Source: Thermoanaerobacter pseudethanolicus ATCC 33223
Lineage (GTDB): Bacteria > Bacillota > Thermoanaerobacteria > Thermoanaerobacterales > Thermoanaerobacteraceae
Direction: 5' to 3'
Length of the DNA: 64,000 nt
NCBI RefSeq assembly: GCF_000019085.1
Contig: NC_010321.1
Span: 1,124,501-1,188,500, forward strand
The first letter of the stretch is position 1; the number at the start of each line of letters is the position of its first letter. Below, piece after piece: positions 1-64,000 of this stretch. Both the position numbers and the translations under genes were made by a program. Below the pieces are notes generated by a model, which saw only the letters and a program-made list of their open reading frames with translations, did not search any database and had not been told where the DNA came from.

Positions 1-729
1 CACGGGGCTATGTGCATTTCTTACTCAGGAAGGTGCCTTTTAAGCAATTACCTTACAGGAAGAGATTCTAATAAAGGTGAATGTGCACAACCTTGCCGGT
101 GGAAATATTATCTTGTAGAAGAAAAAAGGCCAGGAGAGTATATGCCCATATTCGAAGATGAAAGGGGCACATATATTATGAATTCTAAAGACCTATGCAT
201 GATAGAGTACATTCCAGAACTTGTTGAGGCTGGAGTTACAAGCTTTAAAATTGAGGGAAGAAACAAAAGTGCCTACTATGTTGCTGTAGTGACAAGGGCT
301 TACAGAAAGGCGATTGACGATTACCTTGAAAAAGGAAAAGATTATGTTTTTGACAAAAAACTTCTTGAAGAGGTTTCTAAAGCAAGTCACAGAGGATTTA
401 CCACAGGGTTTTATTTTGGCAAGCCAGGTCCTGACGCTCAAAATTATGAGTCTTCTAAGTATATACGTACTCATGATTTTGTAGGAATTGTAAAAGAATA
501 TGACCCCAATACAGAAATTGCTGTTGTAGAGCAAAGAAACAGGATGTTTGTGGGAGATAAAATTGAGATTATGGGTCCTAAAGTAGAGTTTGAGCAGCAA
601 ATTGAAAAAATGTGGGATGAAGAAGGAAATGAGATTGAAGTAGCTCCCCATCCTCAAATGATAGTGAAAATTCCTGTAAAGTATCCTGTAGAAGAATTTT
701 TTATACTGCGTCGAGAAATTAAAAATTAG
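1..729 (+). CDS. U32 peptidase-family protein, 3' part only (TrhP/YrrO-like)
   Basis: The frame is already open at base 1 and reads HGAMCISYSGRC, so the 5' end lies outside the window. The U32 signature region is present (SGRC, then LTGRDSNKGECAQPCRW with its cysteines), followed by a KIEGR motif and a C-terminal small-barrel region. Family members YrrN/YrrO of Bacillus subtilis and YegQ of Escherichia coli take part in 5-hydroxyuridine modification of tRNA rather than proteolysis. That role is inferred from family, not seen. In B. subtilis a penicillin-binding protein gene (yrrR) lies near yrrO, as one does here, which supports the orthology. Confidence 0.9.
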   Translation, partial: HGAMCISYSGRCLLSNYLTGRDSNKGECAQPCRWKYYLVEEKRPGEYMPIFEDERGTYIMNSKDLCMIEYIPELVEAGVTSFKIEGRNKSAYYVAVVTRAYRKAIDDYLEKGKDYVFDKKLLEEVSKASHRGFTTGFYFGKPGPDAQNYESSKYIRTHDFVGIVKEYDPNTEIAVVEQRNRMFVGDKIEIMGPKVEFEQQIEKMWDEEGNEIEVAPHPQMIVKIPVKYPVEEFFILRREIKN

Positions 730-739
730 GTTAAAACTT

Positions 740-773
740 GCTCCTTTTGGGAATACTTTTTCCTGAAAGGAGC
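740..773 (+). promoter_or_regulatory. Hairpin covering the ribosome-binding site of the PBP gene
   Basis: GCTCCTTT at 740-747 is perfectly complementary to AAAGGAGC at 766-773, with an 18-base loop. The right arm is the Shine-Dalgarno sequence of the gene starting at 782. There is no T-run after the stem, so a simple terminator is less likely. The effect on translation is inferred. Confidence 0.5.
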
Positions 774-781
774 AAAGTTTT

Positions 782-2389
782 ATGGAAAATAGAAATTATA
801 GGATTGTTTTTTTGAGGGTAGTTTTGTCAATTTTAATGTTAACATTGATTTTTAGGCTTTTTTACATTCAGGTAATCAAAGGAGATTTTTATTCTCAAAA
901 AGCGGTGGAACAAAAAATTAGAAGCTTTAAAATTTTGGAGAGAAGAGGAGAAATATACGACAGGAATATGATTCCTTTTACGGATAGAGAATACAAAGAA
1001 TATATATTTGCTATACCTAAAATGTTAACTGACAAAGAAAAAGCCGCTAAGGTTATAAGTGAAATTGCTGCAGTAGACTATGAGGATGTGCTAAAATCCC
1101 TTCGAAGTGCAAAAGATTATGTGAAATATGAAGTTAAATTTAATTTAAACAACAAATTACCTATAGGCATTTTTAAGTTAGCTTTGCCTCAAAGGTATTC
1201 GCAAAATTCTTTAGCAAAACATGTAATAGGGTATATAGGAGATAAAAAAATGGGTTTAGAAGATGCTTTTGATGGAATTTTAAATAGCAAAAGGGAAGAT
1301 AGCATTGCAGTGTTTACTGATGGGAATAATACTGATTATATAAAAGGGTTAGGAGTAAGGTTAAAAACTTCTGGAAAAGAAGTTTTGGGGGTAAAAACTA
1401 CTCTTGATTATCACATACAAAAGGCAGTAGAGAATGTTCTTGACAAGAATATGGTAGATGGAGCAGCAGTGGTATTAGATATAAAAACAGGTGATATACT
1501 TGCAATGGCAAGTAGACCTAATTTTGACCAAAATAATATTCAAGCTTATTTAAATAGCTCTAACGAAGAATTTATAAACAAAGCTGTCTCAATGTATCCC
1601 CCTGGCTCTATTTTTAAAATTGTAGTAGCTGCTGCAGCATTAGAATATAATAAAGTGAATTTACAAGATACTTTTTATTGTAGTGGTAGTTATGATATAA
1701 ATGGAATAGTATTTCACGATTACAAAGGAGAAAGTCATGGAGTAATAAACATGGTAAAAGGTTTTGCAGTTTCCTGCAATACTACTTTTATAAAGATTGG
1801 GCAAATAACAGGGGCCAAAAATATTTTGGAGATGGCGAGAAATTTTGGAATAGAAAATGATGATGGTCTGCCAATACCTGAGCAAATAGGGAGATTGCCT
1901 AAATTGTCTGATACTTATGGAGCAGGAATTGGGAATTTGTCAATAGGGCAAGGGGATGTGCTGATGACGCCTCTTCAAGCAGCTGATATCGCAGCGACAA
2001 TAGCTAATAACGGTGTTAGGAATGTTCCACGTTTAGTGACTGCAATAGTTGATGAAGAAGGGAAAGAAATTGAAAAATTGTCTCAGAAAAAGTCTTACAG
2101 GGTGATAAGCGAAAAAAACGCTAAAATTTTAAAAGAGATGATGAGAGAAGTGGTTATTGACCCAGAAGGGACAGGGAAAAGGGCTGAGACTACGTATGGC
2201 AGTGCTGGTAAAACAGGTTCTGCTGAAGTCAGTAAAGAGCTAAATATATATCATGCTTGGTTTACAGGTTTTGTTCCTTTTGATAAACCTAAATATGCAA
2301 TTTCGATTTTTGTAAAAAACGGAGATACTGGAGGAACTAAAGCTGCTCCTCTTTTTAAAGAAATAGCGGAGGAAATAATGAAATATTGA
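782..2389 (+). CDS. Class B penicillin-binding protein (PbpI/YrrR-like transpeptidase)
   Basis: This is a membrane-anchored peptidoglycan transpeptidase of 535 residues. One transmembrane segment lies at about residues 9-30, a dimerisation-type domain at 50-160 and the transpeptidase domain at 200-530. The three active-site motifs are visible: S276-x-x-K in PGSIFK, S331-C-N, and K477-T-G. No PASTA domain follows, unlike SpoVD. The start has AAAGGAG nine bases upstream, held in a hairpin. Position next to a U32 gene and before sigK suggests the YrrR/PbpI group, which is sporulation-linked in B. subtilis. The exact PBP class is inferred. Confidence 0.9.
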   Translation: MENRNYRIVFLRVVLSILMLTLIFRLFYIQVIKGDFYSQKAVEQKIRSFKILERRGEIYDRNMIPFTDREYKEYIFAIPKMLTDKEKAAKVISEIAAVDYEDVLKSLRSAKDYVKYEVKFNLNNKLPIGIFKLALPQRYSQNSLAKHVIGYIGDKKMGLEDAFDGILNSKREDSIAVFTDGNNTDYIKGLGVRLKTSGKEVLGVKTTLDYHIQKAVENVLDKNMVDGAAVVLDIKTGDILAMASRPNFDQNNIQAYLNSSNEEFINKAVSMYPPGSIFKIVVAAAALEYNKVNLQDTFYCSGSYDINGIVFHDYKGESHGVINMVKGFAVSCNTTFIKIGQITGAKNILEMARNFGIENDDGLPIPEQIGRLPKLSDTYGAGIGNLSIGQGDVLMTPLQAADIAATIANNGVRNVPRLVTAIVDEEGKEIEKLSQKKSYRVISEKNAKILKEMMREVVIDPEGTGKRAETTYGSAGKTGSAEVSKELNIYHAWFTGFVPFDKPKYAISIFVKNGDTGGTKAAPLFKEIAEEIMKY

Positions 2390-2398
2390 TGTACGTGC

Positions 2399-2425
2399 AC
2401 CATTTTAAATAAAGCACATATAATA
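2399..2425 (+). promoter_or_regulatory. Sigma-K/sigma-E-type promoter of sigK
   Basis: CATATAATA at 2417-2425 fits the sigma-K -10 pattern CATANNNTA and also resembles the sigma-E -10. An AC dinucleotide at 2399-2400 lies 16 bases upstream, the spacing expected for sigma-K. A sporulation-specific promoter here would fit sigK autoregulation. Confidence 0.45.
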
Positions 2426-2457
2426 GATGTGTAATGTTGAAAAAAGGGGTGGCGGCA

Positions 2458-3153
2458 ATGTGGGAAGTTGTTGTTGCAATTTTGGCTTCAATTGTAAAGG
2501 AAATCTTAAATCTTGGTTACTTGACAAACACCAACTCTTTTCCCAATCCACTTACTCCAGAAGAAGAAAAGAAATATTTAGAAGCTTATAAAAACGGTGA
2601 TGAGGAAGCGAGGAATATTTTAATAGAAAGAAACTTAAGGTTGGTAGCTCATGTTGTTAAAAAGTACAGTGGCACAGGTAAAGATATAGATGATTTAATA
2701 TCTATTGGGACAATAGGGCTTATAAAAGCAATTTCCACCTTTGATTCTTCTAAAGGAACACATCTTGCCACATATGCAGCCAGATGTATAGAAAACGAAA
2801 TACTTATGTCTATACGAACGGAAAAAAAGATGAAAGGAGAGGTTTTTCTCCAAGACCCTATTGGTGTCGATAAAGAGGGCAATGAGATATCTTTAATGGA
2901 TGTCCTTGGCACAGAGGAAGATGAAATATCAGAGCAAGTGGAGAAAAAACTTCAAATTAAAAAGCTGTACAGTAAAATGAACAGCGTTTTAAAAAATAGA
3001 GAAAAGTTAATTATAGAAATGAGATACGGGTTATATAATGGTAAAGTGAGAACTCAAAGAGAAATAGCAAAAATGCTGGGTATATCTCGATCATATGTTT
3101 CAAGGATTGAGAAGAAGGCTTTAAATAAGCTTTTTAAAGAGCTTTCCATGTAA
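2458..3153 (+). CDS. sigK: RNA polymerase sporulation sigma factor SigK, uninterrupted
   Basis: Late mother-cell sigma factor of 231 residues. Region 2 is seen around RNLRLVAHVVKKY and DLISIGTIGLIKA, and region 4 with its helix-turn-helix around TQREIAKMLGISRSYVSRIEKKAL. ATG at 2458 is chosen over an in-frame upstream codon because GGGGTGG lies before it and because it gives a short hydrophobic N-terminus (WEVVVAILASIVKEI), which resembles the pro-sequence of pro-sigma-K. The gene is continuous, so there is no skin-type insertion. It is preceded by a sigma-K/E-like promoter. Confidence 0.93.
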   Translation: MWEVVVAILASIVKEILNLGYLTNTNSFPNPLTPEEEKKYLEAYKNGDEEARNILIERNLRLVAHVVKKYSGTGKDIDDLISIGTIGLIKAISTFDSSKGTHLATYAARCIENEILMSIRTEKKMKGEVFLQDPIGVDKEGNEISLMDVLGTEEDEISEQVEKKLQIKKLYSKMNSVLKNREKLIIEMRYGLYNGKVRTQREIAKMLGISRSYVSRIEKKALNKLFKELSM

Positions 3154-3216
3154 AACTGTTTGTATTGACAGTTTATTTTTTTTTATTATATAATTTTAAC
3201 TAAATGAGGTGAAGAT

Positions 3217-3717
3217 ATGTATAAAAAGTTAATTCCTGATATTATAGTGGAAAATATCTATGATATCAATTTAGACTTTTTAAAAGAAAAAGGAATTACC
3301 AGTCTTGTCTTAGATATTGACAATACTTTAGTGCCTCAAAAATCAAAATTTCCCGATAAAATGACTATTGAATGGCTTGAAAAAGTAAAAAAAGAGGGGT
3401 TTAAAATTTGTCTCATTTCAAATAACACTAAAAGAAGAGTGAATGAATTTAAAGAAAAAGTTGGTGTACCTGGAATAGCTTGGGCCATTAAGCCGAGAAA
3501 AGGAGCTTTTAAAAAGGCTTTAAAGATTTTAAATGCTAAGCCTAATGAAACAGCTTTAATAGGAGATCAAATATTTACTGATATTTTTGGTGGCAAAAGA
3601 GCAGGTTTATATACTATTTTGGTAAAACCTCTATCAGAAGAGGAATTAGGATGGACTAAACTTATGAGAAAAGCGGAAAAACATGTACTTAAAAGGATTG
3701 AGAGATATGGAGATTAA
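3217..3717 (+). CDS. yqeG: YqeG-family HAD phosphatase
   Basis: A HAD superfamily IIIA hydrolase of 166 residues. The catalytic loop DIDNTLVP (D33 and D35) and the later GDQIFTDIFGGKRAG loop are intact. Related proteins are phosphatidylglycerophosphate phosphatases or unassigned phosphatases; the substrate cannot be read from the sequence. GAGGTGAAG precedes the ATG. In B. subtilis yqeG also precedes aroE in the same cluster (with yqeH between), matching the order here. Confidence 0.88.
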   Translation: MYKKLIPDIIVENIYDINLDFLKEKGITSLVLDIDNTLVPQKSKFPDKMTIEWLEKVKKEGFKICLISNNTKRRVNEFKEKVGVPGIAWAIKPRKGAFKKALKILNAKPNETALIGDQIFTDIFGGKRAGLYTILVKPLSEEELGWTKLMRKAEKHVLKRIERYGD

Positions 3718-4561
3718 TTCAAATACTAAACTGTATGGTCTTATAGGCCATCCTGTAGAACATAGTTTATCCCCTTTAATACATAACTATGCTTTTAAGT
3801 CTTTAAATTTAAATTGTGTCTACACTGTTTTTGATGTTTTGCCAGAAAAGCTTGAAGATGCAGTAAATGGAGTAAAATCTTTGGGAATAAAAGGAGTTAA
3901 TGTGACTGTGCCACATAAAGAGAAGATAATTAAATACTTAGATGTGGTTTCAGAAGAAGCTTTAAAAATTGGCGCAGTCAATACTGTAGTCAATGAAGAA
4001 GGAATATTAAAAGGCTATAATACGGATGTCTATGGCTTTATAGACTCATTAACAGAAGTAGGAAAAAAAATTGAAGGAAGAAAAGCTGTTGTCTTAGGAG
4101 CTGGTGGAGCTTCTAAAGCTGTTTGTGTCGCCCTTGCTCTAAAAGGGATAGATTCGATAATAATTGCCAATAGAAGTGTTGAGAGAGCAAAAGATTTGTC
4201 AGAGTACATTAAAAAAGAATTTAAGATTCAGTGTGATTACTGCAGTATAAATGAAGTAAAAGAACTACCAGAAATAGATATACTTGTTAATACTACAAGC
4301 GTAGGAATGTATCCAAATACAGAAGATTCTCCTGCTGATGAAAAAGTGGTTTTGAAAGCTAAATTTGTCTATGACCTTATTTACAATCCTTTTGAAACTG
4401 CTCTTTTAAAACATGCGAAAAAGAATGGAATAAAGTATTCTAATGGACTTTCTATGTTGGTAAATCAAGCTAATTATTCTTTCAAATTATGGACAGGGGG
4501 ATTTTTCGACAAAAATTTGGTATACAGGTATTTAAAAGAAGGAATTACGCATAATTTGTAG
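3707..4561 (+). CDS. aroE: Shikimate dehydrogenase
   Basis: NADP-dependent reduction of 3-dehydroshikimate to shikimate. The N-terminal substrate domain shows GHPVEHSLSPLIHN, the shikimate-binding N-V-T-V-P-H-K segment, and the Rossmann loop GAGGASKAV. Length is 284 residues, normal for AroE. ATG at 3707 is chosen because it places the usual N-terminus (a few residues before KLYGLIGHPVEHS) correctly. It overlaps the end of yqeG by 11 bases, indicating coupled translation. aroK and aroQ lie downstream on the far side of the pilus operon. Confidence 0.95.
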   Translation: MEINSNTKLYGLIGHPVEHSLSPLIHNYAFKSLNLNCVYTVFDVLPEKLEDAVNGVKSLGIKGVNVTVPHKEKIIKYLDVVSEEALKIGAVNTVVNEEGILKGYNTDVYGFIDSLTEVGKKIEGRKAVVLGAGGASKAVCVALALKGIDSIIIANRSVERAKDLSEYIKKEFKIQCDYCSINEVKELPEIDILVNTTSVGMYPNTEDSPADEKVVLKAKFVYDLIYNPFETALLKHAKKNGIKYSNGLSMLVNQANYSFKLWTGGFFDKNLVYRYLKEGITHNL

Positions 4562-4585
4562 AATATTTTATAAAGAGTAGATGAA

Positions 4586-4663
4586 GTGAGGCTATATGTG
4601 GGCACTTTATGCCTCACGGATACAGTGGTGCAACCGGCTTTATGTCGGCTTTATTATTTTTGG
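4586..4663 (+). promoter_or_regulatory. Structured leader before the pilus operon (unclassified candidate cis-RNA)
   Basis: GTGAGGC at 4586-4592 pairs with GCCTCAC at 4611-4617 (7 bp). A second stem, CCGGC 4634-4638 with GTCGG 4644-4648, is followed by a U-rich stretch 4650-4661 that looks like a weak terminator just before the pilB ribosome-binding site. The linker reads GGATACAGTGGTGCAA. The layout of one hairpin, a linker and a terminator-like hairpin resembles a riboswitch. I cannot match it to a class, and the c-di-GMP-I core was not found. Confidence 0.4.
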
Positions 4664-4674
4664 AGGTATATTTT

Positions 4675-6351
4675 ATGGCCAAGAAAAAGCTAGGGGAGCT
4701 TTTACTTGAGGTAGGGCTTATAACAGAAGAACAATTAAAGCACGCAATAGAAGTTCAAAACAAAACAGGAGAAAAGTTAGGAAAAGTTCTTATTAAATTG
4801 GGGTATGTTACAGAAAGCCAAATACTAGAGGCTTTAGAATTTCAATTAGGTATTCCACATGTAGATTTGCAAAAATACTATATTGATCCCGATGTAGCAA
4901 AATTAATTCCTGAAGCCGTTGCTAAAAGACATACTATTATTCCTATAAAAAAAGATGAAGATGGTATATTGGTAGCAATGGCAGACCCTCTGAATATTTT
5001 TGCACTAGATGATGTGAGAATCATTACGAAACAAAATGTAAAGCCTTTAATTGCTTCTGAAGGAAGCATCTTAAAAGCCATAGATAGAATTTACGGAAGA
5101 GAACAGGCAGAAAAAGCAGTACAGGATTTTAAAAAGGAGTTTCAAAGTGAAAGTCAAGAAGAGCTGCCAGATGAGATTCTTGAAGAAGTACAAAACGCGC
5201 CTGCTGTACGCTTTGTAAATTCTATAATTGAGCAGGCAATAAAAAATAGGGCTTCAGATATTCACATTGAACCTACTGAAAAAGACCTTAGAATTCGATT
5301 TAGGATAGATGGACAATTAACAGAAGCTATGAGGACTATAAAAAGTACCCATGCCCCTGTTGTGACAAGAGTAAAAATTATGGCTAATATGAACATCGCT
5401 GAAAGAAGACTTCCTCAAGATGGCAGATTTGATTTTACTACAGGTGGTAAAAATATTGACATAAGAGTTTCTTCGTTGCCCACTGTTTTTGGAGAGAAAT
5501 TGGTATTGAGGCTTTTAGACAAGGAAAATTTTATAATGACAAAGGAGCAATTAGGTTTTGAAGAAGAGGATCTGGTGCTCTTTGATAAACTTATCAAAAG
5601 GCCTAATGGCATTGTGCTTTTGACTGGTCCTACAGGTAGTGGGAAAACCACCACTCTTTATGCAATGCTGAGAGAGCTTAACAAACCCAATATTAATATA
5701 ATAACTGTTGAGGACCCTGTTGAGTATTCCCTTGAGGGAATAAACCAGGTACAAGTTAATGAAAAGGCAGGCCTTACCTTTGCGACTGCTCTTAGGTCAA
5801 TTTTGAGGCAAGACCCTGATATAATTATGATTGGAGAAATTAGAGATACTGAAACTGCTGAGATAGCTATTCGCTCTGCCATAACAGGGCACTTAGTCCT
5901 TTCCACTTTGCATACAAATGATGCGGCGGGAGCGGTGACTAGGCTTGTAGATATGGGTATAGAGCCTTATCTTGTGTCTTCTTCTGTAGTAGGGGTTATT
6001 GCTCAGAGATTGGCGAGAAAAATATGTGATAACTGTAGAATTTCTTATAAAGCTTCCAAAGGCGAAAAAGAGCTATTGGGAATTTCAGAAAATGAAGACA
6101 TTACTTTATACAAGGGGAGAGGGTGCCCTGTTTGTAATAAAACAGGCTATAGGGGAAGAATTCCTATATATGAGATAATGACTGTTACTTCTGATATTAG
6201 AGAGCTTATAAATGCTAAGGTTTCCTCTGATGTTATTGGAGCTCAGGCTGTAAAAAATGGCATGAAAACTTTACGAGAAAGTGCTAAAAGACTTGTATTA
6301 CAAGGAAAAACTACAATTGATGAAATGATAAGACTAACTTACGAGGAATGA
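4675..6351 (+). CDS. pilB: Type IV pilus extension ATPase PilB
   Basis: Hexameric ATPase that powers pilin polymerisation. It has an N-terminal MshEN/GSPII_E domain (residues about 1-150, KLGELLLEVGLITEEQL) and a C-terminal ATPase with Walker A GPTGSGKTTT, an Asp box, Walker B IIMIGEIRD, a His box, and the tetracysteine zinc motif (CDNC and CPVC). It has 558 residues. ATG at 4675 is chosen for its GGAGG ribosome-binding site. An in-frame codon upstream would translate the structured leader and is rejected. The N-terminal MshEN domain in other proteins can bind c-di-GMP, which is possible but not shown here. Confidence 0.96.
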   Translation: MAKKKLGELLLEVGLITEEQLKHAIEVQNKTGEKLGKVLIKLGYVTESQILEALEFQLGIPHVDLQKYYIDPDVAKLIPEAVAKRHTIIPIKKDEDGILVAMADPLNIFALDDVRIITKQNVKPLIASEGSILKAIDRIYGREQAEKAVQDFKKEFQSESQEELPDEILEEVQNAPAVRFVNSIIEQAIKNRASDIHIEPTEKDLRIRFRIDGQLTEAMRTIKSTHAPVVTRVKIMANMNIAERRLPQDGRFDFTTGGKNIDIRVSSLPTVFGEKLVLRLLDKENFIMTKEQLGFEEEDLVLFDKLIKRPNGIVLLTGPTGSGKTTTLYAMLRELNKPNINIITVEDPVEYSLEGINQVQVNEKAGLTFATALRSILRQDPDIIMIGEIRDTETAEIAIRSAITGHLVLSTLHTNDAAGAVTRLVDMGIEPYLVSSSVVGVIAQRLARKICDNCRISYKASKGEKELLGISENEDITLYKGRGCPVCNKTGYRGRIPIYEIMTVTSDIRELINAKVSSDVIGAQAVKNGMKTLRESAKRLVLQGKTTIDEMIRLTYEE

Positions 6352-6356
6352 GGGAT

Positions 6357-7406
6357 ATGGATACAAAGGAACTTTTAAAATTAGTAGTTGAAAGAAAAGC
6401 TTCAGACTTGCATATAACGGTTGGAGTACCTCCAGTTCTTAGAATTAATGGCTATTTAGAAAAATTAGAAGGGGAACCTTTTACCCCTGGGCAGACTGAA
6501 GAAATAGTTAAGGATTTATTGACAAGTGAGCAATTGAAAAAGTTAGAACAAAATGGAGATATTGATTTGTCCTATTCAGTTACAGGATTAGGAAGGTTTA
6601 GAATAAATGTATACAAACAAAGGGGAAGTTATAGCCTTGCAATAAGGTCTGTAGCTTTGAGAATACCTACAATAGAGGAATTGGGACTTCCTCCAATACT
6701 TAAAGACTTAGCTTTAAAGGCAAGAGGGCTTATATTGGTAACAGGACCTACTGGCAGTGGTAAATCTACTACACTGGCTGCGATGGTGGATTGGATAAAC
6801 TCTAAAAGGACTTGTCATATTCTCACATTGGAAGACCCTATAGAATATTTACATAAACACAACAAAAGCATAGTAAATCAAAGAGAGATTGGGCATGATG
6901 CGGCATCTTACGCTTCAGCTTTAAGGGCTGCTTTAAGGGAGGACCCGGATGTTATATTAGTGGGAGAGATGAGGGATTTAGAAACCATCCAAATTGCTAT
7001 AACTGCTGCTGAGACAGGCCATCTTGTTTTGTCCACTCTTCACACAATAGGAGCCGTTAAGACGATCGATAGGATTATTGATGTTTTTCCTCCCCATCAG
7101 CAGCAGCAGATAAAAATTCAGCTTTCAAATGTTTTAGAGGGAATTATTTCTCAACAGCTTATACCTAAAAAGGACAACAGCGGCAGAGTAGTTGCGACAG
7201 AAGTGATGATTGCTACTCCTGCTATAAGAAATCTCATAAGAGAAGGGAAGACTTTCCAGATACAGTCGGCAGTTCAAACAGGTAGCAAGTTTGGAATGAT
7301 GACAATGGATATGTCTATTTTACATCTGTTAAAAAGAGGAGTTATATCATTAGAGGATGCTTTGACATATTGCGTAGACCAAGAGAATTTTTCTCGCATG
7401 ATATAG
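6357..7406 (+). CDS. pilT: Type IV pilus retraction ATPase PilT
   Basis: Hexameric ATPase for pilus retraction. It shows the PilT N-terminus (KASDLHITVGVPPVLRING), Walker A GPTGSGKST, Walker B VILVGEMRD and the C-terminal AIRNLIREGK motif typical of PilT. ATG at 6357 sits behind GAGGG and gives a normal PilT start; ATG at 6348, overlapping the pilB stop, is an alternative. Having both PilB and PilT indicates dynamic pili able to twitch or take up DNA. Confidence 0.95.
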   Translation: MDTKELLKLVVERKASDLHITVGVPPVLRINGYLEKLEGEPFTPGQTEEIVKDLLTSEQLKKLEQNGDIDLSYSVTGLGRFRINVYKQRGSYSLAIRSVALRIPTIEELGLPPILKDLALKARGLILVTGPTGSGKSTTLAAMVDWINSKRTCHILTLEDPIEYLHKHNKSIVNQREIGHDAASYASALRAALREDPDVILVGEMRDLETIQIAITAAETGHLVLSTLHTIGAVKTIDRIIDVFPPHQQQQIKIQLSNVLEGIISQQLIPKKDNSGRVVATEVMIATPAIRNLIREGKTFQIQSAVQTGSKFGMMTMDMSILHLLKRGVISLEDALTYCVDQENFSRMI

Positions 7407-7416
7407 AGGTGATTAT

Positions 7417-8628
7417 ATGCCGTTGTATGCTTATAGGGCAAGGGATATGGGAGGAAATCTCGTTACAGGGACTTTGGAAGTTGACTCAAAATCTCAGTGT
7501 ATTGACATTTTAAAACAGAGAAATTATTATATAATCGACATACAAGAAGAGATAGTCAAACAAGACATACTCGATTTTAGTTCTTTTAAAAAGGTCAAAG
7601 TAAAAGATATTGCGGTCTTCTGTCGGCAGTTTGCCACTCTGATAAATGCAGGGATTCCTATAGTGACCTCTTTGGTTACTATGAGAGAACAAGTGGAGAA
7701 TAAAAGACTGAAAAATGCTTTGAGAGAGGTGTACGAAGAAGTTCAAAAAGGAAGGACTCTTTCTGATGCTATGAAAAGGCACAGTGATGTTTTTCCTATG
7801 CTTTTATATAATATGGTGGAAGTGGGGGAAGTAAGCGGTACTTTAGATAAAGTGATGAATGAAATGGCAGAACACTATGAAAAAGAGAATGAATTAAATC
7901 AGAAAATAAAGTCTGCCCTTACATATCCTGTAATTGTGTCAATCGTAGCGATTTTGGTGGTTATATTTCTCTTGACAAATGTTTTGCCTATTTTTGTGGG
8001 GATGTTTGAAAATGCAGGTGTACAGCTGCCACTGCCTACAAGGATTCTCCTCGCTATAAGCGGTTCTATATCTAAATATTGGTATTTTTACATAGGAGTA
8101 ATTTTGGTGATTTCTTATTCGATTTCGAGTTTTTTAAAGACACCTCAAGGAAGGTGCATTTATGACAGAATGCTTTTAAACATGCCAATCTTTGCCCCTT
8201 TAAACAAAAAGATTTTAATTTCCAGGTTTACAAGGACTTTAGGAACATTGATAAGTGCTGGTGTACCGCTTATGAAGGCAATGGAAGTAGTAGAAAAAGT
8301 TGTGGGTAATACAGTAGTAGCAGAGGGACTTAAAAAAGCGCAAGACGATATAAAAAAAGGCTTACCCCTTTCAGAACCTCTAAAAAGAATTGGCATTTTC
8401 CCGCCAATGGTGATTCAGATGATAGGTATTGGTGAAAGTTCAGGTTCATTGGACAGCATATTAAATAAAACTGCTGATTTTTATGACGGAGAAGTGGATA
8501 CAGCCGTGTCACAAATGACAACTCTATTAGAACCATTAATAATTGTTATGCTGGCAACAGTAGTGGGATTTATAGTTATCTCAATAATTATGCCACTCTT
8601 TGAATTATACAATTTTATAGGCCAGTGA
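7417..8628 (+). CDS. pilC: Type IV pilus inner-membrane platform protein PilC
   Basis: Platform protein of the T2SF family, 403 residues. It has two duplicated cytoplasmic T2SF domains (about 65-190 and 270-390) and three hydrophobic segments, around residues 170-195, 220-240 and 375-398. FCRQFATLINAGIPI and FTRTLGTLISAGVPL are the two copies of the domain-start motif. It lies 10 bases after pilT in the same operon. It couples the ATPases to the pilin filament. Confidence 0.95.
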   Translation: MPLYAYRARDMGGNLVTGTLEVDSKSQCIDILKQRNYYIIDIQEEIVKQDILDFSSFKKVKVKDIAVFCRQFATLINAGIPIVTSLVTMREQVENKRLKNALREVYEEVQKGRTLSDAMKRHSDVFPMLLYNMVEVGEVSGTLDKVMNEMAEHYEKENELNQKIKSALTYPVIVSIVAILVVIFLLTNVLPIFVGMFENAGVQLPLPTRILLAISGSISKYWYFYIGVILVISYSISSFLKTPQGRCIYDRMLLNMPIFAPLNKKILISRFTRTLGTLISAGVPLMKAMEVVEKVVGNTVVAEGLKKAQDDIKKGLPLSEPLKRIGIFPPMVIQMIGIGESSGSLDSILNKTADFYDGEVDTAVSQMTTLLEPLIIVMLATVVGFIVISIIMPLFELYNFIGQ

Positions 8629-8652
8629 TATTGGGAAAGGGGGTGAAAAAGG

Positions 8653-9018
8653 ATGGAATGGTTTGTAAAAGCATTAAACAAGGATGAAAGAGGTTTTACA
8701 TTAATTGAATTGATTGTTGTCATTGCAATTTTAGGTATATTGGCAGCCATTGCAGTGCCAAGAGTGACAACTTCATTGTCAAATGCTAAGGCTAATGCCG
8801 ATATAGCGAACGCACAAATTATTGGGCAAGCGGCTGAGAGATACTACATAGAAACAGGTAACACAACCACTGATATACAAGATCTAGTCGATGCAGGATA
8901 TTTGAATAAAGTACCAAAGACGTCAAGTGGGGGTGATTTTACACTTACTATGGATAGTAACGGTAAAGCAATAGTTAAAGATTCTAATGGTAAACAGCTT
9001 TATCCAGAAGTAAAATAG
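8653..9018 (+). CDS. Major type IV pilin (PilA-like)
   Basis: Prepilin of 121 residues with a short charged leader and the class-III cleavage site KDERG|FTLIEL, including the invariant Glu at +5, then a long hydrophobic helix (IVVIAILGILAAIAVP). The C-terminal domain is small and has no cysteine pair. GGGGGTG precedes the ATG. A hairpin just downstream separates it from pilD and could favour accumulation of pilin mRNA. It is likely the main subunit because of its position right after pilC and its ComGC/PilE-like form. Confidence 0.9.
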   Translation: MEWFVKALNKDERGFTLIELIVVIAILGILAAIAVPRVTTSLSNAKANADIANAQIIGQAAERYYIETGNTTTDIQDLVDAGYLNKVPKTSSGGDFTLTMDSNGKAIVKDSNGKQLYPEVK

Positions 9019-9040
9019 CTTTTGCTAAATAATACATTTT

Positions 9041-9058
9041 GGGCACATTTTTGTGCCC
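9041..9058 (+). terminator. Hairpin between pilin and pilD
   Basis: GGGCACA at 9041-9047 pairs with TGTGCCC at 9052-9058 around a four-base loop. The T content after it is weak, so it is more likely a partial terminator or an mRNA-end stabiliser than a full stop. Confidence 0.55.
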
Positions 9059-9085
9059 TCCTTAATATCTTTTTAGGAGGTCACT

Positions 9086-9844
9086 ATGAAAATACTACTT
9101 TACACACTCATATTTTTATTTGGTACAATTATAGGAAGTTTTTTAAATGTGGTCATACACAGAGTACCTAAAAAAGAATCAATAGTCTATCCGCCTTCTC
9201 ACTGCCCTAGTTGTGGTCATGAATTAAATGCTGTTGATTTAATACCTATATTGAGTTATATTTTACTTAAAGGAAGATGCAGGTATTGTGGAGAAAAGAT
9301 TTCAATAAGGTACCCTATTGTGGAACTATTGACAGGAATTGTGTTTTTGATAATTTACTATAAATTCGGTTTAGATTTTAAAGCTTTTTCTTACATGTTT
9401 TTGGCTTCTATTTTGATAGCTGTAAGTTTTATTGATATAGAACACAGGATTGTGCCAAATAAAATCATTTTAGTAGGCTTTATAGGTGGAATAATATTTA
9501 GAGTTTTGATGTACAATTATGGCTTTATAGATTACATAATGGGATTGGTCTTGGGTGGGGGTATTCTCCTTCTCATCTCCTTAATTTCAGGAGGAGAGAT
9601 GGGAGGAGGAGACATAAAACTTATGGCCTTAATTGGATTTTTTATAGGGTGGAAGCTTACAATTTTAGTACTTTTTCTTTCTGTAATCATTGGAGCATTG
9701 GGTGGCGTTATATTAGTAGCTTTGAAAATTAAAGGAAGAAAAGATTACATTCCTTTTGCACCCTACATTTCCATTGCATGGCTCATCTCGATTTTGTATG
9801 GCTATGAGATGTTAAATTATTATATAAAATTTATAAGAGGCTAA
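9086..9844 (+). CDS. pilD: Prepilin peptidase PilD/ComC
   Basis: Membrane aspartic peptidase that removes prepilin leaders and methylates the new N-terminus. The N-terminal methyltransferase part has the zinc-type pairs CPSCG and CRYCG. The two catalytic Asp lie in SFIDIEHRIVPN and GGGDIKL. The 252 residues and many hydrophobic segments fit the family. GGAGG precedes the ATG. It should process the major pilin and the three type III prepilins encoded next to it. Confidence 0.95.
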   Translation: MKILLYTLIFLFGTIIGSFLNVVIHRVPKKESIVYPPSHCPSCGHELNAVDLIPILSYILLKGRCRYCGEKISIRYPIVELLTGIVFLIIYYKFGLDFKAFSYMFLASILIAVSFIDIEHRIVPNKIILVGFIGGIIFRVLMYNYGFIDYIMGLVLGGGILLLISLISGGEMGGGDIKLMALIGFFIGWKLTILVLFLSVIIGALGGVILVALKIKGRKDYIPFAPYISIAWLISILYGYEMLNYYIKFIRG

Positions 9845-9848
9845 GCTT

Positions 9849-10307
9849 ATGAAAAAGGAAGAAGGATTAACTTTAATAGAGCTGGTAACAGTTTTGGCTA
9901 TCTTGTCCATTATAGTTCTTATAGTTATTCCTTCGACTGACTTTTTTGATACGACAAGGTCAAATATAAGGCTTACTCTTATTGCACGTGAGGTTGTAAA
10001 TGACTTAAGGTACATACAGCAAAAAAGTATTTTTGAAGGAGAAATTTTACGTTTTGAAAGCGATGACACTAAGACGAGGTATTACATAAAGAGAAAAGAT
10101 GACAATGAAAATATCAAGATAAAAAATTTACCTGAGGGAATTAAGATAAGTAAAAAAGATGGGGGAAAGGTAGAAATATACTTTAATCAGATGGGGACTC
10201 CTATTGGAGCATGTACAATAACTTTAAAAAATGATAAAGGAAGCGAGATTTACATAAGTGTGGCGGTAGTAACAGGGCGCATTATGATAAGTGGGAAGAA
10301 CTATTAG
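9849..10307 (+). CDS. Minor pilin / prepilin-like protein (GspH-like)
   Basis: A 152-residue protein with a very short leader and cleavage motif KKEEG|LTLIEL followed by a hydrophobic helix (VTVLAILSIIVLIVIP). The position after pilD and the basic globular part suggest a GspH/FimT-like minor pilin that primes assembly. The start is 4 bases after pilD and follows AGAGG. Assignment beyond prepilin is inference. Confidence 0.85.
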   Translation: MKKEEGLTLIELVTVLAILSIIVLIVIPSTDFFDTTRSNIRLTLIAREVVNDLRYIQQKSIFEGEILRFESDDTKTRYYIKRKDDNENIKIKNLPEGIKISKKDGGKVEIYFNQMGTPIGACTITLKNDKGSEIYISVAVVTGRIMISGKNY

Positions 10308-10317
10308 GGGTGATTTT

Positions 10318-10707
10318 ATGAAGATTTTAAAAGATAATAAAGGCATGACTTTAATAGAGGTTCTTGTCTCAATAGCTATGTTTGCAATAGTGGCAATACC
10401 TCTTTTAGGCATTTTTAGTCAATCTGTTATTACTTCTGCTGATTCTAAGATAAAGACAAAAGAAGCCACTATTGCGCAGACAATTGCAGAAAACATAAAA
10501 GCGGGGATTATAAAAAATAATTCAGATTTGGACCAAATAGCAAATGACTTTAAAAAAGAAGGTTTTAAAATTCATGTTGAGCAAAAGGCTTCTATAGGAA
10601 ATTTATCCCAATATCAGATCAAAGTAGGAAAAATTGGATCAAACACTCCTATGTACACCCTTTATATTCTGGCGCCTACAACAAATATAACTTCTTATGG
10701 TACTTGA
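10318..10707 (+). CDS. Minor pilin / prepilin-like protein (PilV/GspI-like)
   Basis: Leader MKILKDNKG, then MTLIEVLVSIAMFAI, which is a type III prepilin signal with Glu at +5. The length is 129 residues. ATG at 10318 is chosen because AGGGGTGAT lies right before it and the leader is then of normal size; an earlier in-frame start would lie inside the previous gene. The TLIEVLVSIA form is typical of GspI/PilV-like minor pilins. Confidence 0.82.
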   Translation: MKILKDNKGMTLIEVLVSIAMFAIVAIPLLGIFSQSVITSADSKIKTKEATIAQTIAENIKAGIIKNNSDLDQIANDFKKEGFKIHVEQKASIGNLSQYQIKVGKIGSNTPMYTLYILAPTTNITSYGT

Positions 10708-10805
10708 GAAATGTCTTGACTACTTTATTTTTAGGTTTTGTGGTAGCTACATTGGGTTGGAATGAGATTACCAAAACAAAAATTTTGGCTATGGTGGTTA
10801 AAATA

Positions 10806-11315
10806 GTGGTGAGAAAAGAAGAGGGATTTACCCTTATTGAACTTATTGTGACATTGGCAATATTGGGGATTGTGATAGGGGTTTATTCATCTTTATATTA
10901 TTCGGGGTACAAGTCATTTTCAAGCACACAAAATAGTGTAGATGTGGAACAAAATGTAAGGTTTGCTATGAATTATATTGTATCTTTATTAGAAAAAGGG
11001 CCTTCTGAAGTCGAAATTATTGATAATGGCTGTGGTCTATCGATAAAAAAAGTATTAACAGATAGAGGGTATCGTGATTATACAATAACGCTAGAAAAAC
11101 CTATTCTTTATACCCGTATCAAAGAATCTGACACAGACAGTAGAGGTAGCAAGCTTCAATTAGCTGTCAATATTTATGATTTTAAGGTGACTAAAAAACC
11201 TAACAGCAACATGATAAATATCCAAATAATTGGACAAAGCGATGATAAGGGGTCAAACAGGTTTTCTCTTTCTACAGATGTTTTTTTAAGGAAGAGTGGT
11301 ATAAATGTTCAATGA
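10806..11315 (+). CDS. Minor pilin / prepilin-like protein (PilW/GspJ-like)
   Basis: Type III prepilin with VRKEEG|FTLIELIVTLAILGI and a C-terminal domain of about 150 residues. The start is uncertain. GTG at 10806 or 10809 gives a normal short leader and has GGTGG upstream, so it is preferred. The frame stays open upstream to a TTG at 10704 that overlaps the previous stop, which would add an unusual hydrophobic 34-residue leader. It ends 11 bases inside the next gene, indicating coupled translation. Confidence 0.78.
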   Translation: MVRKEEGFTLIELIVTLAILGIVIGVYSSLYYSGYKSFSSTQNSVDVEQNVRFAMNYIVSLLEKGPSEVEIIDNGCGLSIKKVLTDRGYRDYTITLEKPILYTRIKESDTDSRGSKLQLAVNIYDFKVTKKPNSNMINIQIIGQSDDKGSNRFSLSTDVFLRKSGINVQ

Positions 11316-11964
11316 CAGAGGTTCTGCCTTAATTTTTACTTTAATGGTAATTTTGATTCTCACAGTTTTAGCTGTAGCGATTTTAGAAGTAACTATTACC
11401 AATTACAAAATTTCTCATGCTTATGCAAATTCTATATCAGCCACTTATGCAGCAGAAGCTGGCCTTGAACGAGTAAAAAATGAATTTACTATAGCTTTAT
11501 CAGATGCTTATCAAGGAAAAGGTAAAGGAAAAGGGAAAGGTGAATTTTGGATAAATGTAGTTGAGAATAAAAATACAACTAAAATTCAATATAAAAAAGA
11601 TGCAAAAAATTTATTAAGTGAGTCATTTGGACTTGACATCCCAGTAGGGGAGTGGATTTCACTGGGTGATGCAGGACAAGAGTATAAAATTGACAGTATA
11701 GAAATAGATCCTCCTTCAATTGAAGTTTTTGAAAATGAAGGAGAGCAAGTTTTGACCTATAAAGTACGTGTATGGACGGAAGGTAGAATGAACAAAATCG
11801 TACGTTACGGTTATGCGGAGATTACATTTAATATTAATGTAAATATTACGAAGATGGGTTCTGATAAGAGTGCAAATTATAAGGTGATTCTTAGTGGTAA
11901 TGCATCACAGTCTCCACCTATAGTAGACAAGTGGATAATTGATTCAATTCCACAAACACAATAA
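11305..11964 (+). CDS. PilX-like pilus assembly protein
   Basis: A 219-residue protein starting MFNDRGSALIFTLMVILILTV, the PilX N-terminal form (a charged stretch, then a hydrophobic helix), with YAAEAGLERV after the helix as in PilX and GspK-like proteins. There is no FTLIE motif. Residues about 71-80 hold a Gly-Lys repeat coded by an imperfect hexamer tract. Its overlap with the preceding prepilin gene places it in the same operon. A role as a tip or minor component is inferred. Confidence 0.8.
   Translation: MFNDRGSALIFTLMVILILTVLAVAILEVTITNYKISHAYANSISATYAAEAGLERVKNEFTIALSDAYQGKGKGKGKGEFWINVVENKNTTKIQYKKDAKNLLSESFGLDIPVGEWISLGDAGQEYKIDSIEIDPPSIEVFENEGEQVLTYKVRVWTEGRMNKIVRYGYAEITFNINVNITKMGSDKSANYKVILSGNASQSPPIVDKWIIDSIPQTQ
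11515..11544 (+). repeat. Imperfect hexanucleotide tract in the pilX-like gene
   Basis: Five in-frame units, GGAAAA, GGTAAA, GGAAAA, GGGAAA and GGTGAA, encode alternating Gly-Lys ending in Gly-Glu. Units are multiples of three, so gain or loss would change length without a frameshift. Confidence 0.7.
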
Positions 11965-11982
11965 AAATAAGGAGAGGATTTT

Positions 11983-12243
11983 ATGCAACTTAAAAATTAC
12001 ATGGAAGACGCTGTTGAGCAGATGATGGACAGGGTTTTAAAAGACCTGGACGTTTGTAAGTGTGACAGGTGTAGGATGGACATAAAAGCTTTAGCCCTTA
12101 ACAATTTGCCTCCGAAATATGTTGTATCAGAAGAAGGAGAACTGTATGTAAAGACAAACGAGTTAGTCAGGCAATTTGAGGTAGACATAATAAAAGCCAT
12201 AACAATGGCTGCTATTAAAGTGAATAACAATAAGCGCCATTAG
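11983..12243 (+). CDS. ComFB-family protein in the pilus operon
   Basis: An 86-residue protein resembling late competence protein ComFB: KNYMEDAVEQMMDRVL at the start, then CKCDRCRMDIKALALNNLPPKY with three cysteines that could bind a metal. GGAGAGG precedes the ATG. ComFB-domain proteins occur with motility and pilus genes, and some homologues in other phyla bind cyclic dinucleotides. Which applies here cannot be read from the sequence. Confidence 0.8.
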   Translation: MQLKNYMEDAVEQMMDRVLKDLDVCKCDRCRMDIKALALNNLPPKYVVSEEGELYVKTNELVRQFEVDIIKAITMAAIKVNNNKRH

Positions 12244-12253
12244 GAGGTAAAAA

Positions 12254-13213
12254 ATGCTTGGAATTGAAATAGGAAATTTTAATACAAAATTATTAATTGG
12301 AGAAAAAAAGAATAAATTTTTTGGTAAAAGGTTAATGATAAATACGCCTTCTAATGTGATAACTAATGGTAAAATTATTGATATAAATTCATTGGCAGAT
12401 GTAATTAATGAGACTTTGAAAAGGAACAATATCAAAGAAAAACAAGTGTGTTTTACTATTTCCAGCTCAAATAATATAATAAGGGATTTAGAATTGCCAT
12501 TAATGAAAGAAGATGAAGTCGAAAAGGCCTTATACTATGAGATTGAGCAATACATCCTTGACACTGAAAATTATGTAATAGATTATAGATATTTACCTAA
12601 TATTGCAGAGAAAAATAAAACGATTAGAGTACTGATTGCCTCTTCTCCTAAGGATATAATAGAAAAATATGTTAAATTAGCAGAGATGTTAAAATTAAAA
12701 GTAGAAGCCATTGATATTTATAGCAATTCAATTTATAAAGCTTGTAAAAAGGTGAATTTAGCTGAAGGAATAGTAGCAGTTGTAGATATAGGGGCTGCTG
12801 TTACCAATGTGACAGTGATTGATAGTGGTATTTATATTTTTAGCAGAAGTATAGAGTTTGGTGGCAATAGAATTACACAAATAATTGCGAATGCCTTTAA
12901 TATAGATTTTCAAGCAGCAGAAGAATATAAAAGGGCAAAAAAATTTATTGGAGAAGAAAACTATAAGGATATAGAAGATACTATACTTTTATCCTTTTCG
13001 GAAGTGTTTCAACAGCTAAGCAGAATATTTGACTTTTATTATGCCACATATCATAAAAATATACAAAAAATTATCATGTTAGGTGGTACTTCTAAACTTT
13101 TAGGATTGAGAGAATACGTGGAAGATTATTTTAGGATACCTACTTTTGTGATAGAAACAGAAGATTATTTATACTTTTTACCTGTTTATGGATGCCTTTT
13201 AAGGGGGGAATAG
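12254..13213 (+). CDS. pilM: Type IV pilus assembly protein PilM
   Basis: Actin-like cytoplasmic ATPase of 319 residues that ties the pilus motor to PilN. It shows the N-terminal phosphate-1 motif LGIEIGNFNTK, the phosphate-2 region VAVVDIGAAVTNVTVI, and the adenosine motif IIMLGGTSKLLGL. It has PilM/FtsA-like length and order. GGAGG precedes the ATG. It is followed directly by pilN and pilO, the usual partner order. Confidence 0.92.
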   Translation: MLGIEIGNFNTKLLIGEKKNKFFGKRLMINTPSNVITNGKIIDINSLADVINETLKRNNIKEKQVCFTISSSNNIIRDLELPLMKEDEVEKALYYEIEQYILDTENYVIDYRYLPNIAEKNKTIRVLIASSPKDIIEKYVKLAEMLKLKVEAIDIYSNSIYKACKKVNLAEGIVAVVDIGAAVTNVTVIDSGIYIFSRSIEFGGNRITQIIANAFNIDFQAAEEYKRAKKFIGEENYKDIEDTILLSFSEVFQQLSRIFDFYYATYHKNIQKIIMLGGTSKLLGLREYVEDYFRIPTFVIETEDYLYFLPVYGCLLRGE

Positions 13214-13214
13214 G

Positions 13215-13748
13215 TTGAAGGATATAAACCTCATACCAGCTGAACTAAAGGAACAAAAAATGCGAAGAAAAAAACAAATATCCCGTCTTTTTTTTGTGTT
13301 TGTTTTAACCACCGTTATTTTTGCCTTAATAGCTTTTCCACTGGTATATATCAATAAATTGTATCAAGACTTAAAATACGCAGATAATGAATTAGGTAAA
13401 TTTAAAGACATTTCTCAGTTGCAGCAAAATGTAAAAGATTTATCCGCTTATATAGAAAAGAAGAAAAGCTTAATAGAAAAATTGAAAAAGCAAAAAGTGG
13501 ATGCAGTAGGTATATTGCAAAATTTAGCCTCAAATATACCTGAAAAAGTATCTATTGATTCTTTGAAATATGAGAAAAATATTTTGGAAATAGATGGACA
13601 AGCACTTTCAGAATCTGATATAGCAGCTTTTATGCTTAACCTAAGAAGTATAAGTTATGTAGAAGATGTGAAAGTGATATCGGTGGATTTGACAGATAAA
13701 GGCCTTCTAAAATATGTTTTACAAGTAAAAATCAAGGTGGTATCATAG
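13215..13748 (+). CDS. pilN: Type IV pilus assembly protein PilN
   Basis: A 177-residue bitopic protein. Its N-terminal MKDINLIPAELKE is the conserved PilM-binding INLIP motif. One membrane segment follows at about residues 26-46, then a coiled coil and a small C-terminal fold. Translation begins at TTG 13215, one base after the pilM stop, with GGGG just upstream. Its partners are PilM and PilO. Confidence 0.9.
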   Translation: MKDINLIPAELKEQKMRRKKQISRLFFVFVLTTVIFALIAFPLVYINKLYQDLKYADNELGKFKDISQLQQNVKDLSAYIEKKKSLIEKLKKQKVDAVGILQNLASNIPEKVSIDSLKYEKNILEIDGQALSESDIAAFMLNLRSISYVEDVKVISVDLTDKGLLKYVLQVKIKVVS

Positions 13749-14504
13749 ATGAAGCTTACAAGAAGAGAAAGAGTATTAATTTACTTTGCTGTCATACTCG
13801 GATTTTTTGCACTTTATTATCAATATTATTTAACTCCCAAAATTTTAGAAATACGAAATTTATCTATTGAATTAAAAAATAAAAGACAAATTTTAGAACA
13901 AGTAACTGCTTTAAACAATAAAAATTTAAGAGAAGGTTTAGACAAGCAACAAACTCAACTAAAGGAATTAAGCATGATTTTACCAGAAGAAAGGGATATA
14001 GAAATTTTTCTTTTTAATTTACAACAAATGGTCAATGATACAGGTGTAAAGACAAAAAGCTTAACTTTTGAAAACCAAGATCAAAGTCAAAAAGAAACTA
14101 GTAATGTGAAAAAAGAAGATTTTGTGACAATACCCGTAAATATTACTGTTTCAGGTAATTACGATGAGATTATAGCTTTTCTAAAGGAAATACAAAATTC
14201 TAAGAGACTTTGTAACATTCAAAGTTTCTCTATTGAAAAAGACCAAAATCAGCAAAACCTTCTTTTGACTCTACAGATCTTTATTTATTCAATGAAAGAC
14301 AGTGGTGGTACTTCAATACCGATAGATTTTTTAAAAGGTAAAAGTAACCCTTTCAAGTCTCTGTATGATGATACCAGAAGTGAACAATCAAATAATGTAG
14401 ACCAGCCTTCTGCTTCTCAATCTCCTCAAAACATAGATGTAAATAAGGTAATAACTGATACTATAGAAAAAGTTTTAAAAGAGAAAATACCTTCATTGCC
14501 TTAG
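13749..14504 (+). CDS. pilO: PilO-like type IV pilus assembly protein
   Basis: A 251-residue bitopic protein with one membrane segment near residues 10-27, a coiled coil at about 30-80, and a ferredoxin-like PilO domain around [20 protein letters not shown]. The last 60 residues are polar and low in complexity. It begins directly after the pilN stop. No PilP or secretin PilQ follows, as expected without an outer membrane. Confidence 0.87.
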
Positions 14505-14517
14505 GGAGGAAATTTTA

Positions 14518-15033
14518 ATGAAAAATATCGTTTTAACAGGTTTCATGGCTACTGGCAAGACTACTGTTGGCAAAAAAGTAGCTACCAATATGTCCTTCGG
14601 TTTTATAGATACGGATAAAATGATTGAAAAAATGGCAAATATGACTGTTTCAGATATTTTTGAAAAATATGGAGAAGACTATTTTAGGAGATTGGAAAAA
14701 GCAGCGGTTATAAAAGCAGCTCGATTAAAAAATTTTGTGATTGCTACAGGAGGGGGTGTTGTATTAAACCCTTCAAATATTGTACAATTAAGAAAAAATG
14801 GTGTAGTCATTTGCTTTGTAGCCAGGCCAGAAATTATATTGAGGAATATAGGAAAGAATAAAGACAGGCCTCTTCTTATGGTGGATAATCCAGAAGAGAA
14901 AATAAGACAGCTTCTAAAAGAAAGAGAGCCTTTTTATAGGTTTGCCGACTATACTATTGATGTATCCGATATGACAATAGATGAAGTAGCAGAGGAAGTT
15001 ATAAAGGCTTACATTAGACTTAAGAAAGGATGA
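14518..15033 (+). CDS. aroK: Shikimate kinase
   Basis: ATP-dependent 3-phosphorylation of shikimate. The P-loop [13 protein letters not shown], the DTDKMIE segment, the shikimate-binding R of YFRRLE, the GGGVV loop and the lid RDRPLL-like NKDRPLL are all present. Its 171 residues are normal. The pilus-to-aroK order is also seen downstream of the comG operon in Bacillus. GGGAGG precedes the ATG. Confidence 0.95.
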
Positions 15034-15908
15034 GAGGATTGGCTATAAAATTTGGACCATCTGGGAATTCTGATAGTTTCTACAAAGAAGGGCATAAATC
15101 TTCTTTAGAAATGCCTGAATGGCTCCATAACATGGGGCTTGATGCGTATGAATATTCTTTTTCAAGGGGAATAAAAATTAGCGAAAAGATGGCTAAGGAG
15201 CTTAAGGAAGGGGCACAAAAATTCAACATAACTATTACTGTTCATGCTCCTTATTACATAAACTTAGCTACTACGGATAAAACCAAAATGGAGAATTCCA
15301 AGAGATACTTAATAGATAGTTTAATTGCAGGAAAATGGATGGGGGCTAAAAGGGTAACTTTTCATCCTGGTTCTGCAACAGAAGGGACGAGAAAAGAGGC
15401 TTTAGAGAGAGCAAAAAAACTTTTAAAGGAAATTTTAAAAGAGATAGAGGACAAAGGACTTACTGACATAACCCTATGTCCAGAGACAATGGGAAAGAAA
15501 AACCAATTGGGTACTTTAGAAGAAGTATTGGAGCTGTGTAATGTGGATAAGAGAATTATTCCCACTATAGACTTTGCCCATTTACATGCAAGAGATACTG
15601 GAAGGTTTAAGTCTATAGAAGATTATGCAGAGGTTTTGGATATTATTGAAAGGTATTTGGGAAAAGAAAGGGCGAAAAAGATACACGTCCATTTTAGTAG
15701 AATTGAATACACAGATCAGGGAGAAAAAAGGCATTGGACACTGAAAGACACTCAATACGGGCCAGAATTTGAGCCTTTGGCACAGCTTTTCTATGAAAGA
15801 AAGATGGAGCCTATTGTCATATGTGAATCGAGAGGAACTATGGCAGAAGATGCTTTAAAACTAAAAGAGATATATCTAAATATTGCAAAAAGGATGTCGA
15901 AAGTATGA
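15030..15908 (+). CDS. Endonuclease IV-like TIM-barrel protein
   Basis: AP endonuclease 2-type TIM barrel of 292 residues. Metal ligands typical of Nfo are seen in sequence: [40 protein letters not shown] and the late CESRG glutamate. It overlaps aroK by 4 bases and proB by 4 bases, so it is translated within that operon. A role in abasic-site repair follows from the family. The spacing differs from classic Nfo, so a related sugar-phosphate enzyme cannot be excluded. Confidence 0.82.
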
Positions 15909-17023
15909 GAATTGTAGTAAAAGTTGGTACAAGCACTTTGACATATGAAAATGGTAAATTGAATTTAGAAATAATGGAGAAGTTAGTAAGGCAAATTGCT
16001 AATTTATTAAACAGAGGAGAGGAAGTAGTATTAGTAACTTCTGGGGCAATTGGGGCGGGAATGGGAAAATTAAATTTAAAGGAAAAACCTAAAACCATCC
16101 CAGAAAAGCAATCCTTAGCGGCTATAGGGCAAGGGCTTTTAATTGAAATTTATGAAAAGTTTTTTAATGAATATGGCAAAATTACTGCGCAAGTTCTTTT
16201 GACTAAGGAAGATTTTAGCGATAGAAGAAGATATTTAAATGTCAGTTATACCTTGTCAAACCTGCTCAAATGGGGTGTTGTGCCAATAATAAATGAAAAT
16301 GATACAGTAACTGTTGATGAAATTAAAATTGGAGACAATGACACTTTAGCGGCGCTGCTTGCTAGTTTAGTTGAGGCTGATATTTTAATAATTTTAACTG
16401 ACATTGATGGGCTTTATGATAAAGACCCTCGAATTTATAAAGAGGCAAAAATTATAGAAGTCGTAGAAGAGTTTTCAGATGAATTGTTTAAAATTGCTGG
16501 TAGTGCTGGGACAAAAAGAGGAACTGGGGGAATGTATACAAAGATTCAGGCAGCAAAGATATGTTGGAATTCAGGAGTTAAGATGATTATAGCGAATGGG
16601 AAAATTGACAATGTATTAAATCAAATAGCAAATGGCGAAAAAATTGGCACTACATTTTTGCCTATGAAAAAGCCAATAAGTAGCAGAAAAGTTTGGATTG
16701 CTTTTAATGCGAAAGTAAGCGGAAGACTTTTTATTGATGAAGGAGCAGCGAAAGCTATTATAAAGCATGGGAAAAGTCTATTACCAAGTGGAGTTGTAAA
16801 AACTGAAGGGGATTATGATGTAGGAGACTGTGTTGCAGTGGTTGACCATCAAGAAAAAGAGATTGCCAGAGGACTTATTAATTATTCTTCAGAAGAAGTT
16901 GAAAAGATAAAAGGTTGTAAAACTCATGAGATAGAAAAGATATTAGGTTATAAATATTACGATGAAGTAATCCATAGGGATAATCTTGTAATACTTGAAA
17001 GAGGTGAGAAGTTTGGAAGTTGA
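15905..17023 (+). CDS. proB: Glutamate 5-kinase
   Basis: First step of proline synthesis, ATP + glutamate to glutamyl 5-phosphate. The amino-acid-kinase domain spans residues 1-260 ([38 protein letters not shown]) and a C-terminal PUA domain follows (about 275-355). Its 372 residues are normal. It overlaps the preceding gene by 4 bases and proA by 11. Confidence 0.96.
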
Positions 17024-18257
17024 AGTAAAGGCAAAACAGGCAAAAGCTGCGGCCAGAAGAATGGCTGTGTTAGATGAAAATACAAAGAATTTAGCTTTGA
17101 ATCACATGGCAGATGCTTTAATAAAAGATATAGGAAAAATACTTGAGGCTAATAAAAAGGATGTTGTGGAGGCTGAAAAAAGGAATATAAAAGCTTCTCT
17201 TATTGATAGACTAAAACTTGATGAAAAAAGAGTCGAAGCTATGGCAAAAGGATTAAGAGAGATTTCTGCTCTTCCTGACCCTGTAGGAAGTATAGAAAAG
17301 ATGTGGAAGAGGCCAAATGGACTTCAAATTGGCAAAATGAGAGTGCCAATTGGAGTAATAGGTATAATTTATGAATCTCGCCCGAATGTGACAGCTGATG
17401 CGGCAGGCCTTTGTTTGAAATCGGGAAATGCTGTGATTTTAAGGGGAGGAAGCGATGCAATCAATTCTAATATAGCAATTTCTTCTATTCTTGCCAAGGC
17501 TGCTTATGAGACTGGGATTCCTGAAGGTGCAATACAGCTTATAGAAAATACTGATAGAGAAGAAGTAAACCGTATGATGAAGTTAAACGGTCTAATTGAC
17601 CTCATTATTCCTCGAGGTGGAGCCAGTCTTATAAAAAATGTCATTGAAAATTCTACAGTGCCTGTAATAGAGACAGGAGTAGGCAATTGTCATATTTTTG
17701 TTGATGAAACAGCTAAGTTTAATATGGCAAAAGACATCATTGTGAATGCAAAAGTTCAAAGGCCAGGGGTATGTAATGCAGTAGAGACAGTTTTGGTTCA
17801 CAAATCTATTGCAAAAGAGTTTTTGCCTTTAATGGTAGAAGAATTGACTTCTTTGGGAGTAGAAATAAGAGGGTGTCAAATTACAAAAGAAATATGTCCT
17901 CAAGTTAAAGAGGCTACAGATAAGGATTGGGAAACGGAATATTTAGACCTTATACTGGCTGTAAAAGTTGTAGATGGCATAGAAGAAGCCTTAGATCATA
18001 TTTCAAAGTATTCGACAGGCCATTCGGAAAGCATTATTACAGAAAATTATGAAAATGCCATGATGTTTTTAAAATCTGTAGATTCGGCTGCTGTGTATGT
18101 AAATGCTTCTACTCGCTTTACAGATGGAGGAGAATTTGGTTTTGGGGCAGAGATAGGAATAAGTACACAAAAAATGCATGCGAGAGGGCCAATGGGACTT
18201 GAGGAGCTTACCACCTACAAATATGTAATTTTAGGTAGTGGACAAATAAGGAAATAA
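17013..18257 (+). CDS. proA: Gamma-glutamyl phosphate reductase
   Basis: NADPH-dependent second step of proline synthesis. It has an aldehyde-dehydrogenase fold with the nucleophilic Cys in [11 protein letters not shown] and the IPRGGASLI and [10 protein letters not shown] motifs. TTG at 17013 is chosen because GAGGTGAG lies just upstream and it gives a normal 414-residue protein; it overlaps the proB stop. The pair with proB forms the usual substrate-channelling unit. Confidence 0.95.
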
Positions 18258-18286
18258 GGTGTATTATAGTAAAGTGAGGTGAGATT

Positions 18287-18733
18287 ATGAAAAGAGTTTT
18301 GATAATTCATGGCCCTAATGTAAATCTGACAGGTAAAAGAGAAAAAGAGGTATATGGAGATATAAATTACGAAGAAATAAATAATCTGATAAAAAGAGAG
18401 GCTGCAAAATTAGATATAGCTGTCAAGATTCAGCAATCTAATAGTGAAGGAGAAATAATTAATCTTATTCATTCTGCAGAAAACAATTTCGATGCTATAA
18501 TTATAAATCCTGCAGCTTACACTCATTACAGTTTAGCTATTATGGATGCTATTGCAGCTGTGTCAGTTCCAGTAATAGAAGTTCATATTTCAAATATTTT
18601 TGGAAGGGAGGATTACAGAAAGACCTCTGTTACTGCATCTAAATGCAAAGGTGTGATAACGGGGTTTGGACCTTATAGTTATGTCCTTGCCCTCAATGCA
18701 GTTAAGCTTTTAGAGGATTCAATTGGGGGGTAA
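18287..18733 (+). CDS. aroQ: 3-Dehydroquinate dehydratase, type II
   Basis: Third step of the shikimate pathway. It shows [19 protein letters not shown] at the start, [22 protein letters not shown] and [12 protein letters not shown], with the catalytic Tyr, Asn and His regions intact. It has 148 residues. GAGGTGAG precedes the ATG. As in Bacillus, it sits directly before pepP and efp. Confidence 0.95.
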
Positions 18734-18737
18734 ATTC

Positions 18738-19802
18738 ATGAATAAAAGATTACAAAATTTGAGAAATTTGATGAAGAAAAGAGATATAGAGGCTTTTGTG
18801 ATTTACAAATTTGTCAATGTTACATATATTACTGGCTTTACTGGAGATGACAGCGTAGCTCTTGTGACCCACGATAAAGCTATTTTTATTACAGATGGAA
18901 GATATACTGAGCAAGCTCAAAAGGAAGTTAAAGATTTTGAAGTTATCGAGCACAAAACTGGCATAAAAGAAGTTTTAAAAGAATACATTAAAACATTGGG
19001 GATAAAAAAATTAGCCTTTGAAGAAAGTATTTCTTATGGACAGTATAGGGAATTAAAAGAGTTTTTAGAGATTGAGCTAATACCACAGGCTAATTTGGTA
19101 GAGACTTTGAGAATGGTAAAAGATGAGGAAGAAATAGAAAACATAAAAAAAGCACAAAATATTACTGATAAGGCTTTTGAGTATTTGTTAAATTTCATTA
19201 AAGTAGGAATGACAGAAAAAGAAGTAGCATTAGAATTAGAGTATTTTATGAAGAAACAAGGAGCAGAAGACCTATCTTTTGATACGATTGTAGCATCAGG
19301 TAAAAGGTCCTCTCTCCCTCATGGAAAAGCCTCTGAAAAAGTGATAGAAAAAGGTGATTTTGTCACAATAGATTTTGGATGTAAAGTAAATGGTTATTGT
19401 TCTGATATGACAAGAACGATAGTGATGGGAAAAGCTAATGAAAAGCAAAAAGAGATATATAACATAGTTTTAGAAGCACAGCAAAAAGCGATAGCTAATT
19501 TAAAGGCAGGACTTACCTCAAAAGAGGCGGATTTGTTAGCAAGGTTTGTCATTGAAGAAAAAGGTTATGGTAAGTATTTTAGTCACTCTTTAGGACATGG
19601 AGTAGGGCTTGAAGTTCATGAGGCGCCAAGCTTGTCTTTCAAAAAAGAAGAAATTTTAAAAGAAGGAGCAATTGTTACTGTAGAACCAGGTATATATATT
19701 CCCGATTTTGGTGGCGTAAGAATCGAAGATATGGTATTATTAAAAGAAGATGGTGTTATAAATTTAACTAAATCATCGAAATATTTAATTGAATTAAACT
19801 AA
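18738..19802 (+). CDS. pepP: Xaa-Pro aminopeptidase (M24, YqhT-like)
   Basis: Removes N-terminal residues before proline. A creatinase-like N-terminal domain (1-125) precedes the pita-bread domain with its metal ligands in TIDFGCKVNGYCSDMTRT, SHSLGHGVGLEVHE, VTVEPGIY and GVRIED. ATG at 18738 is chosen for GGGGGG upstream. It has 354 residues. It lies before efp, as in other Firmicutes. Confidence 0.93.
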   Translation: MNKRLQNLRNLMKKRDIEAFVIYKFVNVTYITGFTGDDSVALVTHDKAIFITDGRYTEQAQKEVKDFEVIEHKTGIKEVLKEYIKTLGIKKLAFEESISYGQYRELKEFLEIELIPQANLVETLRMVKDEEEIENIKKAQNITDKAFEYLLNFIKVGMTEKEVALELEYFMKKQGAEDLSFDTIVASGKRSSLPHGKASEKVIEKGDFVTIDFGCKVNGYCSDMTRTIVMGKANEKQKEIYNIVLEAQQKAIANLKAGLTSKEADLLARFVIEEKGYGKYFSHSLGHGVGLEVHEAPSLSFKKEEILKEGAIVTVEPGIYIPDFGGVRIEDMVLLKEDGVINLTKSSKYLIELN

Positions 19803-19820
19803 AGCGATGGAGGGATTTTT

Positions 19821-20378
19821 TTGATAGCAGCAGGTGATTTCAGAAAAGGAGTAACTATTGAGGTTGACGGACAGGTTTTTACAGTTGTGGATTTTATGCA
19901 TGTTAAGCCAGGAAAAGGTGCAGCTTTCGTGAGGACAAAACTTAAAAATGTGATGACAGGGGCTGTAATAGAGAAAACTTTCAGCCCAACAGAAAAGTTT
20001 GAGGAAGCAGTTATAGAAAGAAGAGAAATGCAGTATTTGTACAATGATGGAGAACTTTATTATTTTATGGACACAGAAACTTATGAGCAAATTCCTTTAA
20101 ATTATGATAAAGTTGAGGACGCAATTAAATACATAAAGGAAAATATGGTTGTTACAGTAAAGTTCTATAAAGGCGAAGCCTTTTCTGTTGAGCCTCCTAC
20201 TTTTGTTGAGCTGGAAGTTGTAGAAACAGAGCCTGGATTTAGAGGAGATACTGCAACGGGTGGTTCCAAACCGGCAACTGTAGAAACTGGTGCTGTCATC
20301 CAAGTCCCATTGTTTATAAACGTTGGAGACAAAATAAGAATTGACACTCGAACCGGAGAATATTTAGAGAGGGTATAA
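19821..20378 (+). CDS. efp: Translation elongation factor P
   Basis: EF-P relieves ribosome stalling at polyproline. Three beta domains are visible over 185 residues. The tip loop [12 protein letters not shown] carries the conserved Lys, and [11 protein letters not shown] is the standard C-terminus. Translation starts at TTG 19821 after TGGAGGG. No poxA/epmA-type modification gene is seen nearby. Confidence 0.96.
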
Positions 20379-20426
20379 ACGCAGCAATTTGTCAAATACT
20401 ATTTTGTAAAGGAGGGTATGTGGAAT

Positions 20427-20888
20427 ATGGAATACTTAAATGAAAGGGTTTCCTACTTAAGAGGGTTAGCAGACGGCTTAGGGATAGATGACAGCACAAA
20501 AGAAGGTAAAATAATTTTGGCAATTTTAGATACTTTAGAGGATTTTGCAGATGCTATAAATGAGCTGGAAGCTTCCCATTCCGAATTAGATGATTATGTG
20601 GGAGAAATAGATGAAGACCTTTCTGAAATTGAAAACCACATATATGGCGATGAGGACTATGAGGATGAGGATGACGACTATGACTATGATTATGACGATG
20701 ATGAGGAATATGAGGATGAAGACGAGGATTATGAAGAGTATGTAGAGGTAGAATGTCCTAATTGCCATATGTTGATAAGTGTGGAAGAAGAACTTCTAGA
20801 AGATGAAGATGCTGAGTTGGTATGTCCTCATTGCAATGAAACCCTAAAAGTAAAAGATTTGAAAATTGTAGATGATGATGAAGATTAA
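20427..20888 (+). CDS. CD1247-type protein: coiled N-terminus, acidic linker, zinc ribbon
   Basis: A 153-residue protein with three parts. Residues 1-65 form a helical domain (ERVSYLRGLADGLGI) typical of a clostridial family next to efp. A run of Asp/Glu/Tyr follows at about 70-110. A zinc ribbon comes last, with CPNC and CPHC pairs. ATG at 20427 is preferred because GGAGGG lies too close to ATG 20418. The function is unknown; the form suggests a nucleic-acid or ribosome-associated factor, which is inference. Confidence 0.8.
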   Translation: MEYLNERVSYLRGLADGLGIDDSTKEGKIILAILDTLEDFADAINELEASHSELDDYVGEIDEDLSEIENHIYGDEDYEDEDDDYDYDYDDDEEYEDEDEDYEEYVEVECPNCHMLISVEEELLEDEDAELVCPHCNETLKVKDLKIVDDDED

Positions 20889-20892
20889 TTTA

Positions 20893-20929
20893 AAATACCC
20901 ACTAACGAAAAGTTAGTGGGTATTTTTTA
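20893..20929 (+). terminator. Rho-independent terminator
   Basis: AAATACCCACTAAC pairs with GTTAGTGGGTATTT around a five-base A-rich loop, followed by a run of T. It ends the aroQ-pepP-efp region before spoIIIA. Confidence 0.92.
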
Positions 20930-20930
20930 T

Positions 20931-20959
20931 TCATAAATATTTAGCCTTATAAATATAAT
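20931..20959 (+). promoter_or_regulatory. Possible sigma-E promoter of spoIIIA
   Basis: TCATAAAT near 20931 and AAATATAAT at 20951-20959 loosely fit the sigma-E -35 and -10 elements at suitable spacing. The spoIIIA operon is sigma-E controlled in B. subtilis. The match is imperfect. Confidence 0.35.
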
Positions 20960-20982
20960 TTTACAAGAGGAGGGACAGGTAT

Positions 20983-21981
20983 ATGAACACAAGAAAAAAT
21001 TTTGAGGAAGTACTTTATGCTCTTCCTCCGTCAGTAAGAGAGGTAATTACAAAAATTCCTGATGACCTGTTGCAAGAAGTAGAAGAAATACGTCTTAGAG
21101 TAAATAGACCTCTCACAGTTTATTTGAAAAATGAAGAAAAGTTTGTGTCAAAAGAAGGGACTATTTCTTTTTCACCTTCTTTGGCCTATATTGTTACTTC
21201 TGAAGATTGTGAAAAAGCTCTTCAATTAATATCTAAATCTTCTCTTTATGCTTTTGAAGAAGAAATAAGAAATGGATATATTACTTTAAAAGGTGGTTAC
21301 AGAGTAGGTATAGTTGGAAAATGTGTGTTAGAAAATGGTTATATAAAGACTTTAAAGAATATTTCTGGATACAATTATCGAATATCAAAAGAGATAATAG
21401 GAGTGGCAGAGGAAATATTAAAATATTTAATTACTCCTTCTAAAGACGTATATAACATTTTAATAATATCACCTCCTCAATGTGGCAAAACAACTCTCTT
21501 AAGAGATATTACAAGATGGATAAGTAATGGAATAGATTTTTTGGGATTTAAAGGTAAAAAAGTAGGCGTAGTAGATGAGAGGTCAGAAATTGCCGGCTGT
21601 TACAATGGTATACCTCAAATGGATGTGGGAATTAGGACTGATGTGTTAGATGGATGTCCTAAGGCTTATGGCATGATAATGCTTATAAGGTCTATGTCTC
21701 CAGAAGTAGTAGTGACAGATGAGATAGGTAAAAAAGAGGATATAGAAGCGATTCATGAAGTGCTGAATACTGGTGTTAAGATTATAACTACAGTTCATGC
21801 AAATGACATTGAAGACCTTATGAAAAAACCTGTTTTAAAAGACGTTATTTCTTTAAGATATTTTGAACGTTATGTAATTTTAAGCAATCGTTTAGGGGCA
21901 GGTACAGTAGAAAAAATATTAGATGAGAATTTTAATACTTTGTTTAAAGGGCCATATAGGAGAGGAAGGACTGAAAAATGA
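20983..21981 (+). CDS. spoIIIAA: Stage III sporulation protein AA (secretion-type ATPase)
   Basis: ATPase of the feeding-tube (SpoIIIA-SpoIIQ) channel between mother cell and forespore. Walker A is PPQCGKTTLL and the Walker B region is VVVTDEIG; the GYRVGIVGKC motif precedes. It has 332 residues. GAGGAGGG precedes the ATG. It opens an eight-gene operon, AA to AH, in standard order. Confidence 0.95.
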   Translation: MNTRKNFEEVLYALPPSVREVITKIPDDLLQEVEEIRLRVNRPLTVYLKNEEKFVSKEGTISFSPSLAYIVTSEDCEKALQLISKSSLYAFEEEIRNGYITLKGGYRVGIVGKCVLENGYIKTLKNISGYNYRISKEIIGVAEEILKYLITPSKDVYNILIISPPQCGKTTLLRDITRWISNGIDFLGFKGKKVGVVDERSEIAGCYNGIPQMDVGIRTDVLDGCPKAYGMIMLIRSMSPEVVVTDEIGKKEDIEAIHEVLNTGVKIITTVHANDIEDLMKKPVLKDVISLRYFERYVILSNRLGAGTVEKILDENFNTLFKGPYRRGRTEK

Positions 21982-22490
21982 AATTACTTGGAATAGTTTT
22001 AGTTATTTTTTCTACCAGTAGTTTAGGGTATTTGTTTGCTTTGAAATATAAAATGAGGCGTTGGATACTTAAAAGCATGATATCTTCATTAAATCTTTTT
22101 AAAATAGAAATCACATATTCAAAAGCTCCTTTAGGAGAAATACTCATGGCAATTTCTCGCTCTTCAGATAAAAGTATAAAATTTGTTTTTTCTAAGACAG
22201 GAATGATATTATCACAAAATGAGGGTTATACTGCAGGAGAAGCTTGGGAGATAGCTTTAAAGGAATGGGACAATGGCTATCTTAAAAAAGAAGATGTAGA
22301 AATTTTGAGGTCTTTTGGGTATGGACTTGGCAATTCTGACGTATACAATCAAGAAAAAAATTTTGATTTAGCCATTGAGCTTTTAAAAAGGCAACTTAGT
22401 AACGCAGAAGAAGAGAGTAAAAAGAACGAAAAGCTGTACAAAAATATTGGAGTTTTAGCAGGACTGGCGATAATCATATTGTTTTTATAG
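21978..22490 (+). CDS. spoIIIAB: Stage III sporulation protein AB
   Basis: A 170-residue protein with an N-terminal hydrophobic segment, a T2SF-like cytoplasmic helical domain, and a C-terminal hydrophobic tail (IGVLAGLAIIILFL). It overlaps spoIIIAA by 4 bases. It is likely the platform partner of the SpoIIIAA ATPase in the mother-cell membrane. Confidence 0.92.
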   Translation: MKLLGIVLVIFSTSSLGYLFALKYKMRRWILKSMISSLNLFKIEITYSKAPLGEILMAISRSSDKSIKFVFSKTGMILSQNEGYTAGEAWEIALKEWDNGYLKKEDVEILRSFGYGLGNSDVYNQEKNFDLAIELLKRQLSNAEEESKKNEKLYKNIGVLAGLAIIILFL

Positions 22491-22502
22491 AGGAGGATTA
22501 TA

Positions 22503-22700
22503 ATGAACATAGATATAATTTTTAAAATTGCGGCAATTGGCATTCTGGTAACAGTATTAAATCAAGTATTAATCCGTTCAGGGCGAGAAGAACAAGCAAT
22601 GATGGTGACACTGGCAGGAATAGTAGTGGTTTTGATGATGGTGATAAATATGATAAACAATTTGTTTAATGCAGTAAAAACAATATTTCAACTTTATTAG
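22503..22700 (+). CDS. spoIIIAC: Stage III sporulation protein AC
   Basis: A small membrane protein of 65 residues with two hydrophobic helices; the sequence around GREEQAMMVTLAGIVVVLMMV is typical. GAGGAGG precedes the ATG. It is an integral part of the SpoIIIA channel and is always found between AB and AD. Confidence 0.93.
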   Translation: MNIDIIFKIAAIGILVTVLNQVLIRSGREEQAMMVTLAGIVVVLMMVINMINNLFNAVKTIFQLY

Positions 22701-22708
22701 GTGATAGA

Positions 22709-23095
22709 ATGGAAATATTTCAAATTGTTATTTTAGGAATAGTGGTTTTGATTATTTTGACAGTTCTAAAAGAAACAAATCCTGAAATGGCAATAATTTT
22801 AAGTTTGGTAGCCGGAGTCATCATCTTTATGATGATTCTTCCAAAACTCAGCGCAATTGTAGAAGTCTTGAATACTCTTGCTAGAAAAAGTGGACTTGAC
22901 AATATTTATTTTATGACAACTTTAAAAATCATTGGTATAGCTTATATAACGGAATTTGGAGTTCAGCTATGTCTCGACGCAAATGAGAAAAATTTGGCTT
23001 CCAAAATAGAGATAGCAGGAAAGGTAATCATAATTTTTTTATCAATACCTATAATTGTTGCATTAATGGAAACAATTCTTTCAATAATGCCGTGA
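22709..23095 (+). CDS. spoIIIAD: Stage III sporulation protein AD
   Basis: A 128-residue, four-helix membrane protein. It has the family features ETNPEMAIILSLVAG and GIAYITEFGVQLCLDANE. It starts 9 bases after spoIIIAC and overlaps the beginning of the AE reading frame region. Confidence 0.93.
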   Translation: MEIFQIVILGIVVLIILTVLKETNPEMAIILSLVAGVIIFMMILPKLSAIVEVLNTLARKSGLDNIYFMTTLKIIGIAYITEFGVQLCLDANEKNLASKIEIAGKVIIIFLSIPIIVALMETILSIMP

Positions 23096-23106
23096 GGTGT
23101 AAAAGA

Positions 23107-24264
23107 TTGAAAAAGGTACTTTTTATAATTCTAATGATTATGACTTTATTAACAACTGCCAAAGCGGATACAGGACAACAAGATATAGAAAACCAATTGA
23201 AAGACATTGATACTTATCAGATTGACCGCTTTGTAAAAGAAGCTAATCAAAAAAATGGCAATATACTTCCCTATGTTGATATAAAGACTTATATACAAGA
23301 TGTGATATCAGGAAAACAACCTTTTAATATAAAGGAACTCTTTGAAAATTTATTAAAATTGTTTTTCAAAGAATTATATTCCTCTGTAAGACTTTTAACA
23401 CAACTTTTAATTTTGGCTGTAATTGGCGGCATATTAATGAATTTGCACAGTTCCTTTGAAAATGAAAATATAAGTGAGATTGCTTTTTTAGCGGTTTATA
23501 TAGTTTTTATCGTAATAGCGGTTAAAAGCTTCACAGAAGCTTTAGGAATTGGCAAAGATGCAATTGACAGCATGGTTAATTTTATGCAATCGATGCTACC
23601 TGTACTTATAACTTTACTCGTCTCAGTAGGTGCTTTTACCTCTGCAGCGTTTTTTCACCCTGTTGTCATTGTGACAGTTGAGTTTATAGCCCATCTAATG
23701 AGGGATTTTATATTGCCTATTATTTTACTTATGACAGCTGTAAAAATTGTAGGAAATATTTCTGAAAAGTTTAGCTTGAATAAAATGGGGGATTTTTTAA
23801 AGACTTTGTCTACAGCTTCTATTTCAATTTTATTAAGTATTTTTTTAGGAGTAGTAACTATACAAGGTTTATCTTCTTCAATGGCAGATGGGGTAATATC
23901 GAGAACGGCGAAGTATACAGTTGGTGCTTTTTTGCCATTGGTAGGAGGGCTTTTATCTGATAGTGTCGATGCAGTTATAGGGGCATCATTATTGATAAAA
24001 GGAGCAGTAGGCACTTATGGGCTTATAGCAATTGTGATAATTTCTGCAGTACCTTTAATAAAGCTTTTTTCTCTCATAATCATTTATCGCTTTGCAGCAG
24101 CAGTGATTGAACCAATCTCAGACAAAAGGATAGTAAATTGCCTTTCAGATGTGGCAACTTCTTTAACTTATGTTTTTGGAGTATTGGCTTCTGTTACTGT
24201 GATGATGTTCTTTACAATAACAGCTATTATAGGGACAGCTAATATTGCCACTATGCTAAGGTAG
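23107..24264 (+). CDS. spoIIIAE: Stage III sporulation protein AE
   Basis: A polytopic membrane protein of about 385 residues with an N-terminal signal-like stretch (KKVLFIILMIMTLLTTAKA) and a long run of hydrophobic segments. TTG at 23107 is preferred because GAGGTG precedes it at proper distance; a GTG at 23092 is the alternative. It carries the family motif GAFLPLVGGLLSDSVD. Confidence 0.92.
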   Translation: MKKVLFIILMIMTLLTTAKADTGQQDIENQLKDIDTYQIDRFVKEANQKNGNILPYVDIKTYIQDVISGKQPFNIKELFENLLKLFFKELYSSVRLLTQLLILAVIGGILMNLHSSFENENISEIAFLAVYIVFIVIAVKSFTEALGIGKDAIDSMVNFMQSMLPVLITLLVSVGAFTSAAFFHPVVIVTVEFIAHLMRDFILPIILLMTAVKIVGNISEKFSLNKMGDFLKTLSTASISILLSIFLGVVTIQGLSSSMADGVISRTAKYTVGAFLPLVGGLLSDSVDAVIGASLLIKGAVGTYGLIAIVIISAVPLIKLFSLIIIYRFAAAVIEPISDKRIVNCLSDVATSLTYVFGVLASVTVMMFFTITAIIGTANIATMLR

Positions 24265-24272
24265 GTGAAACA

Positions 24273-24839
24273 ATGGAGTTTTTAAAAGACTGGATAACAC
24301 AGATAATTTATATTGCAATCCTTTCGATAGTTTTAGAACTTTTAGTTCCTTCCTCCAGTTTAAAAAAATATGCTAAAGTTGCGATAGGGTTTGTAATCAT
24401 GATTACTATCTTAAATCCCTTGATAAATTTTTTAAAAGGAGGAGCAAATATAGAAGCCTACGTATTTAAAAATGATTACTTTTTAAAAAACATAAATATG
24501 GAGCAAATCTCAAAAGAAGCAGAAAAGCAGAGGGATAATTTAATTGTGGCAGAATATAAAAAAAGGCTGATTGAACAGATTAAAGAAAAGCTTTTAAATC
24601 TGTATGAAATTGAGGGAGTGGGAGTAGATGTTTCTTTTATAGAAGACCTAAATGACAAAGAGTTTGGAAAAATTAAAGAAATAACTTTATCTTTTAGAAA
24701 TGCTAGAACGGTTTCTCAAGATTCAGAAAAAATAGCAAAACCGACAGAAGATAAAAAATTTAACTATGAAGAGTTTAAAAAAACAATAAGTGCATTCTAT
24801 AATGTACCTTTAAAGAATATAACTATAAAAGAGGAATAA
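24273..24839 (+). CDS. spoIIIAF: Stage III sporulation protein AF
   Basis: A 188-residue protein with two N-terminal membrane helices (LKDWITQIIYIAILSIVLELL and the next segment), then a ring-building-type soluble domain ending FYNVPLKNITIKEE. Position between AE and AG is diagnostic. Confidence 0.9.
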   Translation: MEFLKDWITQIIYIAILSIVLELLVPSSSLKKYAKVAIGFVIMITILNPLINFLKGGANIEAYVFKNDYFLKNINMEQISKEAEKQRDNLIVAEYKKRLIEQIKEKLLNLYEIEGVGVDVSFIEDLNDKEFGKIKEITLSFRNARTVSQDSEKIAKPTEDKKFNYEEFKKTISAFYNVPLKNITIKEE

Positions 24840-24858
24840 ATTGAAAGGAGGTACTTGA

Positions 24859-25440
24859 GTGGATTTTGATAAACTTAAAGATAAACTTTTAAAAGATAAT
24901 AAAAAGTTGGTTGAGAATTTGACTGTTATCTTTTTAATAGGTTTAATTTTGTTAATAGGTGCGAGTGCTCTTTCAAAACCTCGCCCTTCAAATAACAACG
25001 ATAACAAAGAATTGGTATTAGCTCAAAAAGAAAGTAGTAGTGAAGATTATGCTCAAAAATTAGAAAAGGATTTAAAAAATATATTGTCAAAAATTGAAGG
25101 GGTGGGAAATGTTGAGGTCCTCATAACACTAAATTCAGATGAAGAGGTAGTAGCGGCAATGGATGTAGTAGAATCCAGTACTACTACAAATGAAAAAGAT
25201 AGTAGTGGAGGAATACGAGAAACCATTCAAACAGAATCAAACAACAAAGTAGTAACCTCTCAAGATACCTCTGGGCAAGATGCTCCTATTGTATTAAAAA
25301 GAATAATGCCAGAAATAAGGGGAGTGATTGTGGTTGCTGATGGAGCAAAAGATCCAAGATTAAGATACGAACTTTCTTCGGCAGTTCAAACTGCTTTAGG
25401 GATTCCTGCCTATAAAGTAAAGGTAATATCTTCAAAATAA
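24859..25440 (+). CDS. spoIIIAG: Stage III sporulation protein AG
   Basis: A 193-residue bitopic protein with one membrane helix at about residues 22-40 and a ring-building domain (LEKDLKNILSKIEGVGNVEV, then IRGVIVVADGAKDPRLR). The region at about 100-140 is polar and variable. Translation starts at GTG 24859 after AAAGGAGG. It forms the large ring of the channel in B. subtilis. Confidence 0.93.
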   Translation: MDFDKLKDKLLKDNKKLVENLTVIFLIGLILLIGASALSKPRPSNNNDNKELVLAQKESSSEDYAQKLEKDLKNILSKIEGVGNVEVLITLNSDEEVVAAMDVVESSTTTNEKDSSGGIRETIQTESNNKVVTSQDTSGQDAPIVLKRIMPEIRGVIVVADGAKDPRLRYELSSAVQTALGIPAYKVKVISSK

Positions 25441-25458
25441 GAGTGGGGAGGAGTTTTT

Positions 25459-26004
25459 ATGGTCTATATGGGAAAAAAGCTTGTGGCGATTATATCTCTT
25501 GTCTTGCTAATTGCTATTGCTTTTGTTTTAAACTATGGGTATACCAATAAAAAAGAAGAAGCTGCTAAAAATGGGTACAGTCAGAATTCGCAAGTTATTC
25601 AAACAAGTACTTCTTCTGCAAAGGAAACTAGTACAGAAAAAGATAAAGTTTTCACTGGAATATTTACCACTTATAGGGAAGAAAGGGAAATAAATAGAAG
25701 TAGAAGTATTGATGCTTTAAAAGAAATAGTAGAAAATAAAAATACCAGTGAAGCGACAAGAGACGAAGCTCAAAGGCAAATAATAAAACTTACAGAAATA
25801 ACAAATCAAGAGATGATAATAGAAAATTTGATAAAAGCTAAAGGGTTTCAAGATGCAGTTGTGATGATAGATAATGGTATAGTAAATGTAATTGTACAGA
25901 CAGATAAACTGTCAGAAGAAGAAGTGGCACAAATTGTAGATATTGTCTCCAGACAAACAGGAGTTTCATTAGATAATATAAAAATTATGACGAGACTGGA
26001 ATAA
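25459..26004 (+). CDS. spoIIIAH: Stage III sporulation protein AH
   Basis: A 181-residue bitopic protein with a membrane helix at about residues 8-24 and a C-terminal ring-building domain (KGFQDAVVMIDNGIVNVIVQ). It is the mother-cell partner of forespore SpoIIQ. GGGAGGAG precedes the ATG. It is the last gene of the operon; no terminator is obvious before the next promoter. Confidence 0.93.
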   Translation: MVYMGKKLVAIISLVLLIAIAFVLNYGYTNKKEEAAKNGYSQNSQVIQTSTSSAKETSTEKDKVFTGIFTTYREEREINRSRSIDALKEIVENKNTSEATRDEAQRQIIKLTEITNQEMIIENLIKAKGFQDAVVMIDNGIVNVIVQTDKLSEEEVAQIVDIVSRQTGVSLDNIKIMTRLE

Positions 26005-26014
26005 GAAAACTTAA

Positions 26015-26044
26015 TTGTTTTTGTATCTACAATTATGATATAAT
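26015..26044 (+). promoter_or_regulatory. Sigma-A-type promoter before the asp23-like gene
   Basis: TTGTTT at 26015-26020 and TATAAT at 26039-26044 are separated by 18 bases. The -10 matches consensus; the -35 is weak. Confidence 0.5.
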
Positions 26045-26105
26045 TTATTTGACAAATATTTATTTTCTCTAAAAATTTTTGCTTTTTAAGGGGGTGAAAG
26101 AATCA

Positions 26106-26513
26106 ATGGAAGAAAATTTAAATGCAAATGAAAATCAAGAGCTAGGAACTATTAAAATCTCTGAAGAAGTAGTTAGTGTAATCGCAGGCTTGGCGGCAAC
26201 GGAAGTACCTGGAGTAGCTGGAATGAGTGGGGGAGTTGTAAACGGCATTTCTGAAATGTTAGGAAGAAAGAATCTAGGTAAGGGCGTAAAGGTAGAAGTA
26301 GGAGAAAAAGAAGTATCAATAGATTTGTATTTAATTGTGGATTATGGTGTTAGAATTCCTGAAGTAGCTTGGAATGTACAAGAAAATGTTAAAAATGCTG
26401 TAGAAAATATGACAGGATTAAAAGTTGTTGAAGTTAATATTCACGTTCAAGGGGTAAATATGGATAAGGAAAATAAAAAGCAAGAGCAACAAGTTAAAGA
26501 AGAGGAAAATTAA
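26106..26513 (+). CDS. Asp23/Gls24-family envelope stress protein (YqhY-like)
   Basis: A 135-residue Asp23 protein (ISEEVVSVIAGLAATEVPGVAGM, then VEVGEKEVSIDLYLIVDYG). ATG at 26106 is chosen for AGGGGGTG upstream. The C-terminus is charged and disordered. In B. subtilis yqhY lies in the same place, before nusB and folD, and is linked to acetyl-CoA carboxylase control; that role is not evident here. Confidence 0.9.
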   Translation: MEENLNANENQELGTIKISEEVVSVIAGLAATEVPGVAGMSGGVVNGISEMLGRKNLGKGVKVEVGEKEVSIDLYLIVDYGVRIPEVAWNVQENVKNAVENMTGLKVVEVNIHVQGVNMDKENKKQEQQVKEEEN

Positions 26514-26518
26514 AACAT

Positions 26519-26563
26519 CTACTTAAACTAACCCTCTGTTAGACAGAGGGTTAGTTTAAGTAG
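26519..26563 (+). terminator. Perfect 21-bp hairpin, probable (bidirectional) terminator
   Basis: CTACTTAAACTAACCCTCTG plus T at 26519-26539 pairs without mismatch with 26543-26563 around a three-base loop. There is little T after it on the + strand, but T-rich sequence follows on the - strand. A TACAAT -10-like element follows at 26572-26577, so it also borders the nusB promoter. Confidence 0.7.
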
Positions 26564-26611
26564 AGTTATGGTACAATATATGTAAGAGGTAAAATTCAAG
26601 GAGTTGGGACA

Positions 26612-27034
26612 ATGAACAGAACAGAAGCCAGGGAATGGGTTGTAAAAATGCTTTATCAATACGACGTTTCAAGGTTACCTATAAGCAAAATACTTGAAAA
26701 TTTTTATAAAGAAAAGGACCCAGGCGAGCAAAAAGAGTATATAGAAAATACCGTAATAGGGGCTATTGAACATTTAGAAGAAATTGATAAGGAAATAGAA
26801 AGATACTCTCAAAATTGGGCTCTTAACCGCATGCCAAAAATAGATTTGGCTATTTTAAGGTGCAGCATTTATGAGATGCAATACGGGAATATTCCTGTAA
26901 ATATTTCTATAAACGAAGCAGTAGAAATAGCCAAAAAATACAGCACAGAAGATTCTCCTGCTTTTATAAACGGTTTGTTGGGAGCATTTGTAAGGGATGA
27001 AGGATTGGAGGAAGGTGAATCAAATGATAATTGA
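26612..27034 (+). CDS. nusB: Transcription antitermination factor NusB
   Basis: A 140-residue helical protein binding the boxA RNA of rRNA leaders with S10. It has the N-terminal [15 protein letters not shown] and the C-terminal [24 protein letters not shown] motifs. GGAG precedes the ATG. It overlaps folD by 11 bases. Confidence 0.95.
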
Positions 27035-27857
27035 TGGTAAGGAGATTTCTAAAAAGATAAGAGAAGAGGTAAAAAGAGAGATAAAGAAGTTTGGCTACAA
27101 GCCCAAATTAGCGATATTGATGGCGGGAGATGATGAGTCTTCAAAGGTTTACGCAAACTCTAAAGTTAAAGCCTGTGAAAATGTGGGGATTGAAGCTAAA
27201 ATCTATTATTTTTCAGAAAGTGAAGAGTCAAAATTTTTTGACACCTTAAAGTTTTTAAATGAAGATAAAAATACTCACGGCATAATGATAGAAATGCCCC
27301 TTCCTAAAAACTTTAATGCTGAGTTGGTCTACGATACTATAAACCCTTATAAAGACGTTGATTGCATATCTAATTATAATATGGGAAGGCTTTTTGCAGG
27401 GAAACCACTTTTTGTACCTTGTACTCCTAAAGCAATTTTACATATACTGGAATGTATTAATACTCAATTTGAGGGAAAACATGCTGTTGTAATAGGAAGA
27501 AGTAATATCTTAGGAAAACCTGTAGCTAAGCTTTTATTAGACAAAAATTGTACGGTTACTGTGTGCCATTCAAAAACAAAAGACTTGGCTTATTATACTA
27601 GACAAGCGGATATTTTAGTGTTAGCGGCTGGTAAGATGAATTTGGTCAAGGGAGATATGGTTAAGGAGGGAGCAATACTTATAGATGCGGGTATAAACGT
27701 TTACCAAGATAATATATATGGAGATGCAGACTTTGAAAGTGTAAAAGACCTGTGTTCTTACGTAACACCAGTTCCAGGAGGAGTTGGACCTGTGACGACA
27801 GCTATGATACTTAAAAATACCCTGGAGGCTTTTAAATATGCAGTTAAAGGCGCTTGA
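27024..27857 (+). CDS. folD: Methylenetetrahydrofolate dehydrogenase/cyclohydrolase
   Basis: Bifunctional C1-folate enzyme. It shows the catalytic Lys region [29 protein letters not shown] (NADP loop) and [15 protein letters not shown]. Length is 277 residues. ATG at 27024 is chosen for GGAGGAAGG just upstream and a normal N-terminus. It overlaps nusB and xseA, so these genes are translationally coupled. Confidence 0.96.
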
Positions 27858-29043
27858 AGTCAGAGAAATTACAGACTATATCAAAAAAATGATGGATAAT
27901 GATATAATTTTGAGAAATGTGCGGGTTAAAGGAGAAATTTCTAATTTGAAATATCATAGCACAGGAATATATTTTACTTTGAAAGATGAAATAGCCTCTT
28001 TAAAATGTGTGATGTTTAATGAATATGGAAAGCTTTTAAATTTTACTTTGCAAGATGGTATGTCAGTGATTGTGACAGGTAGAATATCTGTATATGAAAG
28101 AAATGGAACTTATCAACTGTACGCTCAAAGTATACAGTCGGATGGAATTGGAGCTTTATACTTTGCTTTTAATAAACTTAAAGAGAAACTGCAAAAAGAA
28201 GGACTTTTTGATTCTGATAAAAAGAAACCTATCCCTAAACATCCTAAAAAAATTGCTGTGGTGACTTCTCCAACAGGGGCTGTAATACGAGATATAATAA
28301 CAATTTCGAGAAGGAGAAATCCAACAGTAGACATTTTAGTGGTTCCTGTTTTGGTGCAAGGAAGCTCAGCCGCCGATGAAATATGTAATGCTCTTCGAAT
28401 TTTGAACAAAAGGGAAGACATTGATGTAATTATTTTAGCAAGGGGTGGAGGTTCATTAGAAGAAATTTGGCCTTTCAATGAAGAAAAAGTGGCAAGATGT
28501 ATTTATGCATCTCGCATACCAGTTGTTTCTGCTGTAGGCCATGAGACAGACTTTACTATTTCTGATTTTGTGGCGGATTTGAGAGCTCCTACCCCTTCTG
28601 CAGCTGCTGAAATTGTAGTACCAGACATAAAAGTTTACCAAAGGGAATTGTTTTTATTAAAAACGAAATTATTAACATTGATGACTGCTGAATTAAATCG
28701 CAAGAAAAAAGAATTTGAAGGGCTTAAAAGGGCTTTGTATCTTAATAGCCCCACTAAGAAAAGTGAAATTTTAAGGCATAAAGTTGAAAATTTAACAGCC
28801 TCTTTATACAATGAAATGCTTTCTATATACCAACATAAAAGAAATGATTTTTTAATTTTAGCAGAAAAGTTGAATTCTTTAAGTCCTTTAAAAGTACTTA
28901 CAAGAGGTTATACAATTGTTTTAGATAAGCAAGAAAAAGTTATTTCTTCTGTGAAAGATATAAAACCTTATGATGAAATAAAAATTTTATTTAAAGATGG
29001 CAAAGCTAAAGCGATTGTACAAGAGGTGAAAGAGAATGAATGA
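27838..29043 (+). CDS. xseA: Exodeoxyribonuclease VII large subunit
   Basis: A 401-residue protein with an N-terminal OB fold ([21 protein letters not shown]) and the catalytic domain containing [25 protein letters not shown] and [20 protein letters not shown]. It acts with XseB in single-strand DNA degradation and repair. It overlaps folD by 20 bases and xseB by 8. Confidence 0.96.
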
Positions 29044-29263
29044 GGAATTGACTTTTGAAGAAGAAATGATGAGATTAGAAGAAATTGTAAATACACTAGA
29101 AAAAGGAAATTTAAGGTTGGAAGAGTCTTTTAACTTGTTTAAAGAAGGTGTTGAAATTTCTAAGAGATTAGAAAAAAGGTTAAGTGAGGTTGAAGGAAAG
29201 ATAACCCTTCTCATCAACGAAAATGAAGAAATTGATTTTAAAGAGGAGGAAAAGGATGTTTAA
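29036..29263 (+). CDS. xseB: Exodeoxyribonuclease VII small subunit
   Basis: A 75-residue helical protein with the family pattern [25 protein letters not shown] cut short by the normal length. It overlaps both xseA and ispA. GAGGTGA precedes the ATG. Confidence 0.94.
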
Positions 29264-30140
29264 AGAAAAGTTAAGAGAAAAACAACAGCTTGTTGAGAAA
29301 GAACTACACAGAATACTTGATATAGATGAAAAACCAGAGATAATTTATGAAGCAATGAGATATAGTGTGTTTGCGGGAGGGAAAAGGTTAAGACCAGTTT
29401 TATGCCTTTCTTCTTGTGAGCTTTTAGGAGGAGATATAAAAAAAGCTCTTCCTGTAGCTTGTGCGATTGAACTTATTCATACTTATTCTCTGATTCACGA
29501 TGACCTTCCAGCAATGGATAATGATGATTTAAGAAGAGGAAAGCCCACGAATCACAAAGTTTATGGGGAAGCTATAGCAATTTTAGCTGGCGATGGGCTT
29601 TTAAATTTAGGGTATGAAGTGTTAGTAAGACATGCTTTAGAACATCCGGAAGATTATGAAAGAATATTGAAAGCTACCAATGAGATTGCGACAGCCTCAG
29701 GATGTAAAGGAATTATTGGTGGGCAAGTTGTAGATATACTATCCCAGAATACGGAGCTTACTTATGAAGAATTAAAATTTATGCATGAACACAAGACAGG
29801 AGCTTTGATAGAAGCCTCTGTTTGCGCAGGAGCTTACATCGCTGGTGCTACAGAAGAAGAGATTCATGCCTTAAGGGAATATGCACGCTTAATAGGTTTT
29901 GCTTTTCAAATAAAAGATGATATATTGGATGTAATAGGAGAAGAGGAAAAATTGGGTAAAAAAGTAGGTAGTGATAAAGAAAAAGGCAAGTTTACTTTTG
30001 TCAATATTTTTGGATTAGAAAAATCTCAAGAGATGGTTGTAGAGCTTACACAGAATGCTATAAAGATTTTAGATAGGTTTGGAGAAAAAGCAGAGTTTTT
30101 AAAAGAGCTTTCCAATTATTTGATTGAAAGAGTAAACTAA
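29256..30140 (+). CDS. ispA: Farnesyl (polyprenyl) diphosphate synthase
   Basis: Condenses isopentenyl and dimethylallyl units into farnesyl diphosphate. First Asp-rich motif [15 protein letters not shown] and second DDILDV are intact, as is GGKRLRP. It has 294 residues. ATG at 29256 follows GAGGAGG and overlaps xseB by 8 bases. It is one of the isoprenoid genes that flank OLE RNA (with dxs). Confidence 0.95.
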
Positions 30141-30207
30141 AGCTTAAGGGAGTATTGACAATGCTTTTTGAAAGAAATGAGTTTTTTGACAGTTAAATGA
30201 CTGTAGC

Positions 30208-30233
30208 AACCTTCTACAGACTTTGTAGAGGTT
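30208..30233 (+). terminator. Imperfect hairpin between ispA and OLE RNA
   Basis: AACCTTCTACA pairs with TGTAGAGGTT with one bulged T and a five-base loop. The following sequence is only partly T-rich. Its end overlaps the -35 of the OLE promoter. Confidence 0.5.
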
Positions 30234-30262
30234 TGATATTGTCATTTTTATTATGTTATAAT
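30233..30262 (+). promoter_or_regulatory. Sigma-A promoter of OLE RNA
   Basis: TTGATA at 30233-30238 and TATAAT at 30257-30262 with an 18-base spacer. Transcription would start near 30269, about 12 bases before the closing helix of the RNA. Confidence 0.75.
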
Positions 30263-30269
30263 TAATATA

Positions 30270-30868
30270 CCTTGAAAAGAAAGGCAAAGTGGTGCAGTAT
30301 CCTAGTCAGAGGCGCTAATCCCGAAGACGGGCCTAAAAATCCGTCAAGGGCACATCGATGAAGTTCCTGGTGCTGGCTTTCAACGCCCAGTTGGGGGCTG
30401 GTGCTGGGAGTTAAGGAGGGGGGGCGATCCACAATGGCATGTGGGCGTTGACCCTTCCTCCGCGGAGACCTACTTGCGTGGCTTTTACAGGCTACGGGGT
30501 AGGATGAACCTGTCTCGCGGCCATAAAGCTGCGGACAGTGTAGCCTGCCTTGAGTGATTCGGGTGGATATCAGTTGTAAGCCATAATTCAAAGAGCTCTT
30601 GAATTACTGGCTATTGCTGATGAAACCCGAATTGCAAAAGAGGATAGGGGTTAGTCCCTCTGTTGAGGAAAACTCCTAGGCTGCGCCTTGCCGGGCGGCA
30701 TATTGGGGATTACGGTGCGGACTAAGTGGTAGTCCAGTCTTACCTTTGGCGACAAGGTAAAAGCGGGCTTAAAGGGGAACCGCTGAACGGCGACGTTCAG
30801 TGCACGCTTGGGAAATCCTACTGGACCTAAGCCGCAAAGTTTACCCAATATGCTACCACTTTGCCTTT
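30270..30868 (+). ncRNA. ole: OLE RNA (Ornate, Large, Extremophilic RNA)
   Basis: About 600 bases without a credible protein frame, much richer in G and C than neighbouring genes. The ends form a perfect 14-bp closing helix: 30281-30294 (AAAGGCAAAGTGGT) with 30855-30868. It lies between ispA and dxs and directly before a gene for the small membrane protein OapA, exactly the known setting of OLE RNA in extremophilic Firmicutes. In those organisms OLE forms a membrane ribonucleoprotein with OapA and affects tolerance to alcohol and cold. Length, ends and context are seen; function is taken from the family. Confidence 0.92.
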
Positions 30869-30895
30869 ATACATGTAGGAGGTCTTTTTTTTATT

Positions 30896-31495
30896 ATGAA
30901 AAATAAAAACATAAATACGAATTATAAGTGGATTTTACATATAACTATTATAACCTTTTTTCTTGCCACTATATTAAATTTTTTTTCTGATGTTGCATTA
31001 AAAGAGAGCAATCTCCTTGTAGCCTTTTGTATTCTTGGTTTTATAGTGTTAATTGGTATAATTTTTGATATAATAGGTACAGCAGTAATTTCAGGCAGAG
31101 AAGAACCTTTTCATGCAATGGCGGCTAAAAAAGTATTTGGAGCAAAGGAAGCCATAAAACTTCTTAGAAATGCTAATATTGTGGCTAATTTTTGCAATGA
31201 CGTAGTAGGAGATATTTCTGGAATTGTTTCTGGTGCTGCTCTGATGGCAATAATTGTAAAATTAGCTTTTGAGGGACCCAAAGGTTCTATTTATACTGCG
31301 ATTTTAGGAGGTTTATTATCTGCCATTACAATTGGAGGAAAAGCTATTGGTAAAAATATAGGTATAGCTAAAAGCCAGTCTATTGTTTATACAGTTGCTG
31401 TAATTTTTGCTTGGATAGAAAAAAACACGGGTATAAAGATTTTGCCAGATTATAAGAATAATAATAAGAATAATAAAAGGAAGAAAAGAAAGTGA
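30896..31495 (+). CDS. oapA: OLE RNA-binding membrane protein OapA
   Basis: A 199-residue protein with about four membrane helices and a basic C-terminal tail (KNNKRKKRK). The central part EPFHAMAAKKVFGAKEAIKL and NANIVANFCNDVVGDISGI is the conserved OapA region. ATG at 30896 follows AGGAGG (30877-30882) across a run of eight T; an open frame running upstream into the RNA is not used. It binds OLE RNA and brings it to the membrane in Bacillus halodurans. It is co-oriented with OLE and dxs. Confidence 0.9.
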   Translation: MKNKNINTNYKWILHITIITFFLATILNFFSDVALKESNLLVAFCILGFIVLIGIIFDIIGTAVISGREEPFHAMAAKKVFGAKEAIKLLRNANIVANFCNDVVGDISGIVSGAALMAIIVKLAFEGPKGSIYTAILGGLLSAITIGGKAIGKNIGIAKSQSIVYTVAVIFAWIEKNTGIKILPDYKNNNKNNKRKKRK

Positions 31496-31505
31496 GGGTA
31501 TTTAA

Positions 31506-33368
31506 ATGCTGGAACAAATTGATAGCCCTTATGACTTGAAAAAATTAGACAAAAAGGACTTTCCGCTGATTTGTGAAGAAATACGCCAGTTTTTAATAGA
31601 AAAAGTGTCTAAAACAGGTGGGCATTTAGCATCAAACCTTGGAATCGTTGAACTTACAATTGCACTTCATTATGTTTTTAATTCGCCAGTTGACAAAATA
31701 ATCTGGGATGTAGGACATCAGTGTTATGTACATAAAATGCTTACAGGTAGGAAAGACCAGTTTGATACTTTGAGGAAATTCAATGGCCTTTCTGGTTATA
31801 CTAAAAGAACGGAAAGTGTGCATGATATATTTGGAGCAGGACACAGTAGTACCTCTATATCTGCAGCATTGGGCATTGCCAAGGCAAGAGATTTAAAGGG
31901 CGAGAAATATTCTGTTGTAGCGGTAATTGGGGATGGAGCTTTAACTGGTGGCATGGCTTTTGAAGCATTAAATAATGCAGGAAGGTCTAAAACAGATTTG
32001 ATTGTCGTGCTAAATCACAATGAGATGTCTATTTCGGAAAACGTAGGTAGTTTATCTTTGTATTTAAGTAAACTTAGAACTGACCCTACTTATAATAAAT
32101 TAAAACAAGAGGTTGATAATTTACTCAATATTGTACCTCCAATAGGGAAAAGCCTTCATAAATATATCGAAAGGATAAAAGATTCTGTAAAACAGTTAGT
32201 AGTGCCAGGAATGTTTTTTGAAGAGATGGGTTTTACATATTTAGGACCTATTGACGGACATGACGTTGGTAGCCTTATAGAGGTTTTAGAAAGAGCGAAG
32301 AAAATAAAAGGACCTATTTTAGTACATGTTATCACAAAAAAAGGCAAAGGTTACAAATTTGCAGAAAAATTTCCTGATAAATTTCATTCTGCAGCTCCTT
32401 TTGACATACAAACAGGTAAGTTTGTAAATGAGGGGCAGGCGACTTATTCTGATGTATTTGGGAAGACTCTTACTGAAATGGCCTTGCAAGATGACAAAAT
32501 TGTTGCAATAACTGCTGCCATGCCAGAGGGAACAGGGCTTATTCATTTTGCAAAATTGATTCCTGAAAGATTTTTTGATGTAGGAATAGCAGAGCAGCAT
32601 GCTACTACCTTTGCAGCAGGAATGGCAGTACAAGGATACAAACCTTATTTTGCAGTGTATTCTACCTTTTTACAAAGAGCTTATGACCAGCTTATACACG
32701 ATGTATGTATACAAAAATTACCTGTTGTTTTTGCAATTGATAGAGCAGGAATTGTAGGAGAGGATGGAGAAACCCATCAAGGAGTTTTTGATTTGTCTTA
32801 TTTAAGGCCAATTCCTAATATAACGATTATGTCTCCAAAAGACGCAAATGAATTAGTTGAAATGGTTAAATTATCAAGAAATCTTGAGTTCCCTGTTGCC
32901 ATAAGGTATCCAAGAGGAAAAGCAGGAGAATTCGATATTACAAGAGAATGCAGTATAGAGTTTGGAAAGGCAGAGTTAGTTACTGAAGGAAAAGAAATAG
33001 CAATTTTTGCATTAGGAAGAATGGTAGGAAAGGTGTTAGAAGCAAAGGAAATTTTAAAAGTTTCTGATTTGCAACCCTTTATTGTCAATTTGAGATTTGT
33101 TAAACCTTTAGATGAAGAGCTAATTTTGGATATCTCAAACAAAGTCAAATTTATTGTTACAGTAGAAGACAATGTCATAGCTGGTGGCGTTGGAAGCGCT
33201 ATATTAGAACTTTTAAATTCTAACGGAATTTATAAGCCAGTTTTGCGTTTGGGGTTTCCCGATAAATTTATTGAACACGGAGATGTGGAAAACTTGTTTA
33301 AAAAATACAATTTAGATGCTGAGTCTATCGCAAATACTATACTACAAAAATATAAGGAAATGAGGTAA
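31506..33368 (+). CDS. dxs: 1-Deoxy-D-xylulose-5-phosphate synthase
   Basis: Thiamine-diphosphate enzyme that starts the MEP isoprenoid pathway from pyruvate and glyceraldehyde 3-phosphate. It shows HQCYVHKMLTGR, the ThDP motif GDGALTGGMAFEALNNAG, and the transketolase pyrimidine-domain segment DVGIAEQHATTFAAGMA. Its 620 residues are normal. The MEP route fits the ispA gene upstream. GAGGG precedes the ATG. Confidence 0.97.
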   Translation: MLEQIDSPYDLKKLDKKDFPLICEEIRQFLIEKVSKTGGHLASNLGIVELTIALHYVFNSPVDKIIWDVGHQCYVHKMLTGRKDQFDTLRKFNGLSGYTKRTESVHDIFGAGHSSTSISAALGIAKARDLKGEKYSVVAVIGDGALTGGMAFEALNNAGRSKTDLIVVLNHNEMSISENVGSLSLYLSKLRTDPTYNKLKQEVDNLLNIVPPIGKSLHKYIERIKDSVKQLVVPGMFFEEMGFTYLGPIDGHDVGSLIEVLERAKKIKGPILVHVITKKGKGYKFAEKFPDKFHSAAPFDIQTGKFVNEGQATYSDVFGKTLTEMALQDDKIVAITAAMPEGTGLIHFAKLIPERFFDVGIAEQHATTFAAGMAVQGYKPYFAVYSTFLQRAYDQLIHDVCIQKLPVVFAIDRAGIVGEDGETHQGVFDLSYLRPIPNITIMSPKDANELVEMVKLSRNLEFPVAIRYPRGKAGEFDITRECSIEFGKAELVTEGKEIAIFALGRMVGKVLEAKEILKVSDLQPFIVNLRFVKPLDEELILDISNKVKFIVTVEDNVIAGGVGSAILELLNSNGIYKPVLRLGFPDKFIEHGDVENLFKKYNLDAESIANTILQKYKEMR

Positions 33369-33370
33369 AT

Positions 33371-34165
33371 ATGGCTTCAAAAAAAGAAAGATTGGATGTT
33401 TTGCTTGTTCAAAAAGGTTTTTTCTCCTCAAGAGAAAAAGCAAAAGCTTCTATTATGGCAGGAGAAGTATATGTTGATGGCAAGAAAATTGAAAAAGCTG
33501 GAGAGTTTGTCAACATAGATTCTTCAATTGAAATAAAAATTAATTCTTTACCTTATGTAAGTAGGGGTGGGCTAAAGTTACAAAAAGCAATAGAAACTTT
33601 TAATATTAATGTGACTGGCAAGATTGCGTTAGATATTGGAGCTTCTACAGGAGGTTTTACTGATTGCCTTTTAAAACATGGTGTTATAAAAGTATATGCT
33701 GTAGATGTAGGATACGGGCAATTGGATTGGAGTTTAAGAAATGACCCTCGGGTCATAAACATGGAAAAAACTAATATAAGATTTTTAGAAACATTGCCTG
33801 AAACAGTGGACATGGTGACAATAGACGTTTCTTTTATTTCACTTGAACTTGTTATACCTTCTGCAGATAAATTTTTAAAACCAGAGGGAGATTTGATAGC
33901 TTTAATAAAACCTCAATTTGAAGCAGGAAGAGAGAAAGTAGGTAAAAAAGGCGTGGTGAGAGACCCGGCTGTTCATAGGGAAGTGATTGAAAAAATTGTG
34001 ACTTTGTTTCAAAAGTTTAACTACGGTATAATAGGTATTACCTATTCTCCTATAAAAGGGGCAGAAGGCAATATAGAGTATTTAATTTACGGCAAAAAGG
34101 GAATTGAAAAGCAACACAATTTTGACATTACGAAAATTGTAAAAGAGGCATTTAAAAATTTGTAG
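33371..34165 (+). CDS. tlyA: TlyA-family rRNA (cytidine-2'-O)-methyltransferase / hemolysin-like
   Basis: A 264-residue protein with an N-terminal S4 RNA-binding domain (ERLDVLLVQKGFFSSREKAKA) and an FtsJ-type methyltransferase domain with GASTGGFTDCLLKHG and DVSFISLELVIP. It starts 2 bases after dxs. B. subtilis YqxC is the same gene in the same place. Confidence 0.93.
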   Translation: MASKKERLDVLLVQKGFFSSREKAKASIMAGEVYVDGKKIEKAGEFVNIDSSIEIKINSLPYVSRGGLKLQKAIETFNINVTGKIALDIGASTGGFTDCLLKHGVIKVYAVDVGYGQLDWSLRNDPRVINMEKTNIRFLETLPETVDMVTIDVSFISLELVIPSADKFLKPEGDLIALIKPQFEAGREKVGKKGVVRDPAVHREVIEKIVTLFQKFNYGIIGITYSPIKGAEGNIEYLIYGKKGIEKQHNFDITKIVKEAFKNL

Positions 34166-34214
34166 CAGGAAAATTTGTTTTTTTGTAGAATATGATAAAT
34201 GTGGTGATATTATA

Positions 34215-35066
34215 ATGAAAAAAGTCGGTGTAATTCCAAATATTAATAAAGATAAAGACTTAGAAGTGACAAAATCTGTAGTAAAATGGCTATTGGAACA
34301 TGATTCTGAACCATATCTTAATGAAATAGTTGCCTCTAAAATGGGTTATGATGAATATGGTAAAAAATCCACAGATATATATAGTAAATCTGATTTCATA
34401 ATTGCTTTAGGTGGAGATGGTACTATTTTAAATGTTGCAAGGCTTTGTGCACCTTTTGGGACGCCTATTTTTGCTGTGAATTTAGGTCATCTTGGATTTC
34501 TTACAGAAGTAGATATGAATGAGGTGTTTGTTTCTTTAGATAAAATATATAAAGGAGAATATACAGTAGAAAAAAGGATGATGCTAGAGGCAAATGTAGT
34601 TAAAAATGATATGGAGATTATTAATTTTAGAGCTTTGAATGACATTGTCATTACAAGAGGAGCTTTTTCAAGAATGGCTCGTATAAATGCCTATGTCAAT
34701 AATAATTATGTAGATACTTATTTAGCAGATGGAGTAATAATTGCAACTCCTACTGGTTCAACTGCTTATTCACTTTCAGCAGGAGGACCTATTGTATATC
34801 CTACAGTAGAAGTTATAATAATAACACCTATCTGTCCTCATACTTTATATTCGAGGTCTATAATAGTTTCACCAGATGATGTAATTAGGTTGGAAATAAG
34901 CGAAGAAAATCAAGATTTAATGATAACAACAGATGGGCAACAGGGATATAAACTTGATTATAGAGACATAATTTACATTAAAAAGAGCAATGAATATACC
35001 AATCTCATAAGAGTAAAAAATACCAATTTTTTTGACTTGTTGAGGGACAAACTTACAGAAAGATAA
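34215..35066 (+). CDS. nadK: NAD kinase
   Basis: Phosphorylates NAD to NADP. GGDGTILNVAR, NLGHLGFLTE and PTGSTAYSLSAGGPIV are the catalytic and binding motifs. It has 283 residues. It sits between tlyA and argR as in Bacillus. Confidence 0.95.
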   Translation: MKKVGVIPNINKDKDLEVTKSVVKWLLEHDSEPYLNEIVASKMGYDEYGKKSTDIYSKSDFIIALGGDGTILNVARLCAPFGTPIFAVNLGHLGFLTEVDMNEVFVSLDKIYKGEYTVEKRMMLEANVVKNDMEIINFRALNDIVITRGAFSRMARINAYVNNNYVDTYLADGVIIATPTGSTAYSLSAGGPIVYPTVEVIIITPICPHTLYSRSIIVSPDDVIRLEISEENQDLMITTDGQQGYKLDYRDIIYIKKSNEYTNLIRVKNTNFFDLLRDKLTER

Positions 35067-35091
35067 AAAGTAAAAAGAGGTGAAGACTAAT

Positions 35092-35547
35092 ATGATGAAA
35101 ATAGCTCGACACGCTAAAATTCTTGAAATAATCTCTGAAAAAGAAATTGAAACACAGGAAGAGTTAGCAGCTGAACTTCAAAAACAAGGTATTGATGTGA
35201 CTCAAGCGACTGTGTCAAGAGATATAAAAGAATTGAGACTGATAAAAGTTTTAACAGAGGATGGAAAAAGATATAAATACGCCCCGATGGGAAAAGTAGA
35301 TAGCCATATTACAGATAGACTAATGACTTTATTGTCTGAGTCTATAGTGAGCGTTGATTATGCCGGAAATATCATAGTCATAAAAACGTTATCAGGCACA
35401 GCTCCTGCAGCAGCAGAGGCCATTGACACATTAAATTGGAAGAATATAGTAGGCACATTAGCGGGAGATAATACCATTTTTGTTTTAGTGAGAAATGAAG
35501 AAGCTCTTCAAGAATTGTTGGAAAAATTCAAAAAGTTAGTCAAGTGA
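35092..35547 (+). CDS. argR: Arginine repressor ArgR (AhrC-like)
   Basis: A 151-residue protein with an N-terminal winged helix ([28 protein letters not shown]) and a C-terminal oligomerisation and arginine-binding domain ([24 protein letters not shown]). ATG 35092 is chosen because GAGGTGAAG lies upstream. No arginine genes are in the window, so it acts in trans. Confidence 0.95.
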
Positions 35548-35564
35548 TTTCTGGGGGTTTTGTT

Positions 35565-37265
35565 ATGCTTTTAGCACTTAGCATCCAAAACGTTGCACTC
35601 ATTGACAAGGTAGAATTACAATTCGAAGAAGGATTCAATGTATTAACTGGAGAGACAGGGGCAGGGAAATCTATAGTTATTGATTCGGTTTTGCTGCTTT
35701 TAGGTAGTCGAGCCAGTAGAGATATAATACGTACTGGTGAAGAAAAAGCTATCGTAGAAGGAATATTTTTTGTGGATTCCAACAAGGATAAAATTGTAGA
35801 AATTTTAGAAGAAGTAGGTTTGAATTTAGAAGAGGATGATACTTTGATAATAAATAGAGAAATTACAAGCAGTGGAAGAAGTTATTGTAGGATAAATGGC
35901 AGAATAGTGCCTCTTTCTTTTTTGAGTAAAATAGGTGCTTTCTTGGTAGATATTTTAGGTCAACATGAGCATCAGTTTCTTTTAGACAATACAAAACATC
36001 TTTCTATTTTAGATAATTTTGGTGACCAAAAGTTTAAAAGTTTAAAAGAAAGATTTAAGGAGGTGTTAGAAGAATATAGAAAGATACAAAAAGAGATTTC
36101 AAGTTTTTTTAAAGATGAAAAAGAAAAGAATGAAATAATTGACCTTTTGAAGTATCAAATTGAAGAGATTGAAAAGGCGAATTTGAGTGTAGAAGAGGAA
36201 ACACAGTTGTTAGAAAAAAGAAATTTGCTTATGAATTTCGAAAAATTATTTACCGCTATGAATTCTAGTTACAAAATTTTGTATGAAGGTAGTGGAGGCT
36301 TTTCTGTTTTAGATAATTTACATGTTGTAATAAAAAATTTAGAAACAGCCCTTTCTATAGATGAAAAGCTAAAAAACTTAAAAGATAAGCTGGAGAATAT
36401 TCTCTATGAATTAGAGGATTGTGCCTTACAGGTACGGGATTACTTGAATGGCTTAGATTTTAATCAGCAAAGTTTAGAGGAAATAGAAATACGATTAGAT
36501 CAAATAAATTCCTTGAAAAGAAAATATGGACCTACAATACAGCATATTTTAGAATTTAAAGAAAATAAAAAAAGAGAATTAGAGAATATATTAAATTTTG
36601 AAGAAAAGCAACAAGAATTGAAGCTTAAGCAGCAAAAGTTATGGGAAAAAATTTTAGAAGTTGGTGAAGCATTACATCTCAAAAGGAAGCAAATAGCAGA
36701 TAATATAGAAAAAAATATAAATCAAATTTTAGTTGAACTTAATATGCCAAATGCTTATTTTAAAGTGAATATAGAAAAAATGGAAGAACCTACTGAAACA
36801 GGATTTGATAAAATTGAATTTTTAATTTCTACAAATAGAGGAGAACCTTTGAAGCCTTTATCTAAAATTGCTTCTGGTGGTGAGCTTTCGAGAATTATGC
36901 TGGCGTTAAAAACTATTCTCGCTTCCGCAGATGGAATTTCCACTTTGATTTTCGACGAAGTTGATACAGGAATAAGCGGGAAAACTGCCCAATTAGTAGC
37001 TGAAAAAATGGCATATCTTTCTAAAAAACATCAATTGATTTGTGTTACTCACCTACCTCAAATTGCCTCTATGGCAGATACACATTATCGAATTTCCAAA
37101 ATTACAAAAAATGAAAGAACTTATATAAATATGGAAAAACTTGACTATCAAGGCAAAATAAATGAATTAGCTCGTATTATGGGAGGATCGCGTGTTACTC
37201 AGACTACTTTAGAACATTCAAAAGAATTATTAGATATTGCATCTCAATTTAAAAGCAAAATTTAA
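35565..37265 (+). CDS. recN: DNA repair protein RecN
   Basis: SMC-like double-strand-break protein of 566 residues. Walker A GETGAGKSIVIDS at the N-terminus, a long central coiled coil (about 155-370), and C-terminal LASGGELSRIMLAL signature with Walker B TLIFDEVDTGISG. ATG at 35565 follows TGGGGG. Its end lies 14 bases before the left arm of the spoIVB inverted repeat. Confidence 0.95.
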   Translation: MLLALSIQNVALIDKVELQFEEGFNVLTGETGAGKSIVIDSVLLLLGSRASRDIIRTGEEKAIVEGIFFVDSNKDKIVEILEEVGLNLEEDDTLIINREITSSGRSYCRINGRIVPLSFLSKIGAFLVDILGQHEHQFLLDNTKHLSILDNFGDQKFKSLKERFKEVLEEYRKIQKEISSFFKDEKEKNEIIDLLKYQIEEIEKANLSVEEETQLLEKRNLLMNFEKLFTAMNSSYKILYEGSGGFSVLDNLHVVIKNLETALSIDEKLKNLKDKLENILYELEDCALQVRDYLNGLDFNQQSLEEIEIRLDQINSLKRKYGPTIQHILEFKENKKRELENILNFEEKQQELKLKQQKLWEKILEVGEALHLKRKQIADNIEKNINQILVELNMPNAYFKVNIEKMEEPTETGFDKIEFLISTNRGEPLKPLSKIASGGELSRIMLALKTILASADGISTLIFDEVDTGISGKTAQLVAEKMAYLSKKHQLICVTHLPQIASMADTHYRISKITKNERTYINMEKLDYQGKINELARIMGGSRVTQTTLEHSKELLDIASQFKSKI

Positions 37266-37278
37266 TATTTTAGTTTAA

Positions 37279-37381
37279 TCTCACTTCCTTTTACTATCGG
37301 ATAATATATTGACAGTATATAAAGCTTTAAAAAAGGTTAAGTTAATTTTAGATTAAATAAGCTGCAAAAAAGGAAGTGAGA
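37279..37381 (+). promoter_or_regulatory. Long-range inverted repeat enclosing the spoIVB promoter and ribosome-binding site
   Basis: TCTCACTTCCTTTT at 37279-37292 is a perfect 14-base complement of AAAAGGAAGTGAGA at 37368-37381. The right arm contains the ribosome-binding site of spoIVB. The left arm lies upstream of the apparent spoIVB promoter, so only read-through RNA from recN would carry both arms. Confidence 0.6.
37315..37343 (+). promoter_or_regulatory. Forespore (sigma-F/G-like) promoter of spoIVB
   Basis: GTATA at 37315-37319, a 15-base spacer, then GGTTAAGTT at 37335-37343, which departs from a sigma-F -10 at one position. spoIVB is forespore-expressed in B. subtilis. Confidence 0.5.
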
Positions 37382-37383
37382 AG

Positions 37384-38697
37384 ATGACAAAAAATACAGT
37401 AAAATTGTTACTTTTTATATTCTTAAGCTTTTTTTTAGTATTTGCAAATTATTTTACTCCTATACAAGATATAGCGAAAACTCCCTCAAGTTTTAAATTT
37501 TTTCAAGGAGAAAAAGTTAATTATAACTTTAATATACCAATAAAAGTAAGTTTTCAAGCTGATAAAAAAGGTTTTTTAAAAATTAATGATACAGAAGATA
37601 AAAATGTTTTAAATTTGAAAGAACCTATTACTATAGAAGCAGTAAACACTGGCACAGTAAATTTGGATTTTAAGCTCTTTGGAATATTTCCTATAAAGCA
37701 TATCAGTGTTGACATCGTTCCGACCATAAAAGTAGTACCGGGCGGCCAAGCGATAGGGGTTAATTTAAATACCAAGGGAGCATTAGTAGTAGGCTATTCA
37801 GATATAATGGGTGAGGACGGTAAAATTTATAGTCCTTATAAGCAAGGAAAAATACAGATAGGAGATATAATATTAGAAGTCAACGGCATAGAAATAAAGC
37901 AAGCAGAAGATATCACTAACATTGCAAATGAATTACAAGGGAAAGCTTTAAAATTAAAAATAAACAGAAAAAATAATATTTTTTATACTACTATTTATCC
38001 TATAAAGTCAAAAGAGGATAAACAATACAGAATAGGTCTTTGGGTGAGAGACCACACTGCTGGTATAGGTACTTTAACCTTTTATTATCCTGCTAGTAAG
38101 ATGTATGGAGCTTTAGGTCATGCTATAACTGATATAGATACTGGTCACATGTTATCAGTAGAAAATGGAGAAATTATGAATTCTCGAATTACTTCTATTG
38201 ACCATGGAAGAAGAAGTAAACCCGGGGAATTAAAAGGGATTTTTTTAGAAGAAGTTGATACAATAGGTAATATATTAAAAAACACTGAATTTGGAATTTA
38301 CGGGAATATGTATGAAGACTTTAAGAACGATTTGTATGGAGAAATTCCTATAGCATATCAAAGCCAAATAAAAGAAGGGCCAGCTAAAATATTGGCTACC
38401 ATTGATAATACAGGTATACAGCAATTTGATATTGAAATTATCAAAAAAGTGTATCAAGAAACTCCTAGCCCTAAAAGTATGATAATTAAAATTGTTGACA
38501 AGAATTTATTAAAAAAGACTGGAGGCATAATACAGGGTATGAGTGGTAGTCCTATTATACAAGATGGAAAACTGGTAGGAGCAGTTACTCATGTTTTTGT
38601 GAATGACCCTACAAAAGGATATGCTGTTTATGCAGAATGGATGATTAATGAAATGAATACGCTGCTTAATAATAAGCAGGTTTTTACAAATAACTAA
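37384..38697 (+). CDS. spoIVB: SpoIVB serine peptidase (S55)
   Basis: Forespore-secreted protease that signals across the membranes to trigger pro-sigma-K processing. It has an N-terminal membrane anchor (about 5-25), a PDZ domain (about 125-205, with IQIGDIILEVNGIEIKQAED), and the S55 catalytic domain: GHAITDIDTG with the His and GMSGSPIIQDGKL with the nucleophilic Ser. It has 437 residues. It fits with a pro-sequence-bearing SigK in this window. Confidence 0.94.
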   Translation: MTKNTVKLLLFIFLSFFLVFANYFTPIQDIAKTPSSFKFFQGEKVNYNFNIPIKVSFQADKKGFLKINDTEDKNVLNLKEPITIEAVNTGTVNLDFKLFGIFPIKHISVDIVPTIKVVPGGQAIGVNLNTKGALVVGYSDIMGEDGKIYSPYKQGKIQIGDIILEVNGIEIKQAEDITNIANELQGKALKLKINRKNNIFYTTIYPIKSKEDKQYRIGLWVRDHTAGIGTLTFYYPASKMYGALGHAITDIDTGHMLSVENGEIMNSRITSIDHGRRSKPGELKGIFLEEVDTIGNILKNTEFGIYGNMYEDFKNDLYGEIPIAYQSQIKEGPAKILATIDNTGIQQFDIEIIKKVYQETPSPKSMIIKIVDKNLLKKTGGIIQGMSGSPIIQDGKLVGAVTHVFVNDPTKGYAVYAEWMINEMNTLLNNKQVFTNN

Positions 38698-38715
38698 AAA
38701 TTTTTAAGGGAAAAA

Positions 38716-38744
38716 GAAGGAAATTCAAATATTATGTAGAATAA
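38716..38744 (+). promoter_or_regulatory. Sigma-H promoter of spo0A
   Basis: GAAGGAAAT at 38716-38724 fits RNAGGAWWW and GTAGAATAA at 38736-38744 fits RNNGAATWW at every position, with 11 bases between. The same geometry recurs before spoIIAA. Confidence 0.75.
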
Positions 38745-38782
38745 ATATTATATACTAATATTAGCAATGGGAGGTTAAATAA

Positions 38783-39565
38783 TTGGTTAAGAAGATTAGA
38801 GTAGGAATAGCAGATGATAACAAAGAGTTTGCTACTATTTTAGCTGAGTATTTATCTACTCAAGAAAATATTGAAGTGGTAGGTGTTGCCAATGATGGCA
38901 ACCAAGCGATTGAACTCATTAAAAATCAATCGCCAGATTTGTTAATTTTAGATATTATAATGCCCTATTTAGATGGCATTGGTGTTTTGGAAAAGATAAA
39001 TGAAGAACAATTAAAAAAGCCTAAAATTTTAGTTTTATCTGCAGTAGGCCAAGAAAAAATAACTCAACGGGCTATTGCATTAGGAGCAGATTATTATATT
39101 TTAAAACCTTTTGATTTAGCTATGTTGTCAAAAAGGATTTCTGAGCTTATGGAACCAGAATTAAATGTAGTATCAAAGACTGTTTTTCCTGTGGTAAAAG
39201 CGAAGAAAAATTATGACCTTGAAGCAATGATTACAGAAATTATTCATGAGGTAGGAGTACCAGCTCATATAAAAGGCTATATGTATCTAAGAGATGCTAT
39301 TTCTCTTGTTATTAGCAATATGGAATATTTAAATTCTGTAACTAAAATGTTATATCCTAAAATTGCTGAAAAGTACAATACTACTCCTAGCAGAGTAGAA
39401 AGAGCTATAAGGCATGCAATAGAAGTTGCTTGGAGCAGGGGCAAAACAGAGGTTTTAAATGAACTTTTTGGATATACTATAAATGACGAAAAAGGTAAAC
39501 CGACAAATTCTGAATTCATTGCGCTTATTGCTGATAAATTGAGGTTGGGGATGAAAGCAGGGTAA
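38783..39565 (+). CDS. spo0A: Sporulation master regulator Spo0A
   Basis: A 260-residue response regulator. The receiver domain (1-125) has the phosphorylated Asp in [13 protein letters not shown] and the switch Lys in LKPF. The C-terminal DNA-binding domain has the recognition helix around [19 protein letters not shown]. Translation starts at TTG 38783 after GGGAGG. It has a sigma-H promoter, two tandem terminators and a 3' segment complementary to its own ribosome-binding site. Confidence 0.96.
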
Positions 39566-39592
39566 AAGGGGCAGATACCTGCTTTCTCTTTT
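39554..39592 (+). terminator. First spo0A terminator
   Basis: AAAGCAGG at 39554-39561 pairs with CCTGCTTT at 39578-39585, then CTCTTTTTT. It overlaps the last codons of spo0A. Confidence 0.75.
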
Positions 39593-39605
39593 TTAACCTC
39601 CCATT
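39593..39605 (+). promoter_or_regulatory. 13-base perfect complement of the spo0A ribosome-binding site
   Basis: TTAACCTCCCATT here is the exact reverse complement of AATGGGAGGTTAA at 38766-38778, the spo0A Shine-Dalgarno region. It lies right after the T-run of the first terminator and before the second one, so only the longer spo0A transcript would contain it. Confidence 0.55.
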
Positions 39606-39636
39606 TAAAAATATGATAAACATAAAAGTAGAGCCC

Positions 39637-39683
39637 AAAATCCTTCTATTTGTTGAGGATTCAACAAGTGGAAGGATTTTTAT
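39637..39683 (+). terminator. Second spo0A terminator
   Basis: AAAATCCTTC at 39637-39646 pairs with GAAGGATTTT at 39671-39680, with an inner TGTTGA/TCAACA stem. A short T-run is part of the right arm. Confidence 0.8.
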
Positions 39684-39770
39684 GTAACTGAATAAAATGA
39701 CTTTTTTATTTCATGTAAAAATTTTTTATGCTATAATAATAAGCGATGTTACTTTATGGAGGAAGCTTGT

Positions 39771-40892
39771 ATGCAAATAACAGGGACAATTAAAATGGAT
39801 AAAAGAACTAAAAATTTAGTGAAAAGACTAAATCCTGGAGAAATAGCTATAATTGATCATAGAGATATAGATGAAGTGGCTGCTGAATCCTTAGTTGAAA
39901 AAAAAGTTTTGGCAGTCATAAATGCTGATAAGTCTATAAGTGGCAGATATCCTAACATGGGACCTTCTATCTTGTGTGAGGCGGGAATTCCAATTATTGA
40001 CGATGTAGGAAAAGAAATTTTTGTTTTATTGAAAGAAAATGACAAAATAACTATAATAGATAATGAAATATATAAAGACGGTGTGTTTATAAAAAGAGGG
40101 AAACTTCTTACAAAAGACGTTATAAACTATAAATTGCAAGAAAGCCGCGAAAACATAGGTGTTGAATTAGATAAATTTATTGAAAATACATTGGAATATG
40201 CAAAAAAAGAAAAATATTTTATTCTAGGGGGAGTTGAATTACCCAATATTAAAACTCGTTTTAAAAATAGACATGCTCTTGTAGTCGTTAGAGGAAAGGA
40301 TTACAAAGAAGATTTATTTACATTAAAACAGTATATCAACGATGTAAAACCTATTTTAATAGGAGTAGATGGAGGGGCAGATGCTCTTTTAGAGTTTGGT
40401 CTTATTCCTGACATAGTCATTGGAGATATGGACAGTGTAAGTGATGAGGCTTTAAAAAAGGCTCGGGAAATCGTAGTTCATGCCTATCCCGACGGAAGAG
40501 CACCTGGCTTGGAAAGAGTAACAGCATTAGGTCTTAAAGCAGAAATTTTTAAGGCCCCAGGTACAAGTGAAGATATAGCTATGCTTTTGGCTTTTGAAAA
40601 AGGTGCTGACTTAATTGTTGCTGTAGGGACCCATTCCAGCATGATTGATTTTCTGGAAAAAGGAAGAAAAGGAATGTCCAGCACTTTTTTAGTGCGATTA
40701 AAAGTAGGAGAAAAATTAATCGATGCTAAAGGAGTAAATAAACTGTACAGGGAAACTTTCAAAATTTCTTATATATTTAGCATTATACTAGCAGCATTGA
40801 TTCCTCTTGGAGTAATAGCGTATTTTTCTCCACCTATGCAGCAGTTATTGAAGCTATTACAACTTAGAATTCGCCTTTTAATCGGATTTTGA
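39771..40892 (+). CDS. SteA-like putative cytokinetic ring protein
   Basis: A 373-residue protein with a central thiamin-pyrophosphokinase-like fold (ILIGVDGGADALLEFG, PDIVIGDMDSVSD, GTSEDIAMLLAFEKGADLIV) and one C-terminal membrane helix (about 340-358). This is the layout of actinobacterial SteA, which works with SteB in cell separation. ATG at 39771 follows GGAGGAAG. The TPPK-like residues suggest a nucleotide-type ligand, which is unknown. The next gene is SteB-like, supporting the call. Confidence 0.82.
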   Translation: MQITGTIKMDKRTKNLVKRLNPGEIAIIDHRDIDEVAAESLVEKKVLAVINADKSISGRYPNMGPSILCEAGIPIIDDVGKEIFVLLKENDKITIIDNEIYKDGVFIKRGKLLTKDVINYKLQESRENIGVELDKFIENTLEYAKKEKYFILGGVELPNIKTRFKNRHALVVVRGKDYKEDLFTLKQYINDVKPILIGVDGGADALLEFGLIPDIVIGDMDSVSDEALKKAREIVVHAYPDGRAPGLERVTALGLKAEIFKAPGTSEDIAMLLAFEKGADLIVAVGTHSSMIDFLEKGRKGMSSTFLVRLKVGEKLIDAKGVNKLYRETFKISYIFSIILAALIPLGVIAYFSPPMQQLLKLLQLRIRLLIGF

Positions 40893-40903
40893 GGAGGATT
40901 TTT

Positions 40904-41830
40904 ATGAATATAAATATTAAATACTATGTTTTAACAATTGCTTCTATTTTTATTGCTTTAGGAATTGGCATTTTTATAGGTTTTATGTTAGATGGACAAA
41001 AAGTTTTTTCAGAGCAACAAACTTCAATTATAAACGAGTTAGAACAAAAGTTTAAGGATTTACAAACAGAAAATAATAATTTAAAAAACACTGTTCAAGA
41101 GTTAAATAAACAGATAGGGTATTACAATCAATATCATCAAATTATTTTTCCTGAGTTAGTAGCTGATAAGTTAAGTGGAGTTAAGGTAGCGATTATTGAA
41201 ACTACAAATGAGTTTATATATTCTGGCATGAGAAATGCTCTTTTAAAGGCAGGAGCTACTATTGAGTCGATTACTGTTATAAAAGACAGTTTTGATACTG
41301 GCGATGAATTGGAAGTGCAAAATTTAATAGACTTCCTTTCTAATAAATATGGAGTTACAGTAGACGAAAAGCATTTGAATGAATTTGTAGCTTCAAAATT
41401 AGCTAATGCAATTGTAACAGGTCAGGATGTCGACCTTATTGATTATTTAAAGACGAATGGTTATATAGATTTTACAGGGATTCCAGGTAATACAGATTTT
41501 GTAATTATAGCTGGAGGAAGTAATAATAAAGATAATAATATAGCTTCTATAGATATTCCTATTATAAAACAAGTGAAACTACTTAATGTTCCTATTATAG
41601 GTGTTGAACAAAGTGATACTAAATATTCGTATATTGATGTGTATAAAAAACAACATATTTCCACAATAGATAATGTGGAGGATATAATAGGGCAGACGTC
41701 ACTTATAATGGTAATGGAGGGTAAAGAAGGCAATTATGGAATTAAGCAAAGTGCAATGAGCTTAATGCCAGATTCTTTTATGAAGGCTGACAATTCTACT
41801 CATAATTCCGCTGCTAATTCTAAAAAGTGA
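40904..41830 (+). CDS. SteB/MctB-like membrane protein (copper transporter family name)
   Basis: A 308-residue bitopic protein with an N-terminal membrane helix (YYVLTIASIFIALGIGIFIGF), a coiled coil at about 37-80, and an extracytoplasmic domain. The family is annotated as copper transporter MctB, but no metal motif is evident and the pairing with SteA suggests the SteB role in division or separation. ATG at 40904 follows GAGGAGG. It lies 11 bases after steA. Confidence 0.82.
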   Translation: MNINIKYYVLTIASIFIALGIGIFIGFMLDGQKVFSEQQTSIINELEQKFKDLQTENNNLKNTVQELNKQIGYYNQYHQIIFPELVADKLSGVKVAIIETTNEFIYSGMRNALLKAGATIESITVIKDSFDTGDELEVQNLIDFLSNKYGVTVDEKHLNEFVASKLANAIVTGQDVDLIDYLKTNGYIDFTGIPGNTDFVIIAGGSNNKDNNIASIDIPIIKQVKLLNVPIIGVEQSDTKYSYIDVYKKQHISTIDNVEDIIGQTSLIMVMEGKEGNYGIKQSAMSLMPDSFMKADNSTHNSAANSKK

Positions 41831-41840
41831 GGGTAGATAG

Positions 41841-42527
41841 ATGAAGAAAAAAGTTAGTGTGCTGATACCTGCTTACAATGAAGAAGAAAGAATAATTGAT
41901 ACCATAAAAGGATTAAAAGATGTTGAAGAAGTTGATGAAGTCATCGTAATAAATGATGGCTCAACTGACAATACTGCTGAAAAGGCAAGAAAAGCAGGGG
42001 CTAAAATAGTCAATATGAAGAGAAATGTTGGCAAAGGAACAGCTTTAAAAGAAGGTTTAAAATATGTAAAAAATGATGTTATAGTTTTTTTAGACGCAGA
42101 TGTAGGCCTTTCGTCACGAGAAGTCAAAAAACTTATATTACCTGTTCTTGATGGAGAAGCAGATGTTACAATTGCTAAATTTCCAAAGACAAATGTAAAA
42201 GCTGGATTTGGCTTTGTTAAAACTTTAGCCAGAAAAGGAGTAAAATACTTTACAGGATATGAAATTGAATCTGTCTTATCAGGTCAAAGGGCTTTTAAAA
42301 AAGAAGTTTTAGAGAGTTTAAAAGCTTTTTATAAAGGTTTTGGAATAGAAGTTGGTATGACAATAGATATATTAAAAAAAGGGTATAAAATAAAAGAAGT
42401 AGAAGTAAATATGACTCACTCTGTTACAGGTAGGGACTTGAAAGGCTTCCTGCACAGAGGGAAGCAGTTTTGGGATATACTAAAAGTATTAGTGTATAAG
42501 TTATTTTCAAAGAATATTAAAGAATAG
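41841..42527 (+). CDS. Family 2 glycosyltransferase
   Basis: A 228-residue GT-A enzyme. SVLIPAYNEEERI, VINDGSTDNTAEKA and the DxD-like FLDADVGLS are the nucleotide-sugar and metal-binding motifs. It lacks membrane helices, so acts at the inner face. The next gene is a WecA/MraY-like phosphosugar transferase, so the pair may start or extend a lipid-linked glycan. Confidence 0.88.
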   Translation: MKKKVSVLIPAYNEEERIIDTIKGLKDVEEVDEVIVINDGSTDNTAEKARKAGAKIVNMKRNVGKGTALKEGLKYVKNDVIVFLDADVGLSSREVKKLILPVLDGEADVTIAKFPKTNVKAGFGFVKTLARKGVKYFTGYEIESVLSGQRAFKKEVLESLKAFYKGFGIEVGMTIDILKKGYKIKEVEVNMTHSVTGRDLKGFLHRGKQFWDILKVLVYKLFSKNIKE

Positions 42528-42538
42528 CAGGTGAGATA

Positions 42539-43351
42539 GTGTTTTGGGCTAAAATATTAATTCCTTTAATAATGACAGTTATAACAAAGAAGCTTTTTTA
42601 TAGCATTATTAACAAGCCTTTGTGTTTGAAGGAAAACTATAAAAAAGTTATGATACCTGTTTGTGGTGGTATTGTATTTGTTCCTGCTTTATTTGTGTCA
42701 ATTGTACTTCTCAATTTATTTGGAGTTAGAATAGAATATCAAGACATAATTTTATTGAGCTTATCACTGATTTCTTTTGTCGGTTTTATAGATGATGTAT
42801 TAGGAGACAGAAGTGTAAGAGGGCTAAAAGGGCATATAACTATGCTTTTAAAAGGAAAGCCTACTACAGGCAGTTTAAAGGCTTTATCAGGAGTTTTAAT
42901 TGCTTTTTTTATAAGTTTTAATGTTGGAAAAAATAATATAGAGGAATTGATAATAAATACCTTGTTAATCGCACTTTTTACGAATTTTTTAAACCTTGTA
43001 GACTTACGACCAGGAAGATGCGGAAAAACTTTTTTGGTTATTTCTTTAATTTTTCTAATAATCGGGAAAACTCATCCCCATTTCTTAGTCTTGCTGACTA
43101 TGACTCTTTTAGTGTATTTGCCAGAGGATTTAAAAGCAAATGTGATGATGGGGGATACTGGATCAAATGTTTTAGGGATGTCTTTGGGAATAAGCAGTAT
43201 TCTTATTTTTGATTTATATGGCAAGTTGATAATATTGGCATTGCTAATTTTATTACATATTTTTGCAGAAAAATATTCTTTAACTGCTTTAATCGAAAAA
43301 AATAAATTTTTAAATTACCTCGATATGTTAGGAAGAAAAGGAGAAAGATAG
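42539..43351 (+). CDS. WecA/MraY-family phosphosugar transferase (glycosyltransferase 4)
   Basis: A 270-residue multi-helix protein. The family motifs are GFIDDVLGDR (metal/uridine site), NLVDLRPGR and MMGDTGSNVLG. It is shorter than MraY and WecA. Starts at GTG 42539. The substrate is not evident. It is grouped with the SteA-SteB pair and a GT2. Confidence 0.85.
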   Translation: MFWAKILIPLIMTVITKKLFYSIINKPLCLKENYKKVMIPVCGGIVFVPALFVSIVLLNLFGVRIEYQDIILLSLSLISFVGFIDDVLGDRSVRGLKGHITMLLKGKPTTGSLKALSGVLIAFFISFNVGKNNIEELIINTLLIALFTNFLNLVDLRPGRCGKTFLVISLIFLIIGKTHPHFLVLLTMTLLVYLPEDLKANVMMGDTGSNVLGMSLGISSILIFDLYGKLIILALLILLHIFAEKYSLTALIEKNKFLNYLDMLGRKGER

Positions 43352-43352
43352 T

Positions 43353-44429
43353 GTGATTAGTGTTTATTTAGCTAAGGTAAGTAAAATTGTGTCACAAAGA
43401 GAAGGTATAACTGTTGTAGAGGTTGAGTCAGAGGGAGAAAAGGTATTAGCTTTAAATTATGACGATGTAACTGGGAAAATAGAAGTAGGAGATAAAGTTT
43501 ATGTAAACCGAACTGCTCGCCTTTTAAATCTTGGGACAGGTGGCTATGACTTTATAATTGTAAATCTCAAATACTCTGAATACGATGCTGTGGGAAATGG
43601 GCATATTATGAAATTGAGATATACGCCTTTTCAGATAAATGTATTGACTATGGAGGAGCAAAACAGTCCTTATCATACTGCTTTTGAAGAGTTTAAAAGT
43701 TTAGAAGATTTACCTGTAATAGTTGGAGAACTTCACAGCATGGTAGCCCCTGTAGCCTTAGCGCTAAAAAGTACAAATCCTGACCTTAAAATTACATATG
43801 TGATGACAGATGGAGGGTGTCTGCCTATTAGTTTCAGCAATACAGTTTTTGAGCTTAAAAAGAGGGGAATAATAGATAAAACAGTTACAATTGGACATGC
43901 TTTTGGAGGAGATTATGAGTGTGTAAATATTTATACTGCTTTGATAGGTGCAAAGGAAGTGTTAAAAACAGATGTTGTTATAGTAGCGATGGGACCGGGA
44001 ATAGTAGGCACAGGCACCAAATATGGGTTTTCAGGGGTAGAACAAGCCCATATAATAGATGCTACAAATAAATTAGGAGGTAAGCCTGTACTTATCCCAA
44101 GAATTGGGTTTAATGATAAAAGGCAGAGACATCAAGGGATTAGTCACCATACTATAACTGTTTTAGAGCTGTGTAACAGTTCCTGTGTTTTGACTTTTCC
44201 TACAATGGAAGAAGAAAAAGAAAAAATAATAAAGGAGCAGATAAATTCAAATCCTGTATTTTCGCGATATAAAATAGAATTTATTGAAGCTGAAATTATA
44301 AGAAAATACATAGAAGAAGCTGACTTTAACTTGTCAACAATGGGAAGAGGTTATGAAAAGGAGCCAGACTTTTTTAATGCTTGTGGAGCTGCAGCCCTTT
44401 ATGTGTCTTCTAAATTAGTGCGAAACTGA
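43353..44429 (+). CDS. DUF3866-family protein
   Basis: A 358-residue protein of unknown function widely found in Firmicutes and Actinobacteria. It has an N-terminal beta-rich part (to about 75) and conserved segments GELHSMVAPVALAL, YVMTDGGCLP and AMGPGIVGTGTKYGFSG. No membrane helix is seen. It starts at GTG 43353, 2 bases after the GT4 gene, so it belongs to the SteAB cluster. Confidence 0.85.
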   Translation: MISVYLAKVSKIVSQREGITVVEVESEGEKVLALNYDDVTGKIEVGDKVYVNRTARLLNLGTGGYDFIIVNLKYSEYDAVGNGHIMKLRYTPFQINVLTMEEQNSPYHTAFEEFKSLEDLPVIVGELHSMVAPVALALKSTNPDLKITYVMTDGGCLPISFSNTVFELKKRGIIDKTVTIGHAFGGDYECVNIYTALIGAKEVLKTDVVIVAMGPGIVGTGTKYGFSGVEQAHIIDATNKLGGKPVLIPRIGFNDKRQRHQGISHHTITVLELCNSSCVLTFPTMEEEKEKIIKEQINSNPVFSRYKIEFIEAEIIRKYIEEADFNLSTMGRGYEKEPDFFNACGAAALYVSSKLVRN

Positions 44430-44537
44430 TTTGATTACTTCTCCTAAAGTTTTGTATTTTTTATTTAATTCCTTTAATAAAAATAATAGTGTGGAAAATT
44501 TTCCAGCATAATAAAGAGTGTTTCCAACTATAATCAT
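44415..44537 (-). CDS. 40-codon small gene on the minus strand
   Basis: Reads MIIVGNTLYYAGKFSTLL followed by a charged second half with many Lys and a short hydrophobic patch. The ATG has an excellent GAGGTGAG site at correct spacing, and a sigma-G-like promoter lies upstream. It overlaps the last 15 bases of the DUF3866 gene on the other strand. I recognise no family. The upstream signals are what support it as real; the coding evidence alone is thin at this length. Confidence 0.6.
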   Translation of the reverse strand: MIIVGNTLYYAGKFSTLLFLLKELNKKYKTLGEVIKSVSH

Positions 44538-44556
44538 TTTTCTCACCTCATTTCTA

Positions 44557-44584
44557 TAGTATGTATTTATTGCTAAAATCATAC
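44557..44584 (-). promoter_or_regulatory. Sigma-G-like promoter of the minus-strand small gene
   Basis: On the minus strand GTATG (44584-44580) lies 16 bases before CATACTA (44563-44557), which is the sigma-G -10 consensus. The expected start is about 12 bases before the gene's ATG. Spacing is slightly short. Confidence 0.5.
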
Positions 44585-44603
44585 ACGGAAAGGAAGATGA
44601 ATT

Positions 44604-45143
44604 TTGGAACAAAAAGAAGTTACAGTTAACACCAACAAGATTTTTGAAGGGAAAATAATAAATTTAAGAGTAGATGAGGTAAAACTGCCTAATGGAAAAG
44701 TTACTACGCGAGAAATAGTTGAGCATCCTGGCGGTGTATCCATAGTAGCAGTTAATGAAGAAGGAAAGATTTTATTAGTCAAACAGTATAGAAAACCTGC
44801 AGAGGAGTCTTTATTAGAAATACCTGCAGGAAAATTAGAAAAGGGTGAAGACCCTTTGATTTGTGCTAAAAGAGAGTTATTAGAAGAGACAGGTTATGAA
44901 GCAGGTTTTATAAAGCAGTTGATTACTTTTTATACTACTCCCGGTTTTTCTAATGAAAAAATGTATTTGTATTTTGCAAAAGATTTAAAAAAATACACTG
45001 CTCAACCTGATGAGGATGAATTTTTAGAAGTATATGAATATACTCCAGAGGAATTGTGGGAAATGATTTTACAAAATCAAATAAAAGATTCTAAAACGAT
45101 AATTGGAATTTTATATTATTTAAAAATGAGGAATAGTTTATGA
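44604..45143 (+). CDS. NUDIX hydrolase (ADP-ribose pyrophosphatase-like)
   Basis: A 179-residue hydrolase with a complete Nudix box, GKLEKGEDPLICAKRELLEETGYEAG in outline (G, then REL-EE-G spacing). The following YTTPGFSNEKMYLYFA matches ADP-ribose pyrophosphatases. Translation starts at TTG 44604. It overlaps the next gene by 4 bases. Confidence 0.92.
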   Translation: MEQKEVTVNTNKIFEGKIINLRVDEVKLPNGKVTTREIVEHPGGVSIVAVNEEGKILLVKQYRKPAEESLLEIPAGKLEKGEDPLICAKRELLEETGYEAGFIKQLITFYTTPGFSNEKMYLYFAKDLKKYTAQPDEDEFLEVYEYTPEELWEMILQNQIKDSKTIIGILYYLKMRNSL

Positions 45144-46312
45144 AATTTTACGGAGATTTGCATGTTCATGTTGCAAGGAGTATAAAAGGAGCTCCTGTAA
45201 AAATTGCGGCCTCAAAAAATTTAACTGTTTTAAATATATTAGAAAAAAGTATATTAAAGGGAATTGACATAGTTGGCATTGTAGATGGTGCTTCTCCGCT
45301 TATTTTGGAGGAGCTAAAAGAATATATACAAGAAGGAATATTATTCTCCCTTGAAGAAGGAGGGTTTAGGTATAAAAATAAAGTTACTTTGATTTTAGGC
45401 AGTGAAATAGAAATTGGCAAAGAGGAAAAGGGTTCTCCTCATTTAACATGTTATTTTAGAGATATTGAGAGTATTTCTTTGTTTTCTCAAGAAATTTCTA
45501 AATACATTAAAAATATAAATCTAAGCTCTCAACGAGTAAATCTTACAAGTGTACAGGTTGTTGAAATCGCAGAAAAATACAGCGGGGTTGTGATTCCCGC
45601 CCATGTTTTCACTCCCTTTAAAAGTTACTATGGCAGTTCTACTGATAGGCTTAAATATGTCTTTAAAGATTTTTATCAATATATTTATGGAGTAGAGTTG
45701 GGCCTTAGTGCAGACTCTGATATGGCTGATCAGATTGAGGAGTTACAAAATAAAACTTTTCTTTCCAATTCAGATGCCCATTCTTTAGAAAAAATAGGCA
45801 GAGAGTTTAATGTTTTTGATATAAAAGAGGCAAATTTTGAGGAGATTTTGTTGGCTATAAAAAGAGAAAAGGGAAGAGAAATTGTAAAAAATTATGGCTT
45901 AAATCCTAAATTAGGGAAATACCACAGAACTTTTTGCTTGGATTGTGGCTATATTGCGAAGGAAGGACCTCCTGTAAAAAAATGCTTAAAATGTGGAAGT
46001 TCAAATATAGTTTTAGGTGTAAAGGACAGAATAGAGGAAATTAAAGATTATGATACAAAACATCCTCTTTTTAGACCTTTATATGTCTATCAAATTCCAT
46101 TAGAATTTATTCCTAATATTGGACGAAAGACTATCGAAAAATTGGTGAATTACTTTGGAAGTGAATTGTATGCTTTGCATCATGCACCCTATGAAGAATT
46201 AGAAAAAGTGATAGGGCCTTCAAATGCATTAAATATTTTGAGAGGAAGAGAAGGGGAATTGGATATTTCAGCGGGAGGAGGAGGAATATATGGCAAAGTT
46301 ACTATCACTTAA
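45140..46312 (+). CDS. Endonuclease Q-like PHP-domain protein
   Basis: A 390-residue protein with an N-terminal PHP metal domain (DLHVHVARS, then SNSDAHSLEKIGRE), a zinc ribbon (CLDCG and CLKCG) and a C-terminal helix-hairpin-helix (IPNIGRKTIEKLVNYFGS). This order matches endonuclease Q, which cuts 5' of deaminated bases and is known in Archaea and some Bacteria. Being coupled to a NUDIX gene fits a nucleotide or DNA-damage role. Activity is inferred. Confidence 0.85.
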   Translation: MKFYGDLHVHVARSIKGAPVKIAASKNLTVLNILEKSILKGIDIVGIVDGASPLILEELKEYIQEGILFSLEEGGFRYKNKVTLILGSEIEIGKEEKGSPHLTCYFRDIESISLFSQEISKYIKNINLSSQRVNLTSVQVVEIAEKYSGVVIPAHVFTPFKSYYGSSTDRLKYVFKDFYQYIYGVELGLSADSDMADQIEELQNKTFLSNSDAHSLEKIGREFNVFDIKEANFEEILLAIKREKGREIVKNYGLNPKLGKYHRTFCLDCGYIAKEGPPVKKCLKCGSSNIVLGVKDRIEEIKDYDTKHPLFRPLYVYQIPLEFIPNIGRKTIEKLVNYFGSELYALHHAPYEELEKVIGPSNALNILRGREGELDISAGGGGIYGKVTIT

Positions 46313-46315
46313 AAG

Positions 46316-46379
46316 GAATATTGTCCCCTTTTGAATCATAAATTTAAATTAGCTTTATAAAAAATAGGGGGCAATATTC
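46316..46379 (+). promoter_or_regulatory. Inverted repeat closing the spoIIM ribosome-binding site
   Basis: GAATATTGTCCCC at 46316-46328 pairs with GGGGGCAATATTC at 46367-46379 (12 Watson-Crick pairs and one G-U). The left arm begins 4 bases after the EndoQ stop. The right arm holds the ribosome-binding site and ends at the TTG start. A loose sigma-E-like element (TCATAAAT ... TTATAAAA) lies in the loop. Confidence 0.55.
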
Positions 46380-47003
46380 TTGAAGTTTTTAAAAGGAAAT
46401 CTTTATTTGCATATTAAAAATAATTTTTTATTGTATGTATTAGCTGTAATGTGTTTAATGATAGGAATAGCAGCAGGATCTTTTACTGTTAATAACATTA
46501 CTGACATACAGATGGAACAAATAATAGGGTATATTTCAAAATTTTACCAAATTGCAAAATCTGTAGACTTGAATTCTTCTCAAATTTTTAAACAGTCGCT
46601 TTTAAATAATCTTGTCACTGTTTTTGCTTTATGGATTTTAGGGGCTACAATTATAGGGATTCCTTTTATATTTTTGCTTGTGGGGATAAGAGGTTTTATT
46701 TTAGGATTTTCTATTGGAGTTTTGATAAAAGAATTTGAAACAAAAGGGATACTACTCGTATTGATGGGAATTTTGCCTCAAAATATTTTTATCTTATTAG
46801 GAATCTTGTTTATATCTGTAACGGCTATTAATTTTTCTTTATATCTTTTGAAAAATCGCAAATTTTATTTAGAAGAATTAGTATCACAATTCGTATCTTA
46901 TACTTTTATGGTATATGCAGGGTTTTTAGTTATATTAATAGGCTGCTTGATAGAATCTTATCTTTCACCTTATATATTACTTTTACCGATTTTTTCACCA
47001 TAA
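46380..47003 (+). CDS. spoIIM: Stage II sporulation protein M
   Basis: A 207-residue polytopic membrane protein (about five helices) of the SpoIIDMP engulfment machine. GVLIKEFETKGILLVLMGILPQN is the typical core region in outline. Translation begins at TTG 46380 behind AGGGGG. The gene order spoIIM-xerD-like-dacF-spoIIA matches Bacillus apart from the genes between. Confidence 0.92.
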   Translation: MKFLKGNLYLHIKNNFLLYVLAVMCLMIGIAAGSFTVNNITDIQMEQIIGYISKFYQIAKSVDLNSSQIFKQSLLNNLVTVFALWILGATIIGIPFIFLLVGIRGFILGFSIGVLIKEFETKGILLVLMGILPQNIFILLGILFISVTAINFSLYLLKNRKFYLEELVSQFVSYTFMVYAGFLVILIGCLIESYLSPYILLLPIFSP

Positions 47004-47087
47004 AAGAAGGAAAATGACGATTTATGTTGAATATTTATAATTAAATGGATTTATTATAAAAATTCAAGAATTGTAGGGGTAAAGAAT

Positions 47088-47960
47088 ATGTTAAATAATG
47101 TGGTTGGGGAGTTTTTGGATTTTTTAACAAAGAACAAAAAACTGTCCAAAAACACTCTAGAATCTTATAACAGAGATATAAAACAATTTTTAAATTATCT
47201 TGAAGAAATCGGAATAAACTATTATAATGTCAAAAAATCGACAATACTAAATTATCTTTATTATTTAAAGAAAAAAGGTAAATCGCAAGCAACTGTTTCG
47301 CGAAATGTTTCTTCTCTCAAAGCCTTTTATCATTATTTATTTATGAAAAAGAAAATAGAAGAAGACCCAACGTACATGATTAATACCCCGAAAGTAGAAA
47401 AAAAACCACCTACTGCTTTAACAGTTGAACAGGTAGATATGCTACTTTCAATAGACTTTGGGAATGATGAAAAAGGACTTAGAGATAAGGCTCTTATTGA
47501 ATTACTTTATGCTACAGGACTTAAAGTCTCTGAAGTTATTTCTTTAAAATTAGAAGATGTGAATTTGTCTTATGGTTATGTAGTTATTCGTTCTAATAAA
47601 GAAAGAGTTATTCCTATAGGCTCTCATGCAATTGAAGCTTTAAAAAATTATATTGAAAAAGGAAGAAAAGCAAAAAATGGAGAAAATACTCTTTTTTTAA
47701 ATTTGCGTGGAGAAAAACTTACAAGACAGGGATGTTGGAAAATAATAAGAGAATACACTGATAAAATTAATCCTGGCTTTCCTGTTACTCCAAATACGCT
47801 AAGACAATCTTTTGCGCAGCATATGCTTCAAAATGGTGCAGATATTCGAGCTGTTCAAGAAATGTTAGGTTATCAAACAGATTTAAATACAAATTTACTT
47901 TCTTTAATTTCAAAATCAAAAATAAAAGAAGTTTATAATAAATTTCACCCTCGTGCTTAA
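47088..47960 (+). CDS. XerD-like tyrosine-recombinase homologue lacking catalytic residues
   Basis: A 290-residue protein with both XerD domains: an N-terminal core-binding domain (1-85) and a catalytic-type domain, ending KFHPRA exactly as in XerD. Aligned by eye with the XerD family, Arg I is Lys (ATGLKVSEV), the beta-hairpin Lys is Arg, the HxxR His is Asn (TPNTLRQSF), the late His is Tyr (EMLGYQ), and the nucleophile Tyr is Leu (NTNLLSL). Only the HxxR Arg remains. The frame is intact and well conserved elsewhere. It may be a DNA-binding pseudo-enzyme, in the usual xerD locus next to spoIIM. Confidence 0.88.
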   Translation: MLNNVVGEFLDFLTKNKKLSKNTLESYNRDIKQFLNYLEEIGINYYNVKKSTILNYLYYLKKKGKSQATVSRNVSSLKAFYHYLFMKKKIEEDPTYMINTPKVEKKPPTALTVEQVDMLLSIDFGNDEKGLRDKALIELLYATGLKVSEVISLKLEDVNLSYGYVVIRSNKERVIPIGSHAIEALKNYIEKGRKAKNGENTLFLNLRGEKLTRQGCWKIIREYTDKINPGFPVTPNTLRQSFAQHMLQNGADIRAVQEMLGYQTDLNTNLLSLISKSKIKEVYNKFHPRA

Positions 47961-47971
47961 AAATATAAAAA

Positions 47972-48020
47972 GTATAATATTCACCCTCCAGCGCAAAATA
48001 AATAGTGATGAGGAGGGTGA
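47972..48020 (+). promoter_or_regulatory. Sigma-F-like promoter of dacF with an arm complementary to the ribosome-binding site
   Basis: GTATA at 47972-47976 and GCGCAAAAT at 47991-47999 resemble a sigma-F promoter with a 14-base spacer. TCACCCTCC at 47981-47989, in the spacer, is a perfect complement of GGAGGGTGA at 48012-48020, the dacF ribosome-binding site. A second partial copy, TCACCCTC, lies at 47945-47952 inside the preceding gene. Confidence 0.55.
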
Positions 48021-48024
48021 TTTT

Positions 48025-49170
48025 ATGTTTAAAAGGCTTTTAACATTATTAGTGAGTGTGATACTAGCTATTTCTTTTGTCTTAAATGGCACAGTATATG
48101 CTGATACTTTAAATTTAAAGTCAAAATCTGCTATTTTGATGGAGGCTAATACGGGACAGATTCTTTATGAAAAAGATAGCCATAAGCCCTTACCGCCTGC
48201 CAGTGTTACCAAAGTAATGACTCTTTTACTGGCGATTGAAGCAATAGATTCTGGTAAAATTAAAATAACAGATAAAGTTGTTACAAGTAAACATGCCTTT
48301 GATATGGGAGGTACACAAATATATTTAGAAGTAGGAGAGGAAATGACAGTAGATGATTTAATGAAGGCTATAGCGATGAATTCGGCAAACGATGCTTCTG
48401 TTGCTTTAGCTGAGTATATTGCGGGTACAGAGGAAAATTTTGTTGAAATGATGAATAAAAGGGCTAAAGAATTGGGAGCAAAAAATACTACTTTTAAAAA
48501 TGCAACTGGATTACCTGAGGAAGGGCACTTGACGAGCGTATATGATATTGCAATGATTTCAAGGGAATTAGTAAAGCACGAGAGCATATTTAAATATTTA
48601 ACCAATAAATTAGATTCTTTAAGAAATGGGAAATTTAGTCTCATAAATACTAATAAATTACTATGGCGCTATAAAGGAGTAGATGGAATTAAAACAGGAT
48701 CTACTTCGGAAGCACTTTATTGTATGGCAGCAACAGCTAAAAGGGGAGATACAAGGCTAATAGCGGTGGTGTTCGGAGCACCTGATTCTGAGACGAGGTT
48801 TAGTGAAGCGGCTAAGTTATTAGATTATGGATTTGCTAATTATGAAAGCGTAAAAGTAGCTTCAAAAGGGCAAAGTTTTGGCAATGTTAAAGTTTTAAAA
48901 GGGAAAAGAGAGGCTGTTAGTGTTGTGTGCCGCGATGATGAGTATATACTGATTAAAAAAGGAGAAGGTAAAAATATAAAAACAGAGGTGGAGCTAAAGA
49001 ATGCTGTATTAGCTCCTCTGGCCAAAGAGGTCCCAATAGGCACTGTAAAAATAACACAGGATGGCAAGGTTATAAAGAAATTTAACATATATCCTCAGGA
49101 AGTAGTAGAAAAAGCGAACTTTTTTGAAAATCTCAATAAAGTTTTTATTGGTTGGCTAAAATATCAGTAA
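48025..49170 (+). CDS. dacF: D-alanyl-D-alanine carboxypeptidase DacF
   Basis: Low-molecular-weight PBP of 381 residues with a signal peptide (LLTLLVSVILAISFVLNGTVYA) and the motifs PASVTK (S-x-x-K), SAND (S-x-N) and IKTGST (K-T-G), then a C-terminal PBP5-like beta domain and amphipathic end. ATG at 48025 is chosen for GGAGGGTGA upstream. It trims cross-links in spore peptidoglycan. It precedes spoIIA, as in Bacillus. Confidence 0.94.
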   Translation: MFKRLLTLLVSVILAISFVLNGTVYADTLNLKSKSAILMEANTGQILYEKDSHKPLPPASVTKVMTLLLAIEAIDSGKIKITDKVVTSKHAFDMGGTQIYLEVGEEMTVDDLMKAIAMNSANDASVALAEYIAGTEENFVEMMNKRAKELGAKNTTFKNATGLPEEGHLTSVYDIAMISRELVKHESIFKYLTNKLDSLRNGKFSLINTNKLLWRYKGVDGIKTGSTSEALYCMAATAKRGDTRLIAVVFGAPDSETRFSEAAKLLDYGFANYESVKVASKGQSFGNVKVLKGKREAVSVVCRDDEYILIKKGEGKNIKTEVELKNAVLAPLAKEVPIGTVKITQDGKVIKKFNIYPQEVVEKANFFENLNKVFIGWLKYQ

Positions 49171-49178
49171 TTTACTTT

Positions 49179-49208
49179 AAGCACTAAACAGTCGTTTAGT
49201 GCTTTTTT
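49179..49208 (+). terminator. Terminator between dacF and spoIIA
   Basis: AAGCACTAAAC pairs with GTTTAGTGCTT around AGTC, followed by a T-run. Confidence 0.93.
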
Positions 49209-49236
49209 ATATTTTTTAGAAAAATATCACAAAAAA

Positions 49237-49265
49237 GGAGGAATTTTAAAATTTATATCGAATAT
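49237..49265 (+). promoter_or_regulatory. Sigma-H promoter of the spoIIA operon
   Basis: GGAGGAATT at 49237-49245 and ATCGAATAT at 49257-49265 match RNAGGAWWW and RNNGAATWW at all positions with an 11-base spacer, the same as at spo0A. Confidence 0.78.
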
Positions 49266-49286
49266 AATAGGGGGGAGGTTGATAAA

Positions 49287-49622
49287 ATGGGAGTAAAATT
49301 TGCAAAAAAAAGGGATACCTTGATAGCCAAAATTGAAGGTGAGTTAGATCATCATGTGGCGGAGAGCATAAAAAATGTTATTGATGAAGAGTATGAAAAA
49401 AAGTCGTGTAAAAATTTAATTTTTGATTTTAAAAATGTAAATTTTATGGATAGTTCAGGAATTGGCGTTATAATAGGAAGATATAAAAAAGTCAAAGAGA
49501 ATAATGGCAAGGTAGCTATAGTAAATTCCAATAAGCAATTACATAAAATTATTGAAGTTTCTGGGTTGTTGCGTATAATTAAATGTTATAATGACATTGA
49601 AGAAGCCTTAAAGGAAATATAG
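49287..49622 (+). CDS. spoIIAA: Anti-sigma-F factor antagonist SpoIIAA
   Basis: A 111-residue STAS protein with the phosphorylatable Ser in [14 protein letters not shown]. It releases SigF from SpoIIAB in the forespore. GGGGGGAGG precedes the ATG. First gene of spoIIA. Confidence 0.95.
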
Positions 49623-49635
49623 AAGGGGGATTATC

Positions 49636-50067
49636 ATGGAATACACAAACATGATGGAGTTAAATTTTTTAAGTAAGTCGCAAAATGAGTCTTTTGCAAG
49701 GACTGTTGTTGCAGCTTTTGCTGCTCAACTAGATCCGACAATTGAGGAAATTGCAGATATAAAAACTGCTGTTTCAGAAGCAGTTACTAACTGCATAATT
49801 CACGGATATGAGAATAAAATCGGCATCATTACTATTAAAGCTTTTATTTCAGGTAACAAAATAACAATTGAAGTCATAGATGAGGGAAAAGGGATTGAAG
49901 ATATTGAGAAAGCTATGCAACCTCTTTTTACTACTCGCTTAGAAGAAGAGCGAGCAGGAATGGGTTTTACTGTCATGCAGACCTTTATGGATGAATTAGA
50001 AGTTGAATCAACTCCAGGAAAGGGAACTCTTGTCCGAATGACAAAATATATAGGGTCTGATAAATGA
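49636..50067 (+). CDS. spoIIAB: Anti-sigma F factor SpoIIAB
   Basis: A 143-residue GHKL kinase. [30 protein letters not shown] and [12 protein letters not shown] are the N, G1 and G2 boxes. It binds SigF and phosphorylates SpoIIAA. It lies 13 bases after spoIIAA. Confidence 0.95.
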
Positions 50068-50076
50068 GGTGACTTT

Positions 50077-50817
50077 ATGAAAGAAGGGAATTTTGAAAAA
50101 AGTGATGAGAATTTGGAATTGATAAGAGCAGCACAAAAGAATGATAAAGAAAGCTTGGAAAAATTAATTTTAGAAAATAGTGGCCTTATTTGGAGTATTG
50201 TTAAAAAATTTTCTAATAGAGGGTATGAATTGGAGGATTTATATCAAATAGGTTGTATAGGTTTTGTAAAGGCAATTCAAAAATTTGATGAATCTTACAA
50301 TGTAAAATTGTCTACCTATGCAGTACCTATAATAATGGGAGAAATTAAGAGATTTCTAAGAGATGATGGATTAATAAAAGTGAGTCGCTCTTTAAAGGAG
50401 CTTTCTACAAAAGCTTTTTATGTTAAAGAGATTTTAAGCAATGAATTAAATAGAGAACCAACAATTAATGAAATTGCTGAAAGATTAAATGTAAGTCCCG
50501 AAGAAATTGCTATGGCTTTTGAATCGGCTGCTACTGCTGAGTCATTATATGACAACGCAACTCATGACGAAGATGACAAGCTTTTAATTGAAATGGTGAG
50601 TGAAGAGGAAAAAGAAGTTGATATAGACGATAAATTAGCTTTACAGATGGTTATAAATAAACTTAAACCACGAGAAAAACAAATAATATTTTTGAGATAT
50701 TTCAAGGATATGACGCAGATGGAAGTGGCAAATATTTTAGGAATTTCACAAGTGCAAGTATCGCGACTTGAGAAAAAAGTTTTACAAAAACTAAGAAAAG
50801 AATTGGAAGAAGTGTAG
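50077..50817 (+). CDS. sigF: Forespore sigma factor SigF (SpoIIAC)
   Basis: A 246-residue sigma-70 group 3 factor. Region 2 shows YELEDLYQIGCIGFVKAI; region 3 RSLKEL and INEIAERLNVSPEEI; region 4 MTQMEVANILGISQVQVSRLEKKVL in outline. GAGGTG precedes the ATG. It directs genes such as dacF and spoIVB, whose promoters here look sigma-F-like. Confidence 0.95.
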   Translation: MKEGNFEKSDENLELIRAAQKNDKESLEKLILENSGLIWSIVKKFSNRGYELEDLYQIGCIGFVKAIQKFDESYNVKLSTYAVPIIMGEIKRFLRDDGLIKVSRSLKELSTKAFYVKEILSNELNREPTINEIAERLNVSPEEIAMAFESAATAESLYDNATHDEDDKLLIEMVSEEEKEVDIDDKLALQMVINKLKPREKQIIFLRYFKDMTQMEVANILGISQVQVSRLEKKVLQKLRKELEEV

Positions 50818-50846
50818 TATTTTAACACAAATACTACACTTTTTTT
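50811..50846 (+). terminator. Terminator after sigF
   Basis: AGTGTAGTATT at 50811-50821 pairs perfectly with AATACTACACT at 50830-50840 and is followed by TTTTTT. The stop codon of sigF lies in the left arm. Confidence 0.93.
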
Positions 50847-50875
50847 GAATTAATTTTGCTTATCTTCACATACTA
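50846..50875 (+). promoter_or_regulatory. Sigma-G promoter of the dodecin-spoVA operon
   Basis: TGAATT at 50846-50851 and CATACTA at 50869-50875 are 17 bases apart, near-perfect for sigma-G. The spoVA genes are sigma-G controlled in B. subtilis. Confidence 0.7.
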
Positions 50876-50896
50876 ATAATGGCTGGTGAAATGAAA

Positions 50897-51238
50897 ATGA
50901 AAAAGATGTTAATTATAATCGTGACAATATTGCTAATTTTTGCTGTTAGCTATTTTTATATGCACAAAACCAATAAAAAAATACCTGACAGTGCTGATTT
51001 GGTATATAAGGGAGGAGGAAAAAGTATGGCAGTTGTGAAAGTATTAAATGTGGTAGGAGATTCAACGGTTAGCTGGGAAGATGCAATACACAAAGCTGTA
51101 GAAGAAGCAGCTAAGTCTATTGACAATATATCAGGAATTGAAGTTGTCAACCAAACAGCTAATGTAAAAAATGGTAAAATAGTAGAATATAAAGCTAATA
51201 TACAAATAGCTTATAGAGCAGATAAAGAATTAGATTGA
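50897..51238 (+). CDS. Dodecin-family protein with N-terminal membrane segment
   Basis: The C-terminal 70 residues are a complete dodecin (VVKVLNVVGDSTVSWEDA, GIEVVNQTANVKNGKIVEY). They follow a hydrophobic helix (LIIIVTILLIFAVSYFY) and a short linker. ATG 50897 is preferred since GGTGA lies at good distance and the promoter would start RNA near 50882, beyond ATG 50879. A second start is possible at 51026, giving a plain dodecin. The flavin-stacking Trp of many dodecins is Gly here, as in calcium-type dodecins. It heads the spoVA operon. Confidence 0.82.
   Translation: MKKMLIIIVTILLIFAVSYFYMHKTNKKIPDSADLVYKGGGKSMAVVKVLNVVGDSTVSWEDAIHKAVEEAAKSIDNISGIEVVNQTANVKNGKIVEYKANIQIAYRADKELD
51011..51028 (+). 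promoter_or_regulatory. Internal ribosome-binding site and start within the dodecin gene
   Basis: GGAGGAGG at 51011-51018 lies 7 bases before the in-frame ATG at 51026, the natural first residue of a soluble dodecin. It also codes for the Gly run of the linker. Two products from one gene are possible. Confidence 0.5.
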
Positions 51239-51246
51239 AAATAAAG

Positions 51247-51266
51247 GAGCACCGTCTATGGTGCTC
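51247..51266 (+). terminator. Hairpin between the dodecin gene and spoVAC
   Basis: GAGCACC at 51247-51253 pairs with GGTGCTC at 51260-51266. The T content after it is low, so it likely attenuates or protects RNA ends within the operon. Confidence 0.45.
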
Positions 51267-51290
51267 TTGTCATAAGAAAGGGTGAAATTA

Positions 51291-51737
51291 ATGGAAAGAG
51301 ATGTAAAAAAAGAGCAAGAATATAAAAACATAGCACAGAAATATGAGCCTAAACCTGCTTTGCTTAAAAACGTAGTAATGGCTTTTGTAGTAGGAGGATT
51401 GATAAGCGACATAGGGCAGTTCTTTTTAAATTTTTACCTATCAAGAGGTTATTCTATGCAAGATGCCAATACTCTTGTATCAATTACTATGGTATTTCTT
51501 GGAGCTTTTTTAACTGGAATTGGGGTCTATGACGATATAGGGAAGTTTGCAGGGGCAGGTTCTATAGTGCCAATAACAGGTTTTGCAAATTCTATTGTGT
51601 CACCGGCAATGGAGTTTAAAAGGGAAGGTTTTGTTTTTGGGGCGGCAGCTAAGATGTTTACAATTGCAGGACCTGTTATTGTATATGGTGTAAGTACTTC
51701 AATTATTATAGGTTTGATATATTATTTTTTGAAGTAA
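51291..51737 (+). CDS. spoVAC: Stage V sporulation protein AC
   Basis: A 148-residue membrane protein forming part of the dipicolinic-acid channel. KPALLKNVVMAFVVGGLISDIGQF and GFANSIVSPAMEFKREGFVFG are family features in outline. ATG 51291 follows GGGTGAA. It begins the compact clostridial spoVAC-AD-AE set. Confidence 0.93.
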   Translation: MERDVKKEQEYKNIAQKYEPKPALLKNVVMAFVVGGLISDIGQFFLNFYLSRGYSMQDANTLVSITMVFLGAFLTGIGVYDDIGKFAGAGSIVPITGFANSIVSPAMEFKREGFVFGAAAKMFTIAGPVIVYGVSTSIIIGLIYYFLK

Positions 51738-51752
51738 AAGGGGAAGTTAGAT

Positions 51753-52766
51753 ATGGCGGAGAAAAAATTAGGTACACAAACTGTTAAGTTTAAAAATCCT
51801 CCTTCTATAATAGCTGGAGGCACTATTGTAGGACCTAAAGAAGGAGAAGGACCTTTAAGAGATTATTTTGATATGATTTTAGTAGACGATACTTATGGAG
51901 AAAAAAGTTGGGAAAAAGCAGAGTCAAAAATGTTTCAAGATGCTGTAAATTTAGTATTAAAAAAGGCAAACCTTAAAATTTCAGACATTGATTACCTGCT
52001 AGGTGGTGATTTGTTAAATCAAATTATAAGCGCAAATTTTGCTGCGCGACAATTGAATGTGCCACATTTCGGATTGTATGGTGCTTGTTCTACTATGACA
52101 GAGGGATTGACTTTAGGGGCTATGCTTATTGATGGAGGCTATGCTGACTATATAATAGCGGCAACTTCCAGCCATTTTTCTACTGCAGAAAGACAGTTTA
52201 GATATCCTTTAGAACAAGGCATTCAAAGGCCTTTTACTTCACAGTGGACGGTGACAGGTGCAGGAGCTACAATTTTAGCCTCCACAGGAAAAGGCCCTTA
52301 TATTACCCATGCTACTACTGGCAAAGTTGTAGATTTGGGGATGAAGGATGCCAATAACATGGGAGCAGCAATGGCACCTGCTGCAGCAGATACAATTATC
52401 ACTCATTTTAAAGATACAGGTTTTACAATAGAAGACTATGACCTTATTATGACGGGAGACATGGGGAGAGTAGGGAGAGATATACTTTTAGAGTTGTTGT
52501 ATAAAGAGGGGTATGACATAGAGAGCAAGTATAAAGATTGTGGAATAGAAATTTTTGATGAATCACAAGACGTCCATTCTGGTGGCAGCGGTGCGGCTTG
52601 TTCTGCAGTAGTTTTGAATGGATGGCTGTTATCTCAAATACAAAATGGAGTCTATAAAAAAGTTTTATTTATGGCGACGGGAGCTCTTTTATCTCCTACC
52701 AGTAGCCAGCAAGGGGAATCTATTCCTGGGATTGCCCATGCTATTACAATATCGACAACATTATAA
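51753..52766 (+). CDS. spoVAD: Stage V sporulation protein AD
   Basis: A 337-residue thiolase-like protein that binds dipicolinic acid in other species. It has GACSTMTEGL, the nucleophile-elbow region with Cys, and HSGGSGAACSAVV. It lies 15 bases after spoVAC. GGGGAAG precedes the ATG. Confidence 0.95.
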   Translation: MAEKKLGTQTVKFKNPPSIIAGGTIVGPKEGEGPLRDYFDMILVDDTYGEKSWEKAESKMFQDAVNLVLKKANLKISDIDYLLGGDLLNQIISANFAARQLNVPHFGLYGACSTMTEGLTLGAMLIDGGYADYIIAATSSHFSTAERQFRYPLEQGIQRPFTSQWTVTGAGATILASTGKGPYITHATTGKVVDLGMKDANNMGAAMAPAAADTIITHFKDTGFTIEDYDLIMTGDMGRVGRDILLELLYKEGYDIESKYKDCGIEIFDESQDVHSGGSGAACSAVVLNGWLLSQIQNGVYKKVLFMATGALLSPTSSQQGESIPGIAHAITISTTL

Positions 52767-52776
52767 GGAGGTCAAT

Positions 52777-53133
52777 ATGGATTATATAAAAGCGTTTTTA
52801 ATGGGAGGTTTGATTTGTGCTATTGCACAAATTTTGATTGATAAGACTAAATTAACTCCTGCAAGAATATTAGTAACATATGTAACATTAGGAGCAATAC
52901 TTGGAGGTCTTGGAGTTTATAAAAAATTGATAGATATAGGTGGTGCAGGAGCTACAATACCCCTTTTGGGCTTTGGAAATTCTCTTGCCCAAGGTGTAAT
53001 AAAAGCTGTTGAGAAAGATGGATTGATTGGAGTTTTTACAGGAGGATTGACAGCCACTGCCGGAGGAATTTCTGCTGCAGTATTTTTTGGGTACATTTTT
53101 TCTTTAATTTTTAATTCAAAGACTAAGAAATAA
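52777..53133 (+). CDS. spoVAE: Stage V sporulation protein AE (AEb)
   Basis: A 118-residue membrane protein, paralogous to SpoVAC (GGAGATIPLLGFGNSLAQG, VFTGGLTATAGGISAAVFFG). ATG 52777 is chosen for AAGGAGG right before it; an earlier in-frame codon would lie inside spoVAD. No spoVAA, AB, AF or AEa gene is seen. Confidence 0.93.
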   Translation: MDYIKAFLMGGLICAIAQILIDKTKLTPARILVTYVTLGAILGGLGVYKKLIDIGGAGATIPLLGFGNSLAQGVIKAVEKDGLIGVFTGGLTATAGGISAAVFFGYIFSLIFNSKTKK

Positions 53134-53170
53134 GTATAGGTTAATGAATTTTAACTTATACTTATTTTTT
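53132..53170 (+). terminator. Terminator of the spoVA operon
   Basis: AAGTATAGGTTAA pairs with TTAACTTATACTT (one G-U) around a six-base loop, then a long T-run. Confidence 0.93.
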
Positions 53171-53233
53171 TATCTTTTCCTATGGTATAATATAAAAAGC
53201 AAGGAATTATTTTGTTGGTAAAAGGGTGATTTT

Positions 53234-54400
53234 TTGCGTATAGAGGTTAACGGAATAGATTTAATTAAACTGCTGAAGGAAATTTCTTCAAAAACAAAAA
53301 TTAAATCTTATATTGTAGGTGGAGTGGTAAGAGACTTTTTATTAGGGGTTAAAAACCTTGATATTGATGTAGTAGTGGAAGGAGACGGTATTAAGTTTGC
53401 CTATACATTGCTTTCTTATTTAAAAGGTGATATTGTAGTGTATGAAGCTTTTAGGACTGCTACTTTAAGTTATGACGGTTTTTCTATTGATGTTATATCT
53501 GCTCGTAAAGAGTATTATGAACGTTCTGCTGCACTGCCAACAATCGAATTTTCAAATATATACGATGACATGGCAAGAAGAGATTTTACTATAAATACTT
53601 TGGCTTATGATGTAATAGAAGGAAAAATTTTAGACTATTTTAACGGACTAGAGGATTTGAAAAAGGGTTTAGTTAGAGTCCTTCATTCTAAAAGTTTTAT
53701 TGATGACCCTACCAGAATATTTAGAGCTATAAGATATGCTACTAGATATGCTTTTGAGATTGAAAAAAAGACACACAATTTGATGAAGGAATCAATAGAA
53801 AATATTAGACTTTTGTCTGCTGATAGAATAAGGAATGAGATCTTTTTAATTTTGAAAGAAATTAAAGCCAAAGAGATGATTGATAAATTTATTTCTTACG
53901 GTATTGATAAAGTTATTTTTGATGGAATTACACTTAATACTCGAAATCTCGATAGAGTGGATGCAAATTTAGAAGTTGAATTATACAGATTTTTAGTGCT
54001 TTTTTACTACCTAAAAGAGAGTGATATTAATAAAATTGAAAAGAGGTTGCGAGTAAATAAAATTTATCTCAAAGCTTTAAAAGACTTGGTTTTTTTAAGA
54101 GAGCAACTCAATTGCCAAAATAAAAATATCAGAAAAATAAGAGAAACTATAGAAGAAACAAAAGAGGAAGTTTTAAGAGCTATTGAAGTAATGGAAGGAG
54201 AAAAAGCCGAAAAAATTATAAAAGGTAAATTGACTGTAAAGGGAAAAGACATAAAAAATTTAGGACTTCCTCCCAGTCCTTTATATGGGGAATTAATGGA
54301 TAATGTGTTTGAGGCGAAAATTAATGGAATTATTGCTACAAGAGATGAAGAAATTGCATTTTTGAAAAAACTGATAGAAAAATTAAAGAAAGGAGAATAA
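53234..54400 (+). CDS. cca: CCA tRNA nucleotidyltransferase / poly(A) polymerase family protein
   Basis: A 388-residue class II nucleotidyltransferase. The head domain carries IVGGVVRDFLLGVKNLDIDV with its catalytic Asp pair, then RRDFTINTLAYD and DDPTRIFRAIRYATRY, followed by helical tRNA-binding parts. No HD domain is seen. Translation starts at TTG 53234 after GGGTGA. Whether it adds CCA alone or only A cannot be told; the symbol is by family. Confidence 0.88.
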   Translation: MRIEVNGIDLIKLLKEISSKTKIKSYIVGGVVRDFLLGVKNLDIDVVVEGDGIKFAYTLLSYLKGDIVVYEAFRTATLSYDGFSIDVISARKEYYERSAALPTIEFSNIYDDMARRDFTINTLAYDVIEGKILDYFNGLEDLKKGLVRVLHSKSFIDDPTRIFRAIRYATRYAFEIEKKTHNLMKESIENIRLLSADRIRNEIFLILKEIKAKEMIDKFISYGIDKVIFDGITLNTRNLDRVDANLEVELYRFLVLFYYLKESDINKIEKRLRVNKIYLKALKDLVFLREQLNCQNKNIRKIRETIEETKEEVLRAIEVMEGEKAEKIIKGKLTVKGKDIKNLGLPPSPLYGELMDNVFEAKINGIIATRDEEIAFLKKLIEKLKKGE

Positions 54401-54402
54401 AT

Positions 54403-55011
54403 TTGATAGATTTTATAGATTTTTTATATAGAATACCTGCACTTCTTATTGCGATGAGTTTCCACGAATTTAGTCATGGTTATGTGGCAGATAAATTGGG
54501 GGACCCTACTCCAAGGCAAAGTGGTAGGCTTACATTAAATCCGTTGGCTCATATTGACCCCATTGGTCTTTTAATGCTTTGGCTTTTAAGGTTTGGGTGG
54601 GCGAAACCTGTTCCTATTAATCCTTTATATTTTAGAGATAGAAAAAAAGGTGTATTGCTTGTATCTTTAGCAGGCCCTCTTTCCAACGTCTTGTTGGCTA
54701 TCGTTTCTCGAATATTGATGATAGCATTTAAAGATGTCCCAATATTGTATCCACTTTTATATCTATTGTACATTTACAATTTAGTTTTTGCTGTTTTCAA
54801 TATAATACCTGTGCCGCCTTTGGATGGTTCAAAAGTATTGTGGAGTTTATTACCCCCAAGAGAAGCTTATATGATTTCTCAATATGAAATGTATGGGCAG
54901 GTTATTTTGCTCCTTCTTGTTTTCACTGGGGTTATAGGACAAATTATGGGGCCTCTTATGAATGCTTTGGACTCTTTTATAACTCTTATTTTAAAGCCTT
55001 TTGGGGTGTGA
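54403..55011 (+). CDS. Site-2-protease family (M50B) membrane metalloprotease
   Basis: A 202-residue membrane protein with the zinc motif H21-EFS-H25 and the late NIIPVPPLDGSKVL with its Asp ligand. The form is YwhC/FtsH-unrelated small S2P, without PDZ or CBS domains. It starts at TTG 54403. The position before scpA-scpB is common in Clostridia. Substrate unknown; it is not clearly SpoIVFB. Confidence 0.88.
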   Translation: MIDFIDFLYRIPALLIAMSFHEFSHGYVADKLGDPTPRQSGRLTLNPLAHIDPIGLLMLWLLRFGWAKPVPINPLYFRDRKKGVLLVSLAGPLSNVLLAIVSRILMIAFKDVPILYPLLYLLYIYNLVFAVFNIIPVPPLDGSKVLWSLLPPREAYMISQYEMYGQVILLLLVFTGVIGQIMGPLMNALDSFITLILKPFGV

Positions 55012-55013
55012 AG

Positions 55014-55745
55014 ATGTACAACGTAAAATTAGAAGTGTTTGAAGGACCTTTTGATTTACTTTTTCACCTTATAGAAAAAAATGAAATTGATTTGATGGAT
55101 ATCCCGATTTCAGTTATTTTAGATCAATATATGGAATATATTAAAACTTTGCAGGAAATGGATTTAAATGTGGCATCAGAATTTATTGTAATGGCAGCTA
55201 CTTTATTAGAAATTAAATCTAAAATGTTACTTCCCAAACAGAAGTTTGAGGGACAACAATTGGAAATGGAAGAAGTAGACCCAAGAGAAGAATTGGTAAC
55301 TAAATTGATTGAGTACAAGAAATATAAAATTATTGCCCAGACTTTTAAAGAAATGTGCAAAATTGGTTCTCGTTTTTTTAGAGAAGAGCCTGAAGTAAAA
55401 TACATAGATAAAAAAATTGCTTTTAACTACTCTAGTGAAGATATATATAAGGCGTATCTTAAAGTTATTTCAAAAAATAATGCCAAAGAAGATGAAATAG
55501 AAATAAAAAAAGATGAATATACTGTAGAGAGTAAGATTAAAGAGTTATTAGTGAAATTGGTAAAAAAAACTGTCCTTTGGTTTAGTGAATTTATTAAGAA
55601 AAGTCGGGCAAAAGGAGAAATTATTGTATCTTTTATTGCTGTTTTAGAGTTAGTGAGATTAAATAAAATTATAGCAGAACAAAAGACTACTTATGGGGAT
55701 ATACTTATTAAATCCTTTGGGAGAGGAGAAAAAAATGAGCAATGA
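55014..55745 (+). CDS. scpA: Segregation and condensation protein A
   Basis: A 243-residue kleisin of the SMC-ScpAB complex. The N-terminus VKLEVFEGPFDLLFHLIEKN and IDLMDIPI match the family, as does the C-terminal winged helix. ATG 55014 follows GGGGTG. It overlaps scpB by 11 bases. Confidence 0.95.
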   Translation: MYNVKLEVFEGPFDLLFHLIEKNEIDLMDIPISVILDQYMEYIKTLQEMDLNVASEFIVMAATLLEIKSKMLLPKQKFEGQQLEMEEVDPREELVTKLIEYKKYKIIAQTFKEMCKIGSRFFREEPEVKYIDKKIAFNYSSEDIYKAYLKVISKNNAKEDEIEIKKDEYTVESKIKELLVKLVKKTVLWFSEFIKKSRAKGEIIVSFIAVLELVRLNKIIAEQKTTYGDILIKSFGRGEKNEQ

Positions 55746-56241
55746 AGGAAAAATAGAAGCTATATTGTTCGCAGCAGGGGGACCAGTAAAATTAAGAACC
55801 CTATGCGAAGTGGTAGGACTTTCTCAAGAGGAAATAGTAGATGTTGTAAATAAATTAAAAGAATATTACGACCGAGAAAATCGCGGTTTAGATATTATAT
55901 TTTTTGAAGATAAAGTTCAAATGTGTACAAATGATAATTATGGAGAAATAGTTAGACAAGCTTTGGGATTAGAAATAAAACAAGGACTTTCTCAAGCAGC
56001 ATTAGAGGTTTTGGCTATAATAGCTTATAATCAACCTATTACGAGGGCAGAAATTGAAAGAATAAGGGGGGTAAAAAGCGATAAAGCTATAAATACTTTG
56101 CTGGAGTATAATTTGATCAAGGAAAGTGGAAGGGCTTTATCTGCTGGTAGGCCAATACTGTACACTACTACAGAAGACTTTTTAAAGTATTTTGGAATTA
56201 AATCTTTAAAAGAATTGCCGCAAATCGAAATCACACCTTAA
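55735..56241 (+). CDS. scpB: Segregation and condensation protein B
   Basis: A 168-residue double winged-helix protein (KIEAILFAAGGPVKL, QAALEVLAIIAYNQPITRAEIERIRG in outline). ATG 55735 follows GAGAGGAG. Works with ScpA and SMC in chromosome condensation. Confidence 0.95.
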   Translation: MSNEGKIEAILFAAGGPVKLRTLCEVVGLSQEEIVDVVNKLKEYYDRENRGLDIIFFEDKVQMCTNDNYGEIVRQALGLEIKQGLSQAALEVLAIIAYNQPITRAEIERIRGVKSDKAINTLLEYNLIKESGRALSAGRPILYTTTEDFLKYFGIKSLKELPQIEITP

Positions 56242-56262
56242 AAAAGGAGGAGGTTTTAATGT

Positions 56263-57138
56263 ATGAAAAGAAGCATAGTGTCTTTACTTTTAATTTTAAT
56301 AGGGCTTACTTTTACATTTCTTTCAACCACTTTTGCCTTTGCAAATGAAAAAGAGATAGTAAGTTTAGGTGCAGACCTTACTCCTAAACAACAGGAAGAA
56401 ATGATGGAATATTTTGGGGTCAATCCAAACACGACTAAAGTTATCAAGGTTACAAATGAGGAAGAAAGAAAATATTTAAAGGGATTGGTACCTGATAAAC
56501 AGATAGGTAGCAGAGCCATTTCTTCAGTGTATGTGAAACTTCTCCCACAGGGAGAAGGAATTATGGTTGATACTCACAACATAAGCTGGGTCTCTAAAGA
56601 GATGTATGCCAATGCAATGGTGACAGCAGGCATTAAAGATGCAAAGGTGGTAGTAGCTGCTCCCTTTGATGTATCAGGCACGGCAGCTCTTACAGGGATA
56701 ATGAAGGCATTTGAAGAAGCAACAGGGGAAAAATTAAGTGACGAGGCAAAAAAGACAGCTAATGAAGAATTGGTTATAACAGGTACTTTAGGGGAAAAGA
56801 TAGGAAAAGATAAAGCAGCTGAACTTATTCAAAAGGTTAAAGAAGAAGTAATTGCAAAAAAACTTGCAGATGAAAATGAGATTGCAAATGTTATAAGGGA
56901 TATTGCTAAACAGCTTAACATTAAACTAACTGATGAGCAGATATCTCAGATTGTACAACTTATGAAAAAGATAAATCAACTCAATCTAAATGTTGAAATG
57001 ATAAAAAAGCAATTAGAGAAAATAGGGGTAGATGTTGATAAAATAAAGAAGACAGTAGAAGAGAACAAAGGTATATTAAAAGCAATTTTAGACGCTATAA
57101 AAAGCTTTTTCGATTGGTTGGCATCCCTTTTTAAATAA
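56263..57138 (+). CDS. DUF1002-family secreted protein
   Basis: A 291-residue protein with a signal peptide (SIVSLLLILIGLTFTFLSTTFA, cut near FANEKE) and the DUF1002 body (SLGADLTPKQQEEMMEYFGV, VAAPFDVSGTAALTGIMKA). The last 60 residues are helical and amphipathic and end with WLASLFK. GGAGGAGG precedes the ATG. Function unknown; the family is common in spore-formers. Confidence 0.88.
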   Translation: MKRSIVSLLLILIGLTFTFLSTTFAFANEKEIVSLGADLTPKQQEEMMEYFGVNPNTTKVIKVTNEEERKYLKGLVPDKQIGSRAISSVYVKLLPQGEGIMVDTHNISWVSKEMYANAMVTAGIKDAKVVVAAPFDVSGTAALTGIMKAFEEATGEKLSDEAKKTANEELVITGTLGEKIGKDKAAELIQKVKEEVIAKKLADENEIANVIRDIAKQLNIKLTDEQISQIVQLMKKINQLNLNVEMIKKQLEKIGVDVDKIKKTVEENKGILKAILDAIKSFFDWLASLFK

Positions 57139-57154
57139 AATGAAATGTTAAAAA

Positions 57155-57187
57155 AAGCAGGTGCTCTTTTATAAAGAGTTACCTGCT
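57155..57187 (+). terminator. Terminator after the DUF1002 gene
   Basis: AAGCAGGT with an inner CTCTTT pairs with AAAGAG and ACCTGCT. Moderately T-rich sequence follows. Confidence 0.75.
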
Positions 57188-57203
57188 ATATTTATATTAT
57201 TAT

Positions 57204-57253
57204 AAGTACAATTTTACATAGAAGTTTTTTACAATTGTACTTGCTATTTTTTT
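57204..57253 (+). terminator. Second hairpin with T-run
   Basis: AAGTACAATT at 57204-57213 pairs with AATTGTACTT at 57233-57242, followed by GCTATTTTTTT. It may be a back-up terminator. The remaining bases up to 57412 show nothing recognisable. Confidence 0.6.
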
Positions 57254-57415
57254 AAAAAGAGGTTATCATATATCAAGATACTATATTTTCTTTATATGGA
57301 TAAAAATACAATATAGGCAGTTTTTAATAACTATCAATTTTTTTACCAAAACTATAATAAAGACCCAAATCTTGCTTAGAAAAGGCTTATAAACAGCGTG
57401 ATATGAGGTGAAATG

Positions 57416-58024
57416 ATGAAATATTTGTCTGTTGTTTTTATAATCCTTATTTTTTTGATTTTACTGTATTTTTTACCTCTTAAAATTAAAATAAAAGCGA
57501 ATAAAGAGGAGAAAAATATTTCCCTGGAAATAGTAACTAATATATTTTTTGTAAATTTTTTGACCTTTAAATTACAGAAAGAGCCCGAAAAAGAGGAATT
57601 GTATTTTAAAATTTTTGGCATCCAGATACTTAAAAGTGCAGGAACAAAAAAATTAGAGAGAACTAAAAAAGAGAGAAAATTTTCGACTTTAGATATAGGA
57701 TATAAAGATTTTTTTAAGATTATAGAATTTTTAAAAGATGTGCTAAAAGATACTATTGTTTATAAATTTTATTTAAATTTAAAAATTGGCTTAGAAGATG
57801 CAGCTTGGACTGCTATCTTGAACGGCTCTTTATGGGGAATAATATATACAGCTCTTATGCCGATATATAATAATGCTACTTTTACTAATGCACCGGAGGT
57901 TTATATCACACCTTACTATGGTCAGAATAAGTTAGAAGGAAATTTAATTTGCATATTTAAAATAACCTGTGGTAATATTATTATTAATGGAATAAAGTTT
58001 TTGGGTAGTTTAAATGGGAGGTGA
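57416..58024 (+). CDS. DUF2953-family membrane protein
   Basis: A 202-residue protein with an N-terminal membrane helix and a beta-rich body; LEDAAWTAILNGSLWGIIYTA is the DUF2953 core in outline. ATG 57416 gives better spacing to GAGGTG than 57413. It precedes ytfJ, a constant pairing in spore-formers. Function unknown. Confidence 0.87.
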   Translation: MKYLSVVFIILIFLILLYFLPLKIKIKANKEEKNISLEIVTNIFFVNFLTFKLQKEPEKEELYFKIFGIQILKSAGTKKLERTKKERKFSTLDIGYKDFFKIIEFLKDVLKDTIVYKFYLNLKIGLEDAAWTAILNGSLWGIIYTALMPIYNNATFTNAPEVYITPYYGQNKLEGNLICIFKITCGNIIINGIKFLGSLNGR

Positions 58025-58030
58025 AAATAA

Positions 58031-58477
58031 ATGAGTGACCACCCAATCGATGCTTTGATGAAAACGACCATGGAAAGCTTAAAAGACATGATAGATGTCA
58101 ATACAATAGTAGGAGATGCTGTAGAAACTCCTGATGGAACGATAATAATCCCTATTTCCCGTGTGACCTTTGGCTTTGCCGCTGGAGGCGGTGAAATTAA
58201 CTTGCCAAAGAATGATAAAAAAGGTACAGAACAAGATTCATCTCAAAGCATGCCATTTGCAGGTGGCAGTGGTGCAGGGGTTTCTGTACAACCTGTTGCC
58301 TTTATGGTGGTTGGACAAGGGCAAATCAGACTCTTGCCAGTTACTCAAAGTGCTATGTTAGAGAGAATAATAGACTTGACGCCTAAATTGATAGAAGAAA
58401 TACAAAACTTGTTCAATAAAAGTAAGTCGACAAAAAAGACACAAAATCCAATAATAAATAACAATGTTGATATTTAA
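58031..58477 (+). CDS. ytfJ: Spore protein YtfJ (GerW family)
   Basis: A 148-residue protein (HPIDALMKTTMESLKDMID, GTIIIPISRVTFGFAAGGGE) of the GerW/YtfJ family, needed for receptor-independent germination in B. subtilis. The central region is glycine-rich. GGGAGGTG precedes the ATG. It is the last normal-composition gene before the GC-rich block. Confidence 0.92.
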   Translation: MSDHPIDALMKTTMESLKDMIDVNTIVGDAVETPDGTIIIPISRVTFGFAAGGGEINLPKNDKKGTEQDSSQSMPFAGGSGAGVSVQPVAFMVVGQGQIRLLPVTQSAMLERIIDLTPKLIEEIQNLFNKSKSTKKTQNPIINNNVDI

Positions 58478-58500
58478 AAAGTGGGAAACCCCACTTTTTT
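58476..58500 (+). terminator. Terminator after ytfJ
   Basis: AAAAAGTGGG pairs with CCCACTTTTTT around AAAC. Strong and compact. Confidence 0.93.
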
Positions 58501-58504
58501 GTGT

Positions 58505-58660
58505 ATAAAGCATTCCTTTTGTATTTTTAAAAAACATGCCTTGCTTTGAGTTATCATTAAATTCCACATAGATAAGATAAAATCTGAGGTAATCAATAAG
58601 TTCAAAAGGATTTCTTGTGTTATATTTCTGTACGAGAAATTTAACCGTCTCACGTATTTT
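58505..58660 (-). pseudogene. Fragment of an ImmA/IrrE-type metallopeptidase gene
   Basis: The minus strand reads IRETVKFLVQKYNTRNPFEL and then a beta-strand region ending FFKNTKGMLY, the N-terminal part of ImmA/IrrE proteins (typical KYGTRNPFEIA). It stops at the ytfJ terminator, before any HExxH motif. The surrounding open frame of 139 codons has no start or RBS of quality, so this is a decayed remnant. Confidence 0.6.
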
Positions 58661-58869
58661 TTGTTGTGTACAGCATATTTTTAAACAAAATCTTCTGCAA
58701 GACAAATAAAAACATGGAAGAGATACCATAAGAGCCTTCCCACTCAGTAAAGGTTCATGCCCTAATAAGAAAAACAAGCATAACAGGAAAGCGTTGATTT
58801 AAGATATTTCAGGGGTTGTCGTTAAAAAATATCCTACGTATCTTGACACCATCGTTTAATAATTTATCA
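58661..58869. other. Intergenic stretch, nothing recognised
   Basis: Lies between the ImmA-like fragment and the symporter promoter. Many stop codons; no hairpin, repeat or conserved frame identified. Confidence 0.5.
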
Positions 58870-58899
58870 TTGACAATGTATAGTAGTGCCTGGTATAAT
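58870..58899 (+). promoter_or_regulatory. Consensus sigma-A promoter of the symporter gene
   Basis: TTGACA at 58870-58875 and TATAAT at 58894-58899, both perfect, with an 18-base spacer. Confidence 0.8.
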
Positions 58900-58978
58900 G
58901 TGTAAAAAGGGTTTGGGAGGAGGTAGAATTTTAACTAACTTTATTGTGACGATACAAAAATGAAATGGGGGTTAACTG

Positions 58979-60187
58979 GTGAAAGTGAAGTTTGGCATCG
59001 CAACCAAAATCTTTATCGCTCTAATTGTCGGTGTCTTTGTCGGCCTTTTACTTACACCGGCTCCCGATGTGGCCAGTACTTACATTAAACCCTTTGGAGA
59101 GCTGTTCCTCAACCTCATCAGAATGATGGTAGTGCCGCTGGTCCTTTCCTCGCTGATAGTGGGAACGGCCAGCCTCGGCGATGTTAAGAAATTGGGTAGA
59201 ATAGGAGCCAAGACTATTGCATATTACCTCCTCACCACCGCCCTTGCCATAACCATTGGCATCATTCTGGCCAATATCATTAAGCCCGGCACGGGTATAA
59301 CGCTGCCTGTGGAGGAAGTGGAGATCAAAGGAGAGCCTCCTTTGATAACTCCTGCGGATCTCGTCCCGTCAAACCCGGTAAAGGCAATGGCCGAAGGCAA
59401 TATGCTCCAGATCATAGTGTTTGCCATCTTCTTGGGAATAGCCATTACCTTAGTCGGTGAAAAGGGCAAACCGGTCCTAGACTTCTTCAACAGCCTAGCT
59501 GAGATCAGTTATAAAATAGTCTGGATAATCATGGAGTACTACGCACCCATAGGCGTTTTTGCACTTATTGTACCCGTAGTTGCCGATCACGGTCCATCGC
59601 TACTCCTTCCTCTGGGGAAGCTAATAATAACGGGCTACCTGGGTTTTGCCATCCAACTCTTTATGGTATACTCCGCTCTGGTCTGGATATTTACCAGGAT
59701 GAACCCTGTCAAATTCTTTAAAAGCGCCGCACCGGCGATGCTGACGGCCTACACCACCAGCAGCAGTTCGGGGACCCTGCCGGTCACCATGGAGGTGACG
59801 GAAAAGAAGCTGGGCGTTTCAAAGTCCATCTGCAGTTTTGTGTTGCCGCTGGGTGCCACTATTAACATGGACGGTACCGCCCTTCACCTGGGGATCTCCG
59901 TTCTGTTCACCGCCCAGCTTTACGGCGTCGAGCTCTCGCTTTCGCAACAGTTGGCAGTACTACTGACCGCCACTATGTTTTCCATAGGGACTGCCGGAGT
60001 CCCCGGCGTGAGCATCTTTTTCCTCCCAGCGATACTGCAGACGGTGGGTCTGCCTCTGGGGAGCATAGCACTCATAGCGGGAATAGACCGCATCCTGGAC
60101 ATGGGCAGGACCTTGGTCAACGTGACGGGTGATATGGCCGGTTCGGTGGTGATAGCCGCTACCGAAAAGGAACTTAACCGAACTTAA
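58979..60187 (+). CDS. Dicarboxylate/amino acid:cation symporter (DAACS/GltP-DctA family)
   Basis: A 402-residue transporter of the DAACS family with eight expected membrane spans and the two hairpin motifs; the serine-rich TAYTTSSSSGTLPVT and the binding core NMDGTALH (in PLGATINMDGTALHLG) and GVPG are intact. Substrate could be glutamate, aspartate or a C4-dicarboxylate. Starts at GTG 58979 behind GGGGG. Base composition is far richer in GC than the flanking genes, indicating transfer. A 10-base tandem duplication changes its last residues. Confidence 0.92.
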   Translation: MKVKFGIATKIFIALIVGVFVGLLLTPAPDVASTYIKPFGELFLNLIRMMVVPLVLSSLIVGTASLGDVKKLGRIGAKTIAYYLLTTALAITIGIILANIIKPGTGITLPVEEVEIKGEPPLITPADLVPSNPVKAMAEGNMLQIIVFAIFLGIAITLVGEKGKPVLDFFNSLAEISYKIVWIIMEYYAPIGVFALIVPVVADHGPSLLLPLGKLIITGYLGFAIQLFMVYSALVWIFTRMNPVKFFKSAAPAMLTAYTTSSSSGTLPVTMEVTEKKLGVSKSICSFVLPLGATINMDGTALHLGISVLFTAQLYGVELSLSQQLAVLLTATMFSIGTAGVPGVSIFFLPAILQTVGLPLGSIALIAGIDRILDMGRTLVNVTGDMAGSVVIAATEKELNRT

Positions 60188-60190
60188 CCG
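60171..60190 (+). repeat. 10-bp tandem duplication at the symporter stop
   Basis: AACTTAACCG occurs twice in a row. With both copies the gene ends E-L-N-R-T-stop. With one copy it would read E-L-N-R-F-C-T-G-R-stop, so the duplication shifts the end. Confidence 0.9.
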
Positions 60191-60384
60191 GTTCTGTACG
60201 GGCAGGTAGATATGCAGTAAATAATGGTAACAGGGAAATTGAAGAAGCTGAAGATGAAGCAGTAATCAGGAACGTAGATGAATATCCCGAAGCTGAAGAT
60301 AAAAATGAAGTAGCTGAAAACGGAGAACGAGATGTTTTTTATATCCTTATTGCGGCGGAGATCGAGAGTACGGTCCTACTGTAG
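60181..60384 (+). pseudogene. Acidic open-frame remnant downstream of the symporter
   Basis: One frame stays open for 67 codons to the TAG at 60382-60384, including EIEEAEDEAVIRNVDEYPEA and AENGERD. It has no start or ribosome-binding site. It is not in frame with the symporter with either one or two copies of the 10-bp repeat. Likely part of a lost gene. The rest of the gap to 60544 holds only a TATAAT-like element near 60471. Confidence 0.35.
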
Positions 60385-60544
60385 AAACTATATCCGAAAC
60401 CAGGGGGTAAAAACGCTAGATATTATAATAGGCACTCACTCATAGATATATTTAACCGCTCTAAATTGTGATATAATTAAAACAATAAAGGGCTTGAAGA
60501 AACGTCAGTTGTTAACCAAAAATTAAGCAATAGAGGGTGGTCCG

Positions 60545-61855
60545 GTGAGATCCAGGGTAGGAACTTTTGTTATTTTTCTAATTACGGCTTTATTGTTTTT
60601 TTCGCTTTTTACAAACGTTTCAGGTTTGCCGAAGGAAAAGGGAGAAGTCCTTTTCGTACCAATAAGGGGCACGGTGGACCCTGGCATGGCCAAATTTGTA
60701 AAGAGGGCCGTTGAAGAAGCAAAGGAAACAGAAGCAGCCCTTTTGGTTTTCGAAATAAATACGCCCGGGGGGCTGGTGGATGCCGCCGTTGAGATAAGTC
60801 AGACCATTCTGAACTCCCCCGTGCCGACGGCGGCCTATGTCAACAGCCAGGCCACGTCGGCGGGAGTGCTGATTGCCATTTCCTGCGAAAACCTATACAT
60901 GGCTCCCGGCTCCACAATAGGCGCGGCGGAGACGGTACCCAAAGAAGAGAAAACCATATCCTACTGGAGGTCGAAGCTGGAAGGTGCTGCGGAGAGAAGA
61001 GGAAGGGACCCAAGGATTGTTGCGGCTATGGCCGATGCCGATGTGGAAATAGAGGGTTTAAAGGAAAGGGGAAAAATTCTTTCCCTTACCGCTAAAAAAG
61101 CTCTGGAACTGAAACTGGCCGACGGTATCGCCGCCGACAGGAAGGAACTCCTGACCGTCCTTGGAGTCGGTGACAGGGACGTAAAAGAGGTAAAGCCATT
61201 TTTTTCAGAGAGGATTGCCAGCTTCGTGACCAGCCCCTTTGTGGCTCCGATGTTCCTCACTATTGGGTTCATAGGGATTATCACCGAAGTCCTGACCCCG
61301 GGTTTCGGGGCACCCGGTCTTATCGGTATAATCTCCCTGGTGCTGTTTTTCGCTGGTCACATGATAGCAGAACTTGCCGGCTGGGAATCGGTCATATTCT
61401 TTCTGGCCGGCCTGATCCTGCTCACCGTCGAAGCCCTGATGCCGGGGTTTGGCGTTTTCGGGTTGCTGGGCATAACAGGTATAATCACTGGTATAGTAAC
61501 GGCTTCGGCCACCGTGAAGCAGGGTCTTATAACAGTCACCATATCCATGGTGGTAAGCATGGTCATCCTCGCCTTCCTCATCAGGAGGCTGGCCCGGTCG
61601 CCGCTTTTCGACCGGCTGGTGCTCTTTTCGCGGCTGGATAAATCTTCGGGATACTCCGCCACTGAGGAAAGACATGAATTGATAGGGCGTACGGGAGTGA
61701 CGATTACCCCGCTCAGACCCGCCGGCATAGCTGATTTCGACGGCATTAAACTGGACGTGGTGTCCGACGGAAAATTTATAGAAGCCGGCGAGAGGGTAAG
61801 GGTGGTAAGGGTCGAAGGCATCAGGATCGTGGTCGATCAGGATTCATTAAAATAA
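60545..61855 (+). CDS. NfeD-family membrane serine protease (long form)
   Basis: A 436-residue protein: signal/TM at the N-terminus, a ClpP-like protease domain (about 38-215) with NTPGGLVDAAVEIS and the Ser region NSQATSAGVLIA, four to five membrane spans (about 235-345), and a C-terminal OB fold (about 370-436). The long form is usually encoded with a flotillin-like protein, as here. Starts at GTG 60545 after AGAGGGTGG. GC-rich. Confidence 0.92.
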   Translation: MRSRVGTFVIFLITALLFFSLFTNVSGLPKEKGEVLFVPIRGTVDPGMAKFVKRAVEEAKETEAALLVFEINTPGGLVDAAVEISQTILNSPVPTAAYVNSQATSAGVLIAISCENLYMAPGSTIGAAETVPKEEKTISYWRSKLEGAAERRGRDPRIVAAMADADVEIEGLKERGKILSLTAKKALELKLADGIAADRKELLTVLGVGDRDVKEVKPFFSERIASFVTSPFVAPMFLTIGFIGIITEVLTPGFGAPGLIGIISLVLFFAGHMIAELAGWESVIFFLAGLILLTVEALMPGFGVFGLLGITGIITGIVTASATVKQGLITVTISMVVSMVILAFLIRRLARSPLFDRLVLFSRLDKSSGYSATEERHELIGRTGVTITPLRPAGIADFDGIKLDVVSDGKFIEAGERVRVVRVEGIRIVVDQDSLK

Positions 61856-61870
61856 AAGGAGGGGTTTATT

Positions 61871-62860
61871 TTGACAGAATTCATATTTTTGCTGGTAGTA
61901 ATCGGTTTAATTTTCGTTTTCTTATCGGTTATTTTAAGTTTCATACCTCTGGGTCTTTGGATCTCGGCCTTGGCGGCGGGAGTTAAAATCGGTATTTTTA
62001 CCCTCGTAGGCATGAGATTAAGGCGCGTTCCGCCGGATAAGATAGTGAAACCGCTGATCAAAGCCATCAAAGCAGGGCAGGATGTGGAAATAAACAAGCT
62101 TGAGGCCCATTACCTGGCCGGGGGTAATGTGGACAAGGTCATAGATGCCTTGATAGCGGCCCAGAGGGCGAACATCTCCTTGGAGTTCGAGAGGGCGGCG
62201 GCCATAGACCTGGCGGGGCGGGATGTGCTGCACGCCGTTCAGATGAGTGTAAACCCTAAGGTCATCGAGACTCCGGTAGTAGCTGCTGTAGCCAAGGATG
62301 GCATCGAGGTGAAGGTAAAAGCACGGGTTACCGTGAGGGCTAATATCGACCGGTTGGTGGGCGGTGCCGGTGAGGAGACCATAATAGCCCGTGTGGGCGA
62401 GGGTATTGTTACTACCGTGGGCTCATCCAATAGCCATAAAGAAGTGCTGGAAAACCCGGACTCTATTTCAAGGACTGTGCTGAATAAGGGTCTTGATGCC
62501 GGAACCGCCTTTGAGATTTTATCAATAGACATTGCTGACGTGGATGTGGGAAGGAATATCGGTGCGCGGCTTCAGATCGATCAGGCCGAAGCCGATAAGC
62601 GGATTGCCCAGGCCAAAGCCGAGGAGCGAAGGGCTATGGCCGTGGCGAGAGAACAGGAAATGAAAGCTATGGTTCAGGAAATGAGGGCGAAGGTGGTCGA
62701 GGCGGAGGCCGAAGTTCCCAAGGCTATGGCCGAAGCTCTGCGCACCGGAAAGATCGGAGTTATGGACTATTACAACATGAGAAACGTTATAGCCGATACC
62801 ATGATGAGGGAATCCTTCTCAAAACTGGGGCAGGAGAGGCAGCAGGAGGAAAAAGAATAA
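61871..62860 (+). CDS. floA: Flotillin-like protein FloA
   Basis: A 329-residue membrane-raft scaffold. N-terminal hairpin membrane segment ([21 protein letters not shown] and the next hydrophobic run), the SPFH-like domain, and a C-terminal coiled region rich in Ala-Glu repeats ([19 protein letters not shown]). Translation starts at TTG 61871 after GGAGGGG. It pairs with NfeD; B. subtilis yqeZ-yqfA is the same arrangement. Confidence 0.95.
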
Positions 62861-62875
62861 AGGCGGTGAGTCTTC

Positions 62876-63355
62876 GTGGATTTTGATAACCTTTTATCCT
62901 TGATCGTTTTTGTATTTTTAGTAGCCAATTGGGTGCGCAAGCTGCTGGGCAGGAAGCAAAAGCCCGGCAGACCCCGGAAGATTCCAGTAGGAACACCTCA
63001 ATTGGGGGAAGAAATTAAATCCTTTAATGATGCCTTTCCGAAAAAGCCAGAATATGCTTCTGAACCCATTGCAGGAGTAAGTGCAGCGGACGAACCCTAT
63101 AACGGCCTTGAATCGAATATTAAAACAGAGTCTGGATCTAGTTTTGAAGATTACGAATTCGAATCCGAACTAATTGGTGAGGGCGAAATGGAAAACTATA
63201 TGCCCCATAGACAGGCGGAAGTAGGGCAGGAACCGATAGTGCTTACCAAAAAAGAAAAGCAGCTCTTCGCCCGTGAAGAGGAAATTATAAAGGGTTTCTT
63301 ATTCCATGAGCTATTCGGCAGCCCCCTTTCCAAAAGGGTTCATTCCGGCCGTTGA
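62876..63355 (+). CDS. Third gene of the nfeD-floA operon, unknown membrane protein
   Basis: A 159-residue protein not assigned to a named family. It has an N-terminal membrane helix (LLSLIVFVFLVANWV), a basic stretch (RKLLGRKQKPGRPRK), an acidic middle part and a C-terminus ending EEEIIKGFLFHELFGSP and a few more residues. Starts at GTG 62876 after AAGGCGGTGAG. Its position right after floA suggests a NfeD/FloA-linked function. Confidence 0.7.
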   Translation: MDFDNLLSLIVFVFLVANWVRKLLGRKQKPGRPRKIPVGTPQLGEEIKSFNDAFPKKPEYASEPIAGVSAADEPYNGLESNIKTESGSSFEDYEFESELIGEGEMENYMPHRQAEVGQEPIVLTKKEKQLFAREEEIIKGFLFHELFGSPLSKRVHSGR

Positions 63356-63482
63356 AGGAGACAAGGAAAGCCTCCATACTTTACAGAGGCTGGACGTGTT
63401 CAGAAAGGTAAGGGATGAAATTAAAATCAGGTTAAAGGGTAACAACACCATGCAAAAAGAAAAAATTAAAAAAATTGTGTAA
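63351..63482 (+). pseudogene. Possible C-terminal fragment of an ArsC/LMW-phosphatase-like gene
   Basis: In the frame ending at the TAA at 63480-63482, the reading VFRKVRDEIKIRL resembles the C-terminal helix of thioredoxin-type arsenate reductases. No start, no catalytic CxxxxxR loop. A lysine-rich tail follows. Short and so uncertain. Confidence 0.35.
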
Positions 63483-63497
63483 AGTACAAGTTCGTAA

Positions 63498-63522
63498 AAA
63501 AGAGGCTTTTATAGCCTCTTTT
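63498..63522 (+). terminator. Terminator
   Basis: AAAAGAGGCT at 63498-63507 pairs perfectly with AGCCTCTTTT at 63513-63522 around a five-base loop. Confidence 0.9.
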
Positions 63523-63526
63523 CTGT

Positions 63527-63590
63527 GTGCGCCCAGCATGGGTGATAGCTAGACTGAGGGGATAAGATCGAGACAGTAACTTGTTAATTT
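63527..63590 (+). mobile_element. 5' fragment of a group II intron
   Basis: GTGCGCCCAGCATGGGTG at 63527-63544 is the conserved 5' end of many bacterial group II introns, followed by ATAGCTAGACTG. It directly follows a terminator hairpin, a site often used by such introns. No domain V or reverse transcriptase follows, so it is a truncated scar; its right edge is a guess. Confidence 0.6.
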
Positions 63591-63922
63591 TCGGCGAAGG
63601 TAGGCTTATCTTGGGAAAATAATTTTTGCCGCGATATCATAGATGACAAATATATTAGCTTTCTACATAATAATACAGCTTAGAAGTTACAGCATGAGTG
63701 ACATAGCTTATAATATATGAATTTTAAAGGAAATTTTGGAGGAACAAAGTATCACTGTATCATTGTTGACTATAAAAAAATCTAAACCAAAAGCTTGAAG
63801 GGACAACAGTAAAAGAATACATTGAGCAAAAGAAAAAGCAGCTATGCAGAGATATAAAATATAACAAGTACAGCTCCTTTTTTCCCAAAGAGGTATAAGA
63901 TAATTAGTTTATGGGTAAAATA
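63591..63922. other. Gene-free stretch, only short broken frames
   Basis: No gene recognised. A 36-codon open frame on + (to the TAA near 63899) reads a lysine-rich segment including TVKEYIEQKKKQL; it has no start and may be a remnant of a lost element. Confidence 0.4.
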
Positions 63923-63977
63923 AAAACACCTCATATTCCTATTTATAACACTAGAGTTTAGTAGTATGAGGTGTTTT
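63923..63977 (+). terminator. Inverted repeat, probable bidirectional terminator
   Basis: AAAACACCTCATA at 63923-63935 pairs with TATGAGGTGTTTT at 63965-63977 across a 29-base loop. T on one side and A on the other would allow use on both strands. Confidence 0.65.
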
Positions 63978-64000
63978 AAACGAAGGCAAATTTTTTTTTG

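What the first reader, a model, noticed from the sequence alone, without database searches (positions are those of the whole stretch)
47088..47960. XerD-like protein that has lost five of six recombinase active-site residues yet stays intact
By alignment to the XerD family: Arg to Lys, Lys to Arg, His to Asn, His to Tyr and the nucleophilic Tyr to Leu; only the HxxR Arg remains. The fold-forming residues and the C-terminal KFHPRA are kept, as is the usual xerD position beside spoIIM. This suggests selection for a non-catalytic role such as DNA binding or regulation of a partner recombinase.
Basis: partly seen in the sequence, partly recalled or inferred. Interest (0 to 1): 0.8.

Follow-up and report, generated by a model that had tools for sequence, protein, structure and literature searches.

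The report
Dead XerD kept beside single-Xer system
A chromosome-maintenance recombinase in a heat-loving bacterium and its relatives has lost its DNA-cutting site, yet selection has kept the rest, including its DNA-gripping parts, apparently because another recombinase took over the cutting; nature may thus have isolated a second, non-cutting job of this protein.

Summary
The ORF at 47088-47960 is an intact spoIIM-linked XerD orthologue that has lost R148, H244, H270 and nucleophile Y279; the K172 hairpin is two residues shorter and only R247 remains. All intact copies in Thermoanaerobacter (9 of 10 genomes; one has a single-T frameshift) and all 9 in a sister genus share the loss of both histidines and the tyrosine. 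None of 97 other XerDs sampled lost H, R, H or Y. The dead clade is monophyletic, under purifying selection (dN/dS 0.07-0.08), and keeps the DNA-binding helix and C-terminal tail.

Two further results. (1) The genome's other Xer, with a full active site, lies at the GC-skew switch 55 kb away, beside a unique perfect 28-bp palindrome (11+6+11) shared across the order. It looks like an undescribed single-recombinase Xer/dif module; sister lineages with it have lost XerD. (2) In 16/16 dead-XerD genomes covered, terminus-proximal recX holds an invariant 13-mer, TATTATGTAAACT, matching the XerD half of Bacillus subtilis dif; the next longest invariant run is 5 nt. A relative without XerD has it broken.

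Best reading: a natural separation-of-function XerD that binds near the terminus without cutting, most likely unloading SMC. Binding and unloading are inferred, not shown.

The parts
47088..47960 (+). xerD-like gene, 290 aa, catalytically dead XerD orthologue
   Evidence: (TIGR02225 E 6.5e-98, 327.6 bits against a cutoff of 329.6)
47523..47525 (+). K146 at the catalytic R148 position
   Evidence: alignment
47583..47606 (+). shortened beta-hairpin (residues 166-173) where the catalytic lysine K172 would lie
   Evidence: alignment
47721..47741 (+). TRQGCWK (residues 212-218), start of the DNA-binding helix alphaK; R, Q, G, W, K invariant in dead and nearly all active XerDs
   Evidence: role of alphaK in XerH from PMC5241119
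47793..47795 (+). N236 at the catalytic H244 position
47802..47804 (+). R239, the one catalytic residue kept (R247)
47871..47873 (+). Y262 at the catalytic H270 position
47898..47900 (+). L271 at the nucleophile Y279 position
47946..47957 (+). C-terminal HPRA tail, conserved
46380..47003 (+). spoIIM, upstream neighbour (ancestral xerD locus)
   Evidence: TIGR02831, 197 bits
48025..49170 (+). D-alanyl-D-alanine carboxypeptidase (dacF position), downstream neighbour
   Evidence: named by sequence and position

Best explanation
The gene is a vertically inherited XerD that no longer cuts DNA. In this lineage chromosome dimers are most likely resolved by one other Xer, with a full active site, acting on a perfectly palindromic 28-bp dif-like site at the replication terminus. 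That released XerD from its catalytic duty. Some sister lineages lost XerD; Thermoanaerobacter and a sister genus kept it as a non-catalytic DNA-binding protein. It most likely binds the XerD half-site TATTATGTAAACT inside terminus-proximal recX, always in the same orientation, and acts there as a terminus factor, most likely in the SMC-unloading role known for Bacillus subtilis XerD. Shown by sequence: loss of the active site, purifying selection, retention of the DNA-binding helix, the Xer-palindrome module at the skew switch, the invariant half-site. Inferred: that the other Xer recombines the palindrome, that dead XerD binds the recX site, and that binding unloads SMC.
For: Shared, monophyletic loss of catalysis. 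dN/dS 0.07-0.08. DNA-binding helix TRQGxWK kept 18/18 while the nucleophile segment is erased. Full-active-site Xer orthologue in 37/37 genomes of the class. Unique palindrome in the order, at the cumulative GC-skew maximum within about 2 kb in six genomes. XerD lost in sister lineages that have the same module. Invariant 13-mer TATTATGTAAACT in recX of 16/16 dead-XerD genomes, next longest invariant run 5 nt, codon test p=0.0006; 0 of 2000 shuffled motifs shared by five genomes; broken in G010, which lacks XerD. SMC in 37/37 genomes. XerD unloads SMC at its binding sites in B. subtilis (cited in PMC12322038, PMC8242196, PMC10945525).
Against: No binding, recombination or SMC data. XerD half-sites are not enriched near the terminus overall, only one recX site stands out. 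The recX block could partly reflect protein constraint, since G010 keeps a similar peptide (HYNYYLNY). Lineages with SMC but without XerD show that the role is dispensable. The C-terminal 30 residues are modelled with low confidence. G010 is the only informative XerD-less genome for the recX site.
Confidence: 0.5

Rival explanations
1. Dead XerD is a structural or allosteric partner of the active Xer at dif: it joins the synaptic complex and controls the catalytic subunit without cutting.
For: The C-terminal tail that packs between subunits in Xer complexes is kept; XerC and XerD normally work in pairs.
Against: The candidate dif has two identical arms. G010 has the identical palindrome and an 80% identical Xer but no XerD. 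The palindrome does not resemble the XerD half-site.
Confidence: 0.15
2. Dead XerD has become a transcriptional or sporulation regulator, tied to its neighbours spoIIM, dacF and the spoIIA operon.
For: It sits in a sporulation cluster. DNA-binding parts are kept.
Against: The location is simply the ancestral xerD locus, as in active-XerD relatives. No candidate operator was found, and the conserved half-site lies inside the recX coding sequence, not in a promoter.
Confidence: 0.15
3. The gene is a decaying remnant on its way to loss.
For: The long stem branch (1.33 changes per site), the T. wiegelii frameshift and losses of xerD in sister lineages.
Against: 18 intact copies across two genera; dN/dS 0.07-0.08; 49 of 62 strongly conserved positions kept. 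The frameshift is one T in a homopolymer in one genome, with the rest of the frame intact.
Confidence: 0.04
4. The palindrome beside the active xer is an operator for autoregulation and not a dif site, so the takeover of dimer resolution by a single Xer is not established.
For: In most genomes it lies directly upstream of the xer gene. No recombination was tested.
Against: In G020 and G021 the site is 6.6 and 2.7 kb from xer yet conserved. It is 28 bp (11+6+11), AT-rich and at the skew switch in six genomes, like known single-Xer dif sites (PMC9765430). Distant relatives carry different palindromes beside their xer that share a CAAAAT-N4-ATTTTG core. No canonical dif stands out in the class.
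Confidence: 0.1

Closest known systems
XerD (RipX) of Bacillus subtilis: dimer resolvase and terminus SMC unloader
   Same: Orthologous family, same spoIIM-dacF locus, kept DNA-binding helix, and a half-site identical to the XerD half of B. subtilis dif (dif sequence and gene order from memory)
   Different: No catalytic residues except one Arg; no canonical dif in the genome; partner XerC replaced by an unrelated single Xer
XerD-like protein of streptococci (NF002685/PRK02436)
   Same: A XerD relative, by memory catalytically degenerate, living beside a single-recombinase system (XerS/difSL): the same evolutionary situation
   Different: Not the same family: 68.9 bits against a cutoff of 178; that model is 245 positions long; independent origin is inferred
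Single-recombinase Xer/dif modules (XerS/difSL, XerH/difH, XerL/dif of Legionella)
   Same: The host's other Xer: one recombinase, palindromic dif-like site at the terminus, linked to its gene in most genomes; XerL's dif also has perfect arm symmetry (PMC9765430)
   Different: A different Xer subfamily (XerS model 149.5 against cutoff 267, XerA model 206 against 220) and a different site sequence; function untested

Membership tests
XerD (TIGR02225 equivalog) | Score above the curated cutoff | tested here: not met
   327.6 bits against 329.6: a near miss over the full length
XerD (TIGR02225 equivalog) | Common descent with XerD | tested here: met
   Nested among XerD orthologues in the tree, at the spoIIM locus
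XerD (TIGR02225 equivalog) | Catalytic R, K, H, R, H, Y | tested here: not met
   K, R, N, R, Y, L
Active tyrosine recombinases | Nucleophilic tyrosine | tested here: not met
   L or I in all 18 intact copies
Streptococcal XerD-like (NF002685) | Score above the curated cutoff | tested here: not met
   68.9 bits against 178
SMC-unloading XerD | Conserved DNA-binding helix | tested here: met
   TRQGxWK kept in 18/18
SMC-unloading XerD | XerD-type binding site near the terminus | tested here: met
   Invariant TATTATGTAAACT in recX of 16/16 genomes covered; 11-19 kb from the terminus in the five genomes measured
SMC-unloading XerD | SMC complex present | tested here: met
   SMC in 37/37 genomes; ScpAB and ParB not searched
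SMC-unloading XerD | Binds the site and unloads SMC | not testable with these tools
   Needs EMSA, ChIP-seq and Hi-C
Single-recombinase Xer/dif (for the genome's other Xer) | One chromosomal Xer with a full active site | tested here: met
   C1:1227535-1228542 has R, K, H, R, H, Y; orthologue in 37/37
Single-recombinase Xer/dif (for the genome's other Xer) | Unique dyad-symmetric site of about 28-31 bp near the terminus | tested here: met
   28-bp palindrome, once without mismatch, at the skew switch
Single-recombinase Xer/dif (for the genome's other Xer) | Recombination at the site | not testable with these tools
   Needs a recombination assay

The most novel reading that the evidence does not exclude
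A natural separation-of-function XerD: after a single-recombinase Xer/dif module took over dimer resolution, XerD was kept across two genera solely as a sequence-specific, non-catalytic terminus factor (SMC unloader) acting at a nucleotide-invariant XerD half-site embedded in the recX coding sequence.
Probability: 0.4. Interest if true: 0.88.

Novelty: new variant of a known kind. Interest (0 to 1): 0.77.

Why it matters
XerD's role in unloading SMC is hard to separate from its role as a recombinase. Here evolution appears to have done so: the catalytic site is gone, while the DNA-binding parts and a candidate binding site are frozen. If true, it gives a clean natural system for studying SMC unloading. 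It also predicts an undescribed single-recombinase dimer-resolution system, with its exact dif site, for a whole order of thermophiles, and explains why XerD is lost, killed or kept in related lineages.

Tried and rejected
XerD half-site enrichment around the terminus: none. Canonical Firmicutes dif in the class: no excess over the reversed-pattern control. Scan with E. coli dif: noise. Membership in the streptococcal XerD-like family: rejected. Pseudogene: rejected. Dead XerD as obligate partner of the active Xer: disfavoured, because G010 has the identical site and an 80% identical Xer but no XerD. The B. subtilis SMC-unloading paper itself is not held; later papers that cite it were used.

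Full report
OBSERVATION. The ORF at 47088-47960 is intact. Against E. coli XerD it reads K, R, N, R, Y, L at the R148, K172, H244, R247, H270, Y279 positions. The lysine call is uncertain because the hairpin is two residues shorter, and K172 also varies in six XerDs that keep H, R, H, Y. The gene sits between spoIIM (TIGR02831) and a carboxypeptidase gene at the dacF position. The window is C1:1124501-1188500 of a 2,362,816-bp genome.

DISTRIBUTION. All 10 genomes of the genus have the gene. Nine are intact. One (G001, contig length 2,785,056, equal to T. wiegelii Rt8.B1) has a T7-to-T6 frameshift. All 9 genomes of a second genus, g3, have it at about 62% identity. I take g3 to be Thermoanaerobacterium, by inference. 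Names seen include T. thermocopriae and Caldanaerobacter subterraneus. In a survey of 115 XerD sequences (18 dead copies, 96 other loci and the E. coli reference), only the 18 lack both histidines and the tyrosine; all 97 others keep H, R, H, Y. In a 77-row tree the dead rows form one clade (support 100*) inside XerD on a long stem (1.33 changes per site), far from the other Xer. Active orthologues occur in relatives, including a genus at class level (g7, probably Caldicellulosiruptor by inference, about 44% identity).

SELECTION. Counted by Nei-Gojobori, dN/dS is 0.074 and 0.080 in the two genera, against 0.098 and 0.071 for spoIIM, 0.044 and 0.021 for the active Xer, and 0.047 for active XerD of g7. 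The gene is constrained like an ordinary gene, somewhat less than the active enzymes. Of 62 positions at least 95% conserved in active XerDs, 49 are kept. The 13 lost include four of the five catalytic residues in that set, H248 beside the HxxR arginine, and D272, I273, T275, T276, Q277 of the LGHxDISTTQIY segment. The helix TRQGxWK is kept in all 18. The corresponding helix alphaK of XerH enters the major groove (PMC5241119). The C-terminal KIKEVYxKxHPRA matches the active consensus. The AlphaFold model has mean pLDDT 86.8, with the last 30 residues near 64. Foldseek's best PDB matches are XerA, XerD and an archaeal Xer.

WHO RESOLVES DIMERS. The genome has six Phage_integrase matches. One, C1:1227535-1228542 (open frame of 335 codons), has R, K, H, R, H, Y and an orthologue in 37/37 genomes of the class. 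The cumulative GC skew peaks at about 1,228,500, at that gene. The same coincidence occurs within 0.8-1.8 kb in G001, G003, G010, G018, G019 and within 5.6 kb in three g7 genomes. Beside the gene lies ATTATACGAAA-TAGTTA-TTTCGTATAAT, a perfect 28-bp palindrome (11+6+11) apart from its two central bases, which vary. It matches without mismatch exactly once per genome in nearly all of the order; G015 has one mismatch, G021 two, and G023 none, its xer being cut by a contig end. In G020 and G021 it lies 6.6 and 2.7 kb from xer, so it is not merely an operator of xer. g7 and two further lineages carry other palindromes beside the orthologous xer with a shared CAAAAT-N4-ATTTTG core. No canonical Firmicutes dif stands out in the class. 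Single-recombinase systems with linked sites are known (XerS, XerH), and Legionella XerL has a dif with perfect arms near the skew maximum (PMC5357621, PMC9765430). I found no report of one in this order in the open-access library searched.

CONSEQUENCE FOR XERD. G010, G020 and G021 have spoIIM but no xerD after it, and G022 and G023 lack xerD as well. So with the single-Xer module present, XerD has been lost, killed or kept. This argues against dead XerD as a necessary partner.

WHERE IT MAY BIND. I searched the terminus for the XerD half of B. subtilis dif (sequence from memory). Half-sites in general are not enriched. But one exact TTATGTAAACT within 40 kb recurs in all five complete dead-XerD genomes checked, always inside recX, 11-19 kb from the terminus, in the same orientation. 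With more genomes it is present in 16/16 dead-XerD recX genes covered. Across these genes, whose proteins fall to 43-45% identity, the longest invariant nucleotide run is exactly TATTATGTAAACT (13 nt); the next is 5 nt. Its four codons are the same in all 16, against 2 of 25 other invariant-residue codons (p=0.0006). Codon identity at shared residues elsewhere between the genera is about 0.42-0.53. None of 2000 shuffled 13-mers is shared by the five genomes. In G010, without XerD, recX reads TACTATTTAAACT, and in G020 the RecX frame lacks this N-terminal part. The palindrome of the active Xer does not resemble this motif.

MECHANISM. Dead XerD plausibly binds the recX site without cutting. In B. 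subtilis, XerD bound at its sites unloads SMC at the terminus (Karaboja 2021, as cited in PMC12322038, PMC8242196, PMC10945525). My memory is that this needs neither its catalytic residue, nor XerC, nor dif; I could not read that paper. SMC is found in all 37 genomes. SMC unloading is therefore the leading but untested function.

CONFIDENCE BY STEP (my judgement). Dead and under selection: about 0.95. Single-Xer/dif module: about 0.85. Binding to the recX site: about 0.65. SMC unloading: about 0.4.

Noticed in passing
genome C1:1227496-1227523 (outside the window, L100) with xer at C1:1227535-1228542 (L030): Candidate dif of an undescribed single-recombinase Xer system: unique perfect 28-bp palindrome beside an Xer with a full active site, exactly at the GC-skew switch.
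   Followed up: partly
genome C1:86016-86043, L312; also L310, L311, L313: Degenerate copies (2-3 mismatches) of that palindrome lie about 1 kb upstream of a 417-aa tyrosine integrase in several genomes: possibly a mobile element with a dif-like site.
   Followed up: partly
L306, L307, L308, L309: Another near-palindrome, ATTATACGAAATCATAATTTCG(G/T)ATAAT, recurs in different gene contexts downstream of similar repeat-rich ORFs; origin unknown.
   Followed up: partly
L021/L068 (T. wiegelii): One T missing in a T7 run shifts the frame of the dead xerD; sequencing error, phase change or real loss not decided.
   Followed up: partly
L151 (G010): In place of xerD, an unrelated ORF of about 224 codons lies between spoIIM and dacF.
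   Followed up: no
L053, L261: Two XerDs that keep H, R, H, Y have R148 changed to K, so this position is not a safe marker of inactivity on its own.
   Followed up: no
G002, L036 and L041: At least seven near-identical matches to a 384-codon ORF with a weak tyrosine-recombinase match: probably a multi-copy mobile element.
   Followed up: no
PDB 9i5v chain 14 (not a locus): A 401-residue chain named ribosome-associated inhibitor RaiA matches the XerD profile over residues 7-297: apparently a XerD-RaiA fusion, or a naming oddity.
   Followed up: no
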